Assembly: GCF_014696385.1 (NCBI RefSeq)
Contig: NZ_JACJQB010000023.1
Coordinates: 1 to 56,886 of the forward strand
Reading direction: 5' to 3'
Length of the DNA stretch: 56,886 nucleotides
Source of the DNA: Pseudanabaena mucicola FACHB-723
GTDB lineage: Bacteria; Cyanobacteriota; Cyanobacteriia; Pseudanabaenales; Pseudanabaenaceae
The translations under genes were made by a program, and so were the position numbers. The notes beneath the pieces were generated by a model that made no database searches, was not told the DNA's origin, and saw only the letters and a list, made by a program, of their open reading frames with translations. Positions 1-56,886 of the stretch are shown here, in pieces (position 1 is the first letter of the stretch; every line of letters starts with the position of its first letter).

Positions 1-196
1 TATTTGGTTGTCTAGGTTCTTGGCGCTTCTCTTTTCAGGTCGGGTTGCTTCGCTTTCGCTTCGCTTCCCTTCAGCGCTTTATTAAGTTAGCAAGGTTATT
101 TCGGTTTGTCAACCCTTTTGTAAGGTTTGTTTTGGATTTTTTTACCTTGGCTCGTCTATTCCTTATGGTAGAAGGATTTCAGACTCCAAAAGAAAT

Positions 197-715
197 TTAA
201 GATTTAGGCAATGCCGCTTCAATTGATTTAGTTACAAGAGCTTGAACTGCTTCTACACCTTCCCACCCTCTGATTTCAGTGACTTTCTTTTCTAGGTTTT
301 TATAGGAACGGAAAAACTCTGCAATCTCTTCGAGGCGATGGGGGGCGATGTCATCTAAGGATTTGACATCAGCATAACGAGGATCTTTGGCAGGGACACA
401 GAGAATTTTTTCGTCGCGATCGCCGCCATCAATCATGATCAGCATACCAATGGGACGCGCGGGGATAACACAACCAGGGAATGTGGGTTGATCCATAATT
501 ACCATGCCATCTAGGGGATCTCCATCATCGGCGAGGGTATTGGGAACAAAGCCGTAGTCGTAGGGGTATTGAACTGAAGAGTAGAGGACACGATCTAGGG
601 CAAAGGCATTGAGGTCTTTGTCAAATTCGTACTTATTTTTGCTACCTGCGGGAATCTCGATTAGTACGTTCAGGATGCCTGCTTTGGGCTGTGGGGGAAT
701 ACGAGATAAGTCCAT
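197..715 (-). CDS. ppa: Inorganic pyrophosphatase (family I)
   Basis: Soluble cytosolic enzyme that hydrolyses pyrophosphate to two phosphates, pulling biosynthetic reactions forward. The 172-aa product has the usual length of bacterial family I enzymes. The signature [18 protein letters not shown] lies at about residues 53-70; its Asp residues bind the catalytic Mg ions. The conserved K-N-K-Y-E-F-D stretch near residues 26-32 is also present. The ATG is preceded on the minus strand by GGAGAA, a good ribosome binding site, which supports this start. It stands alone: the gene to its right is divergent, and the 196 bases to its left, up to the window edge, show only low-complexity CTTCGC-rich sequence. 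Confidence 0.97.
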
Positions 716-894
716 GATATTGATTTCTCCTTACTTAATTTGGTTTGGTTTGTTTGGTTTGCAAGGTTATTTACAAACTATCTAGAAAAAGTATAAGTGT
801 CTAGTGCGCTTATGTTTGAGGTTAATTAGTTACGCGGATATTCACTTAAAGAAAAGTATGCTTTACTGTGTGCATGTGAAGTGTGAGGATGTGC

Positions 895-1725
895 ATGATT
901 TTGCAGCAAGAAGCTCGGTTCCCTATTGGTGTGTTTGATAGCGGAGTTGGGGGACTTACGGTTTTACAAGAAGTTCATCGCCAACTGCCTAATGAGTCTG
1001 TTGTTTATTTTGGTGATACAGCACGTTTGCCCTATGGGAAACGCTCGCCTGCGGAAATTATTGAGTATGTATATGAGATCTTGCATTGGATGCAGTCTCT
1101 AGAAGTCAAAATGGCAATTATGGCTTGTAATACAAGTTCAGCTTTGGCTCTGGATGTGGTCAGACCTGAATTCAAGCTGCCAATTTTAGGATTGATTTTA
1201 CCAGGGGCACGGGCGGCTGTGGGTAAAGGCAAGAGGATTGGCGTAATTGCAACAACAGCGACGGTCAAGAGTGAAGCGTATGTACAGGCAATTTGTGAGA
1301 GCGATCCACAAGCACAGGTTTTTCAGGTCGATTGCCCAGAATTTGTGCCTTTGATTGAGTCTGATCGCATTAACGATCCTTACACCTTACAAGTCGCAAG
1401 ACAATATTTACAGCCGTTGATAGAGGCAAACATTGATACTTTAGTTCTAGGTTGTACTCACTACCCACACCTATCAGGTGTTTTGCGTCAGATTTTGCCA
1501 TCCCATGTTGCACTGGTGAATCCTGCGTCTTATGTGGTCAAAGCTGCCGCTCAGGAGTTAGATTTAATGGGTTTAAAGTGTCTTGATGGTCGTCATGATC
1601 GCGCTGAAACTAAGTTTTTTGTGAGCGGAGAGCCTGAGAGGTTTGCTCAAGTATCACGTCGTTGGTTGGGCAAGTTACCTTTGGTAGAAAAAGTTCACCT
1701 ATCTCCTGTAGAATTACTTTCTTAA
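895..1725 (+). CDS. murI: Glutamate racemase
   Basis: Converts L-glutamate to D-glutamate for peptidoglycan stem peptides, in the cytoplasm. The start FPIGVFDSGVGGLTVL contains the catalytic Asp-Ser pair (D15, S16). The two catalytic cysteines are seen in MACNTSS (C78) and LGCTHYPH (C187). The frame is open from a GTG at 883 and an ATG at 889. I chose the ATG at 895 because GAGG at 885-888 sits six bases in front of it and the family homology starts just after. The gene ends four bases before the first of two amidase genes, so murI and the amidases probably form a cell-wall operon. Confidence 0.95.
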   Translation: MILQQEARFPIGVFDSGVGGLTVLQEVHRQLPNESVVYFGDTARLPYGKRSPAEIIEYVYEILHWMQSLEVKMAIMACNTSSALALDVVRPEFKLPILGLILPGARAAVGKGKRIGVIATTATVKSEAYVQAICESDPQAQVFQVDCPEFVPLIESDRINDPYTLQVARQYLQPLIEANIDTLVLGCTHYPHLSGVLRQILPSHVALVNPASYVVKAAAQELDLMGLKCLDGRHDRAETKFFVSGEPERFAQVSRRWLGKLPLVEKVHLSPVELLS

Positions 1726-1729
1726 AGTT

Positions 1730-3220
1730 TTGCTCAAGGGATTTAGTCAATATGGGAGTAATCTTTTGAACCAACATTACAAACGAGGGCTGTGGCTATT
1801 TTTGAGCTTACTAGCTGGTACTTACGGCAATACACAGACTGCCGAGGCACAAAGTAGTTTGCGATCGCAAGATATTGACAATCGGCAAGCCCAGTTGCCC
1901 TTATCTGCGATGCAGCAATTACAGCTCCGTGACATTAAAGTTGGTACTGACGGACTCGCATTATTGATTAATGGTCTACCGCAGATTAGTACATCGCGTG
2001 TTGCTAATCCCGATCGCATTATTGTGGATTTACAATCAACGGTTGTTCCACCATGGCTAAATAACTCGGTGTTGGCAATGAATCGCTATGGGGTGAAACA
2101 AATTCGAGTTGGGCAGTTTCAACAATCACCTGCGATCGCGAGATTAGTTTTTGATTTAGATAATAATTCCCCTACAAGCTGGCAAAGCTCTTTCGACCAA
2201 TCAAGAGGGATATTGGCATTTCGCCCAACTGAGCAGACAGTAGCAAATAAAAATAGTAATCGCCATAGTAATCGTAGTCTCCCAACAACCATTGAGGGAT
2301 TATCTTTTAACGGCTATGGTCAGTTAGTAATTCAGGCTAATCAGTCAATTACCTATAGCGGTAGATTAGACCCCACCACGAACACCTATAGTTTTTCAAT
2401 TCCTGCGGCACAAATTTCTCAGCGATTACGAAGACCTGTTTTAGGTGCAAATAGCCCTATTGAGCAAATTCGCCTTAATCAAGTCAATGATGCCGTGGTA
2501 ATTAGTGTCAAAACGATCACAGGATGGCAAATTCAAGAAACTGCTAGAACGAGTCCTCAAACAATTGCGCTTCAATTGACCAGTATTAGGCAAGTCGCAC
2601 CAGTAAGTGTGTCCCAAAGAGCACAACCGCAACTACAATCACAATTACAGGCAAATAGTAATAGCAATGGTCGCCAATTGGTCATGATTGACCCCGGTCA
2701 TGGAGGCCCAGATGTGGGGGCAACCAGAAATGGTCTGTATGAAAAAGATATTACGATGGCAATCAGCCGACAACTGGGTGGAATATTGCAACAGATGGGA
2801 TATTCTGTGATGTATACCCGTACTAGTGATATTGATCTTGATTTGGAGCCAAGGGTAAAGATGGCGGATAATGCAAAGGCTAGTGCATTTGTCAGCATCC
2901 ATGTAAATTCCCTTGATGCTAGTTCATCGCAAGTAAATGGGGTTGAAACTTATCATGCCCCTAATGCGTCTCTAGGAAAGAATCTTGCAGAATCAGTGCA
3001 TCAGCAAATTATTGCTGACACGGGTGCAAATGACCGTGGTGTGAGGTCAGCTAGATTTTATGTGGTTACGAAAACTTCGATGCCTGCTGTTTTGGTGGAG
3101 ACAGGATTTATCACAAATCCCACCGAATCAGCCAAGCTAGTCAATGCTGCCTATCAAGAGCGCATGGCTACTGCGATCGCAAAAGGAGTTGATCAATTTC
3201 TCAAATCTTACCGAAGATAG
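1730..3220 (+). CDS. amiC: N-acetylmuramoyl-L-alanine amidase, AMIN + Amidase_3 (first copy)
   Basis: Periplasmic Zn amidase that cleaves the bond between N-acetylmuramic acid and the stem peptide. A hydrophobic export segment (LWLFLSLLAG, about residues 21-30) is followed by an AMIN domain (about 65-165), a second AMIN-like stretch (about 188-288) and the Amidase_3 domain (about 316-492). Zn ligands H324 (DPGHGG), E338 and H391 and catalytic E457 (LVETGF) are all present. The start is TTG at 1730, four bases after the murI stop; a TTG at 1766 in the same frame is an alternative that would still keep the export signal. A close paralogue follows directly. In heterocystous cyanobacteria such tandem AmiC enzymes drill the septal nanopores that connect cells; a similar role here is inference. 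Confidence 0.9.
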   Translation: MLKGFSQYGSNLLNQHYKRGLWLFLSLLAGTYGNTQTAEAQSSLRSQDIDNRQAQLPLSAMQQLQLRDIKVGTDGLALLINGLPQISTSRVANPDRIIVDLQSTVVPPWLNNSVLAMNRYGVKQIRVGQFQQSPAIARLVFDLDNNSPTSWQSSFDQSRGILAFRPTEQTVANKNSNRHSNRSLPTTIEGLSFNGYGQLVIQANQSITYSGRLDPTTNTYSFSIPAAQISQRLRRPVLGANSPIEQIRLNQVNDAVVISVKTITGWQIQETARTSPQTIALQLTSIRQVAPVSVSQRAQPQLQSQLQANSNSNGRQLVMIDPGHGGPDVGATRNGLYEKDITMAISRQLGGILQQMGYSVMYTRTSDIDLDLEPRVKMADNAKASAFVSIHVNSLDASSSQVNGVETYHAPNASLGKNLAESVHQQIIADTGANDRGVRSARFYVVTKTSMPAVLVETGFITNPTESAKLVNAAYQERMATAIAKGVDQFLKSYRR

Positions 3221-3315
3221 ATGGTAGCGACAACGCTCTAACGTAAGAACTTATAAGAGATCTAGCTGTTCGATAGCTCAATTTCCAGATCTTGAACACC
3301 CATAGGAGAACTATT

Positions 3316-4785
3316 TTGCGATATCGACAACTAGCGGTTGGGGTTGTGTTAACTGTAGCTAGTGGCTACGCAATGCCCATATTAGCGCAGGTCAAACCAA
3401 ACACAACGATAGCCTCAAGCCTATCCAATACATTACGCCTAAACAGCATTAGACCTGTAGGCAATGGCTTGATGTTAAACGTTAATGCTAATCCTCAAAT
3501 TTCCATTCAACGCGAGGATAACCCCGATCGACTGATTATCGACTTACAAAACACAAGTCTACAACAGGAATTACATAAGGCAACTGTGCCGATGAATCGT
3601 CTTGGCATCAAGCAAATCAGAGTCGCTCAGTTTCAAAATAGCCCTGCGGTGACAAGGTTAGTTTTTGATCTAGATAGCGCAGATCCTAATAGCAAAAATG
3701 CATGGCGTAGTCAGTACATCGCGGCAACAAACACATTACTGCTCACTCCTACCAGCAGCCAACCTCAAGCAACATCAATACCATCTAGTCTCCCCACTCC
3801 TAGTGTCACTTTGCCGAGTAGACCAATCGTCTCGACGACAGGCGCACCTGCTGCGATCGAAAGATTGAGTTTTAGTAGCACAGGTCAGCTATTGGTCGAA
3901 GCGAACAAACCAGTAAATTATCAAACTAGACTAGACACAACATCTGGGACTTATAGTTTAACAATTCCCAACGCCAGCATATCTCCAAATCTGCAACGAC
4001 CTAGTTTGGCAGCGAATAGCCCCATCGAAAGGATTCGACTGTCTCAGGTGGGTAGCGCCGTAGAAATCGGTATCCAACCAATTGCAGGCTGGCAAGTTAG
4101 AGAGCTACAACGTCGCAGCAATCAACAAATCCAGTTACAGGTTTCTCTAAATAGCAGCCCATCCCGAAACAATCCAGTACCTCTACCCGCAAATACAACT
4201 GTTACTCAATCTCCTCAAAATATAGGCGATCGCCGTCGTGGTGTAGTAGTAGTTGATGCAGGACATGGCGGACGAGATCCTGGTGCCATTGGTAACGGGA
4301 TACAGGAAAAAGATGTTGTCTTAGCAATGAGTATGAATGTTGGTCGAGCTTTGCAAGCGATGGGTTATACAGTGTTTTATACCCGTACCAACGATGTGGA
4401 AATTGACTTAGAACCTCGTGTTGCCTTTGCAAGGCGCAACAATGCCGATGTATTTGTAAGCGTACACGCTAACTCTCTGGACTCGCGGAATAGTAGCGTA
4501 AATGGAGTAGAAACTTTTCATGCTCGTGGCTCGACAACAGGAAAAGAGCTAGCGAGCTATGTGCAGTCACAAATTATTGGTGCAACTCGCGCCAATAACC
4601 GTGGAGTCAAAGCGGCTGGATTTTATGTGCTTACAAAAACTTCAATGCCTGCGATTCTAGTCGAAACAGGCTTTGTCACTAATCCTACTGAAGCAAGAAA
4701 CTTGAACAGTCCTGAATATCAGAGACAAATGGCTGATGCGATCGCAAAGGGAGTCGATCAATTTTTTCGAGTACGGGGAAGATAA
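3316..4785 (+). CDS. amiC: N-acetylmuramoyl-L-alanine amidase, AMIN + Amidase_3 (second copy)
   Basis: Second cell-wall amidase with the same layout as its neighbour: signal peptide ending near PILAQ, AMIN domain (about 40-145), AMIN-like stretch (about 175-280), then Amidase_3 (about 308-486). Counted from the start chosen here, the Zn ligands are H317, E331 and H384 and the catalytic Glu is E450. The frame is open from a TTG at 3292, but AGGAG at 3304-3308 lies seven bases before the TTG at 3316. That start puts a clean signal peptide (MRYRQLAVGVVLTVASG) at the N terminus. The pair arose by duplication and has diverged strongly in the Ser/Thr/Pro-rich linkers. A strong terminator follows. 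Confidence 0.9.
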   Translation: MRYRQLAVGVVLTVASGYAMPILAQVKPNTTIASSLSNTLRLNSIRPVGNGLMLNVNANPQISIQREDNPDRLIIDLQNTSLQQELHKATVPMNRLGIKQIRVAQFQNSPAVTRLVFDLDSADPNSKNAWRSQYIAATNTLLLTPTSSQPQATSIPSSLPTPSVTLPSRPIVSTTGAPAAIERLSFSSTGQLLVEANKPVNYQTRLDTTSGTYSLTIPNASISPNLQRPSLAANSPIERIRLSQVGSAVEIGIQPIAGWQVRELQRRSNQQIQLQVSLNSSPSRNNPVPLPANTTVTQSPQNIGDRRRGVVVVDAGHGGRDPGAIGNGIQEKDVVLAMSMNVGRALQAMGYTVFYTRTNDVEIDLEPRVAFARRNNADVFVSVHANSLDSRNSSVNGVETFHARGSTTGKELASYVQSQIIGATRANNRGVKAAGFYVLTKTSMPAILVETGFVTNPTEARNLNSPEYQRQMADAIAKGVDQFFRVRGR

Positions 4786-4794
4786 GCAAAATAT

Positions 4795-4823
4795 AAAAAG
4801 GCAGTGCTTAGCACTGCCTTTTT
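4795..4823. terminator. Bidirectional terminator between amiC and the sugar nucleotidyltransferase
   Basis: Perfect 13-bp stem (4795-4807 with 4811-4823) around a TTA loop, with GGCAGTGC at its core and an A-run before and T-run after it. It lies between two convergent genes and can end transcription from both sides. Confidence 0.9.
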
Positions 4824-4850
4824 TATCTCATGATTTCGTCATGTCATTCT

Positions 4851-5975
4851 TTATACCAAAGGTGATTGCGTTTGTTGTTGATGACGCGCGTCGGTAATTA
4901 ACCAATCCAAAGCCGCAGCTTGGAGATCAATAGTTGCACCTGTCTTATCTACGCAATAACGACCAAACACCAACTTATCAACCAAGCGGACATCGGATAA
5001 ACGCGAATATTCAAAAATGACACTGCGTTCAACCACAGCACCACTGCAAACATGACAATTAGGTCCAATCATCGTAGGTCCCACGATAGTTGCGCCATCC
5101 TCGATTTGGGTCATGCCACCAATATAAACAGGACCGCGAATATCAACTTTGTCCCAGTTCACAGCTACGTTTAGCCCTGTGTATACTCCTGGTTTGACTT
5201 CATGACCGGGGATATTTACATTTTTGACTTTATTTAAAAGCACATCTTGAATTGCTTGCCAATAATCAGGAACTTTACCAATATCAACCCATTGAAAATC
5301 CATAGAAATTGCATGGAATGGAAGATCGGCGGCAACTAGTTTGGGAAATAAATCGCTACCCAGATCAAATTCAACATCGGAGGGGACGTAATCGAGAATT
5401 TCTGGTTCAAAAATGTAAATACCTGTATTGATCGTATTACTTAGAGCGGTTTCAATACTTGGCTTTTCTTGAAATTGCTTGATCCGTCCATTGGAATCAG
5501 TCACTACAACGCCGTAGCTAGACACCTGATCCTTTGGAACAGTTTTAGTAATAATTGTCGCTAGGGATTTCTTTTGACGATGCCAGTTAACGGCATAGGT
5601 CAGATCAAGATCGATTAAGGCATCGCCACAGAGGACAACAAAGGTATCATCAAAAAATGGTGAAAAGTCTTGGATCTTTTTAAGTCCGCCAGCCGAGCCA
5701 AGCGCACTACCTTGTAGTTTGCCATCGACAATAGTCCCTTCAAAGGAATATGCCATCTGCACACCAAATTTCTGTCCATCTCGAAAATAGTTTTCGATTT
5801 CTTCTGACAAGTGACTAACGTTGACCATGATCTGATCAAAGCCATGCTGCCTTAGCAATTCCACTAGAAATTCCATGACAGGCTTTTGCATGATCGGAAT
5901 CATGGGCTTGGGCATGATATTCGTGATCGGGCGGATTCTAGTACCTTTACCCGCAGCCAAAATCATGGCTTTCAT
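4851..5975 (-). CDS. Sugar-1-phosphate nucleotidyltransferase (mannose-1-phosphate guanylyltransferase-like)
   Basis: Transfers a nucleotide to a sugar 1-phosphate to make a nucleotide sugar for envelope or exopolysaccharide synthesis. The N-terminal Rossmann-type domain begins with the nucleotide-binding signature LAAGKGTRIRPIT and carries the conserved KP of the substrate pocket (MPKPMIPI) and LCGDALIDLDL (metal-binding Asp). The C-terminal part, from about residue 250, has hexapeptide-like repeats (GPVYIGG, GATIVGPTMIGPNC) that fold as a left-handed beta helix. At 374 aa it matches the cyanobacterial family usually annotated as mannose-1-phosphate guanylyltransferase; the exact nucleotide and sugar cannot be read from sequence. 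GAGGAGAAC lies before the ATG. Confidence 0.8.
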   Translation of the reverse strand: MKAMILAAGKGTRIRPITNIMPKPMIPIMQKPVMEFLVELLRQHGFDQIMVNVSHLSEEIENYFRDGQKFGVQMAYSFEGTIVDGKLQGSALGSAGGLKKIQDFSPFFDDTFVVLCGDALIDLDLTYAVNWHRQKKSLATIITKTVPKDQVSSYGVVVTDSNGRIKQFQEKPSIETALSNTINTGIYIFEPEILDYVPSDVEFDLGSDLFPKLVAADLPFHAISMDFQWVDIGKVPDYWQAIQDVLLNKVKNVNIPGHEVKPGVYTGLNVAVNWDKVDIRGPVYIGGMTQIEDGATIVGPTMIGPNCHVCSGAVVERSVIFEYSRLSDVRLVDKLVFGRYCVDKTGATIDLQAAALDWLITDARHQQQTQSPLV

Positions 5976-6124
5976 AAATTACGTTCTCCTCTCACTACGA
6001 TTAAATGGTACTTGCTTATTTCCGAACTTGATCGGCTCAAGTATAAGCGAGTTACCGTAAAATCCGTCCTATCATACCTCGGAAGCAGTCTTAAAAATTT
6101 AGGGGCAAATACTGGGTGCAAATA

Positions 6125-6778
6125 TTAAGGGCAAATACTGCGGCTGTTATACAAACTCATAGCTTTCTCCAAACCATCGGTCAAAATGCTATCTATTGCC
6201 ACTTCTGTCATACTGAAAATTTCTGGCAAGAATTTGGTTTCAGAGGATGAAAAGCCGCCCAAGACATGATTAGTCACATTTTGATTCGCTTTTGTTGCGA
6301 TCGCAGATTCAGACTTACCTCCACGCCCAATTCCCAAGCGCAGACGGGGAAAGTTTTGCGTACCAAGATGAGCAATGATTGACTTCATGCCATTGTGTCC
6401 ACCCGCTGATCCTGATGGTCGTAGACGCAATTTACCGAGGGGCAAATCCATATCATCATAAATGACCAGAATATTTTCGGGATTAGCTTTAAACCAATCA
6501 GCACAGGCTCGAACCGACTGCCCCGATACATTCATATAGGTAGTGGGTTTGAGCAATCGAATTTTGCCGCTATTAGGATGACTAGTATGGACTAAGCGAC
6601 TTGACAATCTACCTTCACCAAAAATGCCATAAAATCGCTTTTCTTTACCCAGAGAGATGCTCCAAGCTGTGGCTAGGCGATCAACTGCCATGAAACCAAT
6701 ATTGTGACGGGTACGCTCATATTCCGTGCCAGGATTGCCTAGACCCACAATTAGAGAAATAGATTGAGTCTCAAGCAT
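6125..6778 (-). CDS. pth: Peptidyl-tRNA hydrolase
   Basis: Releases tRNA from prematurely dropped peptidyl-tRNA. The N terminus LIVGLGNPGTEYERTRHNIGF carries the substrate-binding Asn (N15) and the catalytic His (H25). The later motif DDMDLPLGKLRLR and the GGHNGMKSI segment, with the second conserved Asn, are intact. The 217-aa length is slightly above the usual 190-200 because of a short C-terminal extension. The ATG overlaps the end of tatA by eight bases, so the two genes are translationally coupled and share an mRNA. Confidence 0.95.
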   Translation of the reverse strand: MLETQSISLIVGLGNPGTEYERTRHNIGFMAVDRLATAWSISLGKEKRFYGIFGEGRLSSRLVHTSHPNSGKIRLLKPTTYMNVSGQSVRACADWFKANPENILVIYDDMDLPLGKLRLRPSGSAGGHNGMKSIIAHLGTQNFPRLRLGIGRGGKSESAIATKANQNVTNHVLGGFSSSETKFLPEIFSMTEVAIDSILTDGLEKAMSLYNSRSICP

Positions 6779-7085
6779 CCTTGACGTTTGCTACTTCCTT
6801 AGCTTCAACTTCTGCGGGTACAGACTCTACTACTGTCGCAACAACAGCCTCAGCGTCATCAGACTTAGGACTAGTGGCAATAGATGCAGCCTCTGATGAA
6901 GTTTGCTCTATGCGATCAGCTTCACGCTTGAACTCTGATTCAAATTCACGGGAGGCATCTTGAAAACCTTTGATAGCTTTGCCTACACTCCGCCCAATTT
7001 CTGGTAATTTTTTGGGGCCAAATATCAAGAGGGCAACCAGCATGATCAGAATCATTTCGGGCAAGCCAATACCAAAAATATTCAT
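6771..7085 (-). CDS. tatA: Twin-arginine translocase subunit TatA/E
   Basis: Pore-forming subunit of the Tat pathway, which exports folded proteins across the plasma or thylakoid membrane. The short product has one N-terminal membrane helix (EMILIMLVALLIFG), the hallmark FGPKKLPEIGR hinge and an amphipathic helix (VGKAIKGFQDASREFES), followed by an acidic, Ala/Val-rich tail. At 104 aa it is longer than a minimal TatA but has no TatB-specific features that I can see. It overlaps pth by eight bases. A likely local client is the Tat-type binding protein at 53240-54568. Confidence 0.88.
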   Translation of the reverse strand: MNIFGIGLPEMILIMLVALLIFGPKKLPEIGRSVGKAIKGFQDASREFESEFKREADRIEQTSSEAASIATSPKSDDAEAVVATVVESVPAEVEAKEVANVKDA

Positions 7086-7164
7086 TGAGAATGACCTTTT
7101 TTATAGACAGCTTAACGATGGAGACGGTAGGAAACATAGATATTTTCTAGATTTCACAAAAACA

Positions 7165-7209
7165 ATAACTAATTTAAAGGCACGCAATGCGTGCCTTTAA
7201 ATTAGTTAT
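7165..7209. terminator. Long perfect hairpin after psbH
   Basis: A 21-bp perfect stem (7165-7185 with 7189-7209) closes on an AAT loop. The core is AAAGGCACGC and the outer arms are AT-rich. It begins 13 bases after the psbH stop on the minus strand and lies upstream of tatA, so it most likely ends the psbH transcript. The arms are longer than a normal intrinsic terminator needs. Confidence 0.8.
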
Positions 7210-7221
7210 CAAGACGGCAAA

Positions 7222-7416
7222 CTAGCCGCCCCAGTTGAGGTTAACGCCCTCAAGAAGTAAGGAGGAGTTGTACAACTGGAGAATAATAACGAGAAATACA
7301 AGAAATAATCCCATGAATACTGCCATCAGAGGAGTAGTTCCCCATCCGCGAGAAACTTTACCGTATTCTGCATTGAGTGGTCTGAGGATATCGCCAAGGC
7401 GAGTGCGTTGTGACAT
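7222..7416 (-). CDS. psbH: Photosystem II protein PsbH
   Basis: Small single-helix subunit of photosystem II needed for stable assembly of the core and for electron flow on the acceptor side. The 64-aa product has the typical cytoplasmic N-terminal segment ([12 protein letters not shown]), the motif [14 protein letters not shown], a single membrane helix ([20 protein letters not shown]) and the short lumenal tail ending in NWGG. Length and sequence match cyanobacterial PsbH well. It is divergent from psbN across a 77-bp spacer, an arrangement conserved in cyanobacteria and chloroplasts. A perfect hairpin follows it. Confidence 0.97.
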
Positions 7417-7449
7417 AAGTTTGTCTTCTTAAAAGGATTGTTACAAAAT

Positions 7450-7457
7450 AGTATAAT
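7450..7457. promoter_or_regulatory. Overlapping divergent -10-like elements between psbH and psbN
   Basis: TATAAT at 7452-7457 on the plus strand and TATACT at 7450-7455 on the minus strand overlap in the middle of the 77-bp spacer, about 35 bases from each start codon. No convincing -35 box was seen on either side. The assignment rests on position and hexamer match only. Confidence 0.35.
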
Positions 7458-7493
7458 TGTAATTAAGAATAACTCAAATCATTGGTTCAATTC

Positions 7494-7625
7494 ATGGAAA
7501 ACGCAACTTCGATCGCGGTGACTATTGCCGTATGTGTGATCTGTTTAACGGCTTATGCGATATATGTGGCGTTTGGACCACCAAACAAGGGGCTAGTTGA
7601 TCAGTTTGAAGAACACGAAGATTAA
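7494..7625 (+). CDS. psbN: Photosystem II assembly protein PsbN
   Basis: A 43-aa protein with one N-terminal membrane helix (AVTIAVCVICLTAYAIYVAF), followed by the diagnostic motif GPPNKGLVDQFEEHED. PsbN is not a stable photosystem II subunit but is needed for its assembly and repair. The frame runs from the ATG at 7494 to TAA at 7623-7625. Its divergent position next to psbH is the standard arrangement and supports the call. A hairpin with a T-rich tail follows. Confidence 0.96.
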   Translation: MENATSIAVTIAVCVICLTAYAIYVAFGPPNKGLVDQFEEHED

Positions 7626-7628
7626 TTG

Positions 7629-7657
7629 AGACAGGCAGCATGAAGCACTGCCTGTCT
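7629..7657 (+). terminator. Terminator after psbN
   Basis: Arms AGACAGGCAG (7629-7638) and CTGCCTGTCT (7648-7657) pair perfectly over 10 bp around a 9-base loop. A T-rich stretch follows. It begins four bases after the psbN stop. Confidence 0.75.
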
Positions 7658-7682
7658 TAGTTTTAGAAATGTTTTAGTAATT

Positions 7683-8108
7683 ATGATTAACAATTTTCGG
7701 CTTACCTATGATGTGTTAGATGTGGCAGATGTCTATGCGATCGCAGATAATGCGAGTAATGGGGCAGTGGTACTCATGAGTGGCATGGTACGCAATCAGA
7801 CGGGGGGTAGAGCAGTGGATTATTTGGAATATCAAGCTTATGCACCGATGGCTTTGGAGATTTTTCAACAAATTTGCGATCGCAGCCGTGCCAAATTTCC
7901 CGACATTACCCAAGTTGTTATTCATCACCGCCTTGGCAAACTGAAAATTGGCGAGATCAGTGTATTGGTTGCCGTGGGTTCACCCCATCGAGCAGAGGCC
8001 TTTGAGGCATGTCGTTTTGCGATCGACACATTAAAAACCGATGCCCCAATTTGGAAAAAAGAATTTTGGCTAGACGGGATGAGCAGTTGGGTCAACAGCC
8101 CTATATAG
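7683..8108 (+). CDS. moaE: Molybdopterin synthase catalytic subunit
   Basis: Large subunit of molybdopterin synthase, which inserts two sulfurs into precursor Z, taking them from the thiocarboxylated small subunit MoaD. The 141-aa length is typical. Family motifs seen are GMVRNQTGGRAVDYLEYQAY near residues 37-56, the basic HHRLGKLKIGE segment, and KTDAPIWKKEFW near the C terminus with the active-site lysines. No moaD lies next to it, so the partner must be encoded elsewhere. The gene is followed within 36 bases by a DNA glycosylase on the same strand, and the two may be co-transcribed. Confidence 0.93.
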   Translation: MINNFRLTYDVLDVADVYAIADNASNGAVVLMSGMVRNQTGGRAVDYLEYQAYAPMALEIFQQICDRSRAKFPDITQVVIHHRLGKLKIGEISVLVAVGSPHRAEAFEACRFAIDTLKTDAPIWKKEFWLDGMSSWVNSPI

Positions 8109-8143
8109 ACCCATATAGGAAAAGCACTTGATTTGATTGATTT

Positions 8144-8710
8144 ATGTTGCTAGAACAATCTTTTTTTGAGCGCCCTGCAGATGCAGTTGCCCCCGATTTA
8201 TTGGGCTGTACGATAGTAAGACGCATCGATGGCGAGGAATATCGCGGCGTGATTGTCGAAACCGAAGCCTATGATGCCACTGATCCCGCTTGTCATGGCT
8301 ATCGTCGCAAAACTCAGCGCAATCAATCCATTTTTGGTGAACCTGGCACAGCCTATGTCTATTTAATTTATGGCACATATCATTGCTTTAATATCGTCAC
8401 CGATCGCCAAGATTTTTGTAGCGCTGTGCTAATTCGTGCCATTGAATGCGAGAAATTACCAATTTGGCGAAACCCAACGGAAAAAGCCCATCGTGCAGGG
8501 GCTGGGCCGGGAAAACTCTGCCAACTATTTAAAATTGATCGTCAACTTGATGGGATTACCCTCGCTCCCAATTTTGGGTTGTGGCTAGAGTCGCGATCGG
8601 CTAATTTTGCAGAAGAAATTTATCAAACGACACGCATTGGCATTACGCAGGGAGTAGACTTGCCTTGGCGATGGTATTTACGCGATCGCAAATCTGTGTC
8701 GCGCAAATAG
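8144..8710 (+). CDS. 3-methyladenine DNA glycosylase (AAG/MPG family)
   Basis: Base-excision-repair enzyme that removes alkylated purines such as 3-methyladenine. The 188-aa product has the AAG fold motifs: [10 protein letters not shown] at the N terminus, [20 protein letters not shown] with the catalytic Glu region, [19 protein letters not shown], and YHCFNIVTD. The C-terminal [14 protein letters not shown] segment is also typical. It is shorter at the C terminus than the roughly 200-aa relatives and ends in a basic tail. The ATG at 8144 fits the start of homology ([20 protein letters not shown]). Confidence 0.93.
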
Positions 8711-8822
8711 ACAAAGAATAAAACCCCAGCTACTTAGAGGGGCAAGATCGGCATAACAAAGCGAGGCAAATGTTGTTAGAATTTCAGCATCATAATGATT
8801 GAGCAATACATTAAAACAAATC

Positions 8823-9323
8823 ATGGAACCTGAAAAAACTACCGTTGAGGCGATCGCAGAAAATGTGATCGAAGCTGTAGAAGAAGTTGCCAGCGTAACT
8901 GCAAACCCTATCCAAGAAACAATGACCAAACCAGTAACACCTACGGCCCATGAGATCGCAGCCCCAATCGCGGTTACCAATAGCACTAAGGTTGAGTCCG
9001 ACGCGACAAATAGTGATCAATTAAATAATGAGCAAGTCATTGATCTATGGAAGCAAGTTACTAAATTGTGGGATGAATATTTTGGTGAAGGCAAAAAAGC
9101 TAATCTCACCCTTGTACTAACGATTCTTGCAACTATTCCCGTATTAATAGCTACTTCGACACTTTTAGAATTCTTAAATAAATTACCTTTATTGCCTAGT
9201 ATCTTTGAATTAGTAGGCTTTGGCTATTCAGCTTGGTTTGTATATCGCTACCTATTACTTGCTAATACCCGCAAAGAACTGACTGACACTATTTCAGGCT
9301 GGAAAAATAAAGTTTTGGGCTAG
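8823..9323 (+). CDS. CAAD-domain (CURT1-like) thylakoid membrane protein
   Basis: The C-terminal half (about residues 75-166) is a CAAD/CURT1 domain: an amphipathic helix, a first membrane segment (LTLVLTILATIPVLIATS), a second one (IFELVGFGYSAWFVYRYLL) and a final amphipathic helix (RKELTDTISGWKNKV). In cyanobacteria this domain is found in free proteins and fused to aminoacyl-tRNA synthetases, and it shapes and anchors to thylakoid membranes. The N-terminal half is acidic, Ala/Val/Thr-rich and probably disordered. The frame is open from 8799, but the ATG at 8823 is the natural start. A hairpin follows, then dnaK. Confidence 0.85.
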   Translation: MEPEKTTVEAIAENVIEAVEEVASVTANPIQETMTKPVTPTAHEIAAPIAVTNSTKVESDATNSDQLNNEQVIDLWKQVTKLWDEYFGEGKKANLTLVLTILATIPVLIATSTLLEFLNKLPLLPSIFELVGFGYSAWFVYRYLLLANTRKELTDTISGWKNKVLG

Positions 9324-9336
9324 ACTAGCTAGCCAA

Positions 9337-9360
9337 TGGCAAGGGGTTATCCCCTTGCCA
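9337..9360 (+). terminator. Hairpin after the CAAD gene
   Basis: TGGCAAGGGG (9337-9346) pairs with CCCCTTGCCA (9351-9360) around a TTAT loop. No T-run follows, so it is either a weak terminator or an mRNA 3'-end stabiliser. Confidence 0.5.
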
Positions 9361-9489
9361 CACAGTCATGGTGTCTATAGCGCGGTATTTAAGGCTAGGA
9401 TATTAGAAAAGTAAAGCAAAATTAATAAACTAATAGACTGCTCTAAAACAGCAGTTACGTTGGGAAGTGAAGAGGTATATACGTCAAGC

Positions 9490-11460
9490 ATGGGTAAAAT
9501 TGTAGGTATTGACTTGGGTACGACAAACTCTGTGGTAGCCGTTATGGAAGGTGGCAAGCCCATAGTGATTGCAAACTCAGAAGGCAGCCGCACTACCCCC
9601 TCCGTTGTTAGCTTTACAAAAGACGGTGAGAGGTTAGTTGGACAAATGGCACGTAGACAAGCGGTGCTAAATCCTGACAATACCTTTTATTCAGTCAAGC
9701 GATTTATCGGACGCAAGCATAATGAACTGTCGGCAGAGACTAAGCGAGTTCCCTATACAGTGCGTCGTGATGACCAAGGCAATATCAAGTTACGCAGTTC
9801 TCGATTAGAAAAAGACTTTGCCCCCGAAGAAATTTCGGCAATGGTAATCCGCAAACTCGTTGATGAAGCAAGTCGCTATTTGGGCGAACCTGTGACGGGT
9901 GCGGTGATTACAGTACCTGCTTATTTTAATGATTCACAGAGACAAGCCACTAAGGATGCTGGACGCATTGCAGGAATCGAAGTTAAACGAATTTTAAATG
10001 AGCCAACGGCTGCATCCCTAGCCTATGGGTTAGACAAAAAGACCAATAAAAAGATTTTGGTGTTTGACCTTGGCGGCGGTACGTTTGATGTGTCAGTGCT
10101 AGAAGTGAGCGATGGTTTATTTGAAGTCAAGGCAACTACAGGCGATACCCAGTTAGGCGGTGATGATTTTGATCGTCAAATCGTCAATTATCTGGCTGAG
10201 GAATTTCTCAAATCCGATGGTGTGGATCTCCGAAAAGAACGCCAAGCCTTGCAACGGCTGACAGAAGCTGCTGAGAAAGCCAAAATTGAGCTTTCGACGG
10301 TGGGAGTAACTGAGATCAATTTACCGTTTATTACGGCGACAGCGGAAGGACCCTTACATTTAGAAACTAGTTTAAAGCGATCGCAATTTGAACGTTTGAG
10401 CGCCGATTTATTGGAGCGTTTACAAATTCCCCTCGATCGTGTGTTGCGAGATGCCCAGATTAGTCCCCGTCAAATTGATGAAGTGGTCTTAGTCGGCGGA
10501 TCGACCCGTATTCCCGCAGTACAGGAAATGGTGGAACGGGCAATCGGCAAGCCACCGAGTCAAAGTGTGAATCCTGATGAAGTCGTGGCGATCGGCGCAG
10601 TTGTGCAGGCGGCAATTTTATCAGGCGAAATTAAGGATGTTTTATTGCTTGATGTCACACCTTTATCTTTGGGTGTAGAAACTTCGGGCGGTGTGGTCAA
10701 GCGTTTGATTCCCAGAAACACGACAATTCCCTGTCGCAAGATGGAATTATTCACCACCGCCGAAGATAACCAAACTTCTGTGGAAATTCATGTGATTCAA
10801 GGGGAAAGGGATCTAGCGGAATATAACAAGTCATTGGGACGGTTTAAACTAAGTGGGCTTGATCCGCAACCCCGTGGCATGGCACAGGTAGATGTCACAT
10901 TTGATTTAAACACCGATGGCATTTTGGCGGTGACGGCTAGCGATCGCCGCACGGGTGTTGAGCGTCGCGTCACTATTAAAGGCGCTTCGACACTAGATGA
11001 AAAAGAAGTCCAGCGGATGGTTACAGAAGCAGAGCAATTTGCCGATCGCGATCGCGCCAAACGAGAACGCATCGAAAAACTCAATCGTGCCGATAATCTT
11101 GCTGTGGGTGCAGAGCGTCAACTCAAGGATTTAGCCTTGAACTATGGTTATAAACTCAGTTATGAACGACGCAAACAAATCGAGATGGCGATCAAGAAAC
11201 TCAAAGATGCGATCGCAAAGGAAGATGATGCCCTAATCGATCGCGCTCAATCTGAGCTACAGGAAGCTCTTTATGCCCTATCGAGCGAACTCTATGCGGA
11301 GGATGAAGAGTATTACGATGATGAAGATGACGATTTATTTGGCGGTATTCTGGAGAGTATCGGCAGTTTTGCCAGTCGTAATAAACGCGGCAAAGATGAA
11401 GATGATCGCCGTCGTCCTAATACAAGAGTTTCCTATGACGATGATGATGAGTGGATGTGA
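9490..11460 (+). CDS. dnaK: Hsp70 chaperone DnaK (acidic/basic-tailed paralogue)
   Basis: ATP-dependent Hsp70 chaperone of 656 aa. The nucleotide-binding domain starts with [19 protein letters not shown] and shows [17 protein letters not shown], the phosphate-2 loop [16 protein letters not shown] and [10 protein letters not shown]. The substrate-binding domain begins near [16 protein letters not shown]. The lid ends in an unusual tail: a DDED-rich stretch, [17 protein letters not shown], a basic DDRRRP cluster and a final DDDDEWM. It lacks the usual DnaK2 ending, so it looks like one of the DnaK1/DnaK3-type cyanobacterial paralogues, some of which bind membranes. The frame is open from a TTG at 9460; the ATG at 9490 gives the normal Hsp70 N terminus. 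No dnaJ or grpE is adjacent. Confidence 0.93.
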
Positions 11461-11502
11461 TCAGTCTGGCTCACCCATACTCAGCTCTTTAACATTTCCC
11501 AC

Positions 11503-11539
11503 ATAAATAAAGGCGGCGCTTCGCGCCGCCTTTATTTAT
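11503..11539 (+). terminator. Terminator/palindrome after dnaK (GGCGC-TTC-GCGCC tip)
   Basis: A 17-bp perfect stem (11503-11519 with 11523-11539) has AGGCGGCGC at its upper part, a TTC loop and AT-rich lower arms that provide the T-run. It shares its tip with other palindromes in this window (for example 27284-27314 and 33068-33118). Confidence 0.85.
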
Positions 11540-11658
11540 AGCTATAGTTTTAACTTTTTTAGGATTAAGTTATTGACTTAAATTCTCAAATAGATTTTAA
11601 TTAAAACAGATTGTTATTGATAGTAATTCTTTTTAGTGCGACTATTGCCTCAAAGTTA

Positions 11659-12669
11659 ATGAATAAAAAATTATGTTTACCTACTAATCTTGCTGTAGTC
11701 GCAGGATTAGTATCGATACTTGCTTTGACTGCTTGTGGAGAAAACAGTCAGCCACCATCGACTCAGAAGCCAGTTGAAACCACCCAAGCTGCTGCACCTC
11801 AAACAGCAACGCCTACTCCTACCGAAACAGCACAGGCTCCCCTCACCGAAGTTACCATTGCTTTTGCGACTCGCCGCGACACCACCGACTTGCAGAGCAA
11901 AGTCGATAAGGTTTCTGAAATTTTGTCTAAGGAAATCGGTATTCCCGTTAAAGGGATCATTGCTGACGAAACGGCTTCGGTAGAAGCTTTGAGAGCCAAT
12001 CGTGCTAATGTTGCCTTTGTCAGTGGTCGCGCCGCACTCAAGGCGGAACAATTAGCAGGGGCAAAGATGTACTTAGCCGAAGTACGCGACGACTATTCGG
12101 GGGGTAAGACCTATAACTCGATCTTTGTCGTTCCCAAAGACAGCCCTTTACAAACCTTGGCAGATCCCACAAAAACCCTTGAGCAGTTGCGTGGCAAGCG
12201 CATGGCGTTTACTTCACGCTCCTCTGGTTCAGGATTTATTTTCCCTGTGAGTGAGCTAGTAGGTCTCAAATTTGTGGATGGACCTGATCGCCTAGAGCAA
12301 TTCTTTGGCAAAGTTACCTATGGTGATGGCTATAGCAGTGCTTTACAGGCTGTATTGCGCGATCAAGCCGATGTTGCGGTGGTGTCGGAATACGCATTGC
12401 TACCACCTTGGATCACAACTGAAGAAAGCGCAAAACTACGAGTGCTGCACCCAGTACCAAATGTGCCAGCCCATGGCATTACCTTTGATGATAGTGTGCC
12501 TGCGGAATTACGCGAAAAGCTGATCAATGCGTTTTTAAAACTCAACGAACCAGAGAACAATCAGTTATTTCGTAGCCTCTACAACTCTACGCAACTAGTC
12601 AAGGTTGATCACGAACAACATCTAGCGACTATGCGTACTGCTATTGCAAGGGCAGGACTCAAGCCCTAG
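11659..12669 (+). CDS. phnD: Phosphonate/phosphite-type ABC transporter binding lipoprotein PhnD
   Basis: Periplasmic lipoprotein that captures phosphonate, phosphite or a related phosphate compound and hands it to PhnE. A signal peptide with a lipobox (LALTAC, lipidated Cys at residue 26 of the 336-aa form) is followed by a Thr/Pro/Gln-rich linker and the PhnD/PtxB-type fold starting at VTIAFATRRDT. The segment AFTSRSSGSGFIFPVSEL is the typical ligand loop, followed by YGDGYSSALQAVLRDQADVAVVSE. The frame is open from 11611, but the ATG at 11659 gives the proper signal peptide. phnC and phnE follow. No C-P lyase or phosphite dehydrogenase gene is nearby, so the true substrate is open. Confidence 0.88.
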   Translation: MNKKLCLPTNLAVVAGLVSILALTACGENSQPPSTQKPVETTQAAAPQTATPTPTETAQAPLTEVTIAFATRRDTTDLQSKVDKVSEILSKEIGIPVKGIIADETASVEALRANRANVAFVSGRAALKAEQLAGAKMYLAEVRDDYSGGKTYNSIFVVPKDSPLQTLADPTKTLEQLRGKRMAFTSRSSGSGFIFPVSELVGLKFVDGPDRLEQFFGKVTYGDGYSSALQAVLRDQADVAVVSEYALLPPWITTEESAKLRVLHPVPNVPAHGITFDDSVPAELREKLINAFLKLNEPENNQLFRSLYNSTQLVKVDHEQHLATMRTAIARAGLKP

Positions 12670-12872
12670 TTATTGAATTGAGGGGTTGGTTAGTTGATCT
12701 AGCCAACCCAATTATGTTACTTGCTCAAGAATCAAAAATTAAACACCATGCAACCTCTACCTGACCAGAAGTTATTGAATTGAGGGGTTGGTTAGTTGAT
12801 CTAGCCAACCCAATTATGTTACTTGCTCAAGAATCAAAAATTAAACACCATGCAACCTCTACCTGACCAGAA
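12668..12872 (+). repeat. Exact 102-bp tandem duplication between phnD and phnC
   Basis: The block 12669-12770 is repeated without a mismatch as 12771-12872. Each copy holds a hairpin (12683-12709 and 12785-12811; GGGTTGG paired with CCAACCC, with a further TTAG/CTAG pairing), the sequence in front of phnC and the phnC start codon with the first codons. The first copy's ATG (12748) opens an 11-residue frame that ends at a TGA at 12781-12783, inside the second copy. The second copy's ATG (12850) is the phnC start. Confidence 0.97.
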
Positions 12873-13629
12873 TTTACCCGCAATCGCCTGCCATAATGTC
12901 CGCACCGCTTATCAATCGACTCTCAAGCGTCCGATTTTGAATGGCATTGATTTAGAAATCAAACATGGCGAATTTGTGGCACTACTGGGAATGAATGGCG
13001 CAGGTAAATCGACGCTTTTGCGATCGCTAGTGGGCTTAGTGCCAATCAAACAGGGTGAGATTGCGATCTGTGGGACATCCGTCACACCTAATTGTGTCGA
13101 TGAAGTTCGCAAAAATATTGGATTTCTCTGTCAAGGCGGCGGCTTAGTTGATCAGCTTTCTTGCTTGGATAATGTCCTATGTGGCTGTTTGGGGGATCTG
13201 ACCACATGGCAAAGTTTGTGGGGATTTCCGAAACGCGATCGCAGAATCGCAATGCAGCTATTACAAAAAATGGGCTTGCAAGAACAGACCTATCAAAAAG
13301 CGCGTCAACTGAGTGGTGGACAACGCCAAAGAGTTGCAATTGCCCGCACCCTAATTCAGTCGCCCCACATTCTTTTAGCTGACGAGCCGACCACAGGGCT
13401 AGATATTTCAGGTATTGAGCAGGTGATGACCAGTCTTGCGGAAATGAATCAGAATGGTTTAACTGTAGTGGTGGTGCTGCACGACCTCGCCCTCGCTGCC
13501 AAGTACGCCCAACGAGCAATCATCTTAGACGAAGGGCAGGTCATGTATGATGGAAATTGTCAAAATATTGAAAGACAATTTGCCAAACTGCAAAGTTTGG
13601 CTTTAGCTCAGTCTGCTACTGCCGCATAA
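12850..13629 (+). CDS. phnC: Phosphonate-type ABC transporter ATP-binding protein PhnC
   Basis: ATPase that powers the PhnE permease. The 259-aa product has Walker A GMNGAGKST, the signature LSGGQRQRVAIARTL, Walker B ILLADEPTTGLD and the H-loop VVVLHDLALA, all in the normal order and spacing. The start MQPLPDQNLPAIACHNVRTAY at 12850 lies inside the second copy of a 102-bp tandem duplication. No good ribosome binding site is visible, and a TTG at 12823 is an alternative. The stop overlaps the phnE start (TAATG), so the two are translationally coupled. Confidence 0.92.
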   Translation: MQPLPDQNLPAIACHNVRTAYQSTLKRPILNGIDLEIKHGEFVALLGMNGAGKSTLLRSLVGLVPIKQGEIAICGTSVTPNCVDEVRKNIGFLCQGGGLVDQLSCLDNVLCGCLGDLTTWQSLWGFPKRDRRIAMQLLQKMGLQEQTYQKARQLSGGQRQRVAIARTLIQSPHILLADEPTTGLDISGIEQVMTSLAEMNQNGLTVVVVLHDLALAAKYAQRAIILDEGQVMYDGNCQNIERQFAKLQSLALAQSATAA

Positions 13630-14432
13630 TGAAATTTACTGATCGGATTCGTGCCTATACTGCTAGCCGCTACAACGTTTGGATCATCCGAGTTTTAGCA
13701 ATCATTGGTCTAGGTTGGGCCTATATCTGGTCATTACAAGGATTAAAAATCGATCCCAAATTATTACAGACCAGCCTGCCCTATATGACTGACTTTTTGT
13801 CACGTCTATGGCCACCTGATTTAAGCATTTTAGATGTGGCGGTCAAAGCGTTGATCGAAACAGTGCAAATGTCGATCTGGGGAACAACGATTGGCGCAAT
13901 TCTCTCTATTCCGATCGCATTATTATCCGCACAAAATTTATCGCCATTGTGGTTACGCTGGATTGCAAATCTCTTCCAAAATGCAGTGCGTTCGGTTCCC
14001 TCAATTATTCTGGGACTATTTTTTGTAGCAGCGACAGGGCTAGGCGCACCTGCGGGAACTCTTGCCCTAGGGATTTACACAATTGGTTATTTAGCTAAGT
14101 TTTATCAAGAAGCAATTGAATCAGTAGATAAGCGATCACTAGAATCATTACAAGTGAGTCGCGCCTCATGGTGGCAAGTTGCTCAGTATGGCGTAATGCC
14201 GCAGGTACTACCCTTATGTCTGGGCTATACCCTGTATATGTTTGAGTACAATATTCGCGCCGCCTCAGTTTTAGGTGTTGTTGGTGCGGGTGGCATTGGT
14301 TTTGAGTTAGTCAGCTATATTCGGGGATTTGAATATAGCAAAGCAACTACCATGATGTTAGTGTTACTCGTAGTCGTGACTGCCATTGATGCCCTCAGTA
14401 GTCAATTGCGAAATAAGTTTAAATTAGACTAG
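13629..14432 (+). CDS. phnE: Phosphonate-type ABC transporter permease PhnE
   Basis: Integral membrane permease of the PhnCDE importer. The 267-aa product has about six membrane segments, starting with VWIIRVLAIIGLGWAYIWSL. The EAA-type cytoplasmic loop that contacts PhnC is seen as YQEAIESVDKRSLESLQVSRASWWQ, followed by VMPQVLPLCLGYTLYMFEYNIRAASVLGVVGAGGIGFEL. Its ATG overlaps the phnC stop codon by one base, so translation is coupled. It is the last gene of the phnD-phnC-phnE unit, and recJ begins 45 bases later. Confidence 0.92.
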   Translation: MKFTDRIRAYTASRYNVWIIRVLAIIGLGWAYIWSLQGLKIDPKLLQTSLPYMTDFLSRLWPPDLSILDVAVKALIETVQMSIWGTTIGAILSIPIALLSAQNLSPLWLRWIANLFQNAVRSVPSIILGLFFVAATGLGAPAGTLALGIYTIGYLAKFYQEAIESVDKRSLESLQVSRASWWQVAQYGVMPQVLPLCLGYTLYMFEYNIRAASVLGVVGAGGIGFELVSYIRGFEYSKATTMMLVLLVVVTAIDALSSQLRNKFKLD

Positions 14433-14477
14433 TAGCTGTGACTGGCTGAGCAGGCTAAATACGCAAATAGCGGAGAT

Positions 14478-16808
14478 ATGAAGTCCTCAACTAAATGGCA
14501 CATTTTAGAACCCGTTGTCCCGCCAACTTGGCTCAGCGAAAAAGTTGGTAAGTTTGCCGCGCAGTTGCTTTGGCAACGTGGCATTGTTGGGCCTGAACAA
14601 GTTGATGCATTCTTAAATATCGCCGACTATCAACCAACTAGTGCTTTTGCCTTTGGTGAGGAAATGCAATGGGCGATCGCAAGGATTCAGCAAGCATGGT
14701 CACAGGGCGATGCGATCGCAATTTGGGGGGATTTTGATGCCGATGGCATTACGGCAACATCGGTTTTATGGGAAGGATTGGGACAATTTTTTACACAACA
14801 TGAACAATTATTCTTTTATATTCCCGATCGCCTCAAAGAGTCCCATGGGATATCGATTAGGGGTTTAGATGAATTGCGATCGCAATGTCATGCCGCAGGA
14901 AAAAACCTCAGTTTAATCATCACCTGTGATACGGGTAGCACCAGTTTAGAGGCTCTTCTCTATGTTCAAAAATTAGGAATTGATGTGATTGTCACCGATC
15001 ACCATACTCTGCCCGATGTGCGTCCGCCTGTGACCGCGATTATCAATCCCCGCTATCTGGATGATGACCATCCATTGTTCCATTTGTCAGGGGTAGCCGT
15101 AGCCTATAAATTGATGGAAGCTCTCTATGAAACTCTATCCGAAATTCCACAAAAACCCCTAGAGGATTTATTGGATTTAGTCGCTATTGGACTAGTGGCA
15201 GACTTGGTGAAGCTAACAGGGGATTGTCGCTATCTAGCCCAAAAGGGAATCGAAGTATTACGGCAAAAAAAACGCCTCGGTGTGCGGATGCTGTTGGAAC
15301 AATGTAAACGAGTCGGCGATCGCCCCATTGACATTAGCTTTGGAATTGCGCCACGGATTAATGCGGTTAGTCGAATTTGGGGGGATGTACAGAAATGTGT
15401 CGAGCTTCTCACTACTCGTGATGAGAAGCTTTGCGCTAGTTTGATTACCCAAACAGAACTCGCTAACACTGAGCGGAAATCTTTGCAAAAGAAAGTCTTT
15501 AAGCAAGTGCAAGCTAAAATTTCGCAGCTTGATCTATCGACAACAGGAATTATTGTCCTTGCCGATCCGCAGTGGTCAGTGGGTGTTTTGGGCTTAGTCG
15601 CAGGTCAAGTGGTGGCGGAATATGGTCGCCCGACCATTCTCTGCACAGTGGAAGATGGCATTGCCAAGGGGAGTGCGCGATCGCTAGAGGGAATTAATCT
15701 CTATGATTTGCTCAAAGGACAGGAACATCTCTTACTCAGCTTTGGTGGTCATCCCTTGGCGGGTGGATTGAGCTTTAAGTTGGAGAATTTACAGGTATTA
15801 ACGGAAGCCCTCGATCAAACCTTTTGGAGTCAACATGGACAACTCCAAAGTAAAGCACTCACCATCGATTTGGAAGTCACTGTTGCCGATTTAACGAGAG
15901 AACTATTCAATGAATTCAAACAATTAGAACCCTTTGGCATGGGCAATCCCTCCCCTAAATTATTAGTGCGTGATTGTTTATTCTCAGAGATATCGAATGC
16001 AAATATTCGTAATCACAAAGGACAGAAGGTTGAATATATCAAAACCGAATTTACCTTGAGCGATCGCCATGGCGATCAAATCTATGGTGGTTGGTGGGGA
16101 CATTACAGTTATGAAATGCCTGATACCCCCTGTGACGTGGTGATTGAACTAGTGGATAATGCTTTTCGTCGTCGCTATGATGCGCGATTACTGGATTTCC
16201 ATGCTCAAAGTGCGCCCCTCACTGCTGATACACCAACACTTGCCCCCACCTCTCTTCAAAAGCCAGATCATTTACAAATCATTGATTGGCGAGGACGTAG
16301 TGCGATTGCCATTGATCCACAGCTATCGGCAACTATTTGTGATCGCTGTCCGCAAAGTTGGCAAGATTTGCACACTATCATTGATCGCGCCAATCAGAAT
16401 ACTCAATCCCTTGCCCTGATTTATCCCAATCCAGAACAGATCAATGGTGAGATGGCATGGCAAACTCTCGTAGGAATCGCGAAATATCTCTGTCGCACAG
16501 GCAAATCCATTTTGCGATCGCAATTAATCACCAAATTGGGAATTGATGATCTTGATGTATTACAAATGGGATTTATGGAACTTCGTAAATATGGCTATGC
16601 GATAAAACTTGGGGAACAAGTTCAGCATTCCGAAGATTCAGAATTACGAATTGCTTCTCTTGAGGCAAGCCATCCATCACCAACCCAGATCCCTCACCAG
16701 AGTAATGAATTTATCCAAGCCGTCAATGAATTAGCTTTTCAGCAGCAGTTCTTTGATCGCCAACTGCAAAACTTAGCTTCTGTTACTGGAACAGTCCTAA
16801 CCAGTTAA
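14478..16808 (+). CDS. recJ: Single-stranded-DNA-specific exonuclease RecJ
   Basis: A 5'-to-3' exonuclease acting on single-stranded DNA in recombination, base excision repair and mismatch repair. The 776-aa product shows the DHH-family metal motifs: WGDFDADGITATSVLW (about residues 83-98), the DTGS motif (about 155), VTDHHTLP (about 172-179) and the following NPRY. The DHHA1 domain with SFGGHPLAGGLSF lies near residue 420, and an OB-type domain follows with LEPFGMGNPSP. The C-terminal 200 residues are an extra region with a winged-helix-like stretch, common in cyanobacterial RecJ. GGAG sits close to the ATG. It appears to be independent of phnCDE. Confidence 0.94.
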   Translation: MKSSTKWHILEPVVPPTWLSEKVGKFAAQLLWQRGIVGPEQVDAFLNIADYQPTSAFAFGEEMQWAIARIQQAWSQGDAIAIWGDFDADGITATSVLWEGLGQFFTQHEQLFFYIPDRLKESHGISIRGLDELRSQCHAAGKNLSLIITCDTGSTSLEALLYVQKLGIDVIVTDHHTLPDVRPPVTAIINPRYLDDDHPLFHLSGVAVAYKLMEALYETLSEIPQKPLEDLLDLVAIGLVADLVKLTGDCRYLAQKGIEVLRQKKRLGVRMLLEQCKRVGDRPIDISFGIAPRINAVSRIWGDVQKCVELLTTRDEKLCASLITQTELANTERKSLQKKVFKQVQAKISQLDLSTTGIIVLADPQWSVGVLGLVAGQVVAEYGRPTILCTVEDGIAKGSARSLEGINLYDLLKGQEHLLLSFGGHPLAGGLSFKLENLQVLTEALDQTFWSQHGQLQSKALTIDLEVTVADLTRELFNEFKQLEPFGMGNPSPKLLVRDCLFSEISNANIRNHKGQKVEYIKTEFTLSDRHGDQIYGGWWGHYSYEMPDTPCDVVIELVDNAFRRRYDARLLDFHAQSAPLTADTPTLAPTSLQKPDHLQIIDWRGRSAIAIDPQLSATICDRCPQSWQDLHTIIDRANQNTQSLALIYPNPEQINGEMAWQTLVGIAKYLCRTGKSILRSQLITKLGIDDLDVLQMGFMELRKYGYAIKLGEQVQHSEDSELRIASLEASHPSPTQIPHQSNEFIQAVNELAFQQQFFDRQLQNLASVTGTVLTS

Positions 16809-16941
16809 TGGGTATTGTTTCTATTCTAATTGCTCATCTAATTGCTCAAAATCTTTGTCTTGCCTAGATCTATTTTTCTGGACACCATAGACCTGTTAAG
16901 CAATAATTAACAAAATCGCCAAACCTTTTATTCAGAATCGT

Positions 16942-16972
16942 TTTCAATCCTTTTGCCTCAAAAGGATTGAAA
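16942..16972. repeat. Solitary perfect inverted repeat downstream of recJ
   Basis: A 14-bp perfect stem (16942-16955 with 16959-16972) closes on CCT; the tip reads CCTTTTGCCTCAAAAGG. The right arm ends GGATTGAAAG, which resembles the 3' end of many cyanobacterial CRISPR repeats, but only one copy exists. No T-run follows directly. The rest of the 16809-17051 spacer shows nothing I can assign. Confidence 0.6.
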
Positions 16973-17051
16973 GCTTTACCTAGAATGAGTTACAAGACTT
17001 TGTGAGCTTATTATCCAATAAGTTTAATTTAGACCATCAGAAGGTATAACC

Positions 17052-20000
17052 ATGATAACTAATGAAAGTCACCTCAATCCAAAAGATTTACAGTCGGCGA
17101 TCGATCCGCTTTTGGTGTCACCGAATACATCAGTCATGGCAGCGATCACAATAATGGGGGAAACTGGCGCAGACTATGTGCTAGTAGTAGAAAATCTATC
17201 GCAAAAGACGGGGTTAATTGGTATTCTGACCGAACGCGATCTTATTCGTATTATCACTCAGCCCATATCTTTAGCCGAGTTGCCAATTCAGTCGGTGATG
17301 AGCCATCCCGTCATCACCATCCAAGAATCTACATTCACTGATATTAATGATGCTCTAGCCCTATTTCAACAGCATCGTATTCGTCATTTAACCGTGCTAG
17401 ATGATCGCGATCGCATTGTGAAGTTACTAGACCAAAGCACTTTAATCGAGATGGCGAATATAGCTGATCGCCAACAAGCTGAAGCTGCATTACAACAACT
17501 CAACCAAGATTTAGAAAGGCAAGTAGAACAACGGACTGCCGCCTTACAAGCTAATGAAGCAACCATTCGCACGATCTTGGAAACGATTCCCGACTTATTG
17601 CTGCGGCTTCAGCGTGATGGCACTTGCTTGGCATACATCAAGTCGGAAATTGAAGCGGAGAATTTTCTACCGATTGTCAACCATATTTCGGAAGTTTTAC
17701 CACCGAAATTGCTCCAGAAACAGTTGCAATTTATCGAGAAAGCAATCACTACAGGTGAATTACAAGTCTATGAGCATCACTTCCTCAAGCAGGATCGTGT
17801 AGTCTACGAAGAAGTGAGAATACTCGCACTTAATGATCAAGAAGTTTTGGCAATCGTGCGGAATATTACGGCTCGTAAACTTGCCGAAACAGCGCTACAG
17901 CAACTTAACCGAGATTTGGAACGCCGCGTGGAACAACGCACTGTAGATTTGCAGCAGATTGCGTTACGTGCAAGCCAAGCCCAACAAATCGCGCATCTGG
18001 GGGATTGGGAACTAGATGTACCAACCCAGAAAATAATCTGGTCTGATGAAGTCTTCAAAATCTTTGGGCGTGATCTCAATCAATCAGAACCGACCTATGA
18101 ACAGCTACTCAACTACTATCCACGAGATGAACAAAAGCGCCTTAATCATCTAGTAGACAGAGCCATTCAGTATGGAGAACCCTATGCAACAGAACTACGG
18201 ATTGTTCGAGATGATGGTTCATCTAGATGTCTGTTTACTCAAGCTGAACCCATATATGATCAAGCAGGACAGGTGACTGGATTGTTTGGAATTGTGATGG
18301 ACATTAGCGATCGCAAAGTCATCCAAGAAGCTCTAAGACTTAGCGAGGAACGCACCCATGCCACTCTATTGGCTTTACCTGATTTGGTGTTTCGAGTTAA
18401 CCGAGAGGGTGAGTATATTGACTTCTTAACATCTCCCCAAGGGAAGAATTTAGTTGATCCTGAACAAGTAATTGGCAAAAGTATTTTTGATTCTTTGCCA
18501 GCAAATATTATCCCATCGCATTCGGATGCTAAATACAAGGCTCTTCAGCAAGCACTTGCTACGCAAACTTTGCAGACATACGAACAGCAGGTTTGGATTG
18601 AGGGTGAACTACGTTACGAAGAAGTGCGTGTTGCTCCATGCAACAATAATGAAGTCGTCTTTCTGATTCGCGACATTAGCGATCGCAAGCTGGTTGAAAA
18701 TGCTCTATTGGAATCTCAACAATTTATTCAAACTGTGGTTGACACCGTTCCTCTCGCATTATTTTGGAAGAATCGAGAGTCTGTTTACTTGGGATGCAAT
18801 CAGCAGTTTGCCAAAGTAGTTGGCTTGAAATCGGCTGAAGAGATCATTGGGAAAACTGATTTTGATCTTCCATGGACACCAGTCGAGACAATCGCCTATC
18901 GGAAAGACGATCAGAGCATCATAGAATCTGGTACATCCAGATCGGGGATCGAAGAAACGATGACCTTGGCTAATGGTGAACAACGATGGATGGAAACCCA
19001 CAAAGCGCCATTGCGTGACTGGACAGATTATATTATTGGTGTAGTGGGCATAACAAAAGATGTTACTGTTCGCCGCCAAATTGAAGCAAGACTAAAATAT
19101 CAAGCAGATCAAGAACGCATTCTTGGAGCAATTACCCAGCGAATGCGATCATCCCTAGACTTGGCAGAGATTCTCAAGGCAACTGTTGAGGATGTCCGTG
19201 ATGTCTTGCAGTCAGACCGAGTGTTAATCTATCAGTTGATTTTAGGAGAGCCAAGGTCAGCCCTTGCTGAATCCACTGCACCAAATTGCTCAAAACTGCT
19301 GAATGTCGTCTTTCCTGATGATGCACTCTCTCAAGAGAGCTACGATTACTATGCTCAAGGAGGTATGTTTGTACTTTGCGATCGCGAATCAGAAGACCAA
19401 TCAAACTTACCGCATCTAGTCAAAGTCCTCACAGAACTCCAGGTTAGAGCCGCACTCGCGGTTCCCATTATCCAAAATCAAATCCTTTGGGGCTTGCTGA
19501 TTGTCCATCAATGCGACTCTCCGCGCCACTGGCAAGACATGGAAATAAATTTGCTTCAACAAATTGCTAACTGGTTAGCGATCTCAATTCAACAAGCCAG
19601 CCTCCACAAACAACTCCAATCTGAACTATTGGTAAGGCAGCAAACAGAGATCAAGCTCACTGAGAGCAATCAAGAACTCTTGATCTTTAACGAAGAACTG
19701 GGGCGCGCCACTCGCTTGAAGGATGAGTTCTTAGCCAATATGAGCCATGAACTCCGCACCCCTCTAAATGCCATTTTGGGAATGAATGAAGGGCTACAAG
19801 AGGAAGTCTTTGGCTCTGTAAATGAACGGCAAATCAAAGCATTACAAACCGTAGAAAGGAGTAGTAATCACTTACTAGAGCTAATCAATGACATCCTCGA
19901 TATTGCCAAAATCGAATCGGGGCAGATGGAACTAGATTGTACTATCTGCGCTGTGGCTCCGCTCTGTCAATCCAGTCTTGCCTTCATCAAACAACAAGCG

Positions 20001-20891
20001 TTGAAAAAACGTATCCAACTAGAGATTAGACTGCAACTGAATCTACCAGATCTGTTAGTGGATGAGCGGCGCATTCGTCAGGTGTTGATTAATCTGCTTA
20101 ACAATGCAGTCAAATTTACACCAGAGGGTGGACGCATCATCTTAGAAGTGAAGGAAGTTAAGCAACTTCTCCCTGCATTAGACAATTCGCCCCAAAACTT
20201 TTTACAGATATCTGTGATTGATACGGGCATTGGTATTTCCGCAGAGAATATTAAGAAGCTATTTCAACCCTTTATTCAAATCGATAGTGCCTTAAATCGT
20301 CAATATGATGGGACTGGATTGGGACTAGCTCTCGTTAAACGAATTGTGGAACTCCACGACGGTAGAGTGGGACTAACCAGTGAGCTTGGTGTGGGAAGTC
20401 GTTTTACAATCGAGTTACCCTGTGCACTCGATTCTTCTATATCAACGAATCTAACAGCAGATGGGGAACTAACTATTACCCCAGAACAAAACGGCTCTTT
20501 CCCAACCGACGAAGTCCCTACCCGATCGCCTCTAATCCTCATTGCCGAAGATAACGAAGCCAATATTGGGACTTTCTCTAGCTACCTCACTGCGAAGGGC
20601 TATCGACTTTTGATCGCTACGAATGGTCAAGACGCACTTGACCTTACTAAAGCTAATCATCCTGAACTGATCTTGATGGACATCCAAATGCCAACTATGG
20701 ATGGACTAGAAGCAATCAAACAAATTCGCCTTGATCCAGATTTGGTTAATATACCAATCATTGCCTTGACAGCATTAGCGATGACAGGCGATCGCGAAAA
20801 GTGTTTAAAGGCTGGAGCTAGTGAATATCTGACAAAACCTGTCAAACTAAAGGCATTATCCCAAATGATTCAAACTTTTTTGGCTCACTAG
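17052..20891 (+). CDS. Hybrid sensor histidine kinase: CBS pair, four PAS, GAF, HisKA, HATPase, receiver
   Basis: A 1279-aa soluble two-component kinase without a clear membrane segment. Domains in order: CBS pair (about 12-137), coiled coil (QRTAALQA), four PAS-like modules (about 165-285, 300-430, 435-550, 555-680), GAF (about 690-850), HisKA with phospho-acceptor H899 in MSHELRTPLN, ATPase domain with NLLNNAVKF, DTGIGI and GTGLGLAL, and a receiver (about 1155-1279) with phospho-acceptor D1210 in LMDIQMP. The GAF resembles phytochrome-type GAFs (LLIVHQCDSPRHW) but lacks the Cys-His chromophore pair, so bilin binding is unlikely. The CBS pair may bind adenine nucleotides. Directly followed by a paralogue; AAGG precedes the ATG. 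Confidence 0.9.
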   Translation: MITNESHLNPKDLQSAIDPLLVSPNTSVMAAITIMGETGADYVLVVENLSQKTGLIGILTERDLIRIITQPISLAELPIQSVMSHPVITIQESTFTDINDALALFQQHRIRHLTVLDDRDRIVKLLDQSTLIEMANIADRQQAEAALQQLNQDLERQVEQRTAALQANEATIRTILETIPDLLLRLQRDGTCLAYIKSEIEAENFLPIVNHISEVLPPKLLQKQLQFIEKAITTGELQVYEHHFLKQDRVVYEEVRILALNDQEVLAIVRNITARKLAETALQQLNRDLERRVEQRTVDLQQIALRASQAQQIAHLGDWELDVPTQKIIWSDEVFKIFGRDLNQSEPTYEQLLNYYPRDEQKRLNHLVDRAIQYGEPYATELRIVRDDGSSRCLFTQAEPIYDQAGQVTGLFGIVMDISDRKVIQEALRLSEERTHATLLALPDLVFRVNREGEYIDFLTSPQGKNLVDPEQVIGKSIFDSLPANIIPSHSDAKYKALQQALATQTLQTYEQQVWIEGELRYEEVRVAPCNNNEVVFLIRDISDRKLVENALLESQQFIQTVVDTVPLALFWKNRESVYLGCNQQFAKVVGLKSAEEIIGKTDFDLPWTPVETIAYRKDDQSIIESGTSRSGIEETMTLANGEQRWMETHKAPLRDWTDYIIGVVGITKDVTVRRQIEARLKYQADQERILGAITQRMRSSLDLAEILKATVEDVRDVLQSDRVLIYQLILGEPRSALAESTAPNCSKLLNVVFPDDALSQESYDYYAQGGMFVLCDRESEDQSNLPHLVKVLTELQVRAALAVPIIQNQILWGLLIVHQCDSPRHWQDMEINLLQQIANWLAISIQQASLHKQLQSELLVRQQTEIKLTESNQELLIFNEELGRATRLKDEFLANMSHELRTPLNAILGMNEGLQEEVFGSVNERQIKALQTVERSSNHLLELINDILDIAKIESGQMELDCTICAVAPLCQSSLAFIKQQALKKRIQLEIRLQLNLPDLLVDERRIRQVLINLLNNAVKFTPEGGRIILEVKEVKQLLPALDNSPQNFLQISVIDTGIGISAENIKKLFQPFIQIDSALNRQYDGTGLGLALVKRIVELHDGRVGLTSELGVGSRFTIELPCALDSSISTNLTADGELTITPEQNGSFPTDEVPTRSPLILIAEDNEANIGTFSSYLTAKGYRLLIATNGQDALDLTKANHPELILMDIQMPTMDGLEAIKQIRLDPDLVNIPIIALTALAMTGDREKCLKAGASEYLTKPVKLKALSQMIQTFLAH

Positions 20892-20902
20892 TGGAGTTAC
20901 CT

Positions 20903-23900
20903 ATGACGAACTTTTTGCCCAGAGATATTTTATCCGCAGTCTCTCGCAATCCTCTGATCGTTTCACCAGAGCTAAATGTGATCGAAGCGATCGCACTGAT
21001 GGATAAAACTGGCTCAAGCTATGTGATAGTTTGCCGAGAGGATGTTGGTCAAGTTATAGGAATACTCACAGAGAGAGATATTATTCGTCTTAACTCCCAA
21101 CGATTACCACTAGACCAATTAGTCGTTCAAGCGGTGATGAGCCATCCCGTCATCACTATCCAAGTTTCAGAACTGACTGATATCAATGCTGTGATCATGC
21201 TATTTCAAGAGCATTCGGTGCGCCACTTACCTGTACTAGATGGCGATCGCTTAGTGGGACTGCTAGAAAAAGAAAACTTAACTGAGCTATTAACTAAGCA
21301 AGTTCAAGCATTTGCTCAAAATCCGATCGCTCAAACACAAAACCGTTCAGAAACAGGCGATCGTCAAACAGAAGATGCCAAGTTTTGGGCTAGTGAACAG
21401 CGATCGCAAAAATTATTTGATGCGCTCCCAAAGATATCGGTACAGGGCTATAACCGAGATCGTCAAGTAATTTATTGGAATAAAGCAAGTGAGAAAATCT
21501 ATGGCTATACTGCTTATGAAGCCATCGGTCAGAATCTAGAGAACCTGATTATTCCTCCAGCAATGCGCCAAGATGTCGTTAACTTGATAGAGGTATGGGT
21601 AAATGGGGGAGAGCCTATTCCTGCCTGTGAGTTAACTCTAATGGCGAAAGATAGATCTAGTGTGTATGTCTACTCCAGCCATGTTTTGCTGAATAACTCA
21701 AGGAACGAGCCAGAACTATACTGCATTGATATTGACTTGAGCGAGCATCGGCAAACTGAATCGGCACTCAAGCAAAGTGAAGCCCAAAGTCGAGCAATTT
21801 TAGAGGCTATTCCTGATCTGATGTTTCGGGTGGGGACTGATGGTCTTTATCGCGGATTTATTACGTCAAATCGAGATTTTGGAATATTACCATCGGATGC
21901 TGATCCCACGGGGCAATCAATGGCAGAGCTAATGCCAGAAGCAATCTCTAATCAACAGTTTTACTATATGCAACAGGCCTTGTTGACGGGGGAGTTACAG
22001 GTATATGAGCAGCAAATCCAAATTGGCGATCGACTGCAAGATGAAGAGGTCAGAGTCTTCAAAAGTGGTGATGATGAAGTGCTATTTATGATTCGTAATA
22101 TTAGCGATCGCAAGCAAGCTGAAGCCGCCCTTAAACAAAGTGAATTTCAAAATCGAGCAGTTTTAGCCGCCATTCCCGATCTTCTGTTTCGGATGGGTTC
22201 TGATGGTCTTTATCGCGGGATTATTACGGACTATCGTGACTTTAATTTATTGTCGCCGACATCAGACCCCACGGGTCGCTCTATGATAGATGTGTTACCC
22301 ACCGAGGTTGCTGAACGACATTTTTACTATATGCAGCAAGCCTTGCAGACTGAGGAATTGCAGATATATGAACAACAAATTCAAGTAGGCGATCGTCTCC
22401 AAGACGAAGAAGTCAGAGTCATCAAAATTGACGATGATGAAGTGCTATTTATGATCCGCAATATTAGCGATCGCAAGCAGGCTGAAGCCGCTCTCAAACA
22501 AAGCGAAATGACTAACCGCACAATTATTGAGACATTGCCAGATCTCTTAATTCAAATGGATATAGAGGGACGATATATCAGCATGTTTGCAGGTAGTGGC
22601 GTTCGAGTTGTTTGTCCTCCTACCTCGCTTGACCAGCCAGAAATCTACAATGTGTTGCCAGCCGATTTAGCGGAACAAAGGCTGTATTATGCCAAGCAAG
22701 CGATCGAAACTGGTAGCTTACAGATATATGAACAGATTTTTAACTTTGAAGATGAGAAACGTTATGAAGAAGTTCGGATTGCCCCCCTCAACGATCGGGA
22801 AGTATTGATCATTATTCGAGATATTACGGATGCTAAACAAATTGAATTTGAGCGATTGCAAAATGAAGAGTTGACCCGCGCAACTCGGCTCAAAGATGAA
22901 TTTCTGGCTACCATGAGTCATGAACTCCGCACGCCTCTTAATGCCATCCTTGGGATGAGCGAAGTGCTCATAGAACAGATTTTTGGGGACATTAATGAAC
23001 GACAACTTAAAGCATTACAGACTATTCAGAACGGTGGTTCCCATTTGCTAGAGCTGATTAATGATATTCTAGATGTTGCGAAGATTGAATCTGGTCAAGT
23101 AGAACTGGATTGTCACCCTACAGCCATAGTCCCACTCTGCCAATCCAGTCTGGCTTTTATTCGGCAGCAAGCGATCGCCAAACACATCCAGATCAAGACT
23201 CACTGGCAAAACAATCTACCTGATGTATTAGTAGATGAACGACGAATACGCCAAGTCTTGATCAACCTCCTGAATAATGCAGTCAAGTTCACGACGGACG
23301 GGGGACAAATTACCTTAGAGGTTAATCTCACCTCACAGGAAGACCCTCTTTTAGGAACGAGGAAGCATCTGCAAATTGCGATCGCTGATACAGGTATCGG
23401 GATATCTCCAGAAAATATCCCTAAGCTATTTCAGCCCTTTATTCAAATTGATAGTGCCCTTAACCGCAAATATCAAGGTACAGGCTTGGGACTAGCCCTA
23501 GTGAAACGGATTGTGGAGTTACATGGCGGCACTGTAGGATTAATCAGTGAAGTGGGTGTGGGTAGTTGCTTTACCATCGTTATTCCCTGTACTGATGTTG
23601 TAACAACTTCTCCTAAAAGGGAAACCCAGATTGATCTCAGACATGAACCTAGTCAAGCAAAACATGATAACTACTTCTCGATCTTGTTAGCAGAAGATAA
23701 TGAAACCAATATCGAGATGCTCTCCCCCTATTTAGAAGCCAATGGCTATCATCTTCTATTTGCAAAAAATGGACTGGAGGCGATCGCCATAGCTAAATCA
23801 CATCAGCCTGACTTAATTTTGATGGATATCCAAATGCCAATTATGGATGGACTAGAAGCAACCAAGCAAATTCGACTCGATCCTAATTTGGTTAATACAC

Positions 23901-24037
23901 CAATCATTGCATTGACAGCATTAGCCATGACAGGCGATCGCGAAAAATGTCTAGATGCAGGTGCTAGTGAATATCTGACCAAACCTGTCCAGCTAAAAGC
24001 ATTAGCTCAAATGATTCAAACTTTTTTGGCTCACTAG
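20903..24037 (+). CDS. Hybrid sensor histidine kinase: CBS pair, four PAS, HisKA, HATPase, receiver (paralogue)
   Basis: Paralogue of the preceding kinase, 1044 aa, without the GAF domain. Order: CBS pair (about 5-130), PAS (about 150-285), three PAS copies of one type (about 285-405, 405-525, 525-645), HisKA with H673, ATPase domain (NLLNNAVKF, DTGIGI, GTGLGLAL) and receiver with D975. The second and third PAS modules are near copies of each other (both read QALxTxELQxYEQQIQ and EVLFMIRNISDRKQAEAAL), which points to recent internal duplication. A GTG at 20891 overlaps the upstream stop, but GGAG at 20893-20896 points to the ATG at 20903. The last ~50 residues are almost identical to the neighbour's. 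No separate response regulator or output gene lies alongside. Confidence 0.9.
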   Translation: MTNFLPRDILSAVSRNPLIVSPELNVIEAIALMDKTGSSYVIVCREDVGQVIGILTERDIIRLNSQRLPLDQLVVQAVMSHPVITIQVSELTDINAVIMLFQEHSVRHLPVLDGDRLVGLLEKENLTELLTKQVQAFAQNPIAQTQNRSETGDRQTEDAKFWASEQRSQKLFDALPKISVQGYNRDRQVIYWNKASEKIYGYTAYEAIGQNLENLIIPPAMRQDVVNLIEVWVNGGEPIPACELTLMAKDRSSVYVYSSHVLLNNSRNEPELYCIDIDLSEHRQTESALKQSEAQSRAILEAIPDLMFRVGTDGLYRGFITSNRDFGILPSDADPTGQSMAELMPEAISNQQFYYMQQALLTGELQVYEQQIQIGDRLQDEEVRVFKSGDDEVLFMIRNISDRKQAEAALKQSEFQNRAVLAAIPDLLFRMGSDGLYRGIITDYRDFNLLSPTSDPTGRSMIDVLPTEVAERHFYYMQQALQTEELQIYEQQIQVGDRLQDEEVRVIKIDDDEVLFMIRNISDRKQAEAALKQSEMTNRTIIETLPDLLIQMDIEGRYISMFAGSGVRVVCPPTSLDQPEIYNVLPADLAEQRLYYAKQAIETGSLQIYEQIFNFEDEKRYEEVRIAPLNDREVLIIIRDITDAKQIEFERLQNEELTRATRLKDEFLATMSHELRTPLNAILGMSEVLIEQIFGDINERQLKALQTIQNGGSHLLELINDILDVAKIESGQVELDCHPTAIVPLCQSSLAFIRQQAIAKHIQIKTHWQNNLPDVLVDERRIRQVLINLLNNAVKFTTDGGQITLEVNLTSQEDPLLGTRKHLQIAIADTGIGISPENIPKLFQPFIQIDSALNRKYQGTGLGLALVKRIVELHGGTVGLISEVGVGSCFTIVIPCTDVVTTSPKRETQIDLRHEPSQAKHDNYFSILLAEDNETNIEMLSPYLEANGYHLLFAKNGLEAIAIAKSHQPDLILMDIQMPIMDGLEATKQIRLDPNLVNTPIIALTALAMTGDREKCLDAGASEYLTKPVQLKALAQMIQTFLAH

Positions 24038-24082
24038 CATTCTGCGCGGCATTTATAGCGGTCGCCAGTCTTGTTAGAACAT

Positions 24083-24127
24083 AAAACCCAGAAAACGAGT
24101 TGCGGCGCAACTCGTTTTCTGGGTTTT
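24083..24127. repeat. REP-like palindrome, 21-bp perfect stem
   Basis: Arms 24083-24103 and 24107-24127 pair perfectly around GGC. The arm reads AAAACCCAGAAAACGAGTTG and one further C. It lies 46 bases after the second hybrid kinase and may end its transcript. It shares the AAAACCCA and GAGTTGC blocks with the palindromes at 35814-35868 and 39170-39226. Confidence 0.9.
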
Positions 24128-24353
24128 GATTAGTCCTAATGCAAGTGACTACCGCTATACCTGTACTGAGGGAGAAGAGTCATTTACATTTTGCGTAAAT
24201 CCTAAGTTTCTTAAAACTTCGACAGATTTGTTGATAAAAATTATTGAAATTGTCGAATTTTCCTTAAGACAGTCAAAAGGAATGAATTACTTTCCAGCAA
24301 TTGCAGTAATGTCTGGAGGAAATGTGCATCACTCTGTAGATTTTGGTCAGTGA
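24126..24353 (+). pseudogene. Possible small protein or gene remnant before pntA
   Basis: A 75-codon frame begins with a TTG at the edge of the palindrome and ends 23 bases before pntA. The sequence looks protein-like (YRYTCTEGEESFTFC, then an amphipathic helix TDLLIKIIEIVEFSLRQ, then YFPAIAVMSGGNVHH). I do not recognise it. It has no ATG near its start and no ribosome binding site, so it may be the 3' end of a gene cut by the palindrome, or a chance frame. Confidence 0.3.
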
Positions 24354-24376
24354 AGATAATTGCATAAGGTACATGA

Positions 24377-25522
24377 ATGAAGATCGGCGTTATTAAAGAA
24401 ATAGAATTTGGAGAGCGCAGAGTTGCTCTCATCCCTGATGTGGCAAGTCGTTTAGTCAAAAGTGGATTAGAAATCTTAATCGAAAGTCATGCTGGCGAAT
24501 CATCGTTTTTTGCGAATTCCGCCTATGCAGAAGTCGGTGCAAACATAATTGATGATAAAACTGCGCTGATCAACGAATCAGATATTTTATTGAAAGTAGG
24601 CGCGCCGCGAGAAGAAGAAGTGAGTATGTTCAAATCTGGACAGATCATCATCGGCTTTCTCAACCCGTTAGGCAGACCCGAGTTAATTCGTCGCCTCGCG
24701 CATCAGGGAGTTACCGCTATGGGCATGGAGATGATCCCCCGTAGCAGTCGGGCGCAAAGTATGGATGCCCTGTCTTCTCAAGCCTCAATCGCAGGTTATA
24801 AAGCCGTCCTCATCGCCGCCGCCGCCTTGCCCAAATACTTACCAATGCTCACCACCGCCGCAGGTACGATCCCCCCCGCAAAGGTGGTGGTTTTAGGTGC
24901 AGGTGTGGCTGGACTGCAAGCGATCGCCACGGCGCGTCGTCTCGGCGCACAGGTCGAAGCCTATGACATTCGTCCTGCGGTGCGCGAAGAAGTGCAAAGT
25001 CTGGGCGCGAAGTTTATTGATGTCACCCTAGAAGAAGACACAACTGCCGCAGGGGGCTATGCCAAAGAGATTTCGGAAGCTGCCAAACAACATGCTCAAA
25101 CGGTTCTGGCAAAGCATATTAAAGATGCCGACATTGTGATTACCACCGCTCAAGTTCCCGGACGCAAAGCGCCTGTGATGGTCACCGATAGTATGATTGC
25201 TCAAATGAAACGTGGCTCGATCATCGTCGATATGGCAGGAGAACAGGGCGGCAATTGTGAAGGCACAATCGCGGGTAAAGATGTCATTTGCCATGGGGCA
25301 ACAATTATTGCGCCGATTAATTTACCTGCTTCGATGCCGATCCATGCGTCCCAAAAATACGCCAAAAACCTCCTCAATTTGCTCAATCACTTAATCAAGA
25401 AAGGCGAACTCCATCTTGATTTTACCGATGACATTATCAGTAGCACTTGCATCACCCACGCTGGCGAAATTCTCAATCAGCGCGTCAAAGATGCCCTTTC
25501 GCAATTAGCAGTCTCAGCATAA
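24377..25522 (+). CDS. pntA: NAD(P) transhydrogenase subunit alpha part 1
   Basis: Carries the NAD(H)-binding domain I of the proton-translocating transhydrogenase, which couples hydride transfer between NADH and NADP+ to proton movement across the membrane. The 381-aa product starts MKIGVIKEIEFGERRVALIPD, as in the alanine dehydrogenase/PntA family. The Rossmann glycine motif VLGAGVAGLQAIATARRLGA is near residues 173-192, and the mobile-loop region GGYAKEISEAAKQ follows. AAGG precedes the ATG. The enzyme is split into three genes here (pntA, membrane part, pntB), as is usual in cyanobacteria. Confidence 0.95.
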   Translation: MKIGVIKEIEFGERRVALIPDVASRLVKSGLEILIESHAGESSFFANSAYAEVGANIIDDKTALINESDILLKVGAPREEEVSMFKSGQIIIGFLNPLGRPELIRRLAHQGVTAMGMEMIPRSSRAQSMDALSSQASIAGYKAVLIAAAALPKYLPMLTTAAGTIPPAKVVVLGAGVAGLQAIATARRLGAQVEAYDIRPAVREEVQSLGAKFIDVTLEEDTTAAGGYAKEISEAAKQHAQTVLAKHIKDADIVITTAQVPGRKAPVMVTDSMIAQMKRGSIIVDMAGEQGGNCEGTIAGKDVICHGATIIAPINLPASMPIHASQKYAKNLLNLLNHLIKKGELHLDFTDDIISSTCITHAGEILNQRVKDALSQLAVSA

Positions 25523-25569
25523 TCCATATTCAATTACAAAGTCGGCACTGTGTGCCGACGCAATTCACT

Positions 25570-25860
25570 ATGAACGAATCATTAATTAGCGCTCTATTTG
25601 TATTTGTCCTCGCGTCCTTTGCAGGATTTGAAGTAATTAATAAAGTTCCGCCGACCTTACATACACCACTGATGTCTGGCTCCAATGCCATTTCAGGAAT
25701 ATCGGTCATTGGCGCTTTGATTGTGGCAGGTAGTGATGTTAATCCCAATCTCTCGGTAATTCTGGGACTAATATCGGTGGTCTGCGCCACGATCAACGTT
25801 GTTGGCGGCTTCCTTGTCACCGATCGCATGTTGCAAATGTTCAAAAAGAAAGAGGCGTAA
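25570..25860 (+). CDS. pntAB: NAD(P) transhydrogenase subunit alpha part 2 (membrane domain)
   Basis: Small membrane piece of domain II of the transhydrogenase, 96 aa with three hydrophobic segments. The motif VINKVPPTLHTPLMSGSNAISGI is characteristic of this subunit, followed by ISVVCATINVVGGFLVTDRML. The open frame extends back into pntA to 25447, but the ATG at 25570 gives the normal N terminus (MNESLISALFVFVLASFAGFE). It lies 47 bases after pntA and six bases before pntB, consistent with one mRNA. Confidence 0.94.
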   Translation: MNESLISALFVFVLASFAGFEVINKVPPTLHTPLMSGSNAISGISVIGALIVAGSDVNPNLSVILGLISVVCATINVVGGFLVTDRMLQMFKKKEA

Positions 25861-25866
25861 AGCACC

Positions 25867-27279
25867 ATGCTAGAAAGTATTTCGGGTTATCTACCCACAG
25901 GGATTCAGCTTACGTATTTGGTGGCCGCGACTCTATTTATGATTGGTCTCAAACAAATGGGATCACCTGCTACGGCGCGTAAGGGGAATTTGCTCGGCGC
26001 AATTGCAATGCTCTTGGCGGTCGTGGCAACTTTGCTCGACAAACAGGTATTGAGCTACGGATTGATTTTAGTTGCGATCGCAATTGGTTCAGCGATTGGT
26101 TCACTAATTGCCTACAAGGTCGCCATGACCGACATGCCCCAGATGGTTGGGTTACTGAATGGTTTAGGAGGTTTAGCATCCTCCTTAGTTGCCGTGGGCG
26201 AATATTGGCGTGTGACTAGCAACGGGCTAGAGTTGCCCCTAGTCGATAACCTGTCGATTATGGCTAGTGTCCTGATCGGTAACATCACTTTTACAGGCAG
26301 TATGATCGCCTTTGCCAAACTCCAAGGGATCATGAAAGGCGCACCTATTCGCTTTGGCTATCAACAAACAATCAATATTTTGCTCCTAGTTGCCTTTGGT
26401 GTTGGCGCAGCACTAATAATTGCCGATCCTACTAATGTGGCGGGATTCATTAGTATTAATGTGATTTCGCTACTGGTGGGCGTACTATTTGTAATCCCCA
26501 TCGGTGGCGGCGATATGCCCGTGGTAATTTCCCTGCTCAACTCCTTGTCAGGGGTTGCCGCCAGTGCCGCAGGTTTCGTGGTGATGAACAATGTTTTAAT
26601 TATTTCTGGAGCCTTAGTTGGCGCTTCGGGCTTGATCCTCACCCAGATCATGTGTAAAGCCATGAACCGAACTCTCCCCAATGTCTTATTTAGTGGCTTC
26701 GGCACAACCTTAGTCACCGATGGCGATGCGGGTAATAGCAGCAACAAAACCGTCAAAACCATTGATCCCGAAGAATGCGCGATGATGCTCGGCTATGCGC
26801 GATCGGTGGTGATTGTGCCAGGGTATGGCATGGCAGTTGCCCAAGCCCAGCACGCCGTGCGCGAGTTGTCCGACATGCTGGAGCGCAAAGGTGTCGAAGT
26901 GAAATTTGCGATTCATCCTGTTGCGGGTCGGATGCCCGGCCATATGAATGTGTTACTAGCAGAGGCAAATGTGCCTTACTCGCAACTCTATGACATGGAT
27001 GATATCAATACCCAGTTTGAAAATACTGACGTGGTGTTGATTATTGGTGCGAATGATGTGGTCAATCCTGCGGCAAAGACAAATCAAGCTAGTCCTATTT
27101 ATGGTATGCCAATTCTTGAAGTGGATAAAGCCAAAAATGCGATCGTGATTAAGCGCGGTATGAGTGCTGGTTTTGCGGGTGTGGAGAATGATCTGTTCTA
27201 TCAACAAAAAACGATGATGTTATTTGGTGGGGCAAAGGATATGGTAAGCAAGCTCGCCAATGAGCTAAAGCAAATCTAA
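25867..27279 (+). CDS. pntB: NAD(P) transhydrogenase subunit beta
   Basis: Holds the remaining membrane helices of domain II and the NADP(H)-binding domain III. The 470-aa product has about nine membrane helices with conserved loops (IGSLIAYKVAMTDMPQMVGL, IPIGGGDMPVVISLLNSLSG). Domain III (about residues 290-470) follows with VVIVPGYGMAVAQAQHAV, HPVAGRMPGHMNVLLAEA and KRGMSAGFAGVENDLFY, which form the NADP site. All key blocks look intact. It is the last gene of the pnt operon. The REP-like palindrome at 27284-27314 and a terminator follow within 50 bases. Confidence 0.96.
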   Translation: MLESISGYLPTGIQLTYLVAATLFMIGLKQMGSPATARKGNLLGAIAMLLAVVATLLDKQVLSYGLILVAIAIGSAIGSLIAYKVAMTDMPQMVGLLNGLGGLASSLVAVGEYWRVTSNGLELPLVDNLSIMASVLIGNITFTGSMIAFAKLQGIMKGAPIRFGYQQTINILLLVAFGVGAALIIADPTNVAGFISINVISLLVGVLFVIPIGGGDMPVVISLLNSLSGVAASAAGFVVMNNVLIISGALVGASGLILTQIMCKAMNRTLPNVLFSGFGTTLVTDGDAGNSSNKTVKTIDPEECAMMLGYARSVVIVPGYGMAVAQAQHAVRELSDMLERKGVEVKFAIHPVAGRMPGHMNVLLAEANVPYSQLYDMDDINTQFENTDVVLIIGANDVVNPAAKTNQASPIYGMPILEVDKAKNAIVIKRGMSAGFAGVENDLFYQQKTMMLFGGAKDMVSKLANELKQI

Positions 27280-27283
27280 TTAG

Positions 27284-27314
27284 GTGAATGGTGGCGCGAA
27301 GCGCCACCATTCAC
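27284..27314. repeat. Palindrome after pntB with GGCGC-GAA-GCGCC tip
   Basis: A 14-bp perfect stem (27284-27297 with 27301-27314) around a GAA loop. It shares the tip with the hairpins after dnaK and at 33068-33118, but has its own lower arm (GTGAATGGT). Confidence 0.85.
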
Positions 27315-27324
27315 TTCTAAGCCC

Positions 27325-27357
27325 AAAAAGAAGCCTCGCAAAGCGAGACTTCTTTTT
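27325..27357. terminator. Bidirectional terminator between pntB and clpS
   Basis: AAGAAGCCTCGC (27328-27339) pairs with GCGAGACTTCTT (27343-27354), with one C/A mismatch, around AAA. An A-run precedes and a T-run follows. It sits between convergent pntB and clpS. Confidence 0.85.
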
Positions 27358-27360
27358 TAA

Positions 27361-27669
27361 TTACTCAGCTTCGAGGGGAGCCATCGTTAAACCTGCTTGC
27401 TTGAGTTGAGCATGATATAACTCCGCTTGCTCCATTGGCCCCACCCAGACGATCGCCAAACCTTCAAAATGAATTTGATTGGTAAATTCCCAAGCCATCT
27501 GCTCAGTCATGTGGGGAATATATTTCATCAAGCAATTAGACACATGCTCAAAGGTATTGAAATCATCGTTTAGCACAATCACCTTATATTTTGGGTAAGG
27601 CTTGCGTACTATTTCCTTTACAGTGTCCTTAACTTTTTCGGGAGATTGTATCGCAGCAAATATAGGCAT
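27361..27669 (-). CDS. clpS: ATP-dependent Clp protease adaptor ClpS
   Basis: Adaptor that binds the N domain of a ClpC-type AAA+ unfoldase and delivers N-degron substrates. The 102-aa length is typical. The core YKVIVLNDDFNTFEHVSNCLMKYIP contains the conserved NDD-N-T block and the N-end-rule pocket. The later QIHFEGLAIVWVGPMEQAELYHAQL matches the C-terminal ClpS helix and strand, with Val-Trp where many bacterial ClpS proteins read Val-x-xG. Cyanobacteria often have two ClpS paralogues; which one this is cannot be told here. It is convergent with pntB and divergent from hisG. Confidence 0.93.
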   Translation of the reverse strand: MPIFAAIQSPEKVKDTVKEIVRKPYPKYKVIVLNDDFNTFEHVSNCLMKYIPHMTEQMAWEFTNQIHFEGLAIVWVGPMEQAELYHAQLKQAGLTMAPLEAE

Positions 27670-27793
27670 AATTTCAACTAACGCTTTTTTGCATTATCGC
27701 AAAAAAAGAATCGCAAAGCGCTATATCCATGATAATTAGAAAGAAGTGCGATCGCATTTCTTCCTGATTATTGTTATTCAGACCACTGACTCC

Positions 27794-28429
27794 ATGTTTA
27801 CCTTCGCACTGCCCAAAGGCTCTCTGTTAAAAGATTCGATCCGCTTGCTCCAAGGAGTCGGGATGGACTTTAGCGCCTTCCTTGATGCCTCGAACCGACA
27901 ACTCCAAATCACCGATCCCACAGGCAGCGCTAAGGCTTTGCTAGTGCGGGCGCAGGATGTGCCTGTATATGTAGAATATGGACAGGCTCAGGCGGGCATC
28001 GTCGGGGAAGATGTCTTGCGGGAAAAAACGCCTAAAGTTGCGAAATTACTGGATTTAGGTTTTGGTGGCTGCCGCATGTCGATCGCAGTTTCAGGGGAGA
28101 GCCGCTATCGTTCACCCTTAGATTTGCCACCCCACAGCCGCATTGCTTCTAAATACGTCGGTTGTGCCCGTGCCTACTTTGACAGCATTGATTTACCCGT
28201 CGAGATTATTCCTCTCTATGGCTCAGTGGAGCTAGGACCAATTACAGGTATGGCTGAGGCGATTGTCGATTTGGTATCGACAGGCAAGACCCTCAAGGAT
28301 AATGGCTTAATTGAAATTGAAGTTTTGTATCACAGCACAGCTCGACTGATTGGGCATCCGCTAAGTTATCGCGTCCATAGTGAGCGTTTTGGCGAGTTAA
28401 TTAGCAAAATGCAAGTAATACCAAATTAA
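27794..28429 (+). CDS. hisG: ATP phosphoribosyltransferase, short form (HisG-S)
   Basis: First enzyme of histidine synthesis, joining ATP and PRPP. At 211 aa it is the short form, which lacks the C-terminal regulatory domain and needs the HisZ partner, not seen here. Family motifs: [20 protein letters not shown] at the N terminus, [20 protein letters not shown], and the PRPP-binding segment [20 protein letters not shown] near residue 155. The open frame extends back to 27746, but the ATG at 27794 gives the usual N terminus. It stands alone and ends at a strong bidirectional terminator. Confidence 0.95.
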
Positions 28430-28479
28430 GAAATGGCTATGCCACACTCCCGTGAATTGGGATAACTGCTTAATCGCAT

Positions 28480-28512
28480 AAAAAGAGTTGGGGCAAAGCT
28501 CCAACTCTTTTT
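28480..28512. terminator. Bidirectional terminator after hisG
   Basis: Arms 28480-28494 and 28498-28512 form a 15-bp stem with one G-T pair around AAA; the core is AGAGTTGG. A-run and T-run flank it. It lies between convergent hisG and the small gene at 28512-28811. Confidence 0.9.
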
Positions 28513-28811
28513 TATTTGGAAATTTTGCCCCATACAGACTGAGCAGCTTTTTGGATGCGGCTCACAGTTTTGGAAACTTTTTTTTCTAGTTTTTTTTCCA
28601 CACCTTCTAAAGCTTCATTAACCGACTCTACCGCCCAACTATCAAATTCTTCAATGCGATCGCGTACTGAATCAAACCGCTTATCAACATTTTTGTGAGC
28701 TTTTTTAAAGTTCTTTTCGTACTGTTGTTGAGCCACATCCGCCACAGTATCAACGGCATCATGGATAGTCTTGCCAATCTGATGTTTAAGATCTTTCGGC
28801 TTTTTGGACAT
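28512..28811 (-). CDS. Small Lys-rich helical protein of unknown function
   Basis: Not recognised. The 99-aa product is highly charged and almost entirely helical, with many Lys, Asp, Glu and Val residues (KKPKDLKHQIGKTIHDAVDT, VDKRFDSVRDRIEEFDSW, KKLEKKVSKTVSRIQKAAQS). Repeated short amphipathic heptads suggest a coiled coil or a membrane- or nucleic-acid-associated helix bundle. The frame is open to a GTG at 28907, but GGAG eight bases upstream of the ATG at 28811 supports the shorter form. It is divergent from the TPR gene at 28901 and convergent with hisG. Confidence 0.7.
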   Translation of the reverse strand: MSKKPKDLKHQIGKTIHDAVDTVADVAQQQYEKNFKKAHKNVDKRFDSVRDRIEEFDSWAVESVNEALEGVEKKLEKKVSKTVSRIQKAAQSVWGKISK

Positions 28812-28900
28812 CGCGGTAACTCCTGAATGATCCACTGCAAAAGTATTGGTTTTAAATATAATACTAGGGCGATCGCCAGTTATATAATCTCGTTGACACA

Positions 28901-30193
28901 ATGACACAAGAGCCTAGTGGAAATTTTTATGAGCAGGGGTTAGCCAAGGCAAAGACTGGCGATCGCTATGGTGCTGTGCAAGCCTTTAGTTGTGCGATCG
29001 CAAATAGGCAAAACTTAGCTGAGTCACACTATCAGCGCGGACTAGTCCTATTCGATTTGGGCGATCGTCAAGGTGCGATCACAGATTACAGTCAAGCAAT
29101 TAGCCTTAATCCTGAAGCAGTTGATGCCTATATTGCCCGTAGCATTACCTATATTGCGATCGCAGATCTTGTTGCCGCCCAAGCTGACATTGCCCAAGCC
29201 CTAGTCATTAATCCCAAATCAGCAATTGCCCATCAACTCTTGGGCTTAACCTACAAACAACAAAATCAAATTGAAAAGGCGATCGCAACTTACAAAAAAG
29301 CCGCCAGTTTATTTCTAGAACTGCGCGATGAAGCTAATTGTCGCCGTTGCATTGAAAGCTATAAACCACTAGAAGCAATAGTACCGCCCTCAACCGAGGA
29401 TGTCCTGAGCAATGTGCAGCAAAGGCTCAACAAAGGCGACTATACCAATGCCTTAATTGATCTTAATTGGCTTCTGCAAATTGAGCCCAAAAATGCTGAA
29501 GCCTTTTGTCTGCGCGGTTTAACCCTCGGCAAAATGGGCGATCCCCAAGGTGCAATCAAAGACCTCAATCAAGCCACATTTTTAGCACCAGAAAACTTTG
29601 ATGTTCGTATCGGGCGAGGCAGGATTCGCTTAGAAATTGGTGACGCTCAGGGGGCGATCGCTGATTTTAATGAATTATTGCGCGAATATCCCAGCAAGTC
29701 CGAAATTTATAGCGATCGCGCCAAAGCCTACATCAAGCTTAAGGACTATCGCACCGCCATCGAAGACTTTTCTAGAGCGTTATCCCTCGATCAAACCAGC
29801 CCCCAAATCTATTGCGATCGCGCCGAGGTGCGCTACGACTTTGGAGATCTTCAAGGTGCGATCGATGACTACCAACAGGCTGCAAATATTTGGTTTCAGC
29901 AGTCAGTCATGGATCGTTATCAATTTGCGATCGATCGTGTCAATCTCTGGCAGTCGGAACTAGCCAAGCAAACCAAAGAGGCAAAACGCCAACAGGCAAA
30001 AGCGGCGGCAGCGGTTGATTTGATGCAAATGCCAAGCCTTGAATTACAACAACGACTACTGGCTCTCGTTGGTGGCAATATGGCAATTGCCCAGCGTTTG
30101 ATTGATATTGCCAAGCAAGAGCATCCGAATATGCCTGAAATTTGGTATTGGCAGAAAGTAGTATTTGATTTAGAAAGCGATCGCCAAGGTTAA
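28901..30193 (+). CDS. TPR-repeat protein
   Basis: A 430-aa protein built from tetratricopeptide repeats, which serve as protein-binding scaffolds; the partner is unknown. Repeats are seen from residue 8 to about 150 (for example ESHYQRGLVLFDLGDRQGAI and TDYSQAISLNPEAVDAYIAR), and again from about 168 to 330 (AFCLRGLTLGKMGDPQGAI and DFSRALSLDQTSPQIYCDRA). The last 70 residues are a different helical domain (LELQQRLLALVGGNMAIAQR) that recalls TPR-linked cyanobacterial C termini. There is no signal peptide or membrane segment. The gene contains at least eight GCGATCGC sites, as expected for resident DNA, unlike the second TPR gene at 43987. Confidence 0.88.
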   Translation: MTQEPSGNFYEQGLAKAKTGDRYGAVQAFSCAIANRQNLAESHYQRGLVLFDLGDRQGAITDYSQAISLNPEAVDAYIARSITYIAIADLVAAQADIAQALVINPKSAIAHQLLGLTYKQQNQIEKAIATYKKAASLFLELRDEANCRRCIESYKPLEAIVPPSTEDVLSNVQQRLNKGDYTNALIDLNWLLQIEPKNAEAFCLRGLTLGKMGDPQGAIKDLNQATFLAPENFDVRIGRGRIRLEIGDAQGAIADFNELLREYPSKSEIYSDRAKAYIKLKDYRTAIEDFSRALSLDQTSPQIYCDRAEVRYDFGDLQGAIDDYQQAANIWFQQSVMDRYQFAIDRVNLWQSELAKQTKEAKRQQAKAAAAVDLMQMPSLELQQRLLALVGGNMAIAQRLIDIAKQEHPNMPEIWYWQKVVFDLESDRQG

Positions 30194-30203
30194 AACCAGC
30201 GCT

Positions 30204-30280
30204 TGTGCCGCCCACGTCGCGGGCGGCACAGGCTCTTAAACCAAAGAGAGTGATCACGCCAAGCGCAATCACTCTCTTTG
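30204..30280. terminator. Two tandem hairpins after the TPR gene
   Basis: First hairpin: TGTGCCGCCC (30204-30213) with GGGCGGCACA (30221-30230). Second: CAAAGAGAGTGAT (30242-30254) with ATCACTCTCTTTG (30268-30280), perfect over 13 bp. They lie between convergent genes and probably act as terminators for both. Confidence 0.7.
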
Positions 30281-30338
30281 AAAGCTCAAAAACATAGATA
30301 AACTCAACACAAAAAACTTATTTAGGGTAATTTATCGA

Positions 30339-30791
30339 TTACCACAAAGCAGGCACAGGACGCGAAGGTACTGCGGCTGGAGCTTCAAAGCGGGGCATAG
30401 GAACCGCAGGGGCTGGCTCTTCAGGAGCAGCACAAGCATTGAATCCTTCACTTAGCAAAGATGAGCAGTAGGAACTAGGCAAATCACGAGTACGAATCGT
30501 CGCATCGCTAAGAGTTTGCAAGTCCATCATTTCACGATTAATTGCCCGAAAAGCATTAGCTTGACGTTCAATCCATTGATCCCTAAAGGTTGTTTGAATA
30601 TAGGGATTAGGCAGATTTGGATCAGAGGTCATATCCAAGATTTTATTCTGTACCTGAGGATAGGTAGCAGGAAAGTTACGTGGAAATTGATCTTGATCCG
30701 TGAGCAGAGGGTCGGCAAAGGCAACACCACTAGAGAGCAATGCTGAAGCAGCTACTAATGATGAAGCGAGCCAAGAGAATTTGGTACTCAT
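30339..30791 (-). CDS. Exported protein of unknown function with Pro/Ala-rich tail
   Basis: Not recognised. The 150-aa product has a clear signal peptide (FSWLASSLVAASALLSSG, cleavage near AFA-DPLL). The mature part has a helical region (FRDQWIERQANAFRAINREM) and a pair of cysteines (SSYC and FNAC) that could form a disulfide. It ends in a Pro/Ala-rich stretch (PAPAVPMPRFEAPAAVPSRP) that may span the cell wall. The frame is open to 30809, but the ATG at 30791 gives a standard signal peptide. It is flanked by hairpins on both sides. Confidence 0.75.
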   Translation of the reverse strand: MSTKFSWLASSLVAASALLSSGVAFADPLLTDQDQFPRNFPATYPQVQNKILDMTSDPNLPNPYIQTTFRDQWIERQANAFRAINREMMDLQTLSDATIRTRDLPSSYCSSLLSEGFNACAAPEEPAPAVPMPRFEAPAAVPSRPVPALW

Positions 30792-30895
30792 ATAAATACA
30801 CATCCTCACAGTTGAACGCTGACTAATGTAGCAGATCCAGCCATGAATTAACGAGTTAAGTCACAAAGTAGCAAATCGATTCTTATAGCTACCGC

Positions 30896-30957
30896 CCAGT
30901 TAAAAACCAAAATAGCGTTGCGGCGCGAAGCGCCGCAACGTGTAATTTTTCACTGGG
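30896..30957. repeat. REP-like palindrome, GTTGCGGCGC-GAA core
   Basis: The inner 11-bp perfect stem is CGTTGCGGCGC (30916-30926) with GCGCCGCAACG (30930-30940) around GAA. The outer arms are degenerate but begin CCCAGT and end ACTGGG. Same core as 35814-35868 and 39170-39226. Confidence 0.8.
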
Positions 30958-30988
30958 AAGGGAGTAACGTAGCTGACTGTGACTATAG

Positions 30989-32290
30989 CTATAAGTTCTC
31001 ATGGACAAAAAATAAAGGAATAACTGCAACCAAGCGAAGAATCGTGGAAAGAAAAAATATGCCAAAGATTCCTTCGTAATGGGCATATTGAGCGAAAGTA
31101 CCGCCTACAGTCGCGCCTAATGCACTGCTAACACCTGCGATTGCCGAGACGATCGCAAAAAAAGTGGCGTGATGTTTGATCGGGGCAATTCCGATCTGAA
31201 GATTATTACTACCTAAATCAATTGCTGCCCAAGTCCCGCCTAAAAAGAGATGAAAAATAATCAGATATAGCCACAATTGCTCTTGTACTTGCGATAGCCC
31301 AGTCAGTAACCAAAATAAAGGCGTAATTGCGATCGCAATACCCACCACTATTAATAAAAGACGATTACCAAAGCGATCGCTTAATTGTCCCCACAGCAAT
31401 AGCATCAACATATTTGCGCCACTAGATAGACTACTCAGTAAAGTTACCCAAGTAATATCGACATCAAGATTCTCTAACATATAGAGATTAAAGAAGGGAG
31501 TGCTGAGATTAACGGCAAATCCCCAAAGGGCAACATAAATCAGAAAAAAGATGAGGTTACGATCTTGAAAGGGAGTAATGAGATTATTAAATAGGTTTAT
31601 TCGATAACATTCTTGCTCTTGTTCAGCTTGATATTTTTGAGGATTAACATCAATCATCAAGTGTTGACAGGTCAAACTCGCTACACCTGCTAAAATGCCC
31701 ACCCCCAACACAAGACCATATCCTGCGATACTTCCACCTTGCCAATTAGCAATGATAAAACTTGCGATCGGTAAACAAAGCAAGCCTGTCACATTGCTAA
31801 CAATGCTACGCACACTATAGTATCGCCCCCGTAATTTTGCAGGAACTAATGCAGCAAGCCAACTCATCCAAGAAGCACTACCCATCGCCGCTAAGATATT
31901 GGAAGTGATCACCAAAGTTAATGTCAAATAGACTAGTTCTTTAGAAAGATTAGTATTTGTACCTTTCAGAATAATGCCGACAAGTAGAACGAGCCAGAGC
32001 AGTCGTGCTGGTAAGAATGTCCAGATGCCATAGTCATGACGACTATAAGAGCGATTAGATAATAAAGCTCCTAAAGGTTGTAAGAGATTTGCTAGCATTG
32101 GCAAAGAAGCTGTCATCCCAATCTCAAAAGGACTCGCACCTAAATCGATCAAAAAGCTGCTAAGCAAAACGCCCCCTGTGATATTACTAAAAACCGTTGA
32201 TAAACTGCCATCAATACTCGACGCACGGAGGCTAGTACGAACGGATATTTTTAGTTCTCTTGCTTCTTCAGTATAGGTTTGGACGATCAA
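30989..32290 (-). CDS. Major facilitator superfamily transporter
   Basis: A 433-aa integral membrane protein with about twelve hydrophobic helices in two halves. The segment between helices 2 and 3 (LLQPLGALLSNRSYSRHDYG) and the equivalent in the second half (LLLLWGQLSDRFGNRLLL) fit the MFS loop motif G-x-L-S-D-R-x-G. Substrate unknown. The start is a TTG at 32288-32290; the next in-frame ATG would remove the first helices. The gene is divergent from the DUF1345 gene across 34 bases, so the two probably share a promoter region. The mix of short helices with Trp- and Asn-rich loops gives no clear subfamily. Confidence 0.85.
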   Translation of the reverse strand: MIVQTYTEEARELKISVRTSLRASSIDGSLSTVFSNITGGVLLSSFLIDLGASPFEIGMTASLPMLANLLQPLGALLSNRSYSRHDYGIWTFLPARLLWLVLLVGIILKGTNTNLSKELVYLTLTLVITSNILAAMGSASWMSWLAALVPAKLRGRYYSVRSIVSNVTGLLCLPIASFIIANWQGGSIAGYGLVLGVGILAGVASLTCQHLMIDVNPQKYQAEQEQECYRINLFNNLITPFQDRNLIFFLIYVALWGFAVNLSTPFFNLYMLENLDVDITWVTLLSSLSSGANMLMLLLWGQLSDRFGNRLLLIVVGIAIAITPLFWLLTGLSQVQEQLWLYLIIFHLFLGGTWAAIDLGSNNLQIGIAPIKHHATFFAIVSAIAGVSSALGATVGGTFAQYAHYEGIFGIFFLSTILRLVAVIPLFFVHENL

Positions 32291-32324
32291 AATGAGCCTA
32301 GATATTTTATAAGATTTTGTATAA

Positions 32325-33038
32325 ATGGAATTGACAATGTTCTTACCTCATAAATCTCAACCAGCTTCGGTCAAATATAAACTTTCTCATCAATGGAGAG
32401 TGCGATCGCGACTAATTTTATCAATTCTAGTTGCTTTAGTTTTCGCAATTTTCCTGCCTCATTGGTTTAGCTTATCTACACGCATTCTCTGTATATGGAA
32501 TATAGGAATGATTAGTTTTTTATTAGCAACTTGGACATTAATGGTGCAAGCAAAACCAAAAACAATGCGTCGTAATGCCCAAAGTCAAGATGAAGGAAGT
32601 TTAGTAATTTTGAGTTTAATTACGGCGGCAGCTTGTGCCAGTATTTTAGCGATCGCTTTTATTTTGAGAGAAGCTAAAGGGCAAGACATCAATATTGTAA
32701 TTTCTCATGTAATTCTCGCAGTAATTACGATTGTTGGCTCTTGGTTACTTGTCCATACAATTTTTGCAATGCACTATGCCCATGAATATTATCAAGATCA
32801 TCAAACAAATTGCGATACCGAAGCAGGTGGACTAGATTTTCCTGACGATATTGAGCCAGACTATTGGGATTTTTTATATTTTTCATTTGTCATTGGCATG
32901 ACTAGTCAAGTTTCTGATGTGCAGATTACTTCGCGATCGCTAAGACGATTATCTTTATTACATAGTATTCTTTCTTTTTTCTTTAACACCGCTATTGTAG
33001 CAATGACTATTAACATCATTGCTGGTTTAATTCAGTAA
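32325..33038 (+). CDS. DUF1345 membrane protein
   Basis: Conserved integral membrane protein of unknown function, 237 aa, with about five membrane segments (for example LILSILVALVFAIFLPHWF, LCIWNIGMISFLLATWTL, VILAVITIVGSWLLVHTIFA). The diagnostic block is GGLDFPDDIEPDYWDFLYFS followed by FVIGMTSQVSDVQITS. An ATG at 32337 is an equally possible start, with GGA nine bases before it. Divergent from the MFS gene. Two long palindromes lie between it and pyrE. Confidence 0.85.
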   Translation: MELTMFLPHKSQPASVKYKLSHQWRVRSRLILSILVALVFAIFLPHWFSLSTRILCIWNIGMISFLLATWTLMVQAKPKTMRRNAQSQDEGSLVILSLITAAACASILAIAFILREAKGQDINIVISHVILAVITIVGSWLLVHTIFAMHYAHEYYQDHQTNCDTEAGGLDFPDDIEPDYWDFLYFSFVIGMTSQVSDVQITSRSLRRLSLLHSILSFFFNTAIVAMTINIIAGLIQ

Positions 33039-33067
33039 CTTACAGCTCTTTGCGCTTAATTAAAATC

Positions 33068-33118
33068 CATAAATATTTTTGAAAGCGGCGCTTCGCGCCG
33101 CTTTCAAAAATATTTATG
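33068..33118. repeat. Palindrome with 24-bp perfect stem and GGCGC-TTC-GCGCC tip
   Basis: Arms 33068-33091 and 33095-33118 pair without a mismatch around TTC. The tip is AAAGCGGCGC. It begins 29 bases after the DUF1345 stop, so it may also end that transcript. One of the longest perfect stems in the window. Confidence 0.92.
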
Positions 33119-33153
33119 TACTACTCAAAGCCTCAATAGGCTGTACGTGAACC

Positions 33154-33192
33154 AAAAGAGAGTTGCAGTGATTCGCGCCGCAACTCTCTTTT
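33154..33192. repeat. REP-like palindrome, degenerate tip, before pyrE
   Basis: AAAAGAGAGTTGC (33154-33166) pairs with GCAACTCTCTTTT (33180-33192) over 13 bp. The central 13 bases, which include ATTCGCGCC, no longer pair, so it looks like a decayed member of the family with a GAGTTGCGGCGC core. Confidence 0.8.
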
Positions 33193-33251
33193 AGTTTTAT
33201 GTCTTAACTTGCTTAGCTATAGCTATAAACTAATTAAACGTCTCAAAAAGC

Positions 33252-33827
33252 ATGATCAAAGTTGTGGAACATTCAAATCGCGGAAAATTACTCGACCTGT
33301 TTTGTCGTCTTGCCTATAAAAGTGGGGATTTTACACTATCATCTGGGCAAAAAAGCACCTACTACATCAATGGCAAACTAGTAACATTGCATCCCTTTGG
33401 GGGGCTATGGACTGGACAGGTACTATTGAGCATGTTGCCAGAGGGTACAGGCGCAGTGGCAGGCTTGACCCTAGGCGCAGACCCGATCGTGAGTGCTGTT
33501 AGCGTTGTCTCAGCCTACGAAAATAAACCGATTCCCGCTTTGATTATTCGTAAGCAACCCAAGGGACATGGCACAGCCGCATGGATCGAGGGGCCAGAAC
33601 TCGCACCAAATACGAATGTAGTGGTTTTAGAAGACGTAGTAACCACAGGGCAGTCCGCATTGTTTGCCGTCGAGAAATTGCGGGATGCAGGTTACACCGT
33701 GACCCATGTGTTAACGCTAGTAGATCGCAAACAGGGGGGAGCAGAGCTTTATGCCAAGGAGAGCTTACAGTTCGCCGCCGTGTTTGGCATCGACGAAATT
33801 CAGGACTATGCCAAAAATTTAAGCTAA
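33252..33827 (+). CDS. pyrE: Orotate phosphoribosyltransferase
   Basis: Makes orotidine 5'-phosphate from orotate and PRPP in pyrimidine synthesis. The 191-aa product shows the substrate segment DFTLSSGQKSTYYINGKLVT near residues 26-45, the RKQPKGHGTAAWIEG loop with the catalytic Lys and His, and the PRPP-binding motif VVVLEDVVTTGQSA near residues 120-133. It is a single gene. Its stop codon lies in the left arm of a perfect terminator stem that it shares with the convergent prk gene. Confidence 0.96.
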   Translation: MIKVVEHSNRGKLLDLFCRLAYKSGDFTLSSGQKSTYYINGKLVTLHPFGGLWTGQVLLSMLPEGTGAVAGLTLGADPIVSAVSVVSAYENKPIPALIIRKQPKGHGTAAWIEGPELAPNTNVVVLEDVVTTGQSALFAVEKLRDAGYTVTHVLTLVDRKQGGAELYAKESLQFAAVFGIDEIQDYAKNLS

Positions 33828-33862
33828 AAAATATCCCAGCCTACGGCTGGGATATTTTTTAG
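33824..33862. terminator. Shared terminator containing the stop codons of pyrE and prk
   Basis: An 18-bp perfect stem (33824-33841 with 33845-33862) around TAC with the core ATCCCAGCC. The pyrE TAA (33825-33827) sits in the left arm and the prk TAA (33859-33861 on the minus strand) in the right arm, so the genes are convergent with only 31 bases between their stops. Confidence 0.93.
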
Positions 33863-34866
33863 CCAGCTATAGCTAGTTGTTCCTTTGATTGGGTCAGTCG
33901 CTCAAAGGCTTCGCGCATCTTTAAGCCCACAATGATTTGCAACAAGCCAGTGCCACTATTGGAACCAGGGTAATCGGGATGGCGTAGTAATAACTCCGTC
34001 AGTTCACCATAAAATTTGCTGCTGGTATTACTGAGGTGATTTTCGATGTAAATCAATTCTTCCAAGCGATCGAATTGACCATCAATTTCTAAAATGCTGA
34101 CAGGATGACCACACCAGCTATCTGGCCCCGAAAATAGTTTGATGCCTGGGTAAGAGCAGGTGAGTTTTGTGCCGCAGGGAATCCAAGAAATTGTCGAACC
34201 TTCATCAAATAGATAGGCAGGCTGTAGCCCTTGCATATCGAGACGTTGAATCAGCCGTACCCGCAATACTTTCCGTTCTGTATCATTGGGAATCAAATTG
34301 GTGGGCAAGATTTGGATCACCACATCGGCATCGGCTTTCTGTGGATCGATATATGCCTCAAAGTCTGGTCGTCTGGCTGCGATCGCTTGGACAACATCGG
34401 CTAGGGTATGCCCGCGTTCTGCCATATCCCGTTGGGTTTTCCAAGCAATTTTAATTTCATCACTCAGATCGAGATAGATACTGAAGTCAATTAATTCTCG
34501 AACGCGCGGATCATAGAGTGGATGCAAGCCCTCAATCACGATCACTTTGTTGGGATGCACCAATTCAGGAGGATCAAGTAGTCCCGTCTCATGATTGTAA
34601 ATCGGCTTCATGATCGATTTACCTTCCTTGAGCGCTTTTACTTGTTCATACATCAAGTCAAAATTATTAGCGCGTGGGTCAAGGGCAGTAATTCCTGTTT
34701 GCTTACGTTGCTTGCGATCGAGGCTGTGATAGTCATCTAGACAAATCACCGTCATAAATTCTGCACCAAACAGATCATTTAAGCGGCGGAGAAAGGTGGA
34801 CTTACCACAGCCAGAGTCTCCTGCGACCCCAATGACAACAACGCGGTTAGATTTACTGCTCATCAT
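33859..34866 (-). CDS. prk: Phosphoribulokinase
   Basis: Calvin-cycle enzyme that phosphorylates ribulose 5-phosphate to the Rubisco substrate. The 335-aa product has the P-loop GVAGDSGCGKST and the redox cysteine pair C20 (in the P-loop) and C42 (VICLDDYHS). The two C-terminal cysteines that help in CP12/GAPDH docking are seen in IPCGTKLTC and SWCGHP. RKQTGITALDPRANNFD is the typical substrate region. Two adjacent ATGs are possible; starting at the second one would give the usual C19 and C41 numbering. GGAAGAG lies upstream. Thioredoxin and CP12 control is expected from the family. Confidence 0.97.
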   Translation of the reverse strand: MMSSKSNRVVVIGVAGDSGCGKSTFLRRLNDLFGAEFMTVICLDDYHSLDRKQRKQTGITALDPRANNFDLMYEQVKALKEGKSIMKPIYNHETGLLDPPELVHPNKVIVIEGLHPLYDPRVRELIDFSIYLDLSDEIKIAWKTQRDMAERGHTLADVVQAIAARRPDFEAYIDPQKADADVVIQILPTNLIPNDTERKVLRVRLIQRLDMQGLQPAYLFDEGSTISWIPCGTKLTCSYPGIKLFSGPDSWCGHPVSILEIDGQFDRLEELIYIENHLSNTSSKFYGELTELLLRHPDYPGSNSGTGLLQIIVGLKMREAFERLTQSKEQLAIAG

Positions 34867-35055
34867 GCTGAACTCTTCCTTAATATGAATTTTTCAGTTT
34901 AATAAATTGTGCTTATTTTGAATTTATGTATTCTTAACTACTTTTTTATAAGCTCCAATCTATCAAAGCCTCGGCATTCATACAAGACTAAATCAGCAAT
35001 TATCCTAATATTTTGTATTGTTAGTGAATTTTAAATGTGGCAACACAAGAAGCCT

Positions 35056-35098
35056 CAAATAAGTGAAAGCGGCGTGAAGCGTCACTTTCACTTATTTG
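35056..35098. repeat. Palindrome upstream of prk
   Basis: CAAATAAGTGAAAG (35056-35069) pairs with CTTTCACTTATTTG (35085-35098) over 14 bp. The inner part GGCG-TGAAG-CGTC pairs with one G-T. It lies 24 bases after the stop of the minus-strand gene at 35122, so it may serve as its terminator. The rest of the 34867-35121 spacer shows only AT-rich DNA, presumably with the prk promoter. Confidence 0.8.
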
Positions 35099-35121
35099 GT
35101 CATCAAAACTTATAAATCTAT

Positions 35122-35724
35122 CTAAACCCTGCTGCTCAAAATATCGCGACTGAGCGCTTGTTGAAAATCTTGGATATGCAATTGGTGTTGTGGTAGCCAA
35201 ATATTCCCCGTTTCTGTATCCATGGGCGGCAAAACATCATAAATTGGCTCTTGAAGAAAATAGGTTTCTTTGAGCCTTACTAACCATGCCGATTGAGATT
35301 CGTCAGCGAGTCGTGATTGCAAATCTATGAGAGTAGTTGGCGCAATATCAAGCTGGCGCTCTAGCTCAAGGGTAAGTTTCACATCATGGCGATCGCAATG
35401 CACAATGGAATCGATGGTGGCAAGTCCCTGTAGGGCAAAGGCAGGAAAAGTATCGGCATCAAAGCCAAATTCATCCATAAGCTGTTTGCAGATATGGGCA
35501 GATTCAGGATTGTCGGGGTAGCCGAGGGAATGGATCAAAACGCGACTGTCAACCGCAGTCTTGATGAACTCAGGTGGATTAAAAACAACCAAAGTTGCAT
35601 AAACCCTTGCTAGGTAGCAAACTGCTTCTTCAGGACATAGGGAAATAGCTACAGTTATTGCTGCTTGGTCAAACATGATGCCAAAATGCAAGTATTTTTG
35701 ATGTTTAAGATGATCAGCATACAA
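35122..35724 (-). CDS. Conserved-looking protein of unknown function
   Basis: Not recognised. The 200-aa product is soluble, acidic and without signal peptide or repeats. Segments such as FDQAAITVAISLCPEEAVCY, FNPPEFIKTAVDSRVLIHSL and HDVKLTLELERQLDIAPTTL suggest a mixed alpha/beta or helical fold. The first ATG at 35724 is used here; an ATG at 35676 (MFDQAAITVAI) would drop 16 residues and may be the real start. The gene is flanked by palindromes on both sides and is monocistronic. Confidence 0.65.
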   Translation of the reverse strand: MYADHLKHQKYLHFGIMFDQAAITVAISLCPEEAVCYLARVYATLVVFNPPEFIKTAVDSRVLIHSLGYPDNPESAHICKQLMDEFGFDADTFPAFALQGLATIDSIVHCDRHDVKLTLELERQLDIAPTTLIDLQSRLADESQSAWLVRLKETYFLQEPIYDVLPPMDTETGNIWLPQHQLHIQDFQQALSRDILSSRV

Positions 35725-35813
35725 CGATTGTTGGTTTAAACCTTTGCTGCAAATGACTTAATCTTGTTTATTCCTAAGCAAAAATAGGCGAGAATCTTAG
35801 ACTACTAAATTTC

Positions 35814-35868
35814 ACAAAACCAAAATAGAGTTGCGGCGCTTCGTGCCGCAACTCTATTTTGGTTTTGT
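35814..35868. repeat. REP-like palindrome, 26-bp stem
   Basis: Arms 35814-35839 and 35843-35868 pair with a single G-T around TTC. The left arm begins ACAAAACCAAAATAGAGTTG and ends CGGCGC. This is the most complete member of the family. It lies in the 334-base gene-free stretch 35725-36058. Confidence 0.92.
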
Positions 35869-35979
35869 TCTAACGTCAATGGCTACAACCATAAACAGAC
35901 AGCGACAGATTTTCAAAAATCGTAAAGTAACTTGAACTATCGGCAAATTAGGCAATTGCAAAGCGTAAGATCTTAGTAT

Positions 35980-36024
35980 ATGAGATTCTTTTAGATTACC
36001 GACGATAATCTAAAAGAATCTCAT
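35980..36024. promoter_or_regulatory. 19-bp perfect inverted repeat upstream of SSADH
   Basis: Arm 35980-35998 (ATGAGATTCTTTTAGATTA) pairs exactly with 36006-36024 around CCGACGA. It ends 34 bases before the SSADH start codon and no T-run follows, so it is not an ordinary terminator. Its place fits an operator or a leader hairpin of the SSADH/2-OGDC unit. Unlike the REP-like palindromes it is AT-rich and shares no core with them. Confidence 0.6.
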
Positions 36025-36058
36025 CAATGCACAACTTCTCAGCTTTGGAGACAAGATC

Positions 36059-37423
36059 ATGGCGATTGCCTCAATCAATCCTGTCACGGGAGAATTGTTA
36101 AAAACTTTCACGCCGCTATCCGATGCGGAAATAGAGCAGAAGATTGCCTTAGCTGATCATACCTTTGCCACCTACAAACATAGTAAATTTGCCGATCGCA
36201 GTCGGTGGATGCACCAAGCCGCCGATATCCTCGAGGCAAAAAAAACAGAGTTGGCAATTATCATAACCCTTGAGATGGGAAAGACCCTCAAAAGTGCGAT
36301 CGCAGAAATCGAGAAATGCGCCCATCTCTGTCGTTTCTATGCCGAACATGCGCCACAGTTTTTAGCTGACACCCCTGCCACCACCGATGCTAGTTGTACA
36401 ATCATCCGCTATCAACCCCTAGGCGCAATTCTGGCGGTGATGCCGTGGAACTTTCCCTTTTGGCAAGTGTTTCGCTTTGCCGTACCCGCGCTGATGGCAG
36501 GCAATGTGGGACTGCTCAAACATGCATCCAATGTGCCGCAATGTGCGCTGGCAATCGCCGAAGTCTTCCATGCCGCAGGCATCCCTGAAGGTGCATTTCA
36601 AACCCTCCTCATCGGTGCGGATCGGGTAGCAAATTTGGTTGCCGATGCCCGCATCAAGGCCGCCACATTAACAGGTAGTGAACCTGCGGGGCAAAGTCTC
36701 GCGGCAATGGCGGGGCATCATCTCAAAAAAGTAGTTTTGGAACTGGGGGGCAGTGATCCATTTATTGTCCTCCATAGTGCCGATCTGGACTTAGCCGTAA
36801 GTACCGCCGTCACCGCAAGGATAATGAACAACGGACAAACCTGCATTGCCGCCAAACGATTTATTCTCGAAGATGCGATCGCAGATTTATTTATTGCCAA
36901 GTTTGTCGAGAAATTTAAAGCTCTCAAAGTGGGCGATCCGATGCAGCCTGAAACCGATGTGGGTCCCCTCGCCACGCCACAGATTTTGCATAAACTTGAT
37001 GCTCAGGTTAAGGCTAGCGTTGATGCAGGGGCAAAAATTCTCATTGGTGGGTATCGCCTTAAAGACAAAGGAAATTTTTATGCGCCCACCATTTTAAGTG
37101 ACATTCCCCTTGGCGCACCTCCCTATCAAGAAGAGTTTTTTGGTCCCGTCGCCTCGATATTCCGTGTCAAAAACATACAGGAGGCAATTGCCCTTGCCAA
37201 CAGCACTAATTTTGGTTTGGGTGCAAGCATCTGGACTCAAGATCTAGAGGAAATCGAATTGGCGATCGAACAAATCGAATCGGGGGCAGTCTTTGTCAAT
37301 GGCATGGTCAAATCCGATCCGCGAGTTCCCTTTGGCGGTATAAAGCGATCAGGCTTCGGTCGTGAACTAGGCTGCGAAGGAATTCGCGAATTTGTAAATA
37401 TCAAAACCATTTGGATCGCCTAG
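36059..37423 (+). CDS. Succinate-semialdehyde dehydrogenase
   Basis: Aldehyde dehydrogenase, 454 aa, that oxidises succinic semialdehyde to succinate with NAD(P)+. The catalytic Cys is C262 (NNGQTCIAAKRF) and the general base Glu is E228 (VVLELGGSDP). MPWNFPFWQ and LTGSEPAG (cofactor site) are present. The length matches the short SSADH type of cyanobacteria. The next gene, 53 bases on, is a ThDP decarboxylase. In Synechococcus sp. PCC 7002 that neighbour pair converts 2-oxoglutarate to succinate and closes the cycle without 2-oxoglutarate dehydrogenase. A long inverted repeat lies upstream. Confidence 0.88.
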   Translation: MAIASINPVTGELLKTFTPLSDAEIEQKIALADHTFATYKHSKFADRSRWMHQAADILEAKKTELAIIITLEMGKTLKSAIAEIEKCAHLCRFYAEHAPQFLADTPATTDASCTIIRYQPLGAILAVMPWNFPFWQVFRFAVPALMAGNVGLLKHASNVPQCALAIAEVFHAAGIPEGAFQTLLIGADRVANLVADARIKAATLTGSEPAGQSLAAMAGHHLKKVVLELGGSDPFIVLHSADLDLAVSTAVTARIMNNGQTCIAAKRFILEDAIADLFIAKFVEKFKALKVGDPMQPETDVGPLATPQILHKLDAQVKASVDAGAKILIGGYRLKDKGNFYAPTILSDIPLGAPPYQEEFFGPVASIFRVKNIQEAIALANSTNFGLGASIWTQDLEEIELAIEQIESGAVFVNGMVKSDPRVPFGGIKRSGFGRELGCEGIREFVNIKTIWIA

Positions 37424-37476
37424 TTCCATTCCCAAATCAGAGCCTACATTACCCACACTTCTTTAAGAGAAACACG

Positions 37477-39117
37477 ATGAACACCGCAGAACTATTGGTC
37501 AAATGTCTAGAAAGAGAAGGAGTGGAATATATTTTCGGACTACCGGGAGAAGAAAATATGGCAGTTCTCAATGCCCTTGAGCATTCATCAATTCGATTCA
37601 TTACCACACGCCATGAGCAGGGAGCAGCTTTTATGGCGGATGTCTATGGGCGACTGACGGGGAAGCCGGGGGTATGCCTATCCACACTGGGGCCGGGAGC
37701 AACTAATTTGATGACGGGGGTTGCCGATGCGAATCTAGATTGTGCGCCATTGATTGCAATTACGGGACAAGTGGGAACTGATCGGATGCATATTAATTCC
37801 CATCAATATCTCGATTTAGTGGCGATGTTCGAGCCTGTGACCAAATGGAACGCTCAAATTGTGCGTCCAAGTATTACTCCCGAAATTGTCCGCAAAGCCT
37901 TTAAAATTGCCAAGTCCGAAAAGCCGGGGGCAGTGCATATTGACCTACCTGAAAACATTGCGGCGATGGAAGTGGCAGCACAACCGCTATCGATCAGAAG
38001 CGATCGCAATTCTATGTATGCCTCCTACCGCAGTCTATCAGAAGCAGCATTGTTGATTGCTCAGGCAAAAAACCCCTTAATTCTGGTCGGCAATGGTGCA
38101 ATTCGTTCCCAAGCTAGCCAAGCTCTCACCGATTTCGCCACCCGTCTCAACATTCCCGTGGCGAATACCTTTATGGGTAAAGGGGTGATTCCCTATCGTC
38201 ATCCCTTAGCGCTGTGGACTTTGGGATTACAGCAACGAGATGTAATTAATTGCGCCTTTGACGAAACTGACTTAGTGATTGCCGTTGGTTATGACTTGAT
38301 CGAATATTCACCGAAAAAGTGGAATCCCCAAGGCACAATTCCGATTATTCATGTGGGAGAATTAACCGCCGAGGTGGATAGTAGCTATATGCCCCAAGTG
38401 GAAATTGTCGGGGATATTTCTGATTCCCTTGTGGAAATTATGCACCGTTGCGATCGCACAGGCATGACTGAACCCCATGCAATTGCGCTGCGTCCACAAA
38501 TTCTAGAAACCTATGAGCATTATGCCCATGACGAGGGTTTCCCCATTAAGCCGCAAAAAATTATCTATGACCTACGGCAAGTGATGGGAGCCGATGATAT
38601 TGTCATCTCCGATGTGGGAGCGCACAAAATGTGGATGGCTCGCCATTATCATTGCGATCGCCCCAATACTTGCATCATTTCCAATGGTTTCGCGGCCATG
38701 GGGATTGCGATTCCAGGGGCAATTGCCGCGAAGCTAGTCCATTGCGATCGCAAAGTGGTAGCGGTGACAGGTGATGGTGGTTTCATGATGAACATGCAGG
38801 AGCTAGAAACCGCCACCCGCATCGGTACACCCTTTGTGACCATTATTTTTAATGATGGCGGCTATGGGTTGATCGAATGGAAACAACAAATCCATTATGG
38901 TAAAACCGCATTTATCAAATTTGGCAATCCTGATTTTGTGAAACTAGCCGAAAGTATGGGGTTAAAGGGCTATCGGGTTAATTCTGCGATCGATCTTGTG
39001 CCAACCCTCAAGGAAGCTCTAGAACAGGATGTGCCTGCTGTGATTGATTGCCCCGTGGACTACCGTGAGAATATGCTCTTTTCTCGCAAAGTGGGCGAGT
39101 TGTCCTGCCCTATTTAG
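37477..39117 (+). CDS. ThDP-dependent 2-oxoglutarate decarboxylase (acetolactate-synthase-like)
   Basis: A 546-aa ThDP enzyme of the acetolactate synthase superfamily. The catalytic Glu is E47 (TTRHEQGAAFMADVYG). The ThDP and metal motif runs from GDGGFMMN (432-439) to NDGGYG (459-464). On sequence alone it would be called IlvB. Its position directly after SSADH and its length match the enzyme shown in Synechococcus PCC 7002 to decarboxylate 2-oxoglutarate to succinic semialdehyde. No ilvN-type small subunit is adjacent. The frame is open from 37411 inside SSADH, but the ATG at 37477 is the family start. Assignment as 2-OGDC rests on context. Confidence 0.8.
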   Translation: MNTAELLVKCLEREGVEYIFGLPGEENMAVLNALEHSSIRFITTRHEQGAAFMADVYGRLTGKPGVCLSTLGPGATNLMTGVADANLDCAPLIAITGQVGTDRMHINSHQYLDLVAMFEPVTKWNAQIVRPSITPEIVRKAFKIAKSEKPGAVHIDLPENIAAMEVAAQPLSIRSDRNSMYASYRSLSEAALLIAQAKNPLILVGNGAIRSQASQALTDFATRLNIPVANTFMGKGVIPYRHPLALWTLGLQQRDVINCAFDETDLVIAVGYDLIEYSPKKWNPQGTIPIIHVGELTAEVDSSYMPQVEIVGDISDSLVEIMHRCDRTGMTEPHAIALRPQILETYEHYAHDEGFPIKPQKIIYDLRQVMGADDIVISDVGAHKMWMARHYHCDRPNTCIISNGFAAMGIAIPGAIAAKLVHCDRKVVAVTGDGGFMMNMQELETATRIGTPFVTIIFNDGGYGLIEWKQQIHYGKTAFIKFGNPDFVKLAESMGLKGYRVNSAIDLVPTLKEALEQDVPAVIDCPVDYRENMLFSRKVGELSCPI

Positions 39118-39169
39118 CCGATCACGACGAAAGTTTTCCCCCTCTATAGCAAAGCAAAAATTAGTTATT

Positions 39170-39275
39170 ACAAACCCAAGAAGCGAGTTGCGGCGCGGAG
39201 CGCCGCAACTCATCTTCTGGGTTTGTGTCTTATCGCAAAACTTTTTTGCGATAAGACAGGGAAACAACTCCCTGT
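39170..39275. repeat. Three back-to-back hairpins after 2-OGDC
   Basis: First, a REP-like palindrome (39170-39226): core GAGTTGCGGCGC (39185-39196) with its complement (39200-39211) around GGA, and outer arms ACAAACCCA/TGGGTTTGT. Second, TGTCTTATCGCAAAA (39226-39240) with 39244-39258, perfect over 15 bp. Third, ACAGGGA (39256-39262) with TCCCTGT (39269-39275). Each starts where the previous one ends. Confidence 0.88.
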
Positions 39276-39331
39276 AAATTTCTTGATATAGTCAAACCTA
39301 TAACGCAGCTAGCTTGTAAAAATTTTTATTT

Positions 39332-40813
39332 ATGATTGGCATTAGGCAAAGTTTAGATTCAGAAGATTTACCACCCCAACTGCCGCCCAAACTGCCGTTA
39401 TTGCAGATGTTTCGGATTGGGCTGTTCCAAATGGGGCTAGGAATTATGTCCCTATTGGTGGCAGGACTCTTAAACCGCGTCATGATCAATGAGTTGACGA
39501 TTCCTGCAACCTTGACCGCCGCATTTATTTCCATGCCCTTGTTGGTATCCCCCGCCAGAATTTGGTTTGGACAAACCTCCGACTCTAAAACTATATTTGG
39601 CACTCATCGCTCTGGCTATGTCTGGATTGGGGCGGTTCTATTTGCAGTGGTTGCATTTTTAACCACACAGGTCATGTGGCAACTAGGGCGCAGTGTCCAT
39701 GAGATTGGCTGGAGCGGTATTACCTACGCATGGGTAACCCTATTAGCCGCCATGTTTGCCCTCTATGGCATGGCAATTAGCCTCAGTTCCACCCCCTTTG
39801 CGGCGATGTTGGTGGATGTTTCCGATGAAGAGGAACGCTCAAAGTTAGTGGGGATCGTCTGGTCGATGCTGATGGTGGGAATTGTCATCGGTGCGATCGC
39901 AGTTTCGAGGCTATTACCCTGCACCGAGAATCCCGTGACAGGAGTTTCCATTTTTGCCAATAGCGCCCGTCAAATTCAGCTTCAAAATGCAATTAATTCT
40001 GTATTCGTGATTATTCCCGTGGCAGTAGTCGGCTTGGCTGTCTTTGCCACCTATGGCATTGAGCAAAAATATTCTCGTTATAAATTGCGGGTTGAGGAAA
40101 ATCATATTCTCAATGGCACAACTGCCACCGAAGACAAACTGACTCTCAGCAAAGCTTTACGGGTATTGACTGCCAGCAAACAAACGGGTTTATTTTTCTC
40201 ATTTTTGCTGATGATGACCATTGGCATTTTTATGCAGGATGCAATCATGGAACCCTTTGGTGGTGCAGTATTTGGGATGAGTATCTGTGCAACAACACAG
40301 CTCAATGCCGCCTTTGGGATGGGAACTTTGATAGGACTCAGCTCCGCAGGTTTTTTAATTGTGCCGCGTCTGGGCAAACAAGCTGCTACTAAGTTTGGAT
40401 GCTATGCGGTGGCAGCAAGTTGCGCCTTACTGTTACTTTCAGGCTTTGTCCAAAAAACTTGGGCATTGCAAGCTTCACTGGCTTTGTTTGGCTTTACGTC
40501 AGGGATTACCACTTCAGGGGCTTTGAGTTTGATGCTCGACCTGACCGCAGCCGAAACTGCGGGTACATTTGTGGGGGCTTGGGGATTGTCTCAGGCAATC
40601 GCAAGGGGACTAGCGACAGTTACAGGTGGTGTGGTGCTAGACATTGGTAAAAAGATTTTTACTAATGCCACCTTTGCCTACAGTTTTGTATTTGTCTGCG
40701 AAGCCGCAGTGATGATTTTGGCGGTGGTGCTATTAGGTCGCGTCAATGTGCAGGAGTTTCGTACTGATGCGAGGCAAGCGATCGCCACGGTGTTTGCCAA
40801 CGAAATTGACTAA
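39332..40813 (+). CDS. BCD/PucC-family MFS carrier
   Basis: A 493-aa membrane protein with about twelve helices of the bacteriochlorophyll delivery (PucC/LhaA) branch of the MFS. The typical N-terminal block LLQMFRIGLFQMGLGIMSLL is followed by LNRVMINELTIPATLTA. Further on come the cytoplasmic loop PARIWFGQTSDSKTIFGTHR and DVSDEEERSKLVGIVWSMLM, all characteristic. In purple bacteria the family assists antenna assembly, perhaps by handling pigments; in cyanobacteria a chlorophyll-related or thylakoid role is inferred. It follows a cluster of hairpins and ends at a double hairpin terminator. Confidence 0.85.
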   Translation: MIGIRQSLDSEDLPPQLPPKLPLLQMFRIGLFQMGLGIMSLLVAGLLNRVMINELTIPATLTAAFISMPLLVSPARIWFGQTSDSKTIFGTHRSGYVWIGAVLFAVVAFLTTQVMWQLGRSVHEIGWSGITYAWVTLLAAMFALYGMAISLSSTPFAAMLVDVSDEEERSKLVGIVWSMLMVGIVIGAIAVSRLLPCTENPVTGVSIFANSARQIQLQNAINSVFVIIPVAVVGLAVFATYGIEQKYSRYKLRVEENHILNGTTATEDKLTLSKALRVLTASKQTGLFFSFLLMMTIGIFMQDAIMEPFGGAVFGMSICATTQLNAAFGMGTLIGLSSAGFLIVPRLGKQAATKFGCYAVAASCALLLLSGFVQKTWALQASLALFGFTSGITTSGALSLMLDLTAAETAGTFVGAWGLSQAIARGLATVTGGVVLDIGKKIFTNATFAYSFVFVCEAAVMILAVVLLGRVNVQEFRTDARQAIATVFANEID

Positions 40814-40820
40814 ATGTAAG

Positions 40821-40879
40821 CAAGGGGCTTAAGCCCCTTGTCTTAAAAAAAGAGGGTGGCGACTGCCACCCTTTTTTTT
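40821..40879. terminator. Double bidirectional terminator after the BCD carrier
   Basis: A 20-base perfect palindrome (CAAGGGGCTT/AAGCCCCTTG, 40821-40840) is followed by GGGTGGC (40854-40860) paired with GCCACCC (40865-40871). The second stem is extended by an A-run (from 40845) and a T-run (to 40879). It overlaps the stop codon of the convergent gene at 40878. Confidence 0.9.
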
Positions 40880-42176
40880 AGGAATTTTTATTTTCTTTCA
40901 ACAGCTTGGTATATTCCTGATCCGCCAAGTCCTGCTCGGTGGTGTAGGCAAGATTATTTTGATCGATGACCTCTTGCTTGGTGGCAAAGGTACGCGCAAA
41001 ATCTAGCTTTTGACGCAGGGTGCTTGATGGCTTTTGGAGTTTTTCGGCACTTGCCGCCCGCTTTTGATTGCGATCGCTAATGCCGCCATTCAAATATTGC
41101 AACACAAAATAGCGTACCAAGGGCGTAGATAGAAATAGCACCGCATAGCCCAACAGGAATCCATAGGCAGCATTGATCAATCCTAAGAATCCACCTGATA
41201 CCAAAGTCTTAGCAAGTCTAGGATCGCCCAGTAAACTGCCAAGATATAGCGATGCAACTAGATAAAAAACACCTAAACCAATGGATAGAGCAATTTTGCC
41301 TTGAGGGGCTTGGCTAAACTGCCAAACCTTTTCTTGCAAATAGGCACTGGTGGTTTTAGCTCTGCGCTCTGAGGCGACCTTTTGTAATTCGGGGAATTTA
41401 TAGGCAATAGTTCCTGCTTCGCTGACTTCAGGAAAGCCATTAAATTTTGCCAACACAGGGATCACAAAATATTCATCACCCTCAAGACGGCTAGTTTCAT
41501 CGAGATAGGGCGCGATTTGTTCTGCAATGACCACGCCATTATGACTGCGGATCATCGAGGCAATCTCGCGCCAGCGACGTTCTTCGAGGTCGGCGTTGGG
41601 GTTGCCATCACCAAACAAAAATGAAAATACACTTTCTAAAAAGCCCATTTCATTGGGGTCGCGTTGACGAACTCGTTCTGGCTCGTAGTAGTAGGGGTCA
41701 AACATGATGAAGGGGTTGCCAAAGGGATTACCCCAACCGCCGAGCCAAATAAAGCCGCCGCCGCCGCGATTGTCACTACGGCGATCATTGCGATCGTTGT
41801 CGCTGCGCCCTTGACTTTGAATGGCAATTGTCGCGGCAATAATGCCAAGTACCACAATCAAAATCGAAACAACTAGCAAAATCCCAAAGGATATACGGAT
41901 CGCATAAAACACCCATTTCCAGACACCCTTCAGCCATTCGTTAACCTGTAACCAGAACGATCGACTAACAAGAATTTGCCGAAAATTGGGTGCAAATTTA
42001 TAGGCAATTTCGCCCGATTCGGCAACTTGGAGATTACCACCCGTCTCCGAAGCAAGCGCCAACACTTCACGCTGTGCCGTATTGAGATCAAGTCCAGACT
42101 GTGCCGCCACATCACCTATCGTGACCCGATAGTTGAGCTTTTCGACGGCTTCCATCACTGCTGTACGCGGAGCCAT
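40878..42176 (-). CDS. Membrane protein of unknown function with winged-helix-like N terminus
   Basis: Not assigned to a named family. The 432-aa product begins with a helix-turn-helix-like segment (VTIGDVAAQSGLDLNTAQRE) that leads into a beta hairpin (GEIAYKFAPNF). A similar pair recurs near residues 225-275 (VVIAEQIAPYL to GTIAYKFPEL), so the domain is duplicated. Membrane segments are near 90-115 and in the 295-365 region. Between them is a low-complexity loop (RSDNDRNDRRSDNRGGGGF) and an aromatic stretch (MFDPYYYEPERVR, then FLESVFSFLFGDGNPNADL). I believe similar proteins are widespread in cyanobacteria and plastids. Divergent from the DUF1997 gene. Confidence 0.75.
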   Translation of the reverse strand: MAPRTAVMEAVEKLNYRVTIGDVAAQSGLDLNTAQREVLALASETGGNLQVAESGEIAYKFAPNFRQILVSRSFWLQVNEWLKGVWKWVFYAIRISFGILLVVSILIVVLGIIAATIAIQSQGRSDNDRNDRRSDNRGGGGFIWLGGWGNPFGNPFIMFDPYYYEPERVRQRDPNEMGFLESVFSFLFGDGNPNADLEERRWREIASMIRSHNGVVIAEQIAPYLDETSRLEGDEYFVIPVLAKFNGFPEVSEAGTIAYKFPELQKVASERRAKTTSAYLQEKVWQFSQAPQGKIALSIGLGVFYLVASLYLGSLLGDPRLAKTLVSGGFLGLINAAYGFLLGYAVLFLSTPLVRYFVLQYLNGGISDRNQKRAASAEKLQKPSSTLRQKLDFARTFATKQEVIDQNNLAYTTEQDLADQEYTKLLKENKNS

Positions 42177-42259
42177 ATGCTTTCCCTAATCGAACTTCTA
42201 AGACTATTATGATGGAAATAGTTAACAACTAGCGCATCAGCAGTTTTAGGATATCCGTC

Positions 42260-43072
42260 ATGCAGCAAGAACCATTGAGATCGCCTGCAAATCAAGATTA
42301 CACTTTAGAGCCAACGGGGGAAGATGACTCTGATTTTGTATTAACAACTGCACAGGAAGCGGCGATGTTGGCAGAATATGGGGATAGTCAAGAGGTTGAT
42401 CTACAAAGTCTAAGTGATGAGGATGAAGTTGAGTCAGGGACAAACCTAGAACAGGGTTTAGAGCAGGGTGTTGATGTTGTCTCTGATTTCAAGCATTTTC
42501 ATAATCACTACATTGGCAACATGGAGCTACTTGCCGATAAGCAAACCGTGATGAAATATCTTGATGCTCATCAGGGTTGGTTTAGGCGTTGCGCCCATCC
42601 TTTTAAGGCTGATCCGATTGGGGAAACGGGCTATGCCATGGGTATCGGCAAAGTAGGCGCTTTAGGCTTTCAGGTTGATGCGCGAGTGGGGCTAAATTTG
42701 TTGCCACCCGATGAAAATTGTGTTTATCGGATTGTGACAATTCCAATTCCTGAGCAAGCGCCACAGGGCTATGAGGTGGACTTCCAAGCGGAGATGCGTT
42801 TGGCGGAGAAAACCTTAGAGGTAAAAGCAGGAGATAAATCAGAGGATGCTCCATTAATCACCTGTATTGAATGGGATTTGAATCTCACGGTTTCCCTCCA
42901 TTTCCCTACTTTCATTCAGAAGCTAGCGGCCGATATGATCCAGAAGACAGGGGATAGTGTGCTTGGGTTTATTGTGCAGCGTGTCTCTAAGAGTTTGACT
43001 GCCAAAGTTCAGGATGACTTCCATAAAACCCATGAGATTAAAGTTCCCAAACAAATTAAGCTCAGAAGATAG
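42260..43072 (+). CDS. DUF1997 protein
   Basis: Soluble 270-aa protein of a family found in cyanobacteria and plant plastids, of unknown function. The first 75 residues are acidic and probably disordered. The conserved domain starts at HNHYIGNMELLADKQTVMKY and contains HQGWFRRCAHPF, GFQVDARVGLNLLPPDENCVYRI and the C-terminal helix SLTAKVQDDFHK. The fold may resemble lipid-binding START-like barrels, but that is a guess. An inverted repeat of a type scattered through cyanobacterial genomes separates it from the GvpF/L gene, 53 bases on. Confidence 0.8.
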   Translation: MQQEPLRSPANQDYTLEPTGEDDSDFVLTTAQEAAMLAEYGDSQEVDLQSLSDEDEVESGTNLEQGLEQGVDVVSDFKHFHNHYIGNMELLADKQTVMKYLDAHQGWFRRCAHPFKADPIGETGYAMGIGKVGALGFQVDARVGLNLLPPDENCVYRIVTIPIPEQAPQGYEVDFQAEMRLAEKTLEVKAGDKSEDAPLITCIEWDLNLTVSLHFPTFIQKLAADMIQKTGDSVLGFIVQRVSKSLTAKVQDDFHKTHEIKVPKQIKLRR

Positions 43073-43085
43073 CCCTCACCCCTAG

Positions 43086-43108
43086 CCCCTCTCCCTTTGG
43101 GAGAGGGG
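43086..43108. repeat. CCCCTCTCCC-TTT-GGGAGAGGGG hairpin
   Basis: A 10-bp perfect stem (43086-43095 with 43099-43108) preceded by CCCTCACCCCTAG. This sequence type is, from memory, one of the common dispersed hairpins in cyanobacterial genomes. Here it lies between DUF1997 and gvpF/L. Confidence 0.85.
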
Positions 43109-43125
43109 AACAAGAAAGAAGAAAC

Positions 43126-43821
43126 ATGATTTACACCTTTGCGATTTTACTTGCACCCGCCCCCGACGATTTACCTTTGGGAATTACGGGCAAGCCAATT
43201 CAATATTTAAATTGCGATCGCATTATTGCGGCGATCGAGCCAGATGTGGATATTGAGGCTCTCAAGTTATTACCTGAGCAGTCACTAATGCAAGCGATTA
43301 TTCAACACGATCGCCTTATTTGTGAACTCTTCGAGCATCGCACTCTCTTACCTTTGCGCTTTGGAACTGCTTTTGTTTCTATTAGCGCCTTAGAGGCTTA
43401 TTTACAAACAGAACAAGAAAGACTAGTCGCAAGTTTAAAACGCCTTGATGGTTATGCCGAATTTTTGATTACTGGCAGTGCGACAACACCTAAGGCTGAA
43501 GCTGTTAGCAATCTCAAGGGCAAAGATTATCTCTTAGCTAAGCGATCGCAATATTTGCAACAGGAACAATTGCGATCACAGTTGCAACAGGAAGTTCTCG
43601 ATTATCGACAGACAATTACTAATAGCTTAAATCCTGCTCTCTATAAACCTGAATTTCAGCATGTGGAAACTCAAGGCTCGGAAGATGTGCGGGTTTATGC
43701 GTTATTGCCGCGATCGCAGGTTGAGTTTTTACAAGAATCATTGCGATCGTGGGAAGAGCAACATTCCCATTGGCAGATCTCATGGAGTAATGCTTTGCCG
43801 CCCTATCATTTCTTGAATTAA
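43126..43821 (+). CDS. GvpL/GvpF-family gas vesicle protein
   Basis: A 231-aa member of the GvpF/L family, accessory proteins of gas vesicle assembly that contact GvpA. The N-terminal ferredoxin-like half has the family segment IQHDRLICELFEHRTLLPLR followed by FGTAFVS, and the second half has HVETQGSEDVRVYALLPRSQ. No gvpA, gvpC, gvpN or other gvp gene is adjacent. Either the rest of the cluster lies elsewhere, or this copy has a different job. Its reading frame is complete, with HIP1 sites like its neighbours. Confidence 0.85.
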   Translation: MIYTFAILLAPAPDDLPLGITGKPIQYLNCDRIIAAIEPDVDIEALKLLPEQSLMQAIIQHDRLICELFEHRTLLPLRFGTAFVSISALEAYLQTEQERLVASLKRLDGYAEFLITGSATTPKAEAVSNLKGKDYLLAKRSQYLQQEQLRSQLQQEVLDYRQTITNSLNPALYKPEFQHVETQGSEDVRVYALLPRSQVEFLQESLRSWEEQHSHWQISWSNALPPYHFLN

Positions 43822-43986
43822 TGCTGGTAGCGATATAATGAGATTAAGCTAAGTTTAAACAAGACAAAGCTATGGTTTAAAAATCAAAGTAAGTAAGCAG
43901 CCCTCAAAACATCTGATAAGCTGAACATATACCGTGATCACTCTGGTGGTCTATAGTCTTAATCAAAATTAGAATACACTTAGAAA

Positions 43987-45372
43987 ATGGAATTATCTGA
44001 TTTTCAGTTAGAAGACTATCAAGTATGGCTCAACAAAGGTCTTGAGCTAATTGATCTAGGAAAATATGAAGAAGCAATAGTTGCCTGTAATCAAGCACTA
44101 CAAATAAATCCTGATGGTCAAAAAGCATGGAGATATAGAGGCATTGCACTAGCTCTTTTAAAAAGATATGAAGAAGCATTTTCTTGCTTTGATAAAGCTT
44201 TACAAATTAATCACAACGATAGTGAGTCTTGGAAAACAAAAGGGAGTGTACTAGGTATTTGTGGCAGATATGAAGAAGAGGCTGCATCTTATAATCAGGC
44301 GTTACAAATTATACCGAATGATTATGAGGCGTGGAGTGGATTAGGCAACGCTTTAGATAGCTTAGAACAATATGAGCAGGCTATCGTAGCTTATGACAAA
44401 GCCTTGAAAATCAAACCTGACCAATACGAGGACTGGAAAGACAGAGGCATTGCACTTAGTAATTTAGGTAAGTATGAGGAAGCTATTACATCTTATAAGC
44501 GTGCATTAGAGATCAACTCTAATGATGATGAAATCTTAAAAAAAACAGGTGATGCACTATTCGCCTTGAAAAAATTTGAAAATGCAATTGAATTTTATGA
44601 TTTAGCAATTCAAATTAATCCTAATTATTATGATGCATGGGACAAGCGAGGAGACTCTTTAAAAGAATTAAAAAGTTATTCAGAATCAATAAACTCATAC
44701 AATGAAGCATTGTTAATTATTCCACATAATGAAGATGGATGGTTTAGCAGAAACCTCATACTAATTAAAACAGATAGATTTGAGGAATGTCTCGATAATC
44801 TTTTCCAGCCTTTACTATTTAAAAATGATGATAGACTATGGAATTTATTTGAATCCATTTTAAGGATTATCAAAAACAGTTATAAATCATCACAATTAGT
44901 TGAAAGAATTACTCAAACCTACAAAGATGCAATTAAATTATTGAAAGATATTGAGAATCATAATCGTCTCGTTCGGTTTAGTTCACAGCTAGGGAAAATA
45001 TTATTTGAAGTAGGTAACTACACTGAAGCAATTGAAAATCTTCAAGTTTGTGAGCAGATTTCTTTAGAATTAAATGATATTTCTAGTTTAGCCCTCACTT
45101 TATATGACTTAGCACGTTTGTATCATCTTACGGGTAGATTAGAACAAGCAAGGCTATATTTCAAAGACTCATTACGACTGTTTAGGAGATTACAAGATCC
45201 CGAAAAAATTGCAGCAGCAACATTATCATTGGGTAATTTAGAAATGCAAATTGGTAAGACTTCTCAAGCTTTAACTCACTTGAAAGAAGCAGAAACTTAT
45301 TATCAAGATCAAAATAACTCCGATCGCTTACACGAAATCAATTACTTACTCCAAATCTTACAAGTAGCTTAA
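43987..45372 (+). CDS. AT-rich TPR protein paired with an ATPase
   Basis: A 461-aa TPR protein. Seven canonical 34-residue repeats run from about residue 11 to 250 (for example GLELIDLGKYEEAIVACNQA). After a spacer of about 80 residues, the C-terminal part has longer 40-residue repeats of the MalT/LGN kind (ALTLYDLARLYHLTGRLEQA, LRLFRRLQDPEKIAAATLSL). There is no signal peptide. The gene is visibly AT-richer than its neighbours and contains no GCGATCGC site, while the TPR gene at 28901 has at least eight. That suggests later arrival. The ATPase gene starts two bases after its stop, so the two proteins probably act together. Confidence 0.85.
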   Translation: MELSDFQLEDYQVWLNKGLELIDLGKYEEAIVACNQALQINPDGQKAWRYRGIALALLKRYEEAFSCFDKALQINHNDSESWKTKGSVLGICGRYEEEAASYNQALQIIPNDYEAWSGLGNALDSLEQYEQAIVAYDKALKIKPDQYEDWKDRGIALSNLGKYEEAITSYKRALEINSNDDEILKKTGDALFALKKFENAIEFYDLAIQINPNYYDAWDKRGDSLKELKSYSESINSYNEALLIIPHNEDGWFSRNLILIKTDRFEECLDNLFQPLLFKNDDRLWNLFESILRIIKNSYKSSQLVERITQTYKDAIKLLKDIENHNRLVRFSSQLGKILFEVGNYTEAIENLQVCEQISLELNDISSLALTLYDLARLYHLTGRLEQARLYFKDSLRLFRRLQDPEKIAAATLSLGNLEMQIGKTSQALTHLKEAETYYQDQNNSDRLHEINYLLQILQVA

Positions 45373-45374
45373 TT

Positions 45375-46619
45375 ATGTCACCTAAAAAATTTCGACTTGA
45401 CGGTTATAAAGCATCTCTCAAAAAATGGGAACTACGAGAAAATCCATTTCATGCAACTCCACCCGATGATCCGCAGCTACTAGCTCAAATATTTTATGGA
45501 CGCGATCAAGAATTAGATATTGCCATTCCTACCCTCTATGAAGGTAATAATATTCTGGTGAGAGGCACTTGGGGCATTGGCAAAACAGCTCTCATCCTCA
45601 ATTTGATCTATCAACTACAACAAGAAGTAGCGGCTCAAGATGAAAAGATGTTGGTACTTTATCTGAGTAGTATTCCAGCAGATAAACCTGTAGATTTTTA
45701 TCGTTCCTTACTAATGGCGATCGCAGATAGTTTAAAAGAGCAAGATTCCGAAGCTCAGGACATTGTCAATAGTCTCTTAGGTTATTCTATCCAACGTACT
45801 AAAACTTCTACTGAAGGCAAAGTTCAATTGTGGTCAATATCTTTTAGCGTCAAAGATGAAACTCCCTCCAATCCACTTACGCCAAATACTAACGCTGATC
45901 CTTATCCTTTACTAATGCGACTATTAGATAAAGCCGAACAGAAATATAATCGCATAGTTTTTGCGATCGATGACTTTGACAAAAAAGATCCCATCGTTGT
46001 CCAAACTATTCTAGAAGGAAGCCTCGACCTTTTCCGTAACAGTAAAAATCGTGCGTTTATCATTACAGGTAGAGGCTTTACCGATCTCCAAGAAGCAACC
46101 TTAAAAGCTTTAGGCATCTTTTCAGAAGATATTAACCTTCCACCTATGGCTCCAGACGATCTGCGACACATAGCCATCAACTATCTCAATAGTGCCAGAA
46201 AATCTTTCCGTGATGATTGTTATCCTTTTACTGATGAAGTGATGTCATTAATCACTGACTATGCCCAAGGATTTCCTCGCCAACTAAACACCATTTGCGA
46301 GAAAGTGCTACGCCAAGCTGCATCTAAAGGATACGACGAAATTAATTTAGAAGCTTTTACAGATGTCTGGCAACTAGTCCAACAAGACTATACACGTTCT
46401 ATTTCTCCTCAATTACGTCATTTACTCTATGTTGCCCACCAAGCTGGAGGCATAAGCGAAGATATTGAAGATGAAGATCTAGCCAAACTAGATGTCCTAA
46501 CCTATGTCTCATTATTACCAAAACTCAAATCGATGGAAGATCTAGGAGTATTAATTCGTCGAGAAGATGAAGGCGGTATTCGTTTTTTACCATCTAAACT
46601 ATTTCAACCTCCTACATAA
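45375..46619 (+). CDS. AAA/STAND-like P-loop ATPase
   Basis: A 414-aa ATPase. The N-terminal segment LRENPFHATPPDDPQLLAQI leads to a GRDQEL box, as in Orc1/Cdc6- and STAND-like ATPases. Walker A is GTWGIGKT (64-71, Lys 70), Walker B is FAIDDFD (197-203), and a sensor-1-like strand is FIITGRGFTD (about 228-237). GFPRQLNTICEKVLRQA near residue 300 resembles the sensor-2/lid helices, and the C terminus looks like a winged helix ending in GGIRFLPSKLFQ. It lies two bases after the TPR gene. Such ATPase modules occur in signalling and in defence NTPases, but no effector domain is present in this protein. One HIP1 site (45717-45724). Confidence 0.8.
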   Translation: MSPKKFRLDGYKASLKKWELRENPFHATPPDDPQLLAQIFYGRDQELDIAIPTLYEGNNILVRGTWGIGKTALILNLIYQLQQEVAAQDEKMLVLYLSSIPADKPVDFYRSLLMAIADSLKEQDSEAQDIVNSLLGYSIQRTKTSTEGKVQLWSISFSVKDETPSNPLTPNTNADPYPLLMRLLDKAEQKYNRIVFAIDDFDKKDPIVVQTILEGSLDLFRNSKNRAFIITGRGFTDLQEATLKALGIFSEDINLPPMAPDDLRHIAINYLNSARKSFRDDCYPFTDEVMSLITDYAQGFPRQLNTICEKVLRQAASKGYDEINLEAFTDVWQLVQQDYTRSISPQLRHLLYVAHQAGGISEDIEDEDLAKLDVLTYVSLLPKLKSMEDLGVLIRREDEGGIRFLPSKLFQPPT

Positions 46620-46662
46620 TTTCCAAATACCTTTTCAAGCCTTGATACAATAGGAGAAAACC

Positions 46663-46893
46663 ATGATTACAACTACAGAAATCTTCCAAACCATTACCAA
46701 ACCTTCTCAAGAAGACCGCTTCCAAATCGCAGAAACACTTTTACAAAGACTGCTAACTCAGACAAAACCCACCCGCACCCAAATCAACCAGCAGCTAAAA
46801 ATCGCCGCCTTACTTGCCGTTGACGACTACACCAACGATCCAGAACTAACAGCCCTAACTGCCCTTGATGGCGAGGACTTATACGAATATTAG
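46663..46893 (+). CDS. Small antitoxin-like protein without an adjacent toxin
   Basis: A 76-aa acidic protein ending in ALTALDGEDLYEY. Small cyanobacterial proteins with the ending DGEDFYE typically precede MazF/PemK-type toxins and are taken to be their antitoxins; that is from memory. The N-terminal helix (EDRFQIAETLLQRLL) could be the DNA-binding or dimer part. GGAGAA lies eight bases before the ATG. The next gene is another antitoxin (vapB), so the toxin that should follow is missing. Confidence 0.55.
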   Translation: MITTTEIFQTITKPSQEDRFQIAETLLQRLLTQTKPTRTQINQQLKIAALLAVDDYTNDPELTALTALDGEDLYEY

Positions 46894-46925
46894 ATATACA
46901 ATATTACGATACAAGGAGAAAACCC

Positions 46926-47192
46926 ATGCAACTAAACGTAAATCTTGAAGAAGAAGAAATTACAAAACTTTCTACAATTCAAAAGATAACAGGCAAAGAC
47001 TTAACAGAAGTATTACGAACAGCGATTGATCGCTATCATCAACAAGTTAATAAAGCACCCATACAAAAAAGTCCCCTCCAAATATTTACAGAACTCGGCT
47101 TAGTTGGATGTATTGAAGGAGATCCCGATCTCTCAACCAACTACAAATCCGTAGTCAAATCCTACATTCTCAAAAAACATGATCATCATTGA
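46926..47192 (+). CDS. Ribbon-helix-helix antitoxin (VapB-like)
   Basis: An 88-aa protein whose N-terminal half (MQLNVNLEEEEITKLSTIQK, then DLTEVLRTAIDRYHQQ) has the strand-helix-helix pattern of RHH antitoxins. Such proteins bind their own promoter and cover the toxin's active site through the C-terminal tail. AAGGAGAA sits close to the ATG. Its 3' end overlaps the start of a PIN-domain toxin gene by 14 bases, the usual coupled layout, but that toxin gene is broken. Confidence 0.75.
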   Translation: MQLNVNLEEEEITKLSTIQKITGKDLTEVLRTAIDRYHQQVNKAPIQKSPLQIFTELGLVGCIEGDPDLSTNYKSVVKSYILKKHDHH

Positions 47193-47571
47193 TACAGGAG
47201 CCTTTGTCGCACTGTTCAATCGCCGAGATTCTGCACATCTAGCAGCGCAAAAAGCCTTTGAAACAATCCAAGAACCAATGATTACGACATTCCCTGTCAT
47301 CCTGTTACTTCCTAGCCGCAACAGTCAGCCACACCGCCCAATCGAATTTTCTTAAAAGCTTTGTCCTAGGAGCATTTCAAATATTCGACCTTGAACCAAC
47401 TCACATCGATCGGATGATCATTCTCATGGAAAAATACGCAGATCTCCCAATGGATATGGCAGATGCCTCTTTAGAGCAGTTAAACAGTGGACGCATATTA
47501 ACCCCGTCGATTGCCGCGATTTCAATGTCTATCGCTGGAATAATAAGCCATTTGAGAACCTTTTGATTTAG
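47179..47571 (+). pseudogene. Frame-shifted PIN-domain toxin gene (vapC remnant)
   Basis: The start MIIIDTGAFVALFNRRDSAH shows the first PIN acidic residue (D5) in frame with the ATG at 47179. That frame runs into TAA at 47353-47355. The domain continues in a second frame from about 47303 (CYFLAATVSHTAQSNFLKSF to PMDMADASLEQLNSGRIL). It returns to the first frame after the CCCC at 47502-47505 (VDCRDFNVYRWNNKPFENLL) and ends at TAG 47569-47571. The segment that should hold the second PIN acid (TEA-C) is deleted, and a short piece after ADASL also seems lost. Two frameshifts and a lost catalytic Glu mean no active RNase. Confidence 0.85.
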
Positions 47572-47675
47572 CGCCGCGATCGCCACTTTCCAGCCTTGAG
47601 ATGAATGATAAAGCTGAGATTGTTATATTGGAGATAGTAAATCCCTCTAGAGTAAGCGATCGCAATATCAAGACC

Positions 47676-48890
47676 ATGACTTTTGCCACCACAGCCTCAC
47701 CCACCCATAATAATTTCAAGATTCGCCCAGATATCCTCGAACTGCAACCTAGCCTCGTGCAATGGCGGCGAGACTTTCATCGATTTCCTGAACTTGGTTT
47801 TCAAGAAAAGCGCACCTCCACAGCCATTGCCGAAAAACTCACTGCATGGGGCATCCCCCATCAAACAGGCATCGCACAGACAGGTGTTGTTGCCACAATT
47901 ACAGGCAAGGAACATGGCAATAACAAGGTTTTGGCGATCCGTGCTGATATGGATGCGCTACCAATTCACGAAGAAAATATTGTGGGATACAAATCCCAAA
48001 TTGACGGGCTGATGCACGCCTGTGGTCATGACGGACATACTGCGATCGCAATTGGTACTGCCAAATATCTTTGGGAACATCGGGCTGACTTTAGTGGAAC
48101 TGTCAAAATCATTTTCCAACCCGCCGAGGAGGGACCGGGGGGTGCAAAACCGATGATTGAAGCAGGCGTATTAGAAAACCCTAAGGTTGATGCGTTGATT
48201 GGTTTACATGTCTGGAATAACCTTCCCCTTGGCACAGTTGGAGTGCGTTCGGGCGCATTGATGGCGGCAACAGAATACTTCCATTGCAAAATTATTGGCA
48301 GGGGTGGACATGGTGCGCTTCCCCATCAAACTATTGACTCAATTTTGGTGGCATCTCAAGTCGTCAATGCTATCCATAGCATTGTTTCCCGCAACATCAG
48401 CCCCCTAGAGTCCGCCGTTATTAGCATCGGCGAGTTTCATGCGGGTTCAGCAACCAATATCATTGCCGATTCCGCTAAAATTAGTGGCACAGTCAGATTT
48501 TTTAATTCTGAAGTTGGCGCAAAACTATTACTACGCTTAGAAGAAGTAATCGCAGGAGTCTGTGCTGCCCATGGCGCGGAATACGAGTTTGAATATACAA
48601 AACTCTATCCTCCTGTGATCAATGACTTTGCGATCGCAGAATTAGTCCGCTCTGTTGCCGAAAATGTAATCGAGACAACCACAGGCATCGTTCCCGAATG
48701 TCAAACCATGGGCGGCGAAGATGTATCCTTCTTTTTAGAAGCCGTCCCTGGCTGCTACTTCTTCCTTGGTTCGGCAAATCCAGACAAGGGCTTAGCCTAT
48801 CCCCACCACCATCCGCGCTTCAACTTTGATGAGGCTGTGCTAGCAACAGGTGTAGAGATTTTTGCGCGTTGTGTAGAGAAGTTTTTGTAA
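47676..48890 (+). CDS. M20-family amidohydrolase (N-acyl-amino-acid hydrolase)
   Basis: A 404-aa metal-dependent peptidase of the M20D (HipO/AMA/ILR1-like) type that removes acyl groups from N-acyl amino acids or similar conjugates. Metal and catalytic motifs: RADMDALPI, MHACGHDGHTA (Cys and His ligands), PAEEGPGGAKPMIEAG (catalytic Glu and ligand Glu), and the late GGEDVSFF with PHHHPRFNFDEA carrying the last His. The dimerisation lobe lies between. The frame is open from 47601, but the ATG at 47676 is the natural start. It contains several HIP1 sites and so looks resident, next to the decayed toxin region. Confidence 0.9.
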   Translation: MTFATTASPTHNNFKIRPDILELQPSLVQWRRDFHRFPELGFQEKRTSTAIAEKLTAWGIPHQTGIAQTGVVATITGKEHGNNKVLAIRADMDALPIHEENIVGYKSQIDGLMHACGHDGHTAIAIGTAKYLWEHRADFSGTVKIIFQPAEEGPGGAKPMIEAGVLENPKVDALIGLHVWNNLPLGTVGVRSGALMAATEYFHCKIIGRGGHGALPHQTIDSILVASQVVNAIHSIVSRNISPLESAVISIGEFHAGSATNIIADSAKISGTVRFFNSEVGAKLLLRLEEVIAGVCAAHGAEYEFEYTKLYPPVINDFAIAELVRSVAENVIETTTGIVPECQTMGGEDVSFFLEAVPGCYFFLGSANPDKGLAYPHHHPRFNFDEAVLATGVEIFARCVEKFL

Positions 48891-49010
48891 TAAAGGATGA
48901 GAGCAGATCATTCTTTTGTAGGATGGTGAACTATGGTGCTGAGGAATATGCTCTGTCTGACAGATTAAGATTACAAATCTGAACCAGTCCAACTGATGGA
49001 GGTTAAGTAA

Positions 49011-49310
49011 ATGAGTACCCAAGAAGCTACTATTATCGCACTACAAAACCGCGTTGAGTATCTAGAGGCTCATCTCCATCTTGCGTTGAGAGTTTTAAGG
49101 GAAATTGAGCAAGATAGCCAAGATTTATCGCCAAGTTTAGATTCTCAATTTCAAAGTCAAACGATCGATGTGATCCCCACTAGCAAGGTGGAATTGCCAA
49201 CTTTTTTAAATTACCGCACATGGAAACATCCTCTTGAAGTGCAACCCTATCTCGAAAAAAATTTAGAAAAGAAAGAGCAACAAGACTATCTGGTTGCCAA
49301 AGTGTCCTAA
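49011..49310 (+). CDS. Small coiled-coil protein of unknown function
   Basis: Not recognised. The 99-aa product starts with a helical heptad region (QNRVEYLEAHLHLALRVLRE), typical of a short coiled coil. A polar linker follows, then FLNYRTWKHPLEVQPYLEKN and a Lys/Glu-rich end. No membrane segment or signal. GGAGG lies about 11 bases before the ATG, which supports translation. A perfect bidirectional terminator follows. Confidence 0.7.
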   Translation: MSTQEATIIALQNRVEYLEAHLHLALRVLREIEQDSQDLSPSLDSQFQSQTIDVIPTSKVELPTFLNYRTWKHPLEVQPYLEKNLEKKEQQDYLVAKVS

Positions 49311-49325
49311 GCTCATTAATTTTTT

Positions 49326-49360
49326 AAACAAAAAGGCTCTCACTGAGAGCCTTTTTGTTT
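49326..49360. terminator. Bidirectional terminator before the WecA-like gene
   Basis: A 16-bp perfect stem (49326-49341 with 49345-49360) around ACT, core AAAGGCTCTC, flanked by A- and T-runs. It separates convergent genes. Confidence 0.92.
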
Positions 49361-49362
49361 GT

Positions 49363-50445
49363 TTACTCCTTTTGCGATCGCAGTTCCTTCGCCCTAATGC
49401 GCTGCCAGACTTTCCAACAAGCATAGATCATCAGTAGGGTACTAATCGCCGCATAGCTGCCACCTGCGGGCATCCCTGAAATTGCCATGGCAATACTACC
49501 CACCCAAAGCGTCAGGGCATAAATAAATAGCACTGTAAGGCGTTTGGATACACCAGCTTTAACTAAACGATGGTGTAAATGTTGGTTGCCCGCCGCCATC
49601 GGTGACTCACCTCGGATCAAGCGCTGCAAAATAACCGCAGTGGCATCAATAATCGGCACTGCCAAAATCATATAGGGAAGGATCAGGGCAACGGTTGCCA
49701 CGGCTTTCACCAAGCCAATCACACTCACCCCTGCAAGGGTAAAGCCCAAAAAGTATGCCCCACCATCACCCATAAAGATCTCAGCAGAGCTTTTGGGCTT
49801 AAAGTTATAGCGCAAGAAACCTAAGCAACCTCCTGCCAGTGCCGCCGCAATCAAAGCCGCCGCAGGTTGTTTCATAAATAGACTGGTAATCAACAGTACC
49901 GCCGCCGCAATGGTGGTTACGCCTGCCGCTAATCCATCGAGTCCATCCAGCCAATTAATCGCGTTTGCCATCCCCGACAGCCACACCATTGTAATTGGCA
50001 AGCTGAGCCAACCAAATTTGATCAATCCAATAAATGGAACCGTAATAAAGTCAATTCTGACTCCTACGCGCCAAGCTGCTGCCGAGACTGCCAACTGAGC
50101 AATCAGTCGCGGTAATGGCGGTAAATTAAACAGATCGTCGGCAAAGCCAATCAGGAAAAATGCTGCCCCACCAATAGTGACACCCCAGACCTCGTACTCC
50201 CGCTCGGTTGGCAAAATGCCAAACCAACCTAAAGACCAAACGATCAGTAGGGCTGTGACACTACCTAAAAAGATCGCCACACCACCCACGCGAACAACGG
50301 GAGTCGTGTGCATTTTGCGGCTATTGGGCTTGTCTACCAATCCTGCTTGTAGCCCATAATGACGGATAACTGGTGTACTTAGCCAGACTGCGATCGCAGA
50401 GAGCGTAAAGGCGACCAAGTAAGGAATGGCATTTGGATGCAACAT
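49363..50445 (-). CDS. MraY/WecA-family sugar-phosphate transferase
   Basis: Transfers a sugar phosphate (probably GlcNAc-1-P) from a UDP-sugar to a lipid carrier at the start of polysaccharide or O-antigen synthesis. The 360-aa product has about eleven membrane helices. Loop motifs of the family are DKPNSRKMHTTPVVRVGG, GFADDLFNLPP (Asp pair), NAINWLDGLDGLAAG and FMGDGGAYFLGF. The final loop has MAAGNQHLHHRLVKAG with the HxHHR motif that marks WecA-type enzymes. The frame is open to 50523, but the ATG at 50445 removes an unlikely leader. wecB, which acts on UDP-GlcNAc, lies 4 kb downstream in the window. Confidence 0.88.
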   Translation of the reverse strand: MLHPNAIPYLVAFTLSAIAVWLSTPVIRHYGLQAGLVDKPNSRKMHTTPVVRVGGVAIFLGSVTALLIVWSLGWFGILPTEREYEVWGVTIGGAAFFLIGFADDLFNLPPLPRLIAQLAVSAAAWRVGVRIDFITVPFIGLIKFGWLSLPITMVWLSGMANAINWLDGLDGLAAGVTTIAAAVLLITSLFMKQPAAALIAAALAGGCLGFLRYNFKPKSSAEIFMGDGGAYFLGFTLAGVSVIGLVKAVATVALILPYMILAVPIIDATAVILQRLIRGESPMAAGNQHLHHRLVKAGVSKRLTVLFIYALTLWVGSIAMAISGMPAGGSYAAISTLLMIYACWKVWQRIRAKELRSQKE

Positions 50446-50656
50446 TACGGAAGTTAAGGGGATTGAGTGTTTAAGTTGGCTGAATTTATGCCGTAAGCAT
50501 AGCACTGGATGGGTGAAACGCACATGCTCAGAGCATTGATCAACATGGGATTGAGCAAGACTCTGAGACGAGTTTCAAATTTAGGGCAAAAATCATGTTA
50601 AGATTGTAAGCCGTGTGAAAAATTTCCATCATCAAGTAAGCGTTAGAGATTAGTTC

Positions 50657-50782
50657 ATGAAAGTTGTTAGCTCTCTGAGATCGGCAAAAACTCGCCATAA
50701 AGACTGCAAAGTTGTACGTCGTCGCGGCAGAATTTATGTCATTTGTAAGTCAAACCCAAAGTTCAAAGCTCGTCAAGGATAA
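50657..50782 (+). CDS. rpmJ: Ribosomal protein L36, zinc-independent (YkgO) type
   Basis: A 41-aa basic protein of the large ribosomal subunit, [18 protein letters not shown] followed by [18 protein letters not shown]. The classical L36 binds zinc with three cysteines and a histidine. Here only C17 and C30 remain and the CxxC and final His are missing, so this is the C-minus form, like E. coli YkgO. In other bacteria that form can be controlled by the zinc repressor Zur, but I found no clear Zur box in the 133 bases upstream. The gene is monocistronic and ends at a very strong terminator. Confidence 0.9.
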
Positions 50783-50805
50783 TCAGCAATTTTGCGTTAT
50801 TTATC

Positions 50806-50843
50806 AAAAGAAAAAGACCGTCGTACGACGGTCTTTTTCTTTT
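50806..50843 (+). terminator. Terminator after rpmJ
   Basis: A 19-bp perfect palindrome (50806-50824 with 50825-50843, no spacer) with centre GACCGTCGTACGACGGTC. The A-run before it and T-run after it make it bidirectional in principle. Confidence 0.92.
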
Positions 50844-50869
50844 TTGGGCGACTGCGTTAAAATAAATCC

Positions 50870-51466
50870 ATGACAAGTAACACGCGCAAAGCAAATCTCC
50901 TCAATGCGATCGCACCTGTGAGTCGCGGCTTGCAAATGACCGAAAATCAGCGCAAGGCAATTTTTTCGGCAGTTGCTTATTTGGAAGAGCTAAACCCCAC
51001 ACCTGCGCCAAATCAAAGCCCTGAGCTACTAGATGGCAATTGGTTGCTGATGTTTACCACCAGTCAAGAACTATTGGGTATTGATAAATTTCCTCTCTAT
51101 AAATTGGGCAATATTTATCAATGTTTGCGGGTCAAGGAAGGCAAAATTTTTAATATTGCCGAAATCAAGGGTTTACCATTGCTAGGCGGAATTGTCAGCG
51201 TTTGCGCCAATTTCACTGTGGTTTCTGACCAACGGGTTAAGGTAAATTTTGAGCGCTTAGTTGCTGGTTCCCAAACCTTAGCAGGCTATCGCGACGTGAA
51301 TAGTTTTATTGATACTTTGCAATCGCAAAAAAGATTATTGGCAGTAGATTTTCAAATCAAGCGCGAAGACCAGAAGGGCTGGCTAGAAACTACCTACCTC
51401 GATCAAGATCTGCGAATTGGGCGCGGCAATGAAGGGAATTTGTTTGTCTTGAGAAGAGTTCCCTAA
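50870..51466 (+). CDS. PAP/fibrillin-family lipid-associated protein
   Basis: A 198-aa protein of the plastid lipid-associated (fibrillin) family, lipocalin-like proteins that bind lipids or quinones at thylakoids. Recognisable parts are LLNAIAPVSRGLQMTENQRK, the LEELNPTPAP-to-LLDGNWLLMFTTSQELLG block and the C-terminal LETTYLDQDLRIGRGNEGNL followed by FVLRR. That last stretch (Y-L-D-x-D-L-R-I-x-R-G-x-x-G-x-x-F-V-L) is diagnostic. No signal peptide. The gene lies 27 bases after the rpmJ terminator and should have its own promoter. Confidence 0.88.
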   Translation: MTSNTRKANLLNAIAPVSRGLQMTENQRKAIFSAVAYLEELNPTPAPNQSPELLDGNWLLMFTTSQELLGIDKFPLYKLGNIYQCLRVKEGKIFNIAEIKGLPLLGGIVSVCANFTVVSDQRVKVNFERLVAGSQTLAGYRDVNSFIDTLQSQKRLLAVDFQIKREDQKGWLETTYLDQDLRIGRGNEGNLFVLRRVP

Positions 51467-51486
51467 TAATCGCAGTTACCGAAAGC

Positions 51487-52122
51487 TTAGGGATGCACCT
51501 GTCCCAAAATTGCACTCAGCCGATCATAGTCATCCTTCAGCAGAATACTGAGCTTTCGCCCCGACTGCACTAACCAATTGCGATCGCAATTTCTGACTTG
51601 ATAAACATTGCGTAATACCGCCGCAATCAGTTCATCCACAGGCGCATTACTCATCTGTACCAAAGTGCGTAAAAAATTAAATTCCTCAGTGAAATTGGCA
51701 ATTTCCGACTCCTCGCAGGCATATACAGCTTGATGAATTTGCGGAGGCTGAGCAGGTAAATGCTGATAGATGTTCCCCATAGAGCTAAAGCCAAGCAACA
51801 CAACTTTAATTTCGGAGCGGAGCATCGCAAAAATTTGGGGTTGCTGCTCACGGAGTTCCTGAAGACTCAGACCAAGTGCTACGGCACGATGCACCGAATC
51901 GATCGGCGCAGTAGTGGCATGGTAAACCACTCCATAGGTCACAATTTCACTATACTCATCCTGTTGCGACTTTACCCAACTCCCAAAAGCAGGCATCAAT
52001 GGAAAATCCAGATTCTCTGGCTCAAGACATTGCGCCAAAAATTCTGTGGTAGAAGTGGCGACAACTTCGGCTAAATGCTGAGGATGACGATCGCGCTGAG
52101 GCTGAGACAGTGGTAAAAGCAT
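51487..52122 (-). CDS. HAS-barrel-like cyanobacterial protein
   Basis: A 211-aa soluble protein. The first half (HPQHLAEVVATSTTEFLAQC, GSWVKSQQDEYSEIVTYGVV) resembles HAS-barrel domains found at the N terminus of HerA-type ATPases and in free cyanobacterial proteins. The second half is helical (FTEEFNFLRTLVQMSNAPVD, RKLSILLKDDYDRLSAILGQ). I recall it as a conserved cyanobacterial protein of unknown function, so the domain name is tentative. No ATPase partner is adjacent. It is convergent with the PAP/fibrillin gene, 20 bases apart. Confidence 0.6.
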   Translation of the reverse strand: MLLPLSQPQRDRHPQHLAEVVATSTTEFLAQCLEPENLDFPLMPAFGSWVKSQQDEYSEIVTYGVVYHATTAPIDSVHRAVALGLSLQELREQQPQIFAMLRSEIKVVLLGFSSMGNIYQHLPAQPPQIHQAVYACEESEIANFTEEFNFLRTLVQMSNAPVDELIAAVLRNVYQVRNCDRNWLVQSGRKLSILLKDDYDRLSAILGQVHP

Positions 52123-52153
52123 TGGCTTTAGTGGTTAATACTTGCAGTAGATC

Positions 52154-52594
52154 TCAAACTAACGCTCCTATAGACCGATGACCACCCCAGCGCTGCACAA
52201 TCAGGTCATCATAATGTCCCGCGCTGTCTAAAACTTCAGCAAGCGCAAGTTTAAACTCATTTTGCTGACAAGAAGCACCCAACAAAGTCACATGAAATCG
52301 AATATCCCCATCCTCTACCATACTAAAGCCACCAAAACAGAAGTTATCATTTTGATGGAGTAGATATCGCAACAAATCAGAGCTAACTTCTACTTCTGTG
52401 GCAATACCTGCCCAAATGTAAATGATTGATTCTGATTCACGAAAGGTTTTTACTTCCACCAAAACATTAATGGAATCGAACTGCAAACTAAAGTTAGGAT
52501 TAACGGAATCAGAAGTAATGCGATCGCAAATTGCGGGTAGCCATTCAGCTACTTTGTCGTAGCACTCTTGCTGTGCCTTTGATTGAAAATTCAT
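52154..52594 (-). CDS. YbjN-like protein, copy 1
   Basis: A 146-aa acidic protein that pairs with a paralogue 87 bases upstream. The pattern of an N-terminal helix (QQECYDKVAEWLPAICDRI), two central strands (INVLVEVKTFRESESIIYIW), a DLLRYLLHQNDNFCFGGFSM helix-strand and GDIRFHVTLLGASC is that of the YbjN/type III chaperone-like fold. Such proteins often act as small chaperones or stress modulators. Function not known here. The two copies share the frame ITxDLxxxLLxxN-x-x-FxFGxFS-x-x-x-DGDIRFHxTL. Confidence 0.65.
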   Translation of the reverse strand: MNFQSKAQQECYDKVAEWLPAICDRITSDSVNPNFSLQFDSINVLVEVKTFRESESIIYIWAGIATEVEVSSDLLRYLLHQNDNFCFGGFSMVEDGDIRFHVTLLGASCQQNEFKLALAEVLDSAGHYDDLIVQRWGGHRSIGALV

Positions 52595-52681
52595 GCACTC
52601 AACTCACTACTTACTAAAGCACTCTAAAGCAATTAAGAGTTTACCGTATATTTTCAACCTAATTTTCATCGCACTTGTGCC

Positions 52682-53125
52682 TTACATGCTGCGATCCGAA
52701 GCCCTCTCGCCGCCCCAAGCTGCCACAATCTCGTTATCGTACTTATCCGCAGTTTCTAACACTGACGACACAGAAGTTTGCAATTCGTCACGATCGCAGG
52801 TCGAGCCAACTAAAGTGGTGTGAAACCGAATATCGCCATCATCGTCAATGCTAAACACCCCAAAGGGCAGTTCAGAATTTTTATACAGCAAAAACTTCAT
52901 CAAATCTTGGGTGATTTCTGCGCCCGTTACCACATAAGACCAAGTAGAAATGATTGCTTCTGTATTGCCCCAAGGTAATACCTCAACGGTTGCGGTCGCT
53001 GATCCCATGGGCAATACAAATATGGGCATGTTATAGGGAGGCGAATAAACGTTCTCATACAACTCCTTCAGCCAAGGCTGGATTTTCTCATAGCAGGCTT
53101 GTTGTATGGTGGTTTCAAATCTCAT
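52682..53125 (-). CDS. YbjN-like protein, copy 2
   Basis: A 147-aa paralogue of the gene at 52154. It shares QQACYEKIQPWLKELYE, the strand block ATVEVLPWGNTEAIISTWSY, QDLMKFLLYKNSELPFGVFS and DGDIRFHTTLVGSTCDRDEL, and the end GGERASDR. Both copies lie on the minus strand in tandem and clearly come from a duplication, with roughly one third to one half of residues in common by eye. The first copy to be transcribed is this one. No effector or secretion genes are adjacent, so a role as a secretion chaperone is not supported. Confidence 0.65.
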   Translation of the reverse strand: MRFETTIQQACYEKIQPWLKELYENVYSPPYNMPIFVLPMGSATATVEVLPWGNTEAIISTWSYVVTGAEITQDLMKFLLYKNSELPFGVFSIDDDGDIRFHTTLVGSTCDRDELQTSVSSVLETADKYDNEIVAAWGGERASDRSM

Positions 53126-53239
53126 ATCCTTACCTATAATTTGAAATTCTATTTAGGTTTTGTTTAGCATCTCGCTAATTATGTTACAAAGAGACCACTT
53201 TTTTAGTAGTCTGGACTACTCACAATGGCATAGATGCCA

Positions 53240-54568
53240 TCATTCTATATGGTTAGGATCAAACTGAAATCCATCAAAAAAAGTCTCGATCCCGCGTGAA
53301 GTCGATTCAGGAATATGCGTATCAGGAACTCCGATTGATTTAGCGGCTTTTTTCCAAAGATCTTCGCGATTGACGGCATCAATGGTTTCCTTAATCTCAA
53401 AGTTGTCTGGCAACTTTTGCCAACGTCGATATTCATTCAAAAACCATAGATCATGACTCTTGTATGGATAGGAAACCGAAATGCCATCACTTGACCAATA
53501 TTTAATTGGATTGTTTGAGCGATCAACCTTGAGAGTCCCTGTTTTTTGATTAGGAATACTTTTAAACAATTCCGAAAATATCTTGGTTGGTTGGGAAATA
53601 AGACTGCGAATGTCTTTGAAACTCATTGCCAAAATTGTATTCAACTCCTGAGCATTGGCAGGATCATCACACCAAATCTGTGCTTCCATTGTCGCTTGCA
53701 TCAATGCTTGCGTCGCAATCGGGTACTTATCCACCCAATCAGCACGCATTGCCAGCACTTCACCAGGGTAGTTGCGCCAAATCTCAGCAACTGCGATCGC
53801 AGGTTCAGCAACACCAGCTTCCGTAAGTTTGAGCGTATGCCAACTATCAACACAAAGCAAATCGGCTCTGTTTTGTTTCACATCAGCCAGCATTTGCTCG
53901 GTGGCGATCGTCAAAATATCGATATTTTGCTTAGGTGTCACCTCAAGGGCTGCCAGCCAATATCTGAGCCATAGATCATAATTACTACCCTGCTCGGCGA
54001 TCGCCGCTCGCATCGGCTTACCAAACAGTCGCGCCATATCTTGCCAAGCAGAGAGCGTGGTACGCCCAATCTGCATTCCCAAGGTCTTCAGGCGCTTTGA
54101 GGCAAGAATATAACCGCCATGGGTATGCAAACGCATCAACACATACATTGCCATGCGACGGCTGTAGCGATTGATCATCCCCTCATTCAACAATTCGGGA
54201 CAAGGGCTATAAAAATGACCGCCATCAATTCCAGTATTACCTCCCGCATTGCTATTGCCAAGATCTGTACCAATCTCAGTGCGATCGCAAATATTTTGCC
54301 ATGACTTAAAAGGAACTAATTCGACATTTTTCATGCCATACTTGGCAAAAATCTGCTTGTTTTGAGCAACCAATAAAGGTGCAACTTCAAGGGAAGGAAT
54401 AATGCCAAGGCGAACTGTGTTTACTTCGGGATTTGCAACAACGATCGTATAGGGATTAAGTTGAAATGGTCGTTTAGATGGCACTCCAGAGGTACAGTTC
54501 TGCAATAGCACCGCACCTGCTGCTGTACCAAAAGTCCGTAATAGTCTGCGTCGAGACAGCCGCATCAC
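53240..54568 (-). CDS. Orphan NrtA/CmpA-like substrate-binding lipoprotein with Tat signal
   Basis: A 442-aa periplasmic binding protein of the nitrate/bicarbonate/sulfonate class. The N terminus MMRLSRRRLLRTFG has the twin-arginine motif, followed by GAVLLQNC, a lipobox-like end (Cys 25). The binding domain starts at NTVRLGIIPSLEVAPLLVAQ, and the stretch ILTIATEQMLADVKQNRADL is the ligand-lobe signature. Length matches NrtA/CmpA (about 440 aa). Permease and ATPase genes are absent on both sides, so it must use a transporter encoded elsewhere, or act as a sensor. It lies 20 bases downstream of wecB on the same strand and may be co-transcribed with it. Confidence 0.78.
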   Translation of the reverse strand: MMRLSRRRLLRTFGTAAGAVLLQNCTSGVPSKRPFQLNPYTIVVANPEVNTVRLGIIPSLEVAPLLVAQNKQIFAKYGMKNVELVPFKSWQNICDRTEIGTDLGNSNAGGNTGIDGGHFYSPCPELLNEGMINRYSRRMAMYVLMRLHTHGGYILASKRLKTLGMQIGRTTLSAWQDMARLFGKPMRAAIAEQGSNYDLWLRYWLAALEVTPKQNIDILTIATEQMLADVKQNRADLLCVDSWHTLKLTEAGVAEPAIAVAEIWRNYPGEVLAMRADWVDKYPIATQALMQATMEAQIWCDDPANAQELNTILAMSFKDIRSLISQPTKIFSELFKSIPNQKTGTLKVDRSNNPIKYWSSDGISVSYPYKSHDLWFLNEYRRWQKLPDNFEIKETIDAVNREDLWKKAAKSIGVPDTHIPESTSRGIETFFDGFQFDPNHIE

Positions 54569-54588
54569 TTCCCAACCATGGAGACAAT

Positions 54589-55707
54589 CTAGGATTTCTC
54601 CGATAAAAATGCTTGTACGATTTCTAGGATACGCTGACTCGACTTGCCATCGCCAAAGGGATTAGCCACATTTGCCATTTGGTTATAGGCACTGGAATCA
54701 CTCAATAATGCGGAAGCCGCCGTCACAATATTCGCCGTTTCTGTACCAACTAATTCACTTGTGCCTGCGGCGATCGCCTCTGGGCGCTCCGTCGTTGATC
54801 GCAATACCAGTACAGGTTTACCAAGGCTCGGCGCTTCTTCTTGCAAGCCACCCGAATCACTCATAATCAGATAACATCTTTGCATCGCTCCCACTAGCTG
54901 CTCATAGTCTAGCGGTTCAATCAAGAAAACACGGGGATGATCGCCTAACTGCGCCATCAATGGCTCTCGCACCACAGGATTCAGATGCATTGGCAACACC
55001 AAAGCCACATCAGGAAAATCTGTCAAAATCTGTAACCATGCAGCGATAATATGCGCCAACGGTTCACCCCAGTTCTCGCGGCGATGTACCGTCGCCAAAA
55101 TCACGCGCTGTCTCTCCCAGTCTAAGCCCGCAATTTCGCACTTAGGCGATCTTCCCGAAACATACAACAACGCATCAATTACTGTATTCCCCGTATGGTG
55201 AATTCCTTCTTTAATCCCTGAAGTTTTGAGATTTGCGATCGCAGCCAAGGTCGGCGCAAAATGTAATTGAGCAATTTGCGAAACTAAACGACGATTAGCT
55301 TCTTCAGGGAATGGATTAAAAAGATTATCAGTTCGCAACCCTGCCTCTACATGTCCCACAGGAATCTGTTGGTAAAAAGCAGCTAACCCTGCGGCAAAAG
55401 CCGTAGTCGTATCTCCTTGGACTAAGACAATATCAGGCTGAATCTCTTTATATAACTTCTCTAAGCCAATCAAACTATTGCAAGTTATCTCCGTTAAGGT
55501 TTGCTTAGGACGCATGATTCCCAAATCATAATCAGCCTTGAGTTCAAATAACTGCATTACCTGTTCCACCATCTCGCGGTGTTGCCCAGTCAAGATTACA
55601 GAGGTTTGGAAGTTAGGATGATTCCGAAACAAATGAATCACAGGAGCAAGTTTAATTGCCTCTGGACGGGTTCCTAATGTAATACAGACATGAAATTTGG
55701 TTACCAA
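54589..55707 (-). CDS. wecB: UDP-N-acetylglucosamine 2-epimerase (non-hydrolysing)
   Basis: Interconverts UDP-GlcNAc and UDP-ManNAc for surface polysaccharides. The 372-aa product begins ITLGTRPEAIKLAPVIHLFR and shows LTGQHREMVEQVMQLF, VLVQGDTTTAFAAGLAAFY, HVEAGLRTDNLFNPFPEEAN and SDSGGLQEEAPSLGKPVLVL. All are family signatures, including the catalytic Asp, Glu and His positions (QGD, HVEAGLR, EE). ERPEAIAAGTSELVG near the C terminus is the UDP site. It probably works with the WecA-like transferase at 49363-50445. Confidence 0.95.
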   Translation of the reverse strand: MVTKFHVCITLGTRPEAIKLAPVIHLFRNHPNFQTSVILTGQHREMVEQVMQLFELKADYDLGIMRPKQTLTEITCNSLIGLEKLYKEIQPDIVLVQGDTTTAFAAGLAAFYQQIPVGHVEAGLRTDNLFNPFPEEANRRLVSQIAQLHFAPTLAAIANLKTSGIKEGIHHTGNTVIDALLYVSGRSPKCEIAGLDWERQRVILATVHRRENWGEPLAHIIAAWLQILTDFPDVALVLPMHLNPVVREPLMAQLGDHPRVFLIEPLDYEQLVGAMQRCYLIMSDSGGLQEEAPSLGKPVLVLRSTTERPEAIAAGTSELVGTETANIVTAASALLSDSSAYNQMANVANPFGDGKSSQRILEIVQAFLSEKS

Positions 55708-55922
55708 AACAATCTCCCTAAGCAGCCTTCACAATCGTTTTCTAGATGAAAGTCATAATTTAAGATATATCTTTTTTATAACTTTTTTCTGATTTTGATT
55801 AATAAAAAATGTGTATGCTCATATAATCACATTAAAAGTTAGAGAAAATTACGCACATCAGAAAACAAAAATAGCTTTCCTCGATTTTGGGTTATTTAGT
55901 TCATTTTTTAAGTGGTTAGTCT

Positions 55923-56789
55923 ATGAAAACACTGCTTCAAGGTTTATCTGCTAGTGCTTTATCTCTAGCAAGTGTAGGTGCTTTGTTCACCACTCCAGCG
56001 ATCGCCTCATCCCTCACAGGTGCGACCATTGGCGGCTCGGCTTCTAGTGACTATCTTGTGTATGACGCTAATATAACTAATACTTTCCTTGTACCAAGTA
56101 CATTCGCCAATGTACAGACAGTTTTAGATGGTGATGCAGATAGTCCCACAGGAAACGTAGAGCTGCGTGCCAGCAGTGAGCAAACTGTTTTTGACTTTGA
56201 CAAAAACACTACCTTATCAGGTACGCTCGGTGGTAAAAGCATTACCCTGAGCAGTCTCACAGCATCAGATTGGTATACAGCCAACTATAACGGCTCAGGC
56301 AAAACATTTGGAGAATATTGGCTTGCCGAAGCTCTAACTGCTAATGGGTTTGGAGCAGTAGTTGGTACACCATTTGGCAATACTCTTTTTAATACATTTG
56401 TTGCTAATGGCGGTTTTCAAAGATTTAGCGATCCCAACATTTCTTACGTTAATCAGGACGAGGTAAATGGCGTAGTTTCTATTGGGTTAGCAGGTTACTA
56501 TAATGCAGCATTTTTATTTGGTTTACCTAGTGCAAACATACAAGCTAGCGAAGTTGTGAAGTACAGCTATAATGGCGGTCAGCAAACTGGCTATTTGTAT
56601 GGATTCATCGCCACCGATTCTAAATTGATTTCTAATGACGGCACTAGCTCCCACACTGGCAATTATGAAGTGACTTTCCAAGGTGCTAGACCCGTCCCTG
56701 TACCTGCGGGATTTGTGGGTGTTGCCTTGGCGGGTGTCATTGGCAGTGGCATGATCAAGCGTCGTAAATTGGCTAGCAACGTCTCATAA
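55923..56789 (+). CDS. Exported protein with PEP-CTERM-like C terminus
   Basis: A 288-aa secreted protein. The N-terminal signal peptide (LLQGLSASALSLASVGALFT, cleavage near AIA-SSLTG) is followed by a Gly/Ser/Thr/Asn-rich beta domain (NTFLVPSTFANVQTVLDGDA, FQRFSDPNISYVNQDEVNGV). The end is a short PVPVPAG motif, one hydrophobic helix (FVGVALAGVIGSGMIKRRK) and a basic tail, the layout of PEP-CTERM sorting signals. The motif is PVPAG instead of PEP. From memory it matches a cyanobacterial PEP-CTERM protein family of unknown role. A 215-base AT-rich leader precedes it. A processing exosortase is not in this window. Confidence 0.7.
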   Translation: MKTLLQGLSASALSLASVGALFTTPAIASSLTGATIGGSASSDYLVYDANITNTFLVPSTFANVQTVLDGDADSPTGNVELRASSEQTVFDFDKNTTLSGTLGGKSITLSSLTASDWYTANYNGSGKTFGEYWLAEALTANGFGAVVGTPFGNTLFNTFVANGGFQRFSDPNISYVNQDEVNGVVSIGLAGYYNAAFLFGLPSANIQASEVVKYSYNGGQQTGYLYGFIATDSKLISNDGTSSHTGNYEVTFQGARPVPVPAGFVGVALAGVIGSGMIKRRKLASNVS

Positions 56790-56812
56790 GTAGCCATGCA
56801 GAATTATTTACA

Positions 56813-56862
56813 CATATCCGAACTAATGGGAAGATTCTAAGAATCACCATATCCGAACTAAT
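56813..56862 (+). repeat. 15-base direct repeat at the window end
   Basis: CATATCCGAACTAAT occurs at 56813-56827 and again at 56848-56862, with period 35. Between them GATTCTAAGAATC is a small inverted repeat. The window ends 24 bases later, so a longer array cannot be excluded or shown. Confidence 0.7.
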
Positions 56863-56886
56863 TACTGTGAGACTAATTGAGCCACT

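Follow-up and report, generated by a model that had tools for sequence, protein, structure and literature searches.

A perfect inverted repeat in the 5' leader of a Pseudanabaena SSADH-like gene, probably one member of a genome-wide palindrome population

Introduction

Stem-loops at the 5' terminus of an mRNA that stabilise the message are known, the type being the ompA leader of E. coli, and stems in a 5' leader can slow the decay of an mRNA from its 5' end.

Perfect hairpins can also arise from replication itself. Template switching during replication is described as both creating and mending hairpins in the available part of PMC8794818, and hairpins of this origin appear likewise in the available parts of PMC8604942 and PMC7202029. 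For the genes considered here, the closest described arrangement is that of Synechococcus PCC 7002, where ogdA and ssaD form one operon according to the accessible part of PMC5160925. A search of open-licence papers returned none that joins cyanobacteria, 2-oxoglutarate decarboxylase, SSADH and a transcription start.

Here we analyse the leader of an SSADH-like gene of Pseudanabaena mucicola FACHB-723, within a stretch of 56,886 nucleotides (NZ_JACJQB010000023.1, positions 1 to 56,886) that we call the window. A preliminary description had pointed to an inverted repeat in this leader and had considered a dedicated operator or an RNA switch. Our analysis supports neither. We favour, with somewhat better than even confidence, a leader stem-loop that comes from a genome-wide population of palindromes and whose influence on mRNA decay, if there is any, would be generic.

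Results

The arms of the repeat (Table 1) are fully complementary over 19 bp when read in the sequence. The preliminary description was also right about the loop CCGACGA, about the 34 bases (36025-36058) that separate the repeat from the ATG at 36059, and about the absence of a T-run 3' of the repeat. The predicted RNA fold of 35970-36061 has an energy of -27.4 kcal/mol, against -13.05 (sd 2.97) for shuffled sequences (z -4.83); as none of 200 shuffles folds as well, the repeat is more than a product of chance. Such a stable stem might belong to a terminator or attenuator, a reading we consider highly improbable given the missing T-run and a terminator scan that lists no site at the repeat, its three sites all lying at the neighbouring palindrome. 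The repeat had been called unlike the GC-tipped palindromes nearby, which is true of its tip (AT-richer) but not of its build (identical). A search of its own genome (E <= 10) for a second copy returned the repeat itself on both strands and otherwise 14-base matches.

Table 1. Positions of the repeat and of the features around it in the window.
Feature	Position	Strand	Basis
Neighbouring GC-tipped palindrome, arms 24 bp, same divergent spacer	35814..35868	.	sequence scans
Promoter-like stretch, genus-conserved	35914..35975	+	ungapped stacking of leaders
TTGAAC, core of conserved TTGAAY box	35932..35937	+	leader comparison
TAAGAT, presumed -10 hexamer	35966..35971	+	conservation
Inverted repeat, left arm, ATGAGATTCTTTTAGATTA	35980..35998	+	sequence, fold
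Loop CCGACGA	35999..36005	+	sequence
Inverted repeat, right arm, TAATCTAAAAGAATCTCAT	36006..36024	+	sequence, fold
GGAG, presumed ribosome-binding site, 22 bases 3' of stem	36047..36050	+	sequence, fold
SSADH-like aldehyde dehydrogenase	36059..37423	+	NF006915, Pfam Aldedh
TPP enzyme, acetolactate-synthase-like, presumed 2-oxoglutarate decarboxylase	37477..39117	+	PRK08322

Two genes follow. The product of the first scores 674.9 bits with NF006915, below that model's cut-off of 730, and also matches Pfam Aldedh; that of the second, whose start was set at the ATG from which the family match runs, scores 861.3 bits with PRK08322 (cut-off 509). The pair had been described as an SSADH/2-OGDC unit. 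An SSADH-like gene followed by a PRK08322 TPP enzyme is indeed present, and the assignment of the latter as 2-oxoglutarate decarboxylase (OgdA), presumed from the neighbouring gene, is made plausible by the ogdA-ssaD operon of PCC 7002. The closest named relatives of the SSADH protein come from two Pseudanabaena MAGs (87% identity). Of the 25 further genus members searched, 24 carry the SSADH gene (E <= 1e-100), and the exception, G028, is a genome only 82% complete; the gene also occurs in 7 of 12 genomes from other genera of the family.

Comparison of 25 genus leaders, those of 24 relatives and the window, identified a conserved stretch just upstream of the repeat. It extends from 52 bases before a TAAGAT hexamer to 4 bases after it and is free of gaps in 22 of the 25 leaders; L025-L027, where a TTGAAY box is absent, were excluded from the stacking. 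Across the 22 rows, positions 1, 2, 5 and 6 of the hexamer are invariant, and the distance from TTGAAY to TAAGAT is 28 bases in 22 of the 25 leaders, one of which (L020) reads TTAAAT. By its conservation the stretch is probably a promoter with the repeat behind it, and the TTGAAY box is perhaps an activator site. Since the stretch is conserved and free of gaps in so many leaders, the repeat is probably part of the mRNA leader; transcription would be expected to start at about 35976-35979, the hexamer ending at 35971 and the stem beginning at 35980. The promoter motif was absent from all five leaders read from other genera (L028-L032; seven such genomes carry the gene). An NtcA box is not claimed: GTA-N8-TAC is matched at 5 of 6 positions only in the window and G024, and the remaining 23 leaders agree with it at 3 or 4.

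A consensus scan listed a sigma-70-like site within the repeat (35980-36009, 9 of 12) and did not list the conserved TAAGAT. Transcription from this site would start behind or within the right arm, and the site sits in arms that the relatives lack. A perfect dyad near the expected start, with a promoter-like site inside it, is what might be expected of a DNA operator bound by a repressor or activator. However, a search of the 25 other genomes of the genus did not find the repeat (E <= 0.001), whereas the stretch immediately upstream is conserved, and a dedicated operator is rejected for this reason; we judge it very improbable. The TTGAAY box, at its fixed distance, is the likelier site for a regulator.

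The same search, across 38 genomes at E <= 0.001, gave matches touching the repeat, apart from the window, only in kaiA coding DNA of two other genera. The likeness covers the right arm and its neighbours (1501-1528 of L035 and 1501-1529 of L036). Capture of a kaiA fragment of 28-29 bases would account for these matches (G036, 93% over 28 bases; G005, 90% over 29), both of which fall in genes that match Pfam KaiA. We regard such a capture as almost certainly wrong. The two matches concern one gene and so amount to one chance event, and chance is the probable source of the likeness because the kaiA locus of the window's own genome does not match, no match longer than 8 bases being reported there.

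At the place of the repeat the 24 relatives carry different sequences, and the whole interval between the promoter-like stretch and the ribosome-binding site varies greatly among them. The largest unbranched hairpin predicted for the window counts 19 pairs. In 14 of the 24 relatives (L004-L008, L011-L018, L023) the largest one reaches 15-22 pairs, and in the other 10 it has 4-13 pairs: L009 6, L010 4, L019 9, L020 5, L021 9, L022 8, L024 8, L025 13, L026 9 and L027 11, the start of the L027 leader being arbitrary. Stems of at least three different sequences occupy the site, namely that of the window, that of the 13 alignable relatives and that of L012. The hairpin piece of L010 (G012) is missing between flanks that otherwise match, apparently through a clean deletion; L004 and L007, which stand beside L010 on the SSADH tree with 82/82 support, keep the hairpin. 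This tree, built from SSADH DNA, has poor resolution, with 9 of its 23 inner branches starred, and does not settle the place of the window's species. The leaders of L022 and L024 have tandem copies of a TTCTTGCCAAATGG-like unit in place of a single hairpin.

The leader hairpin of the 13 alignable relatives is probably kin to a dispersed palindromic repeat. Two models were built, R1 from 14 hairpins including that of the window and R2 from the 13 relatives without the window. Across 26 genomes of the genus (E <= 1, 150 candidates scored per genome) R1 matches at least 48 places: the 13 leaders, the window, and at least 34 rows at 32 or more other places, the best with 41.1 bits. The seven best of those 32 places (L121-L127) all match R2 with 30-44 bits on the better strand, a match that is not independent as the seven were picked by the kindred model R1; being a palindrome does not by itself bring such scores, as R2 gives the neighbouring palindrome (35809-35871) just 11.9 bits. 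TATAGC stands at the left end of five of the seven, as in most of the 13 relatives, one has TATAGG and one has neither; the tips of the seven resemble TTTGCCTACGGTAAA. Counts of the tip pattern TTDCCKACGGHAA are 79 in G013 and 77 in G014 (controls 3 and 1) but 7 in the genome of the window (control 8), and the window itself has none. When the arms of 12 copies of the repeat were measured in fetched loci, nine had 13-23 pairs and three had 5-6. The TATAGC/TTGCCTACGGCAA repeat is expanded in some Pseudanabaena genomes and is at background level in the genome of the window.

A test of homology between the stem of the window and those of the 13 relatives gave no support for it. The 33.9 bits that R1 gives the window are circular, and R2, built without it, did not match the window under default filters (E <= 10); with filters off, over 301 bases, it gave the repeat 10.4 bits, below the 11.9 of the neighbouring palindrome. 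Alignment A3, which places the window beside the relatives, is therefore no proof of kinship, R1 scoring being circular and R2 negative. What likeness there is between window and relatives is confined to the tip, TTACC-GAC, and was noticed after the fact.

The large stem of the window ends at 36024 and leaves the presumed ribosome-binding site GGAG outside. In the minimum-energy fold GGAG pairs weakly with CTTC (36035-36038) as a separate hairpin of 4 pairs. This CTTC/GGAG hairpin (36035-36050) is too short to judge. A similar hairpin of 3-5 pairs is predicted in 10 of the 24 relatives (L004-L008, L011-L013, L018, L020), and in five others (L014-L017, L023) the predicted fold has in its stead CTGA/TCAG pairs from the outer part of the large stem. 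A dedicated RNA switch, or a protein-binding RNA hairpin, that answers 2-oxoglutarate or nitrogen status would suit the position in the leader. It would also suit the apical TTACC that the window has in common with the 13 alignable relatives, though those 13 were picked by TTACC, which leaves this selected-for motif as the whole of the shared core. Competing folds near the ribosome-binding site would be the sole hint of switching, a weak one; the competing pairs are few and absent in the window, and the tip resembles that of the dispersed repeat. The whole window has no Rfam match at the gathering score (at E <= 10 there are only matches far below it, mostly to microRNA families), and 10 of the 24 relatives have only 4-13 pairs. 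We therefore think a switch quite improbable.

Whether the relatives' stems behave as RNA or as DNA can be gauged from their imperfect pairs. Alignment A2 comprises the hairpins of the 13 relatives, picked by TTACC near the middle, in 9 distinct rows and 21 positions, or 189 cells, which hold 126 Watson-Crick pairs, 41 G-U pairs, 8 A-C pairs (all in one column), 10 other combinations and 4 gaps. A DNA dyad would be expected to show A-C as often as G-T, and the 8 against 41 count further against an operator. The 19-pair structure has pairing in 97.0% of cells, compared with 94.5% in shuffles (0 of 500 as high) and 24-51% in slid registers. The covariation score is 0.206 against 0.177 in shuffles (8 of 500); double-changed pairs number 2 against 0.9 (45 of 500 reach 2) and further pair types 11 against 10.7 (369 of 500). 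G-U is favoured somewhat in these counts because the register was chosen from sense-strand folds. Imperfect palindromes elsewhere in the window's genome (G000) show no lean towards G-U, with G-U:A-C ratios of 8:10 in tandem, 3:5 in divergent and 8:8 in convergent spacers; in the relative G029 the ratios are 15:7 (a weak lean), 4:4 and 5:4, respectively.

Folding of the two strands varies among the leaders. The sense strand folds better than the antisense strand, by z, in L004 (-3.24 and -0.04, respectively), L007 (-2.99 and 0.46), L011 (-2.58 and -0.21), L012 (-3.64 and -1.32) and L013 (-3.44 and -0.45), and in L014-L017 and L023 sense z is -1.4 to -1.7 against -0.4 to -0.7 for antisense. The antisense strand is the better in L005 (sense -0.91, antisense -1.23), L006 (-2.25, -3.33), L008 (-2.02, -3.36), L018 (-1.71, -2.75), L025 (-1.56, -1.79) and L027 (0.61, -1.97). 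L009, L010, L019-L022, L024 and L026 never fall below -1.1 on either strand. The strands of the window fold about equally well (-5.51 and -5.6) because its repeat is perfect. In the 13 relatives it is largely G-U that preserves the pairing, a hint of RNA rather than of a DNA operator. We take this as moderate evidence that it is in the transcribed RNA that the relatives' hairpin is important, or undergoes mutation; strand-biased mutation, C-to-T on the untranscribed strand alone, could also yield the G-U pairs.

The repeat belongs to a large population. We sampled 456,886 bases of the window's genome, or 11.5% of the assembly (the window and, from each of 20 other contigs, the first 20 kb), counting palindromes with perfect arms of at least 12 bases and a loop of 3-9. 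There are 124 of these, 95 having arms of at least 15 and 45 arms of at least 19; 400,000 bases of G029 hold 129, 99 and 50, respectively. Three first-order Markov controls of the same lengths as the G000 sample, counted by a slightly different rule, had 0, 0 and 2 with arms of at least 12. By crude gene calls (longest ORFs of at least 100 aa), 55 of the 124 lie in tandem spacers, 41 in convergent spacers, 15 in divergent spacers, 6 inside ORFs and 7 at edges. Among spacers of at least 60 bp, a palindrome occurs in 43 of the 128 tandem ones, in 11 of the 61 divergent ones and in 15 of the 28 convergent ones, which gives 54 of 189 for tandem or divergent spacers, wherever in the spacer the palindrome lies. 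A T-rich end accompanies 35 of the 124, and the commonest tips are GC-rich. Perfect arms are present in 107 of the 143 intergenic quasi-palindromes sampled from G000 and in 116 of the 148 from the 400 kb of G029, shares that are raised because the search penalises mismatches.

Long perfect palindromes with varied arms are very dense throughout the window, in sample loci L128-L167 and in G029. Titles and abstract openings among the open-licence papers listed gave no account of this palindrome population. A REP/REPIN element was considered for the repeat and rejected, there being no second copy in the genome and no Y1 transposase: the RAYT (Y1) family PF01797 had 0 matches in G000 (E <= 0.001) and was positive in 5 of 14 control genomes.

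Discussion

We propose that the repeat belongs to a large population of perfect palindromes and stands in the part of the 5' leader that is transcribed ahead of the SSADH/TPP-enzyme unit. With a start directed by the conserved upstream stretch, only a few bases would precede the left arm, and the mRNA would begin with a 19-bp stem-loop. Since this stem contains neither the ribosome-binding site nor a T-run at its end, it should neither directly block translation nor terminate transcription. Any effect it has would most likely be generic, a shielding of the 5' end of the mRNA from decay that does not depend on sequence. Some results sit less well with this view: the sigma-70-like site that the consensus scan places within the repeat, the better antisense folds of six leaders, the small number of double-changed pairs, and the weak pairing of GGAG in its own hairpin. 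The identity of the arms is probably maintained by template switching between them during replication; an arm-equalising process of this kind would explain why perfect arms are common without invoking a regulator.

Selection of the leader stem-loop itself as an mRNA stabiliser, where the structure is needed, the sequence is free and lineages fill the site differently, is an alternative that we hold to be possible but rather doubtful. The evidence for it can be summarised as (i) the stem of the window and those of 15-22 pairs found in 14 of the 24 relatives have at least three sequences and occupy the same interval between promoter-like stretch and ribosome-binding site; (ii) G-U greatly outnumbers A-C in the 13 alignable relatives, compared with no lean elsewhere in G000 and a weak tandem lean in G029. 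Against this, the 10 relatives with 4-13 pairs and the apparently clean deletion in G012 suggest that a long stem is not needed, C-to-T mutation confined to the untranscribed strand could produce the G-U pairs, and a palindrome is in any case present in 54 of the 189 spacers that are tandem or divergent.

A more specific version would have the leader site want a long hairpin of free sequence, with palindromes particular to each lineage, arms renewed together by template switching and selection acting on the RNA stem alone. This we consider unlikely. If true, it would provide a natural test of whether selection can act on the structure of a leader stem alone as the sequence is replaced, the perfect arms being supplied by template switching.

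In this genus even a conspicuous perfect dyad ahead of a metabolic gene gives weak evidence for regulation, because such palindromes are common. The TTGAAY box, at a fixed distance upstream, offers a better lead than the repeat to a regulator of the TCA-cycle bypass.

The locus can be compared with four known systems. As in the stabilising stem-loops of the ompA type, the stem would lie near the expected 5' end and the ribosome-binding site lies outside it, but the arms of the window are not conserved and the stem is apparently dispensable in some relatives. With REP/REPIN elements, as they are presented in the available part of PMC3116915, the genome shares the many short palindromes between genes. 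The dispersed Pseudanabaena repeat, which has ends that are mostly TATAGC and tips such as TTGCCTACGGCAA, resembles the leader hairpins of the 13 relatives, and some of its tips begin with TTACC as that of the window does, whereas the arms of the window do not match it. Hairpins formed by template switching share with this locus both the perfect arms and the occurrence, across related lineages, of arms that differ in sequence yet match each other.
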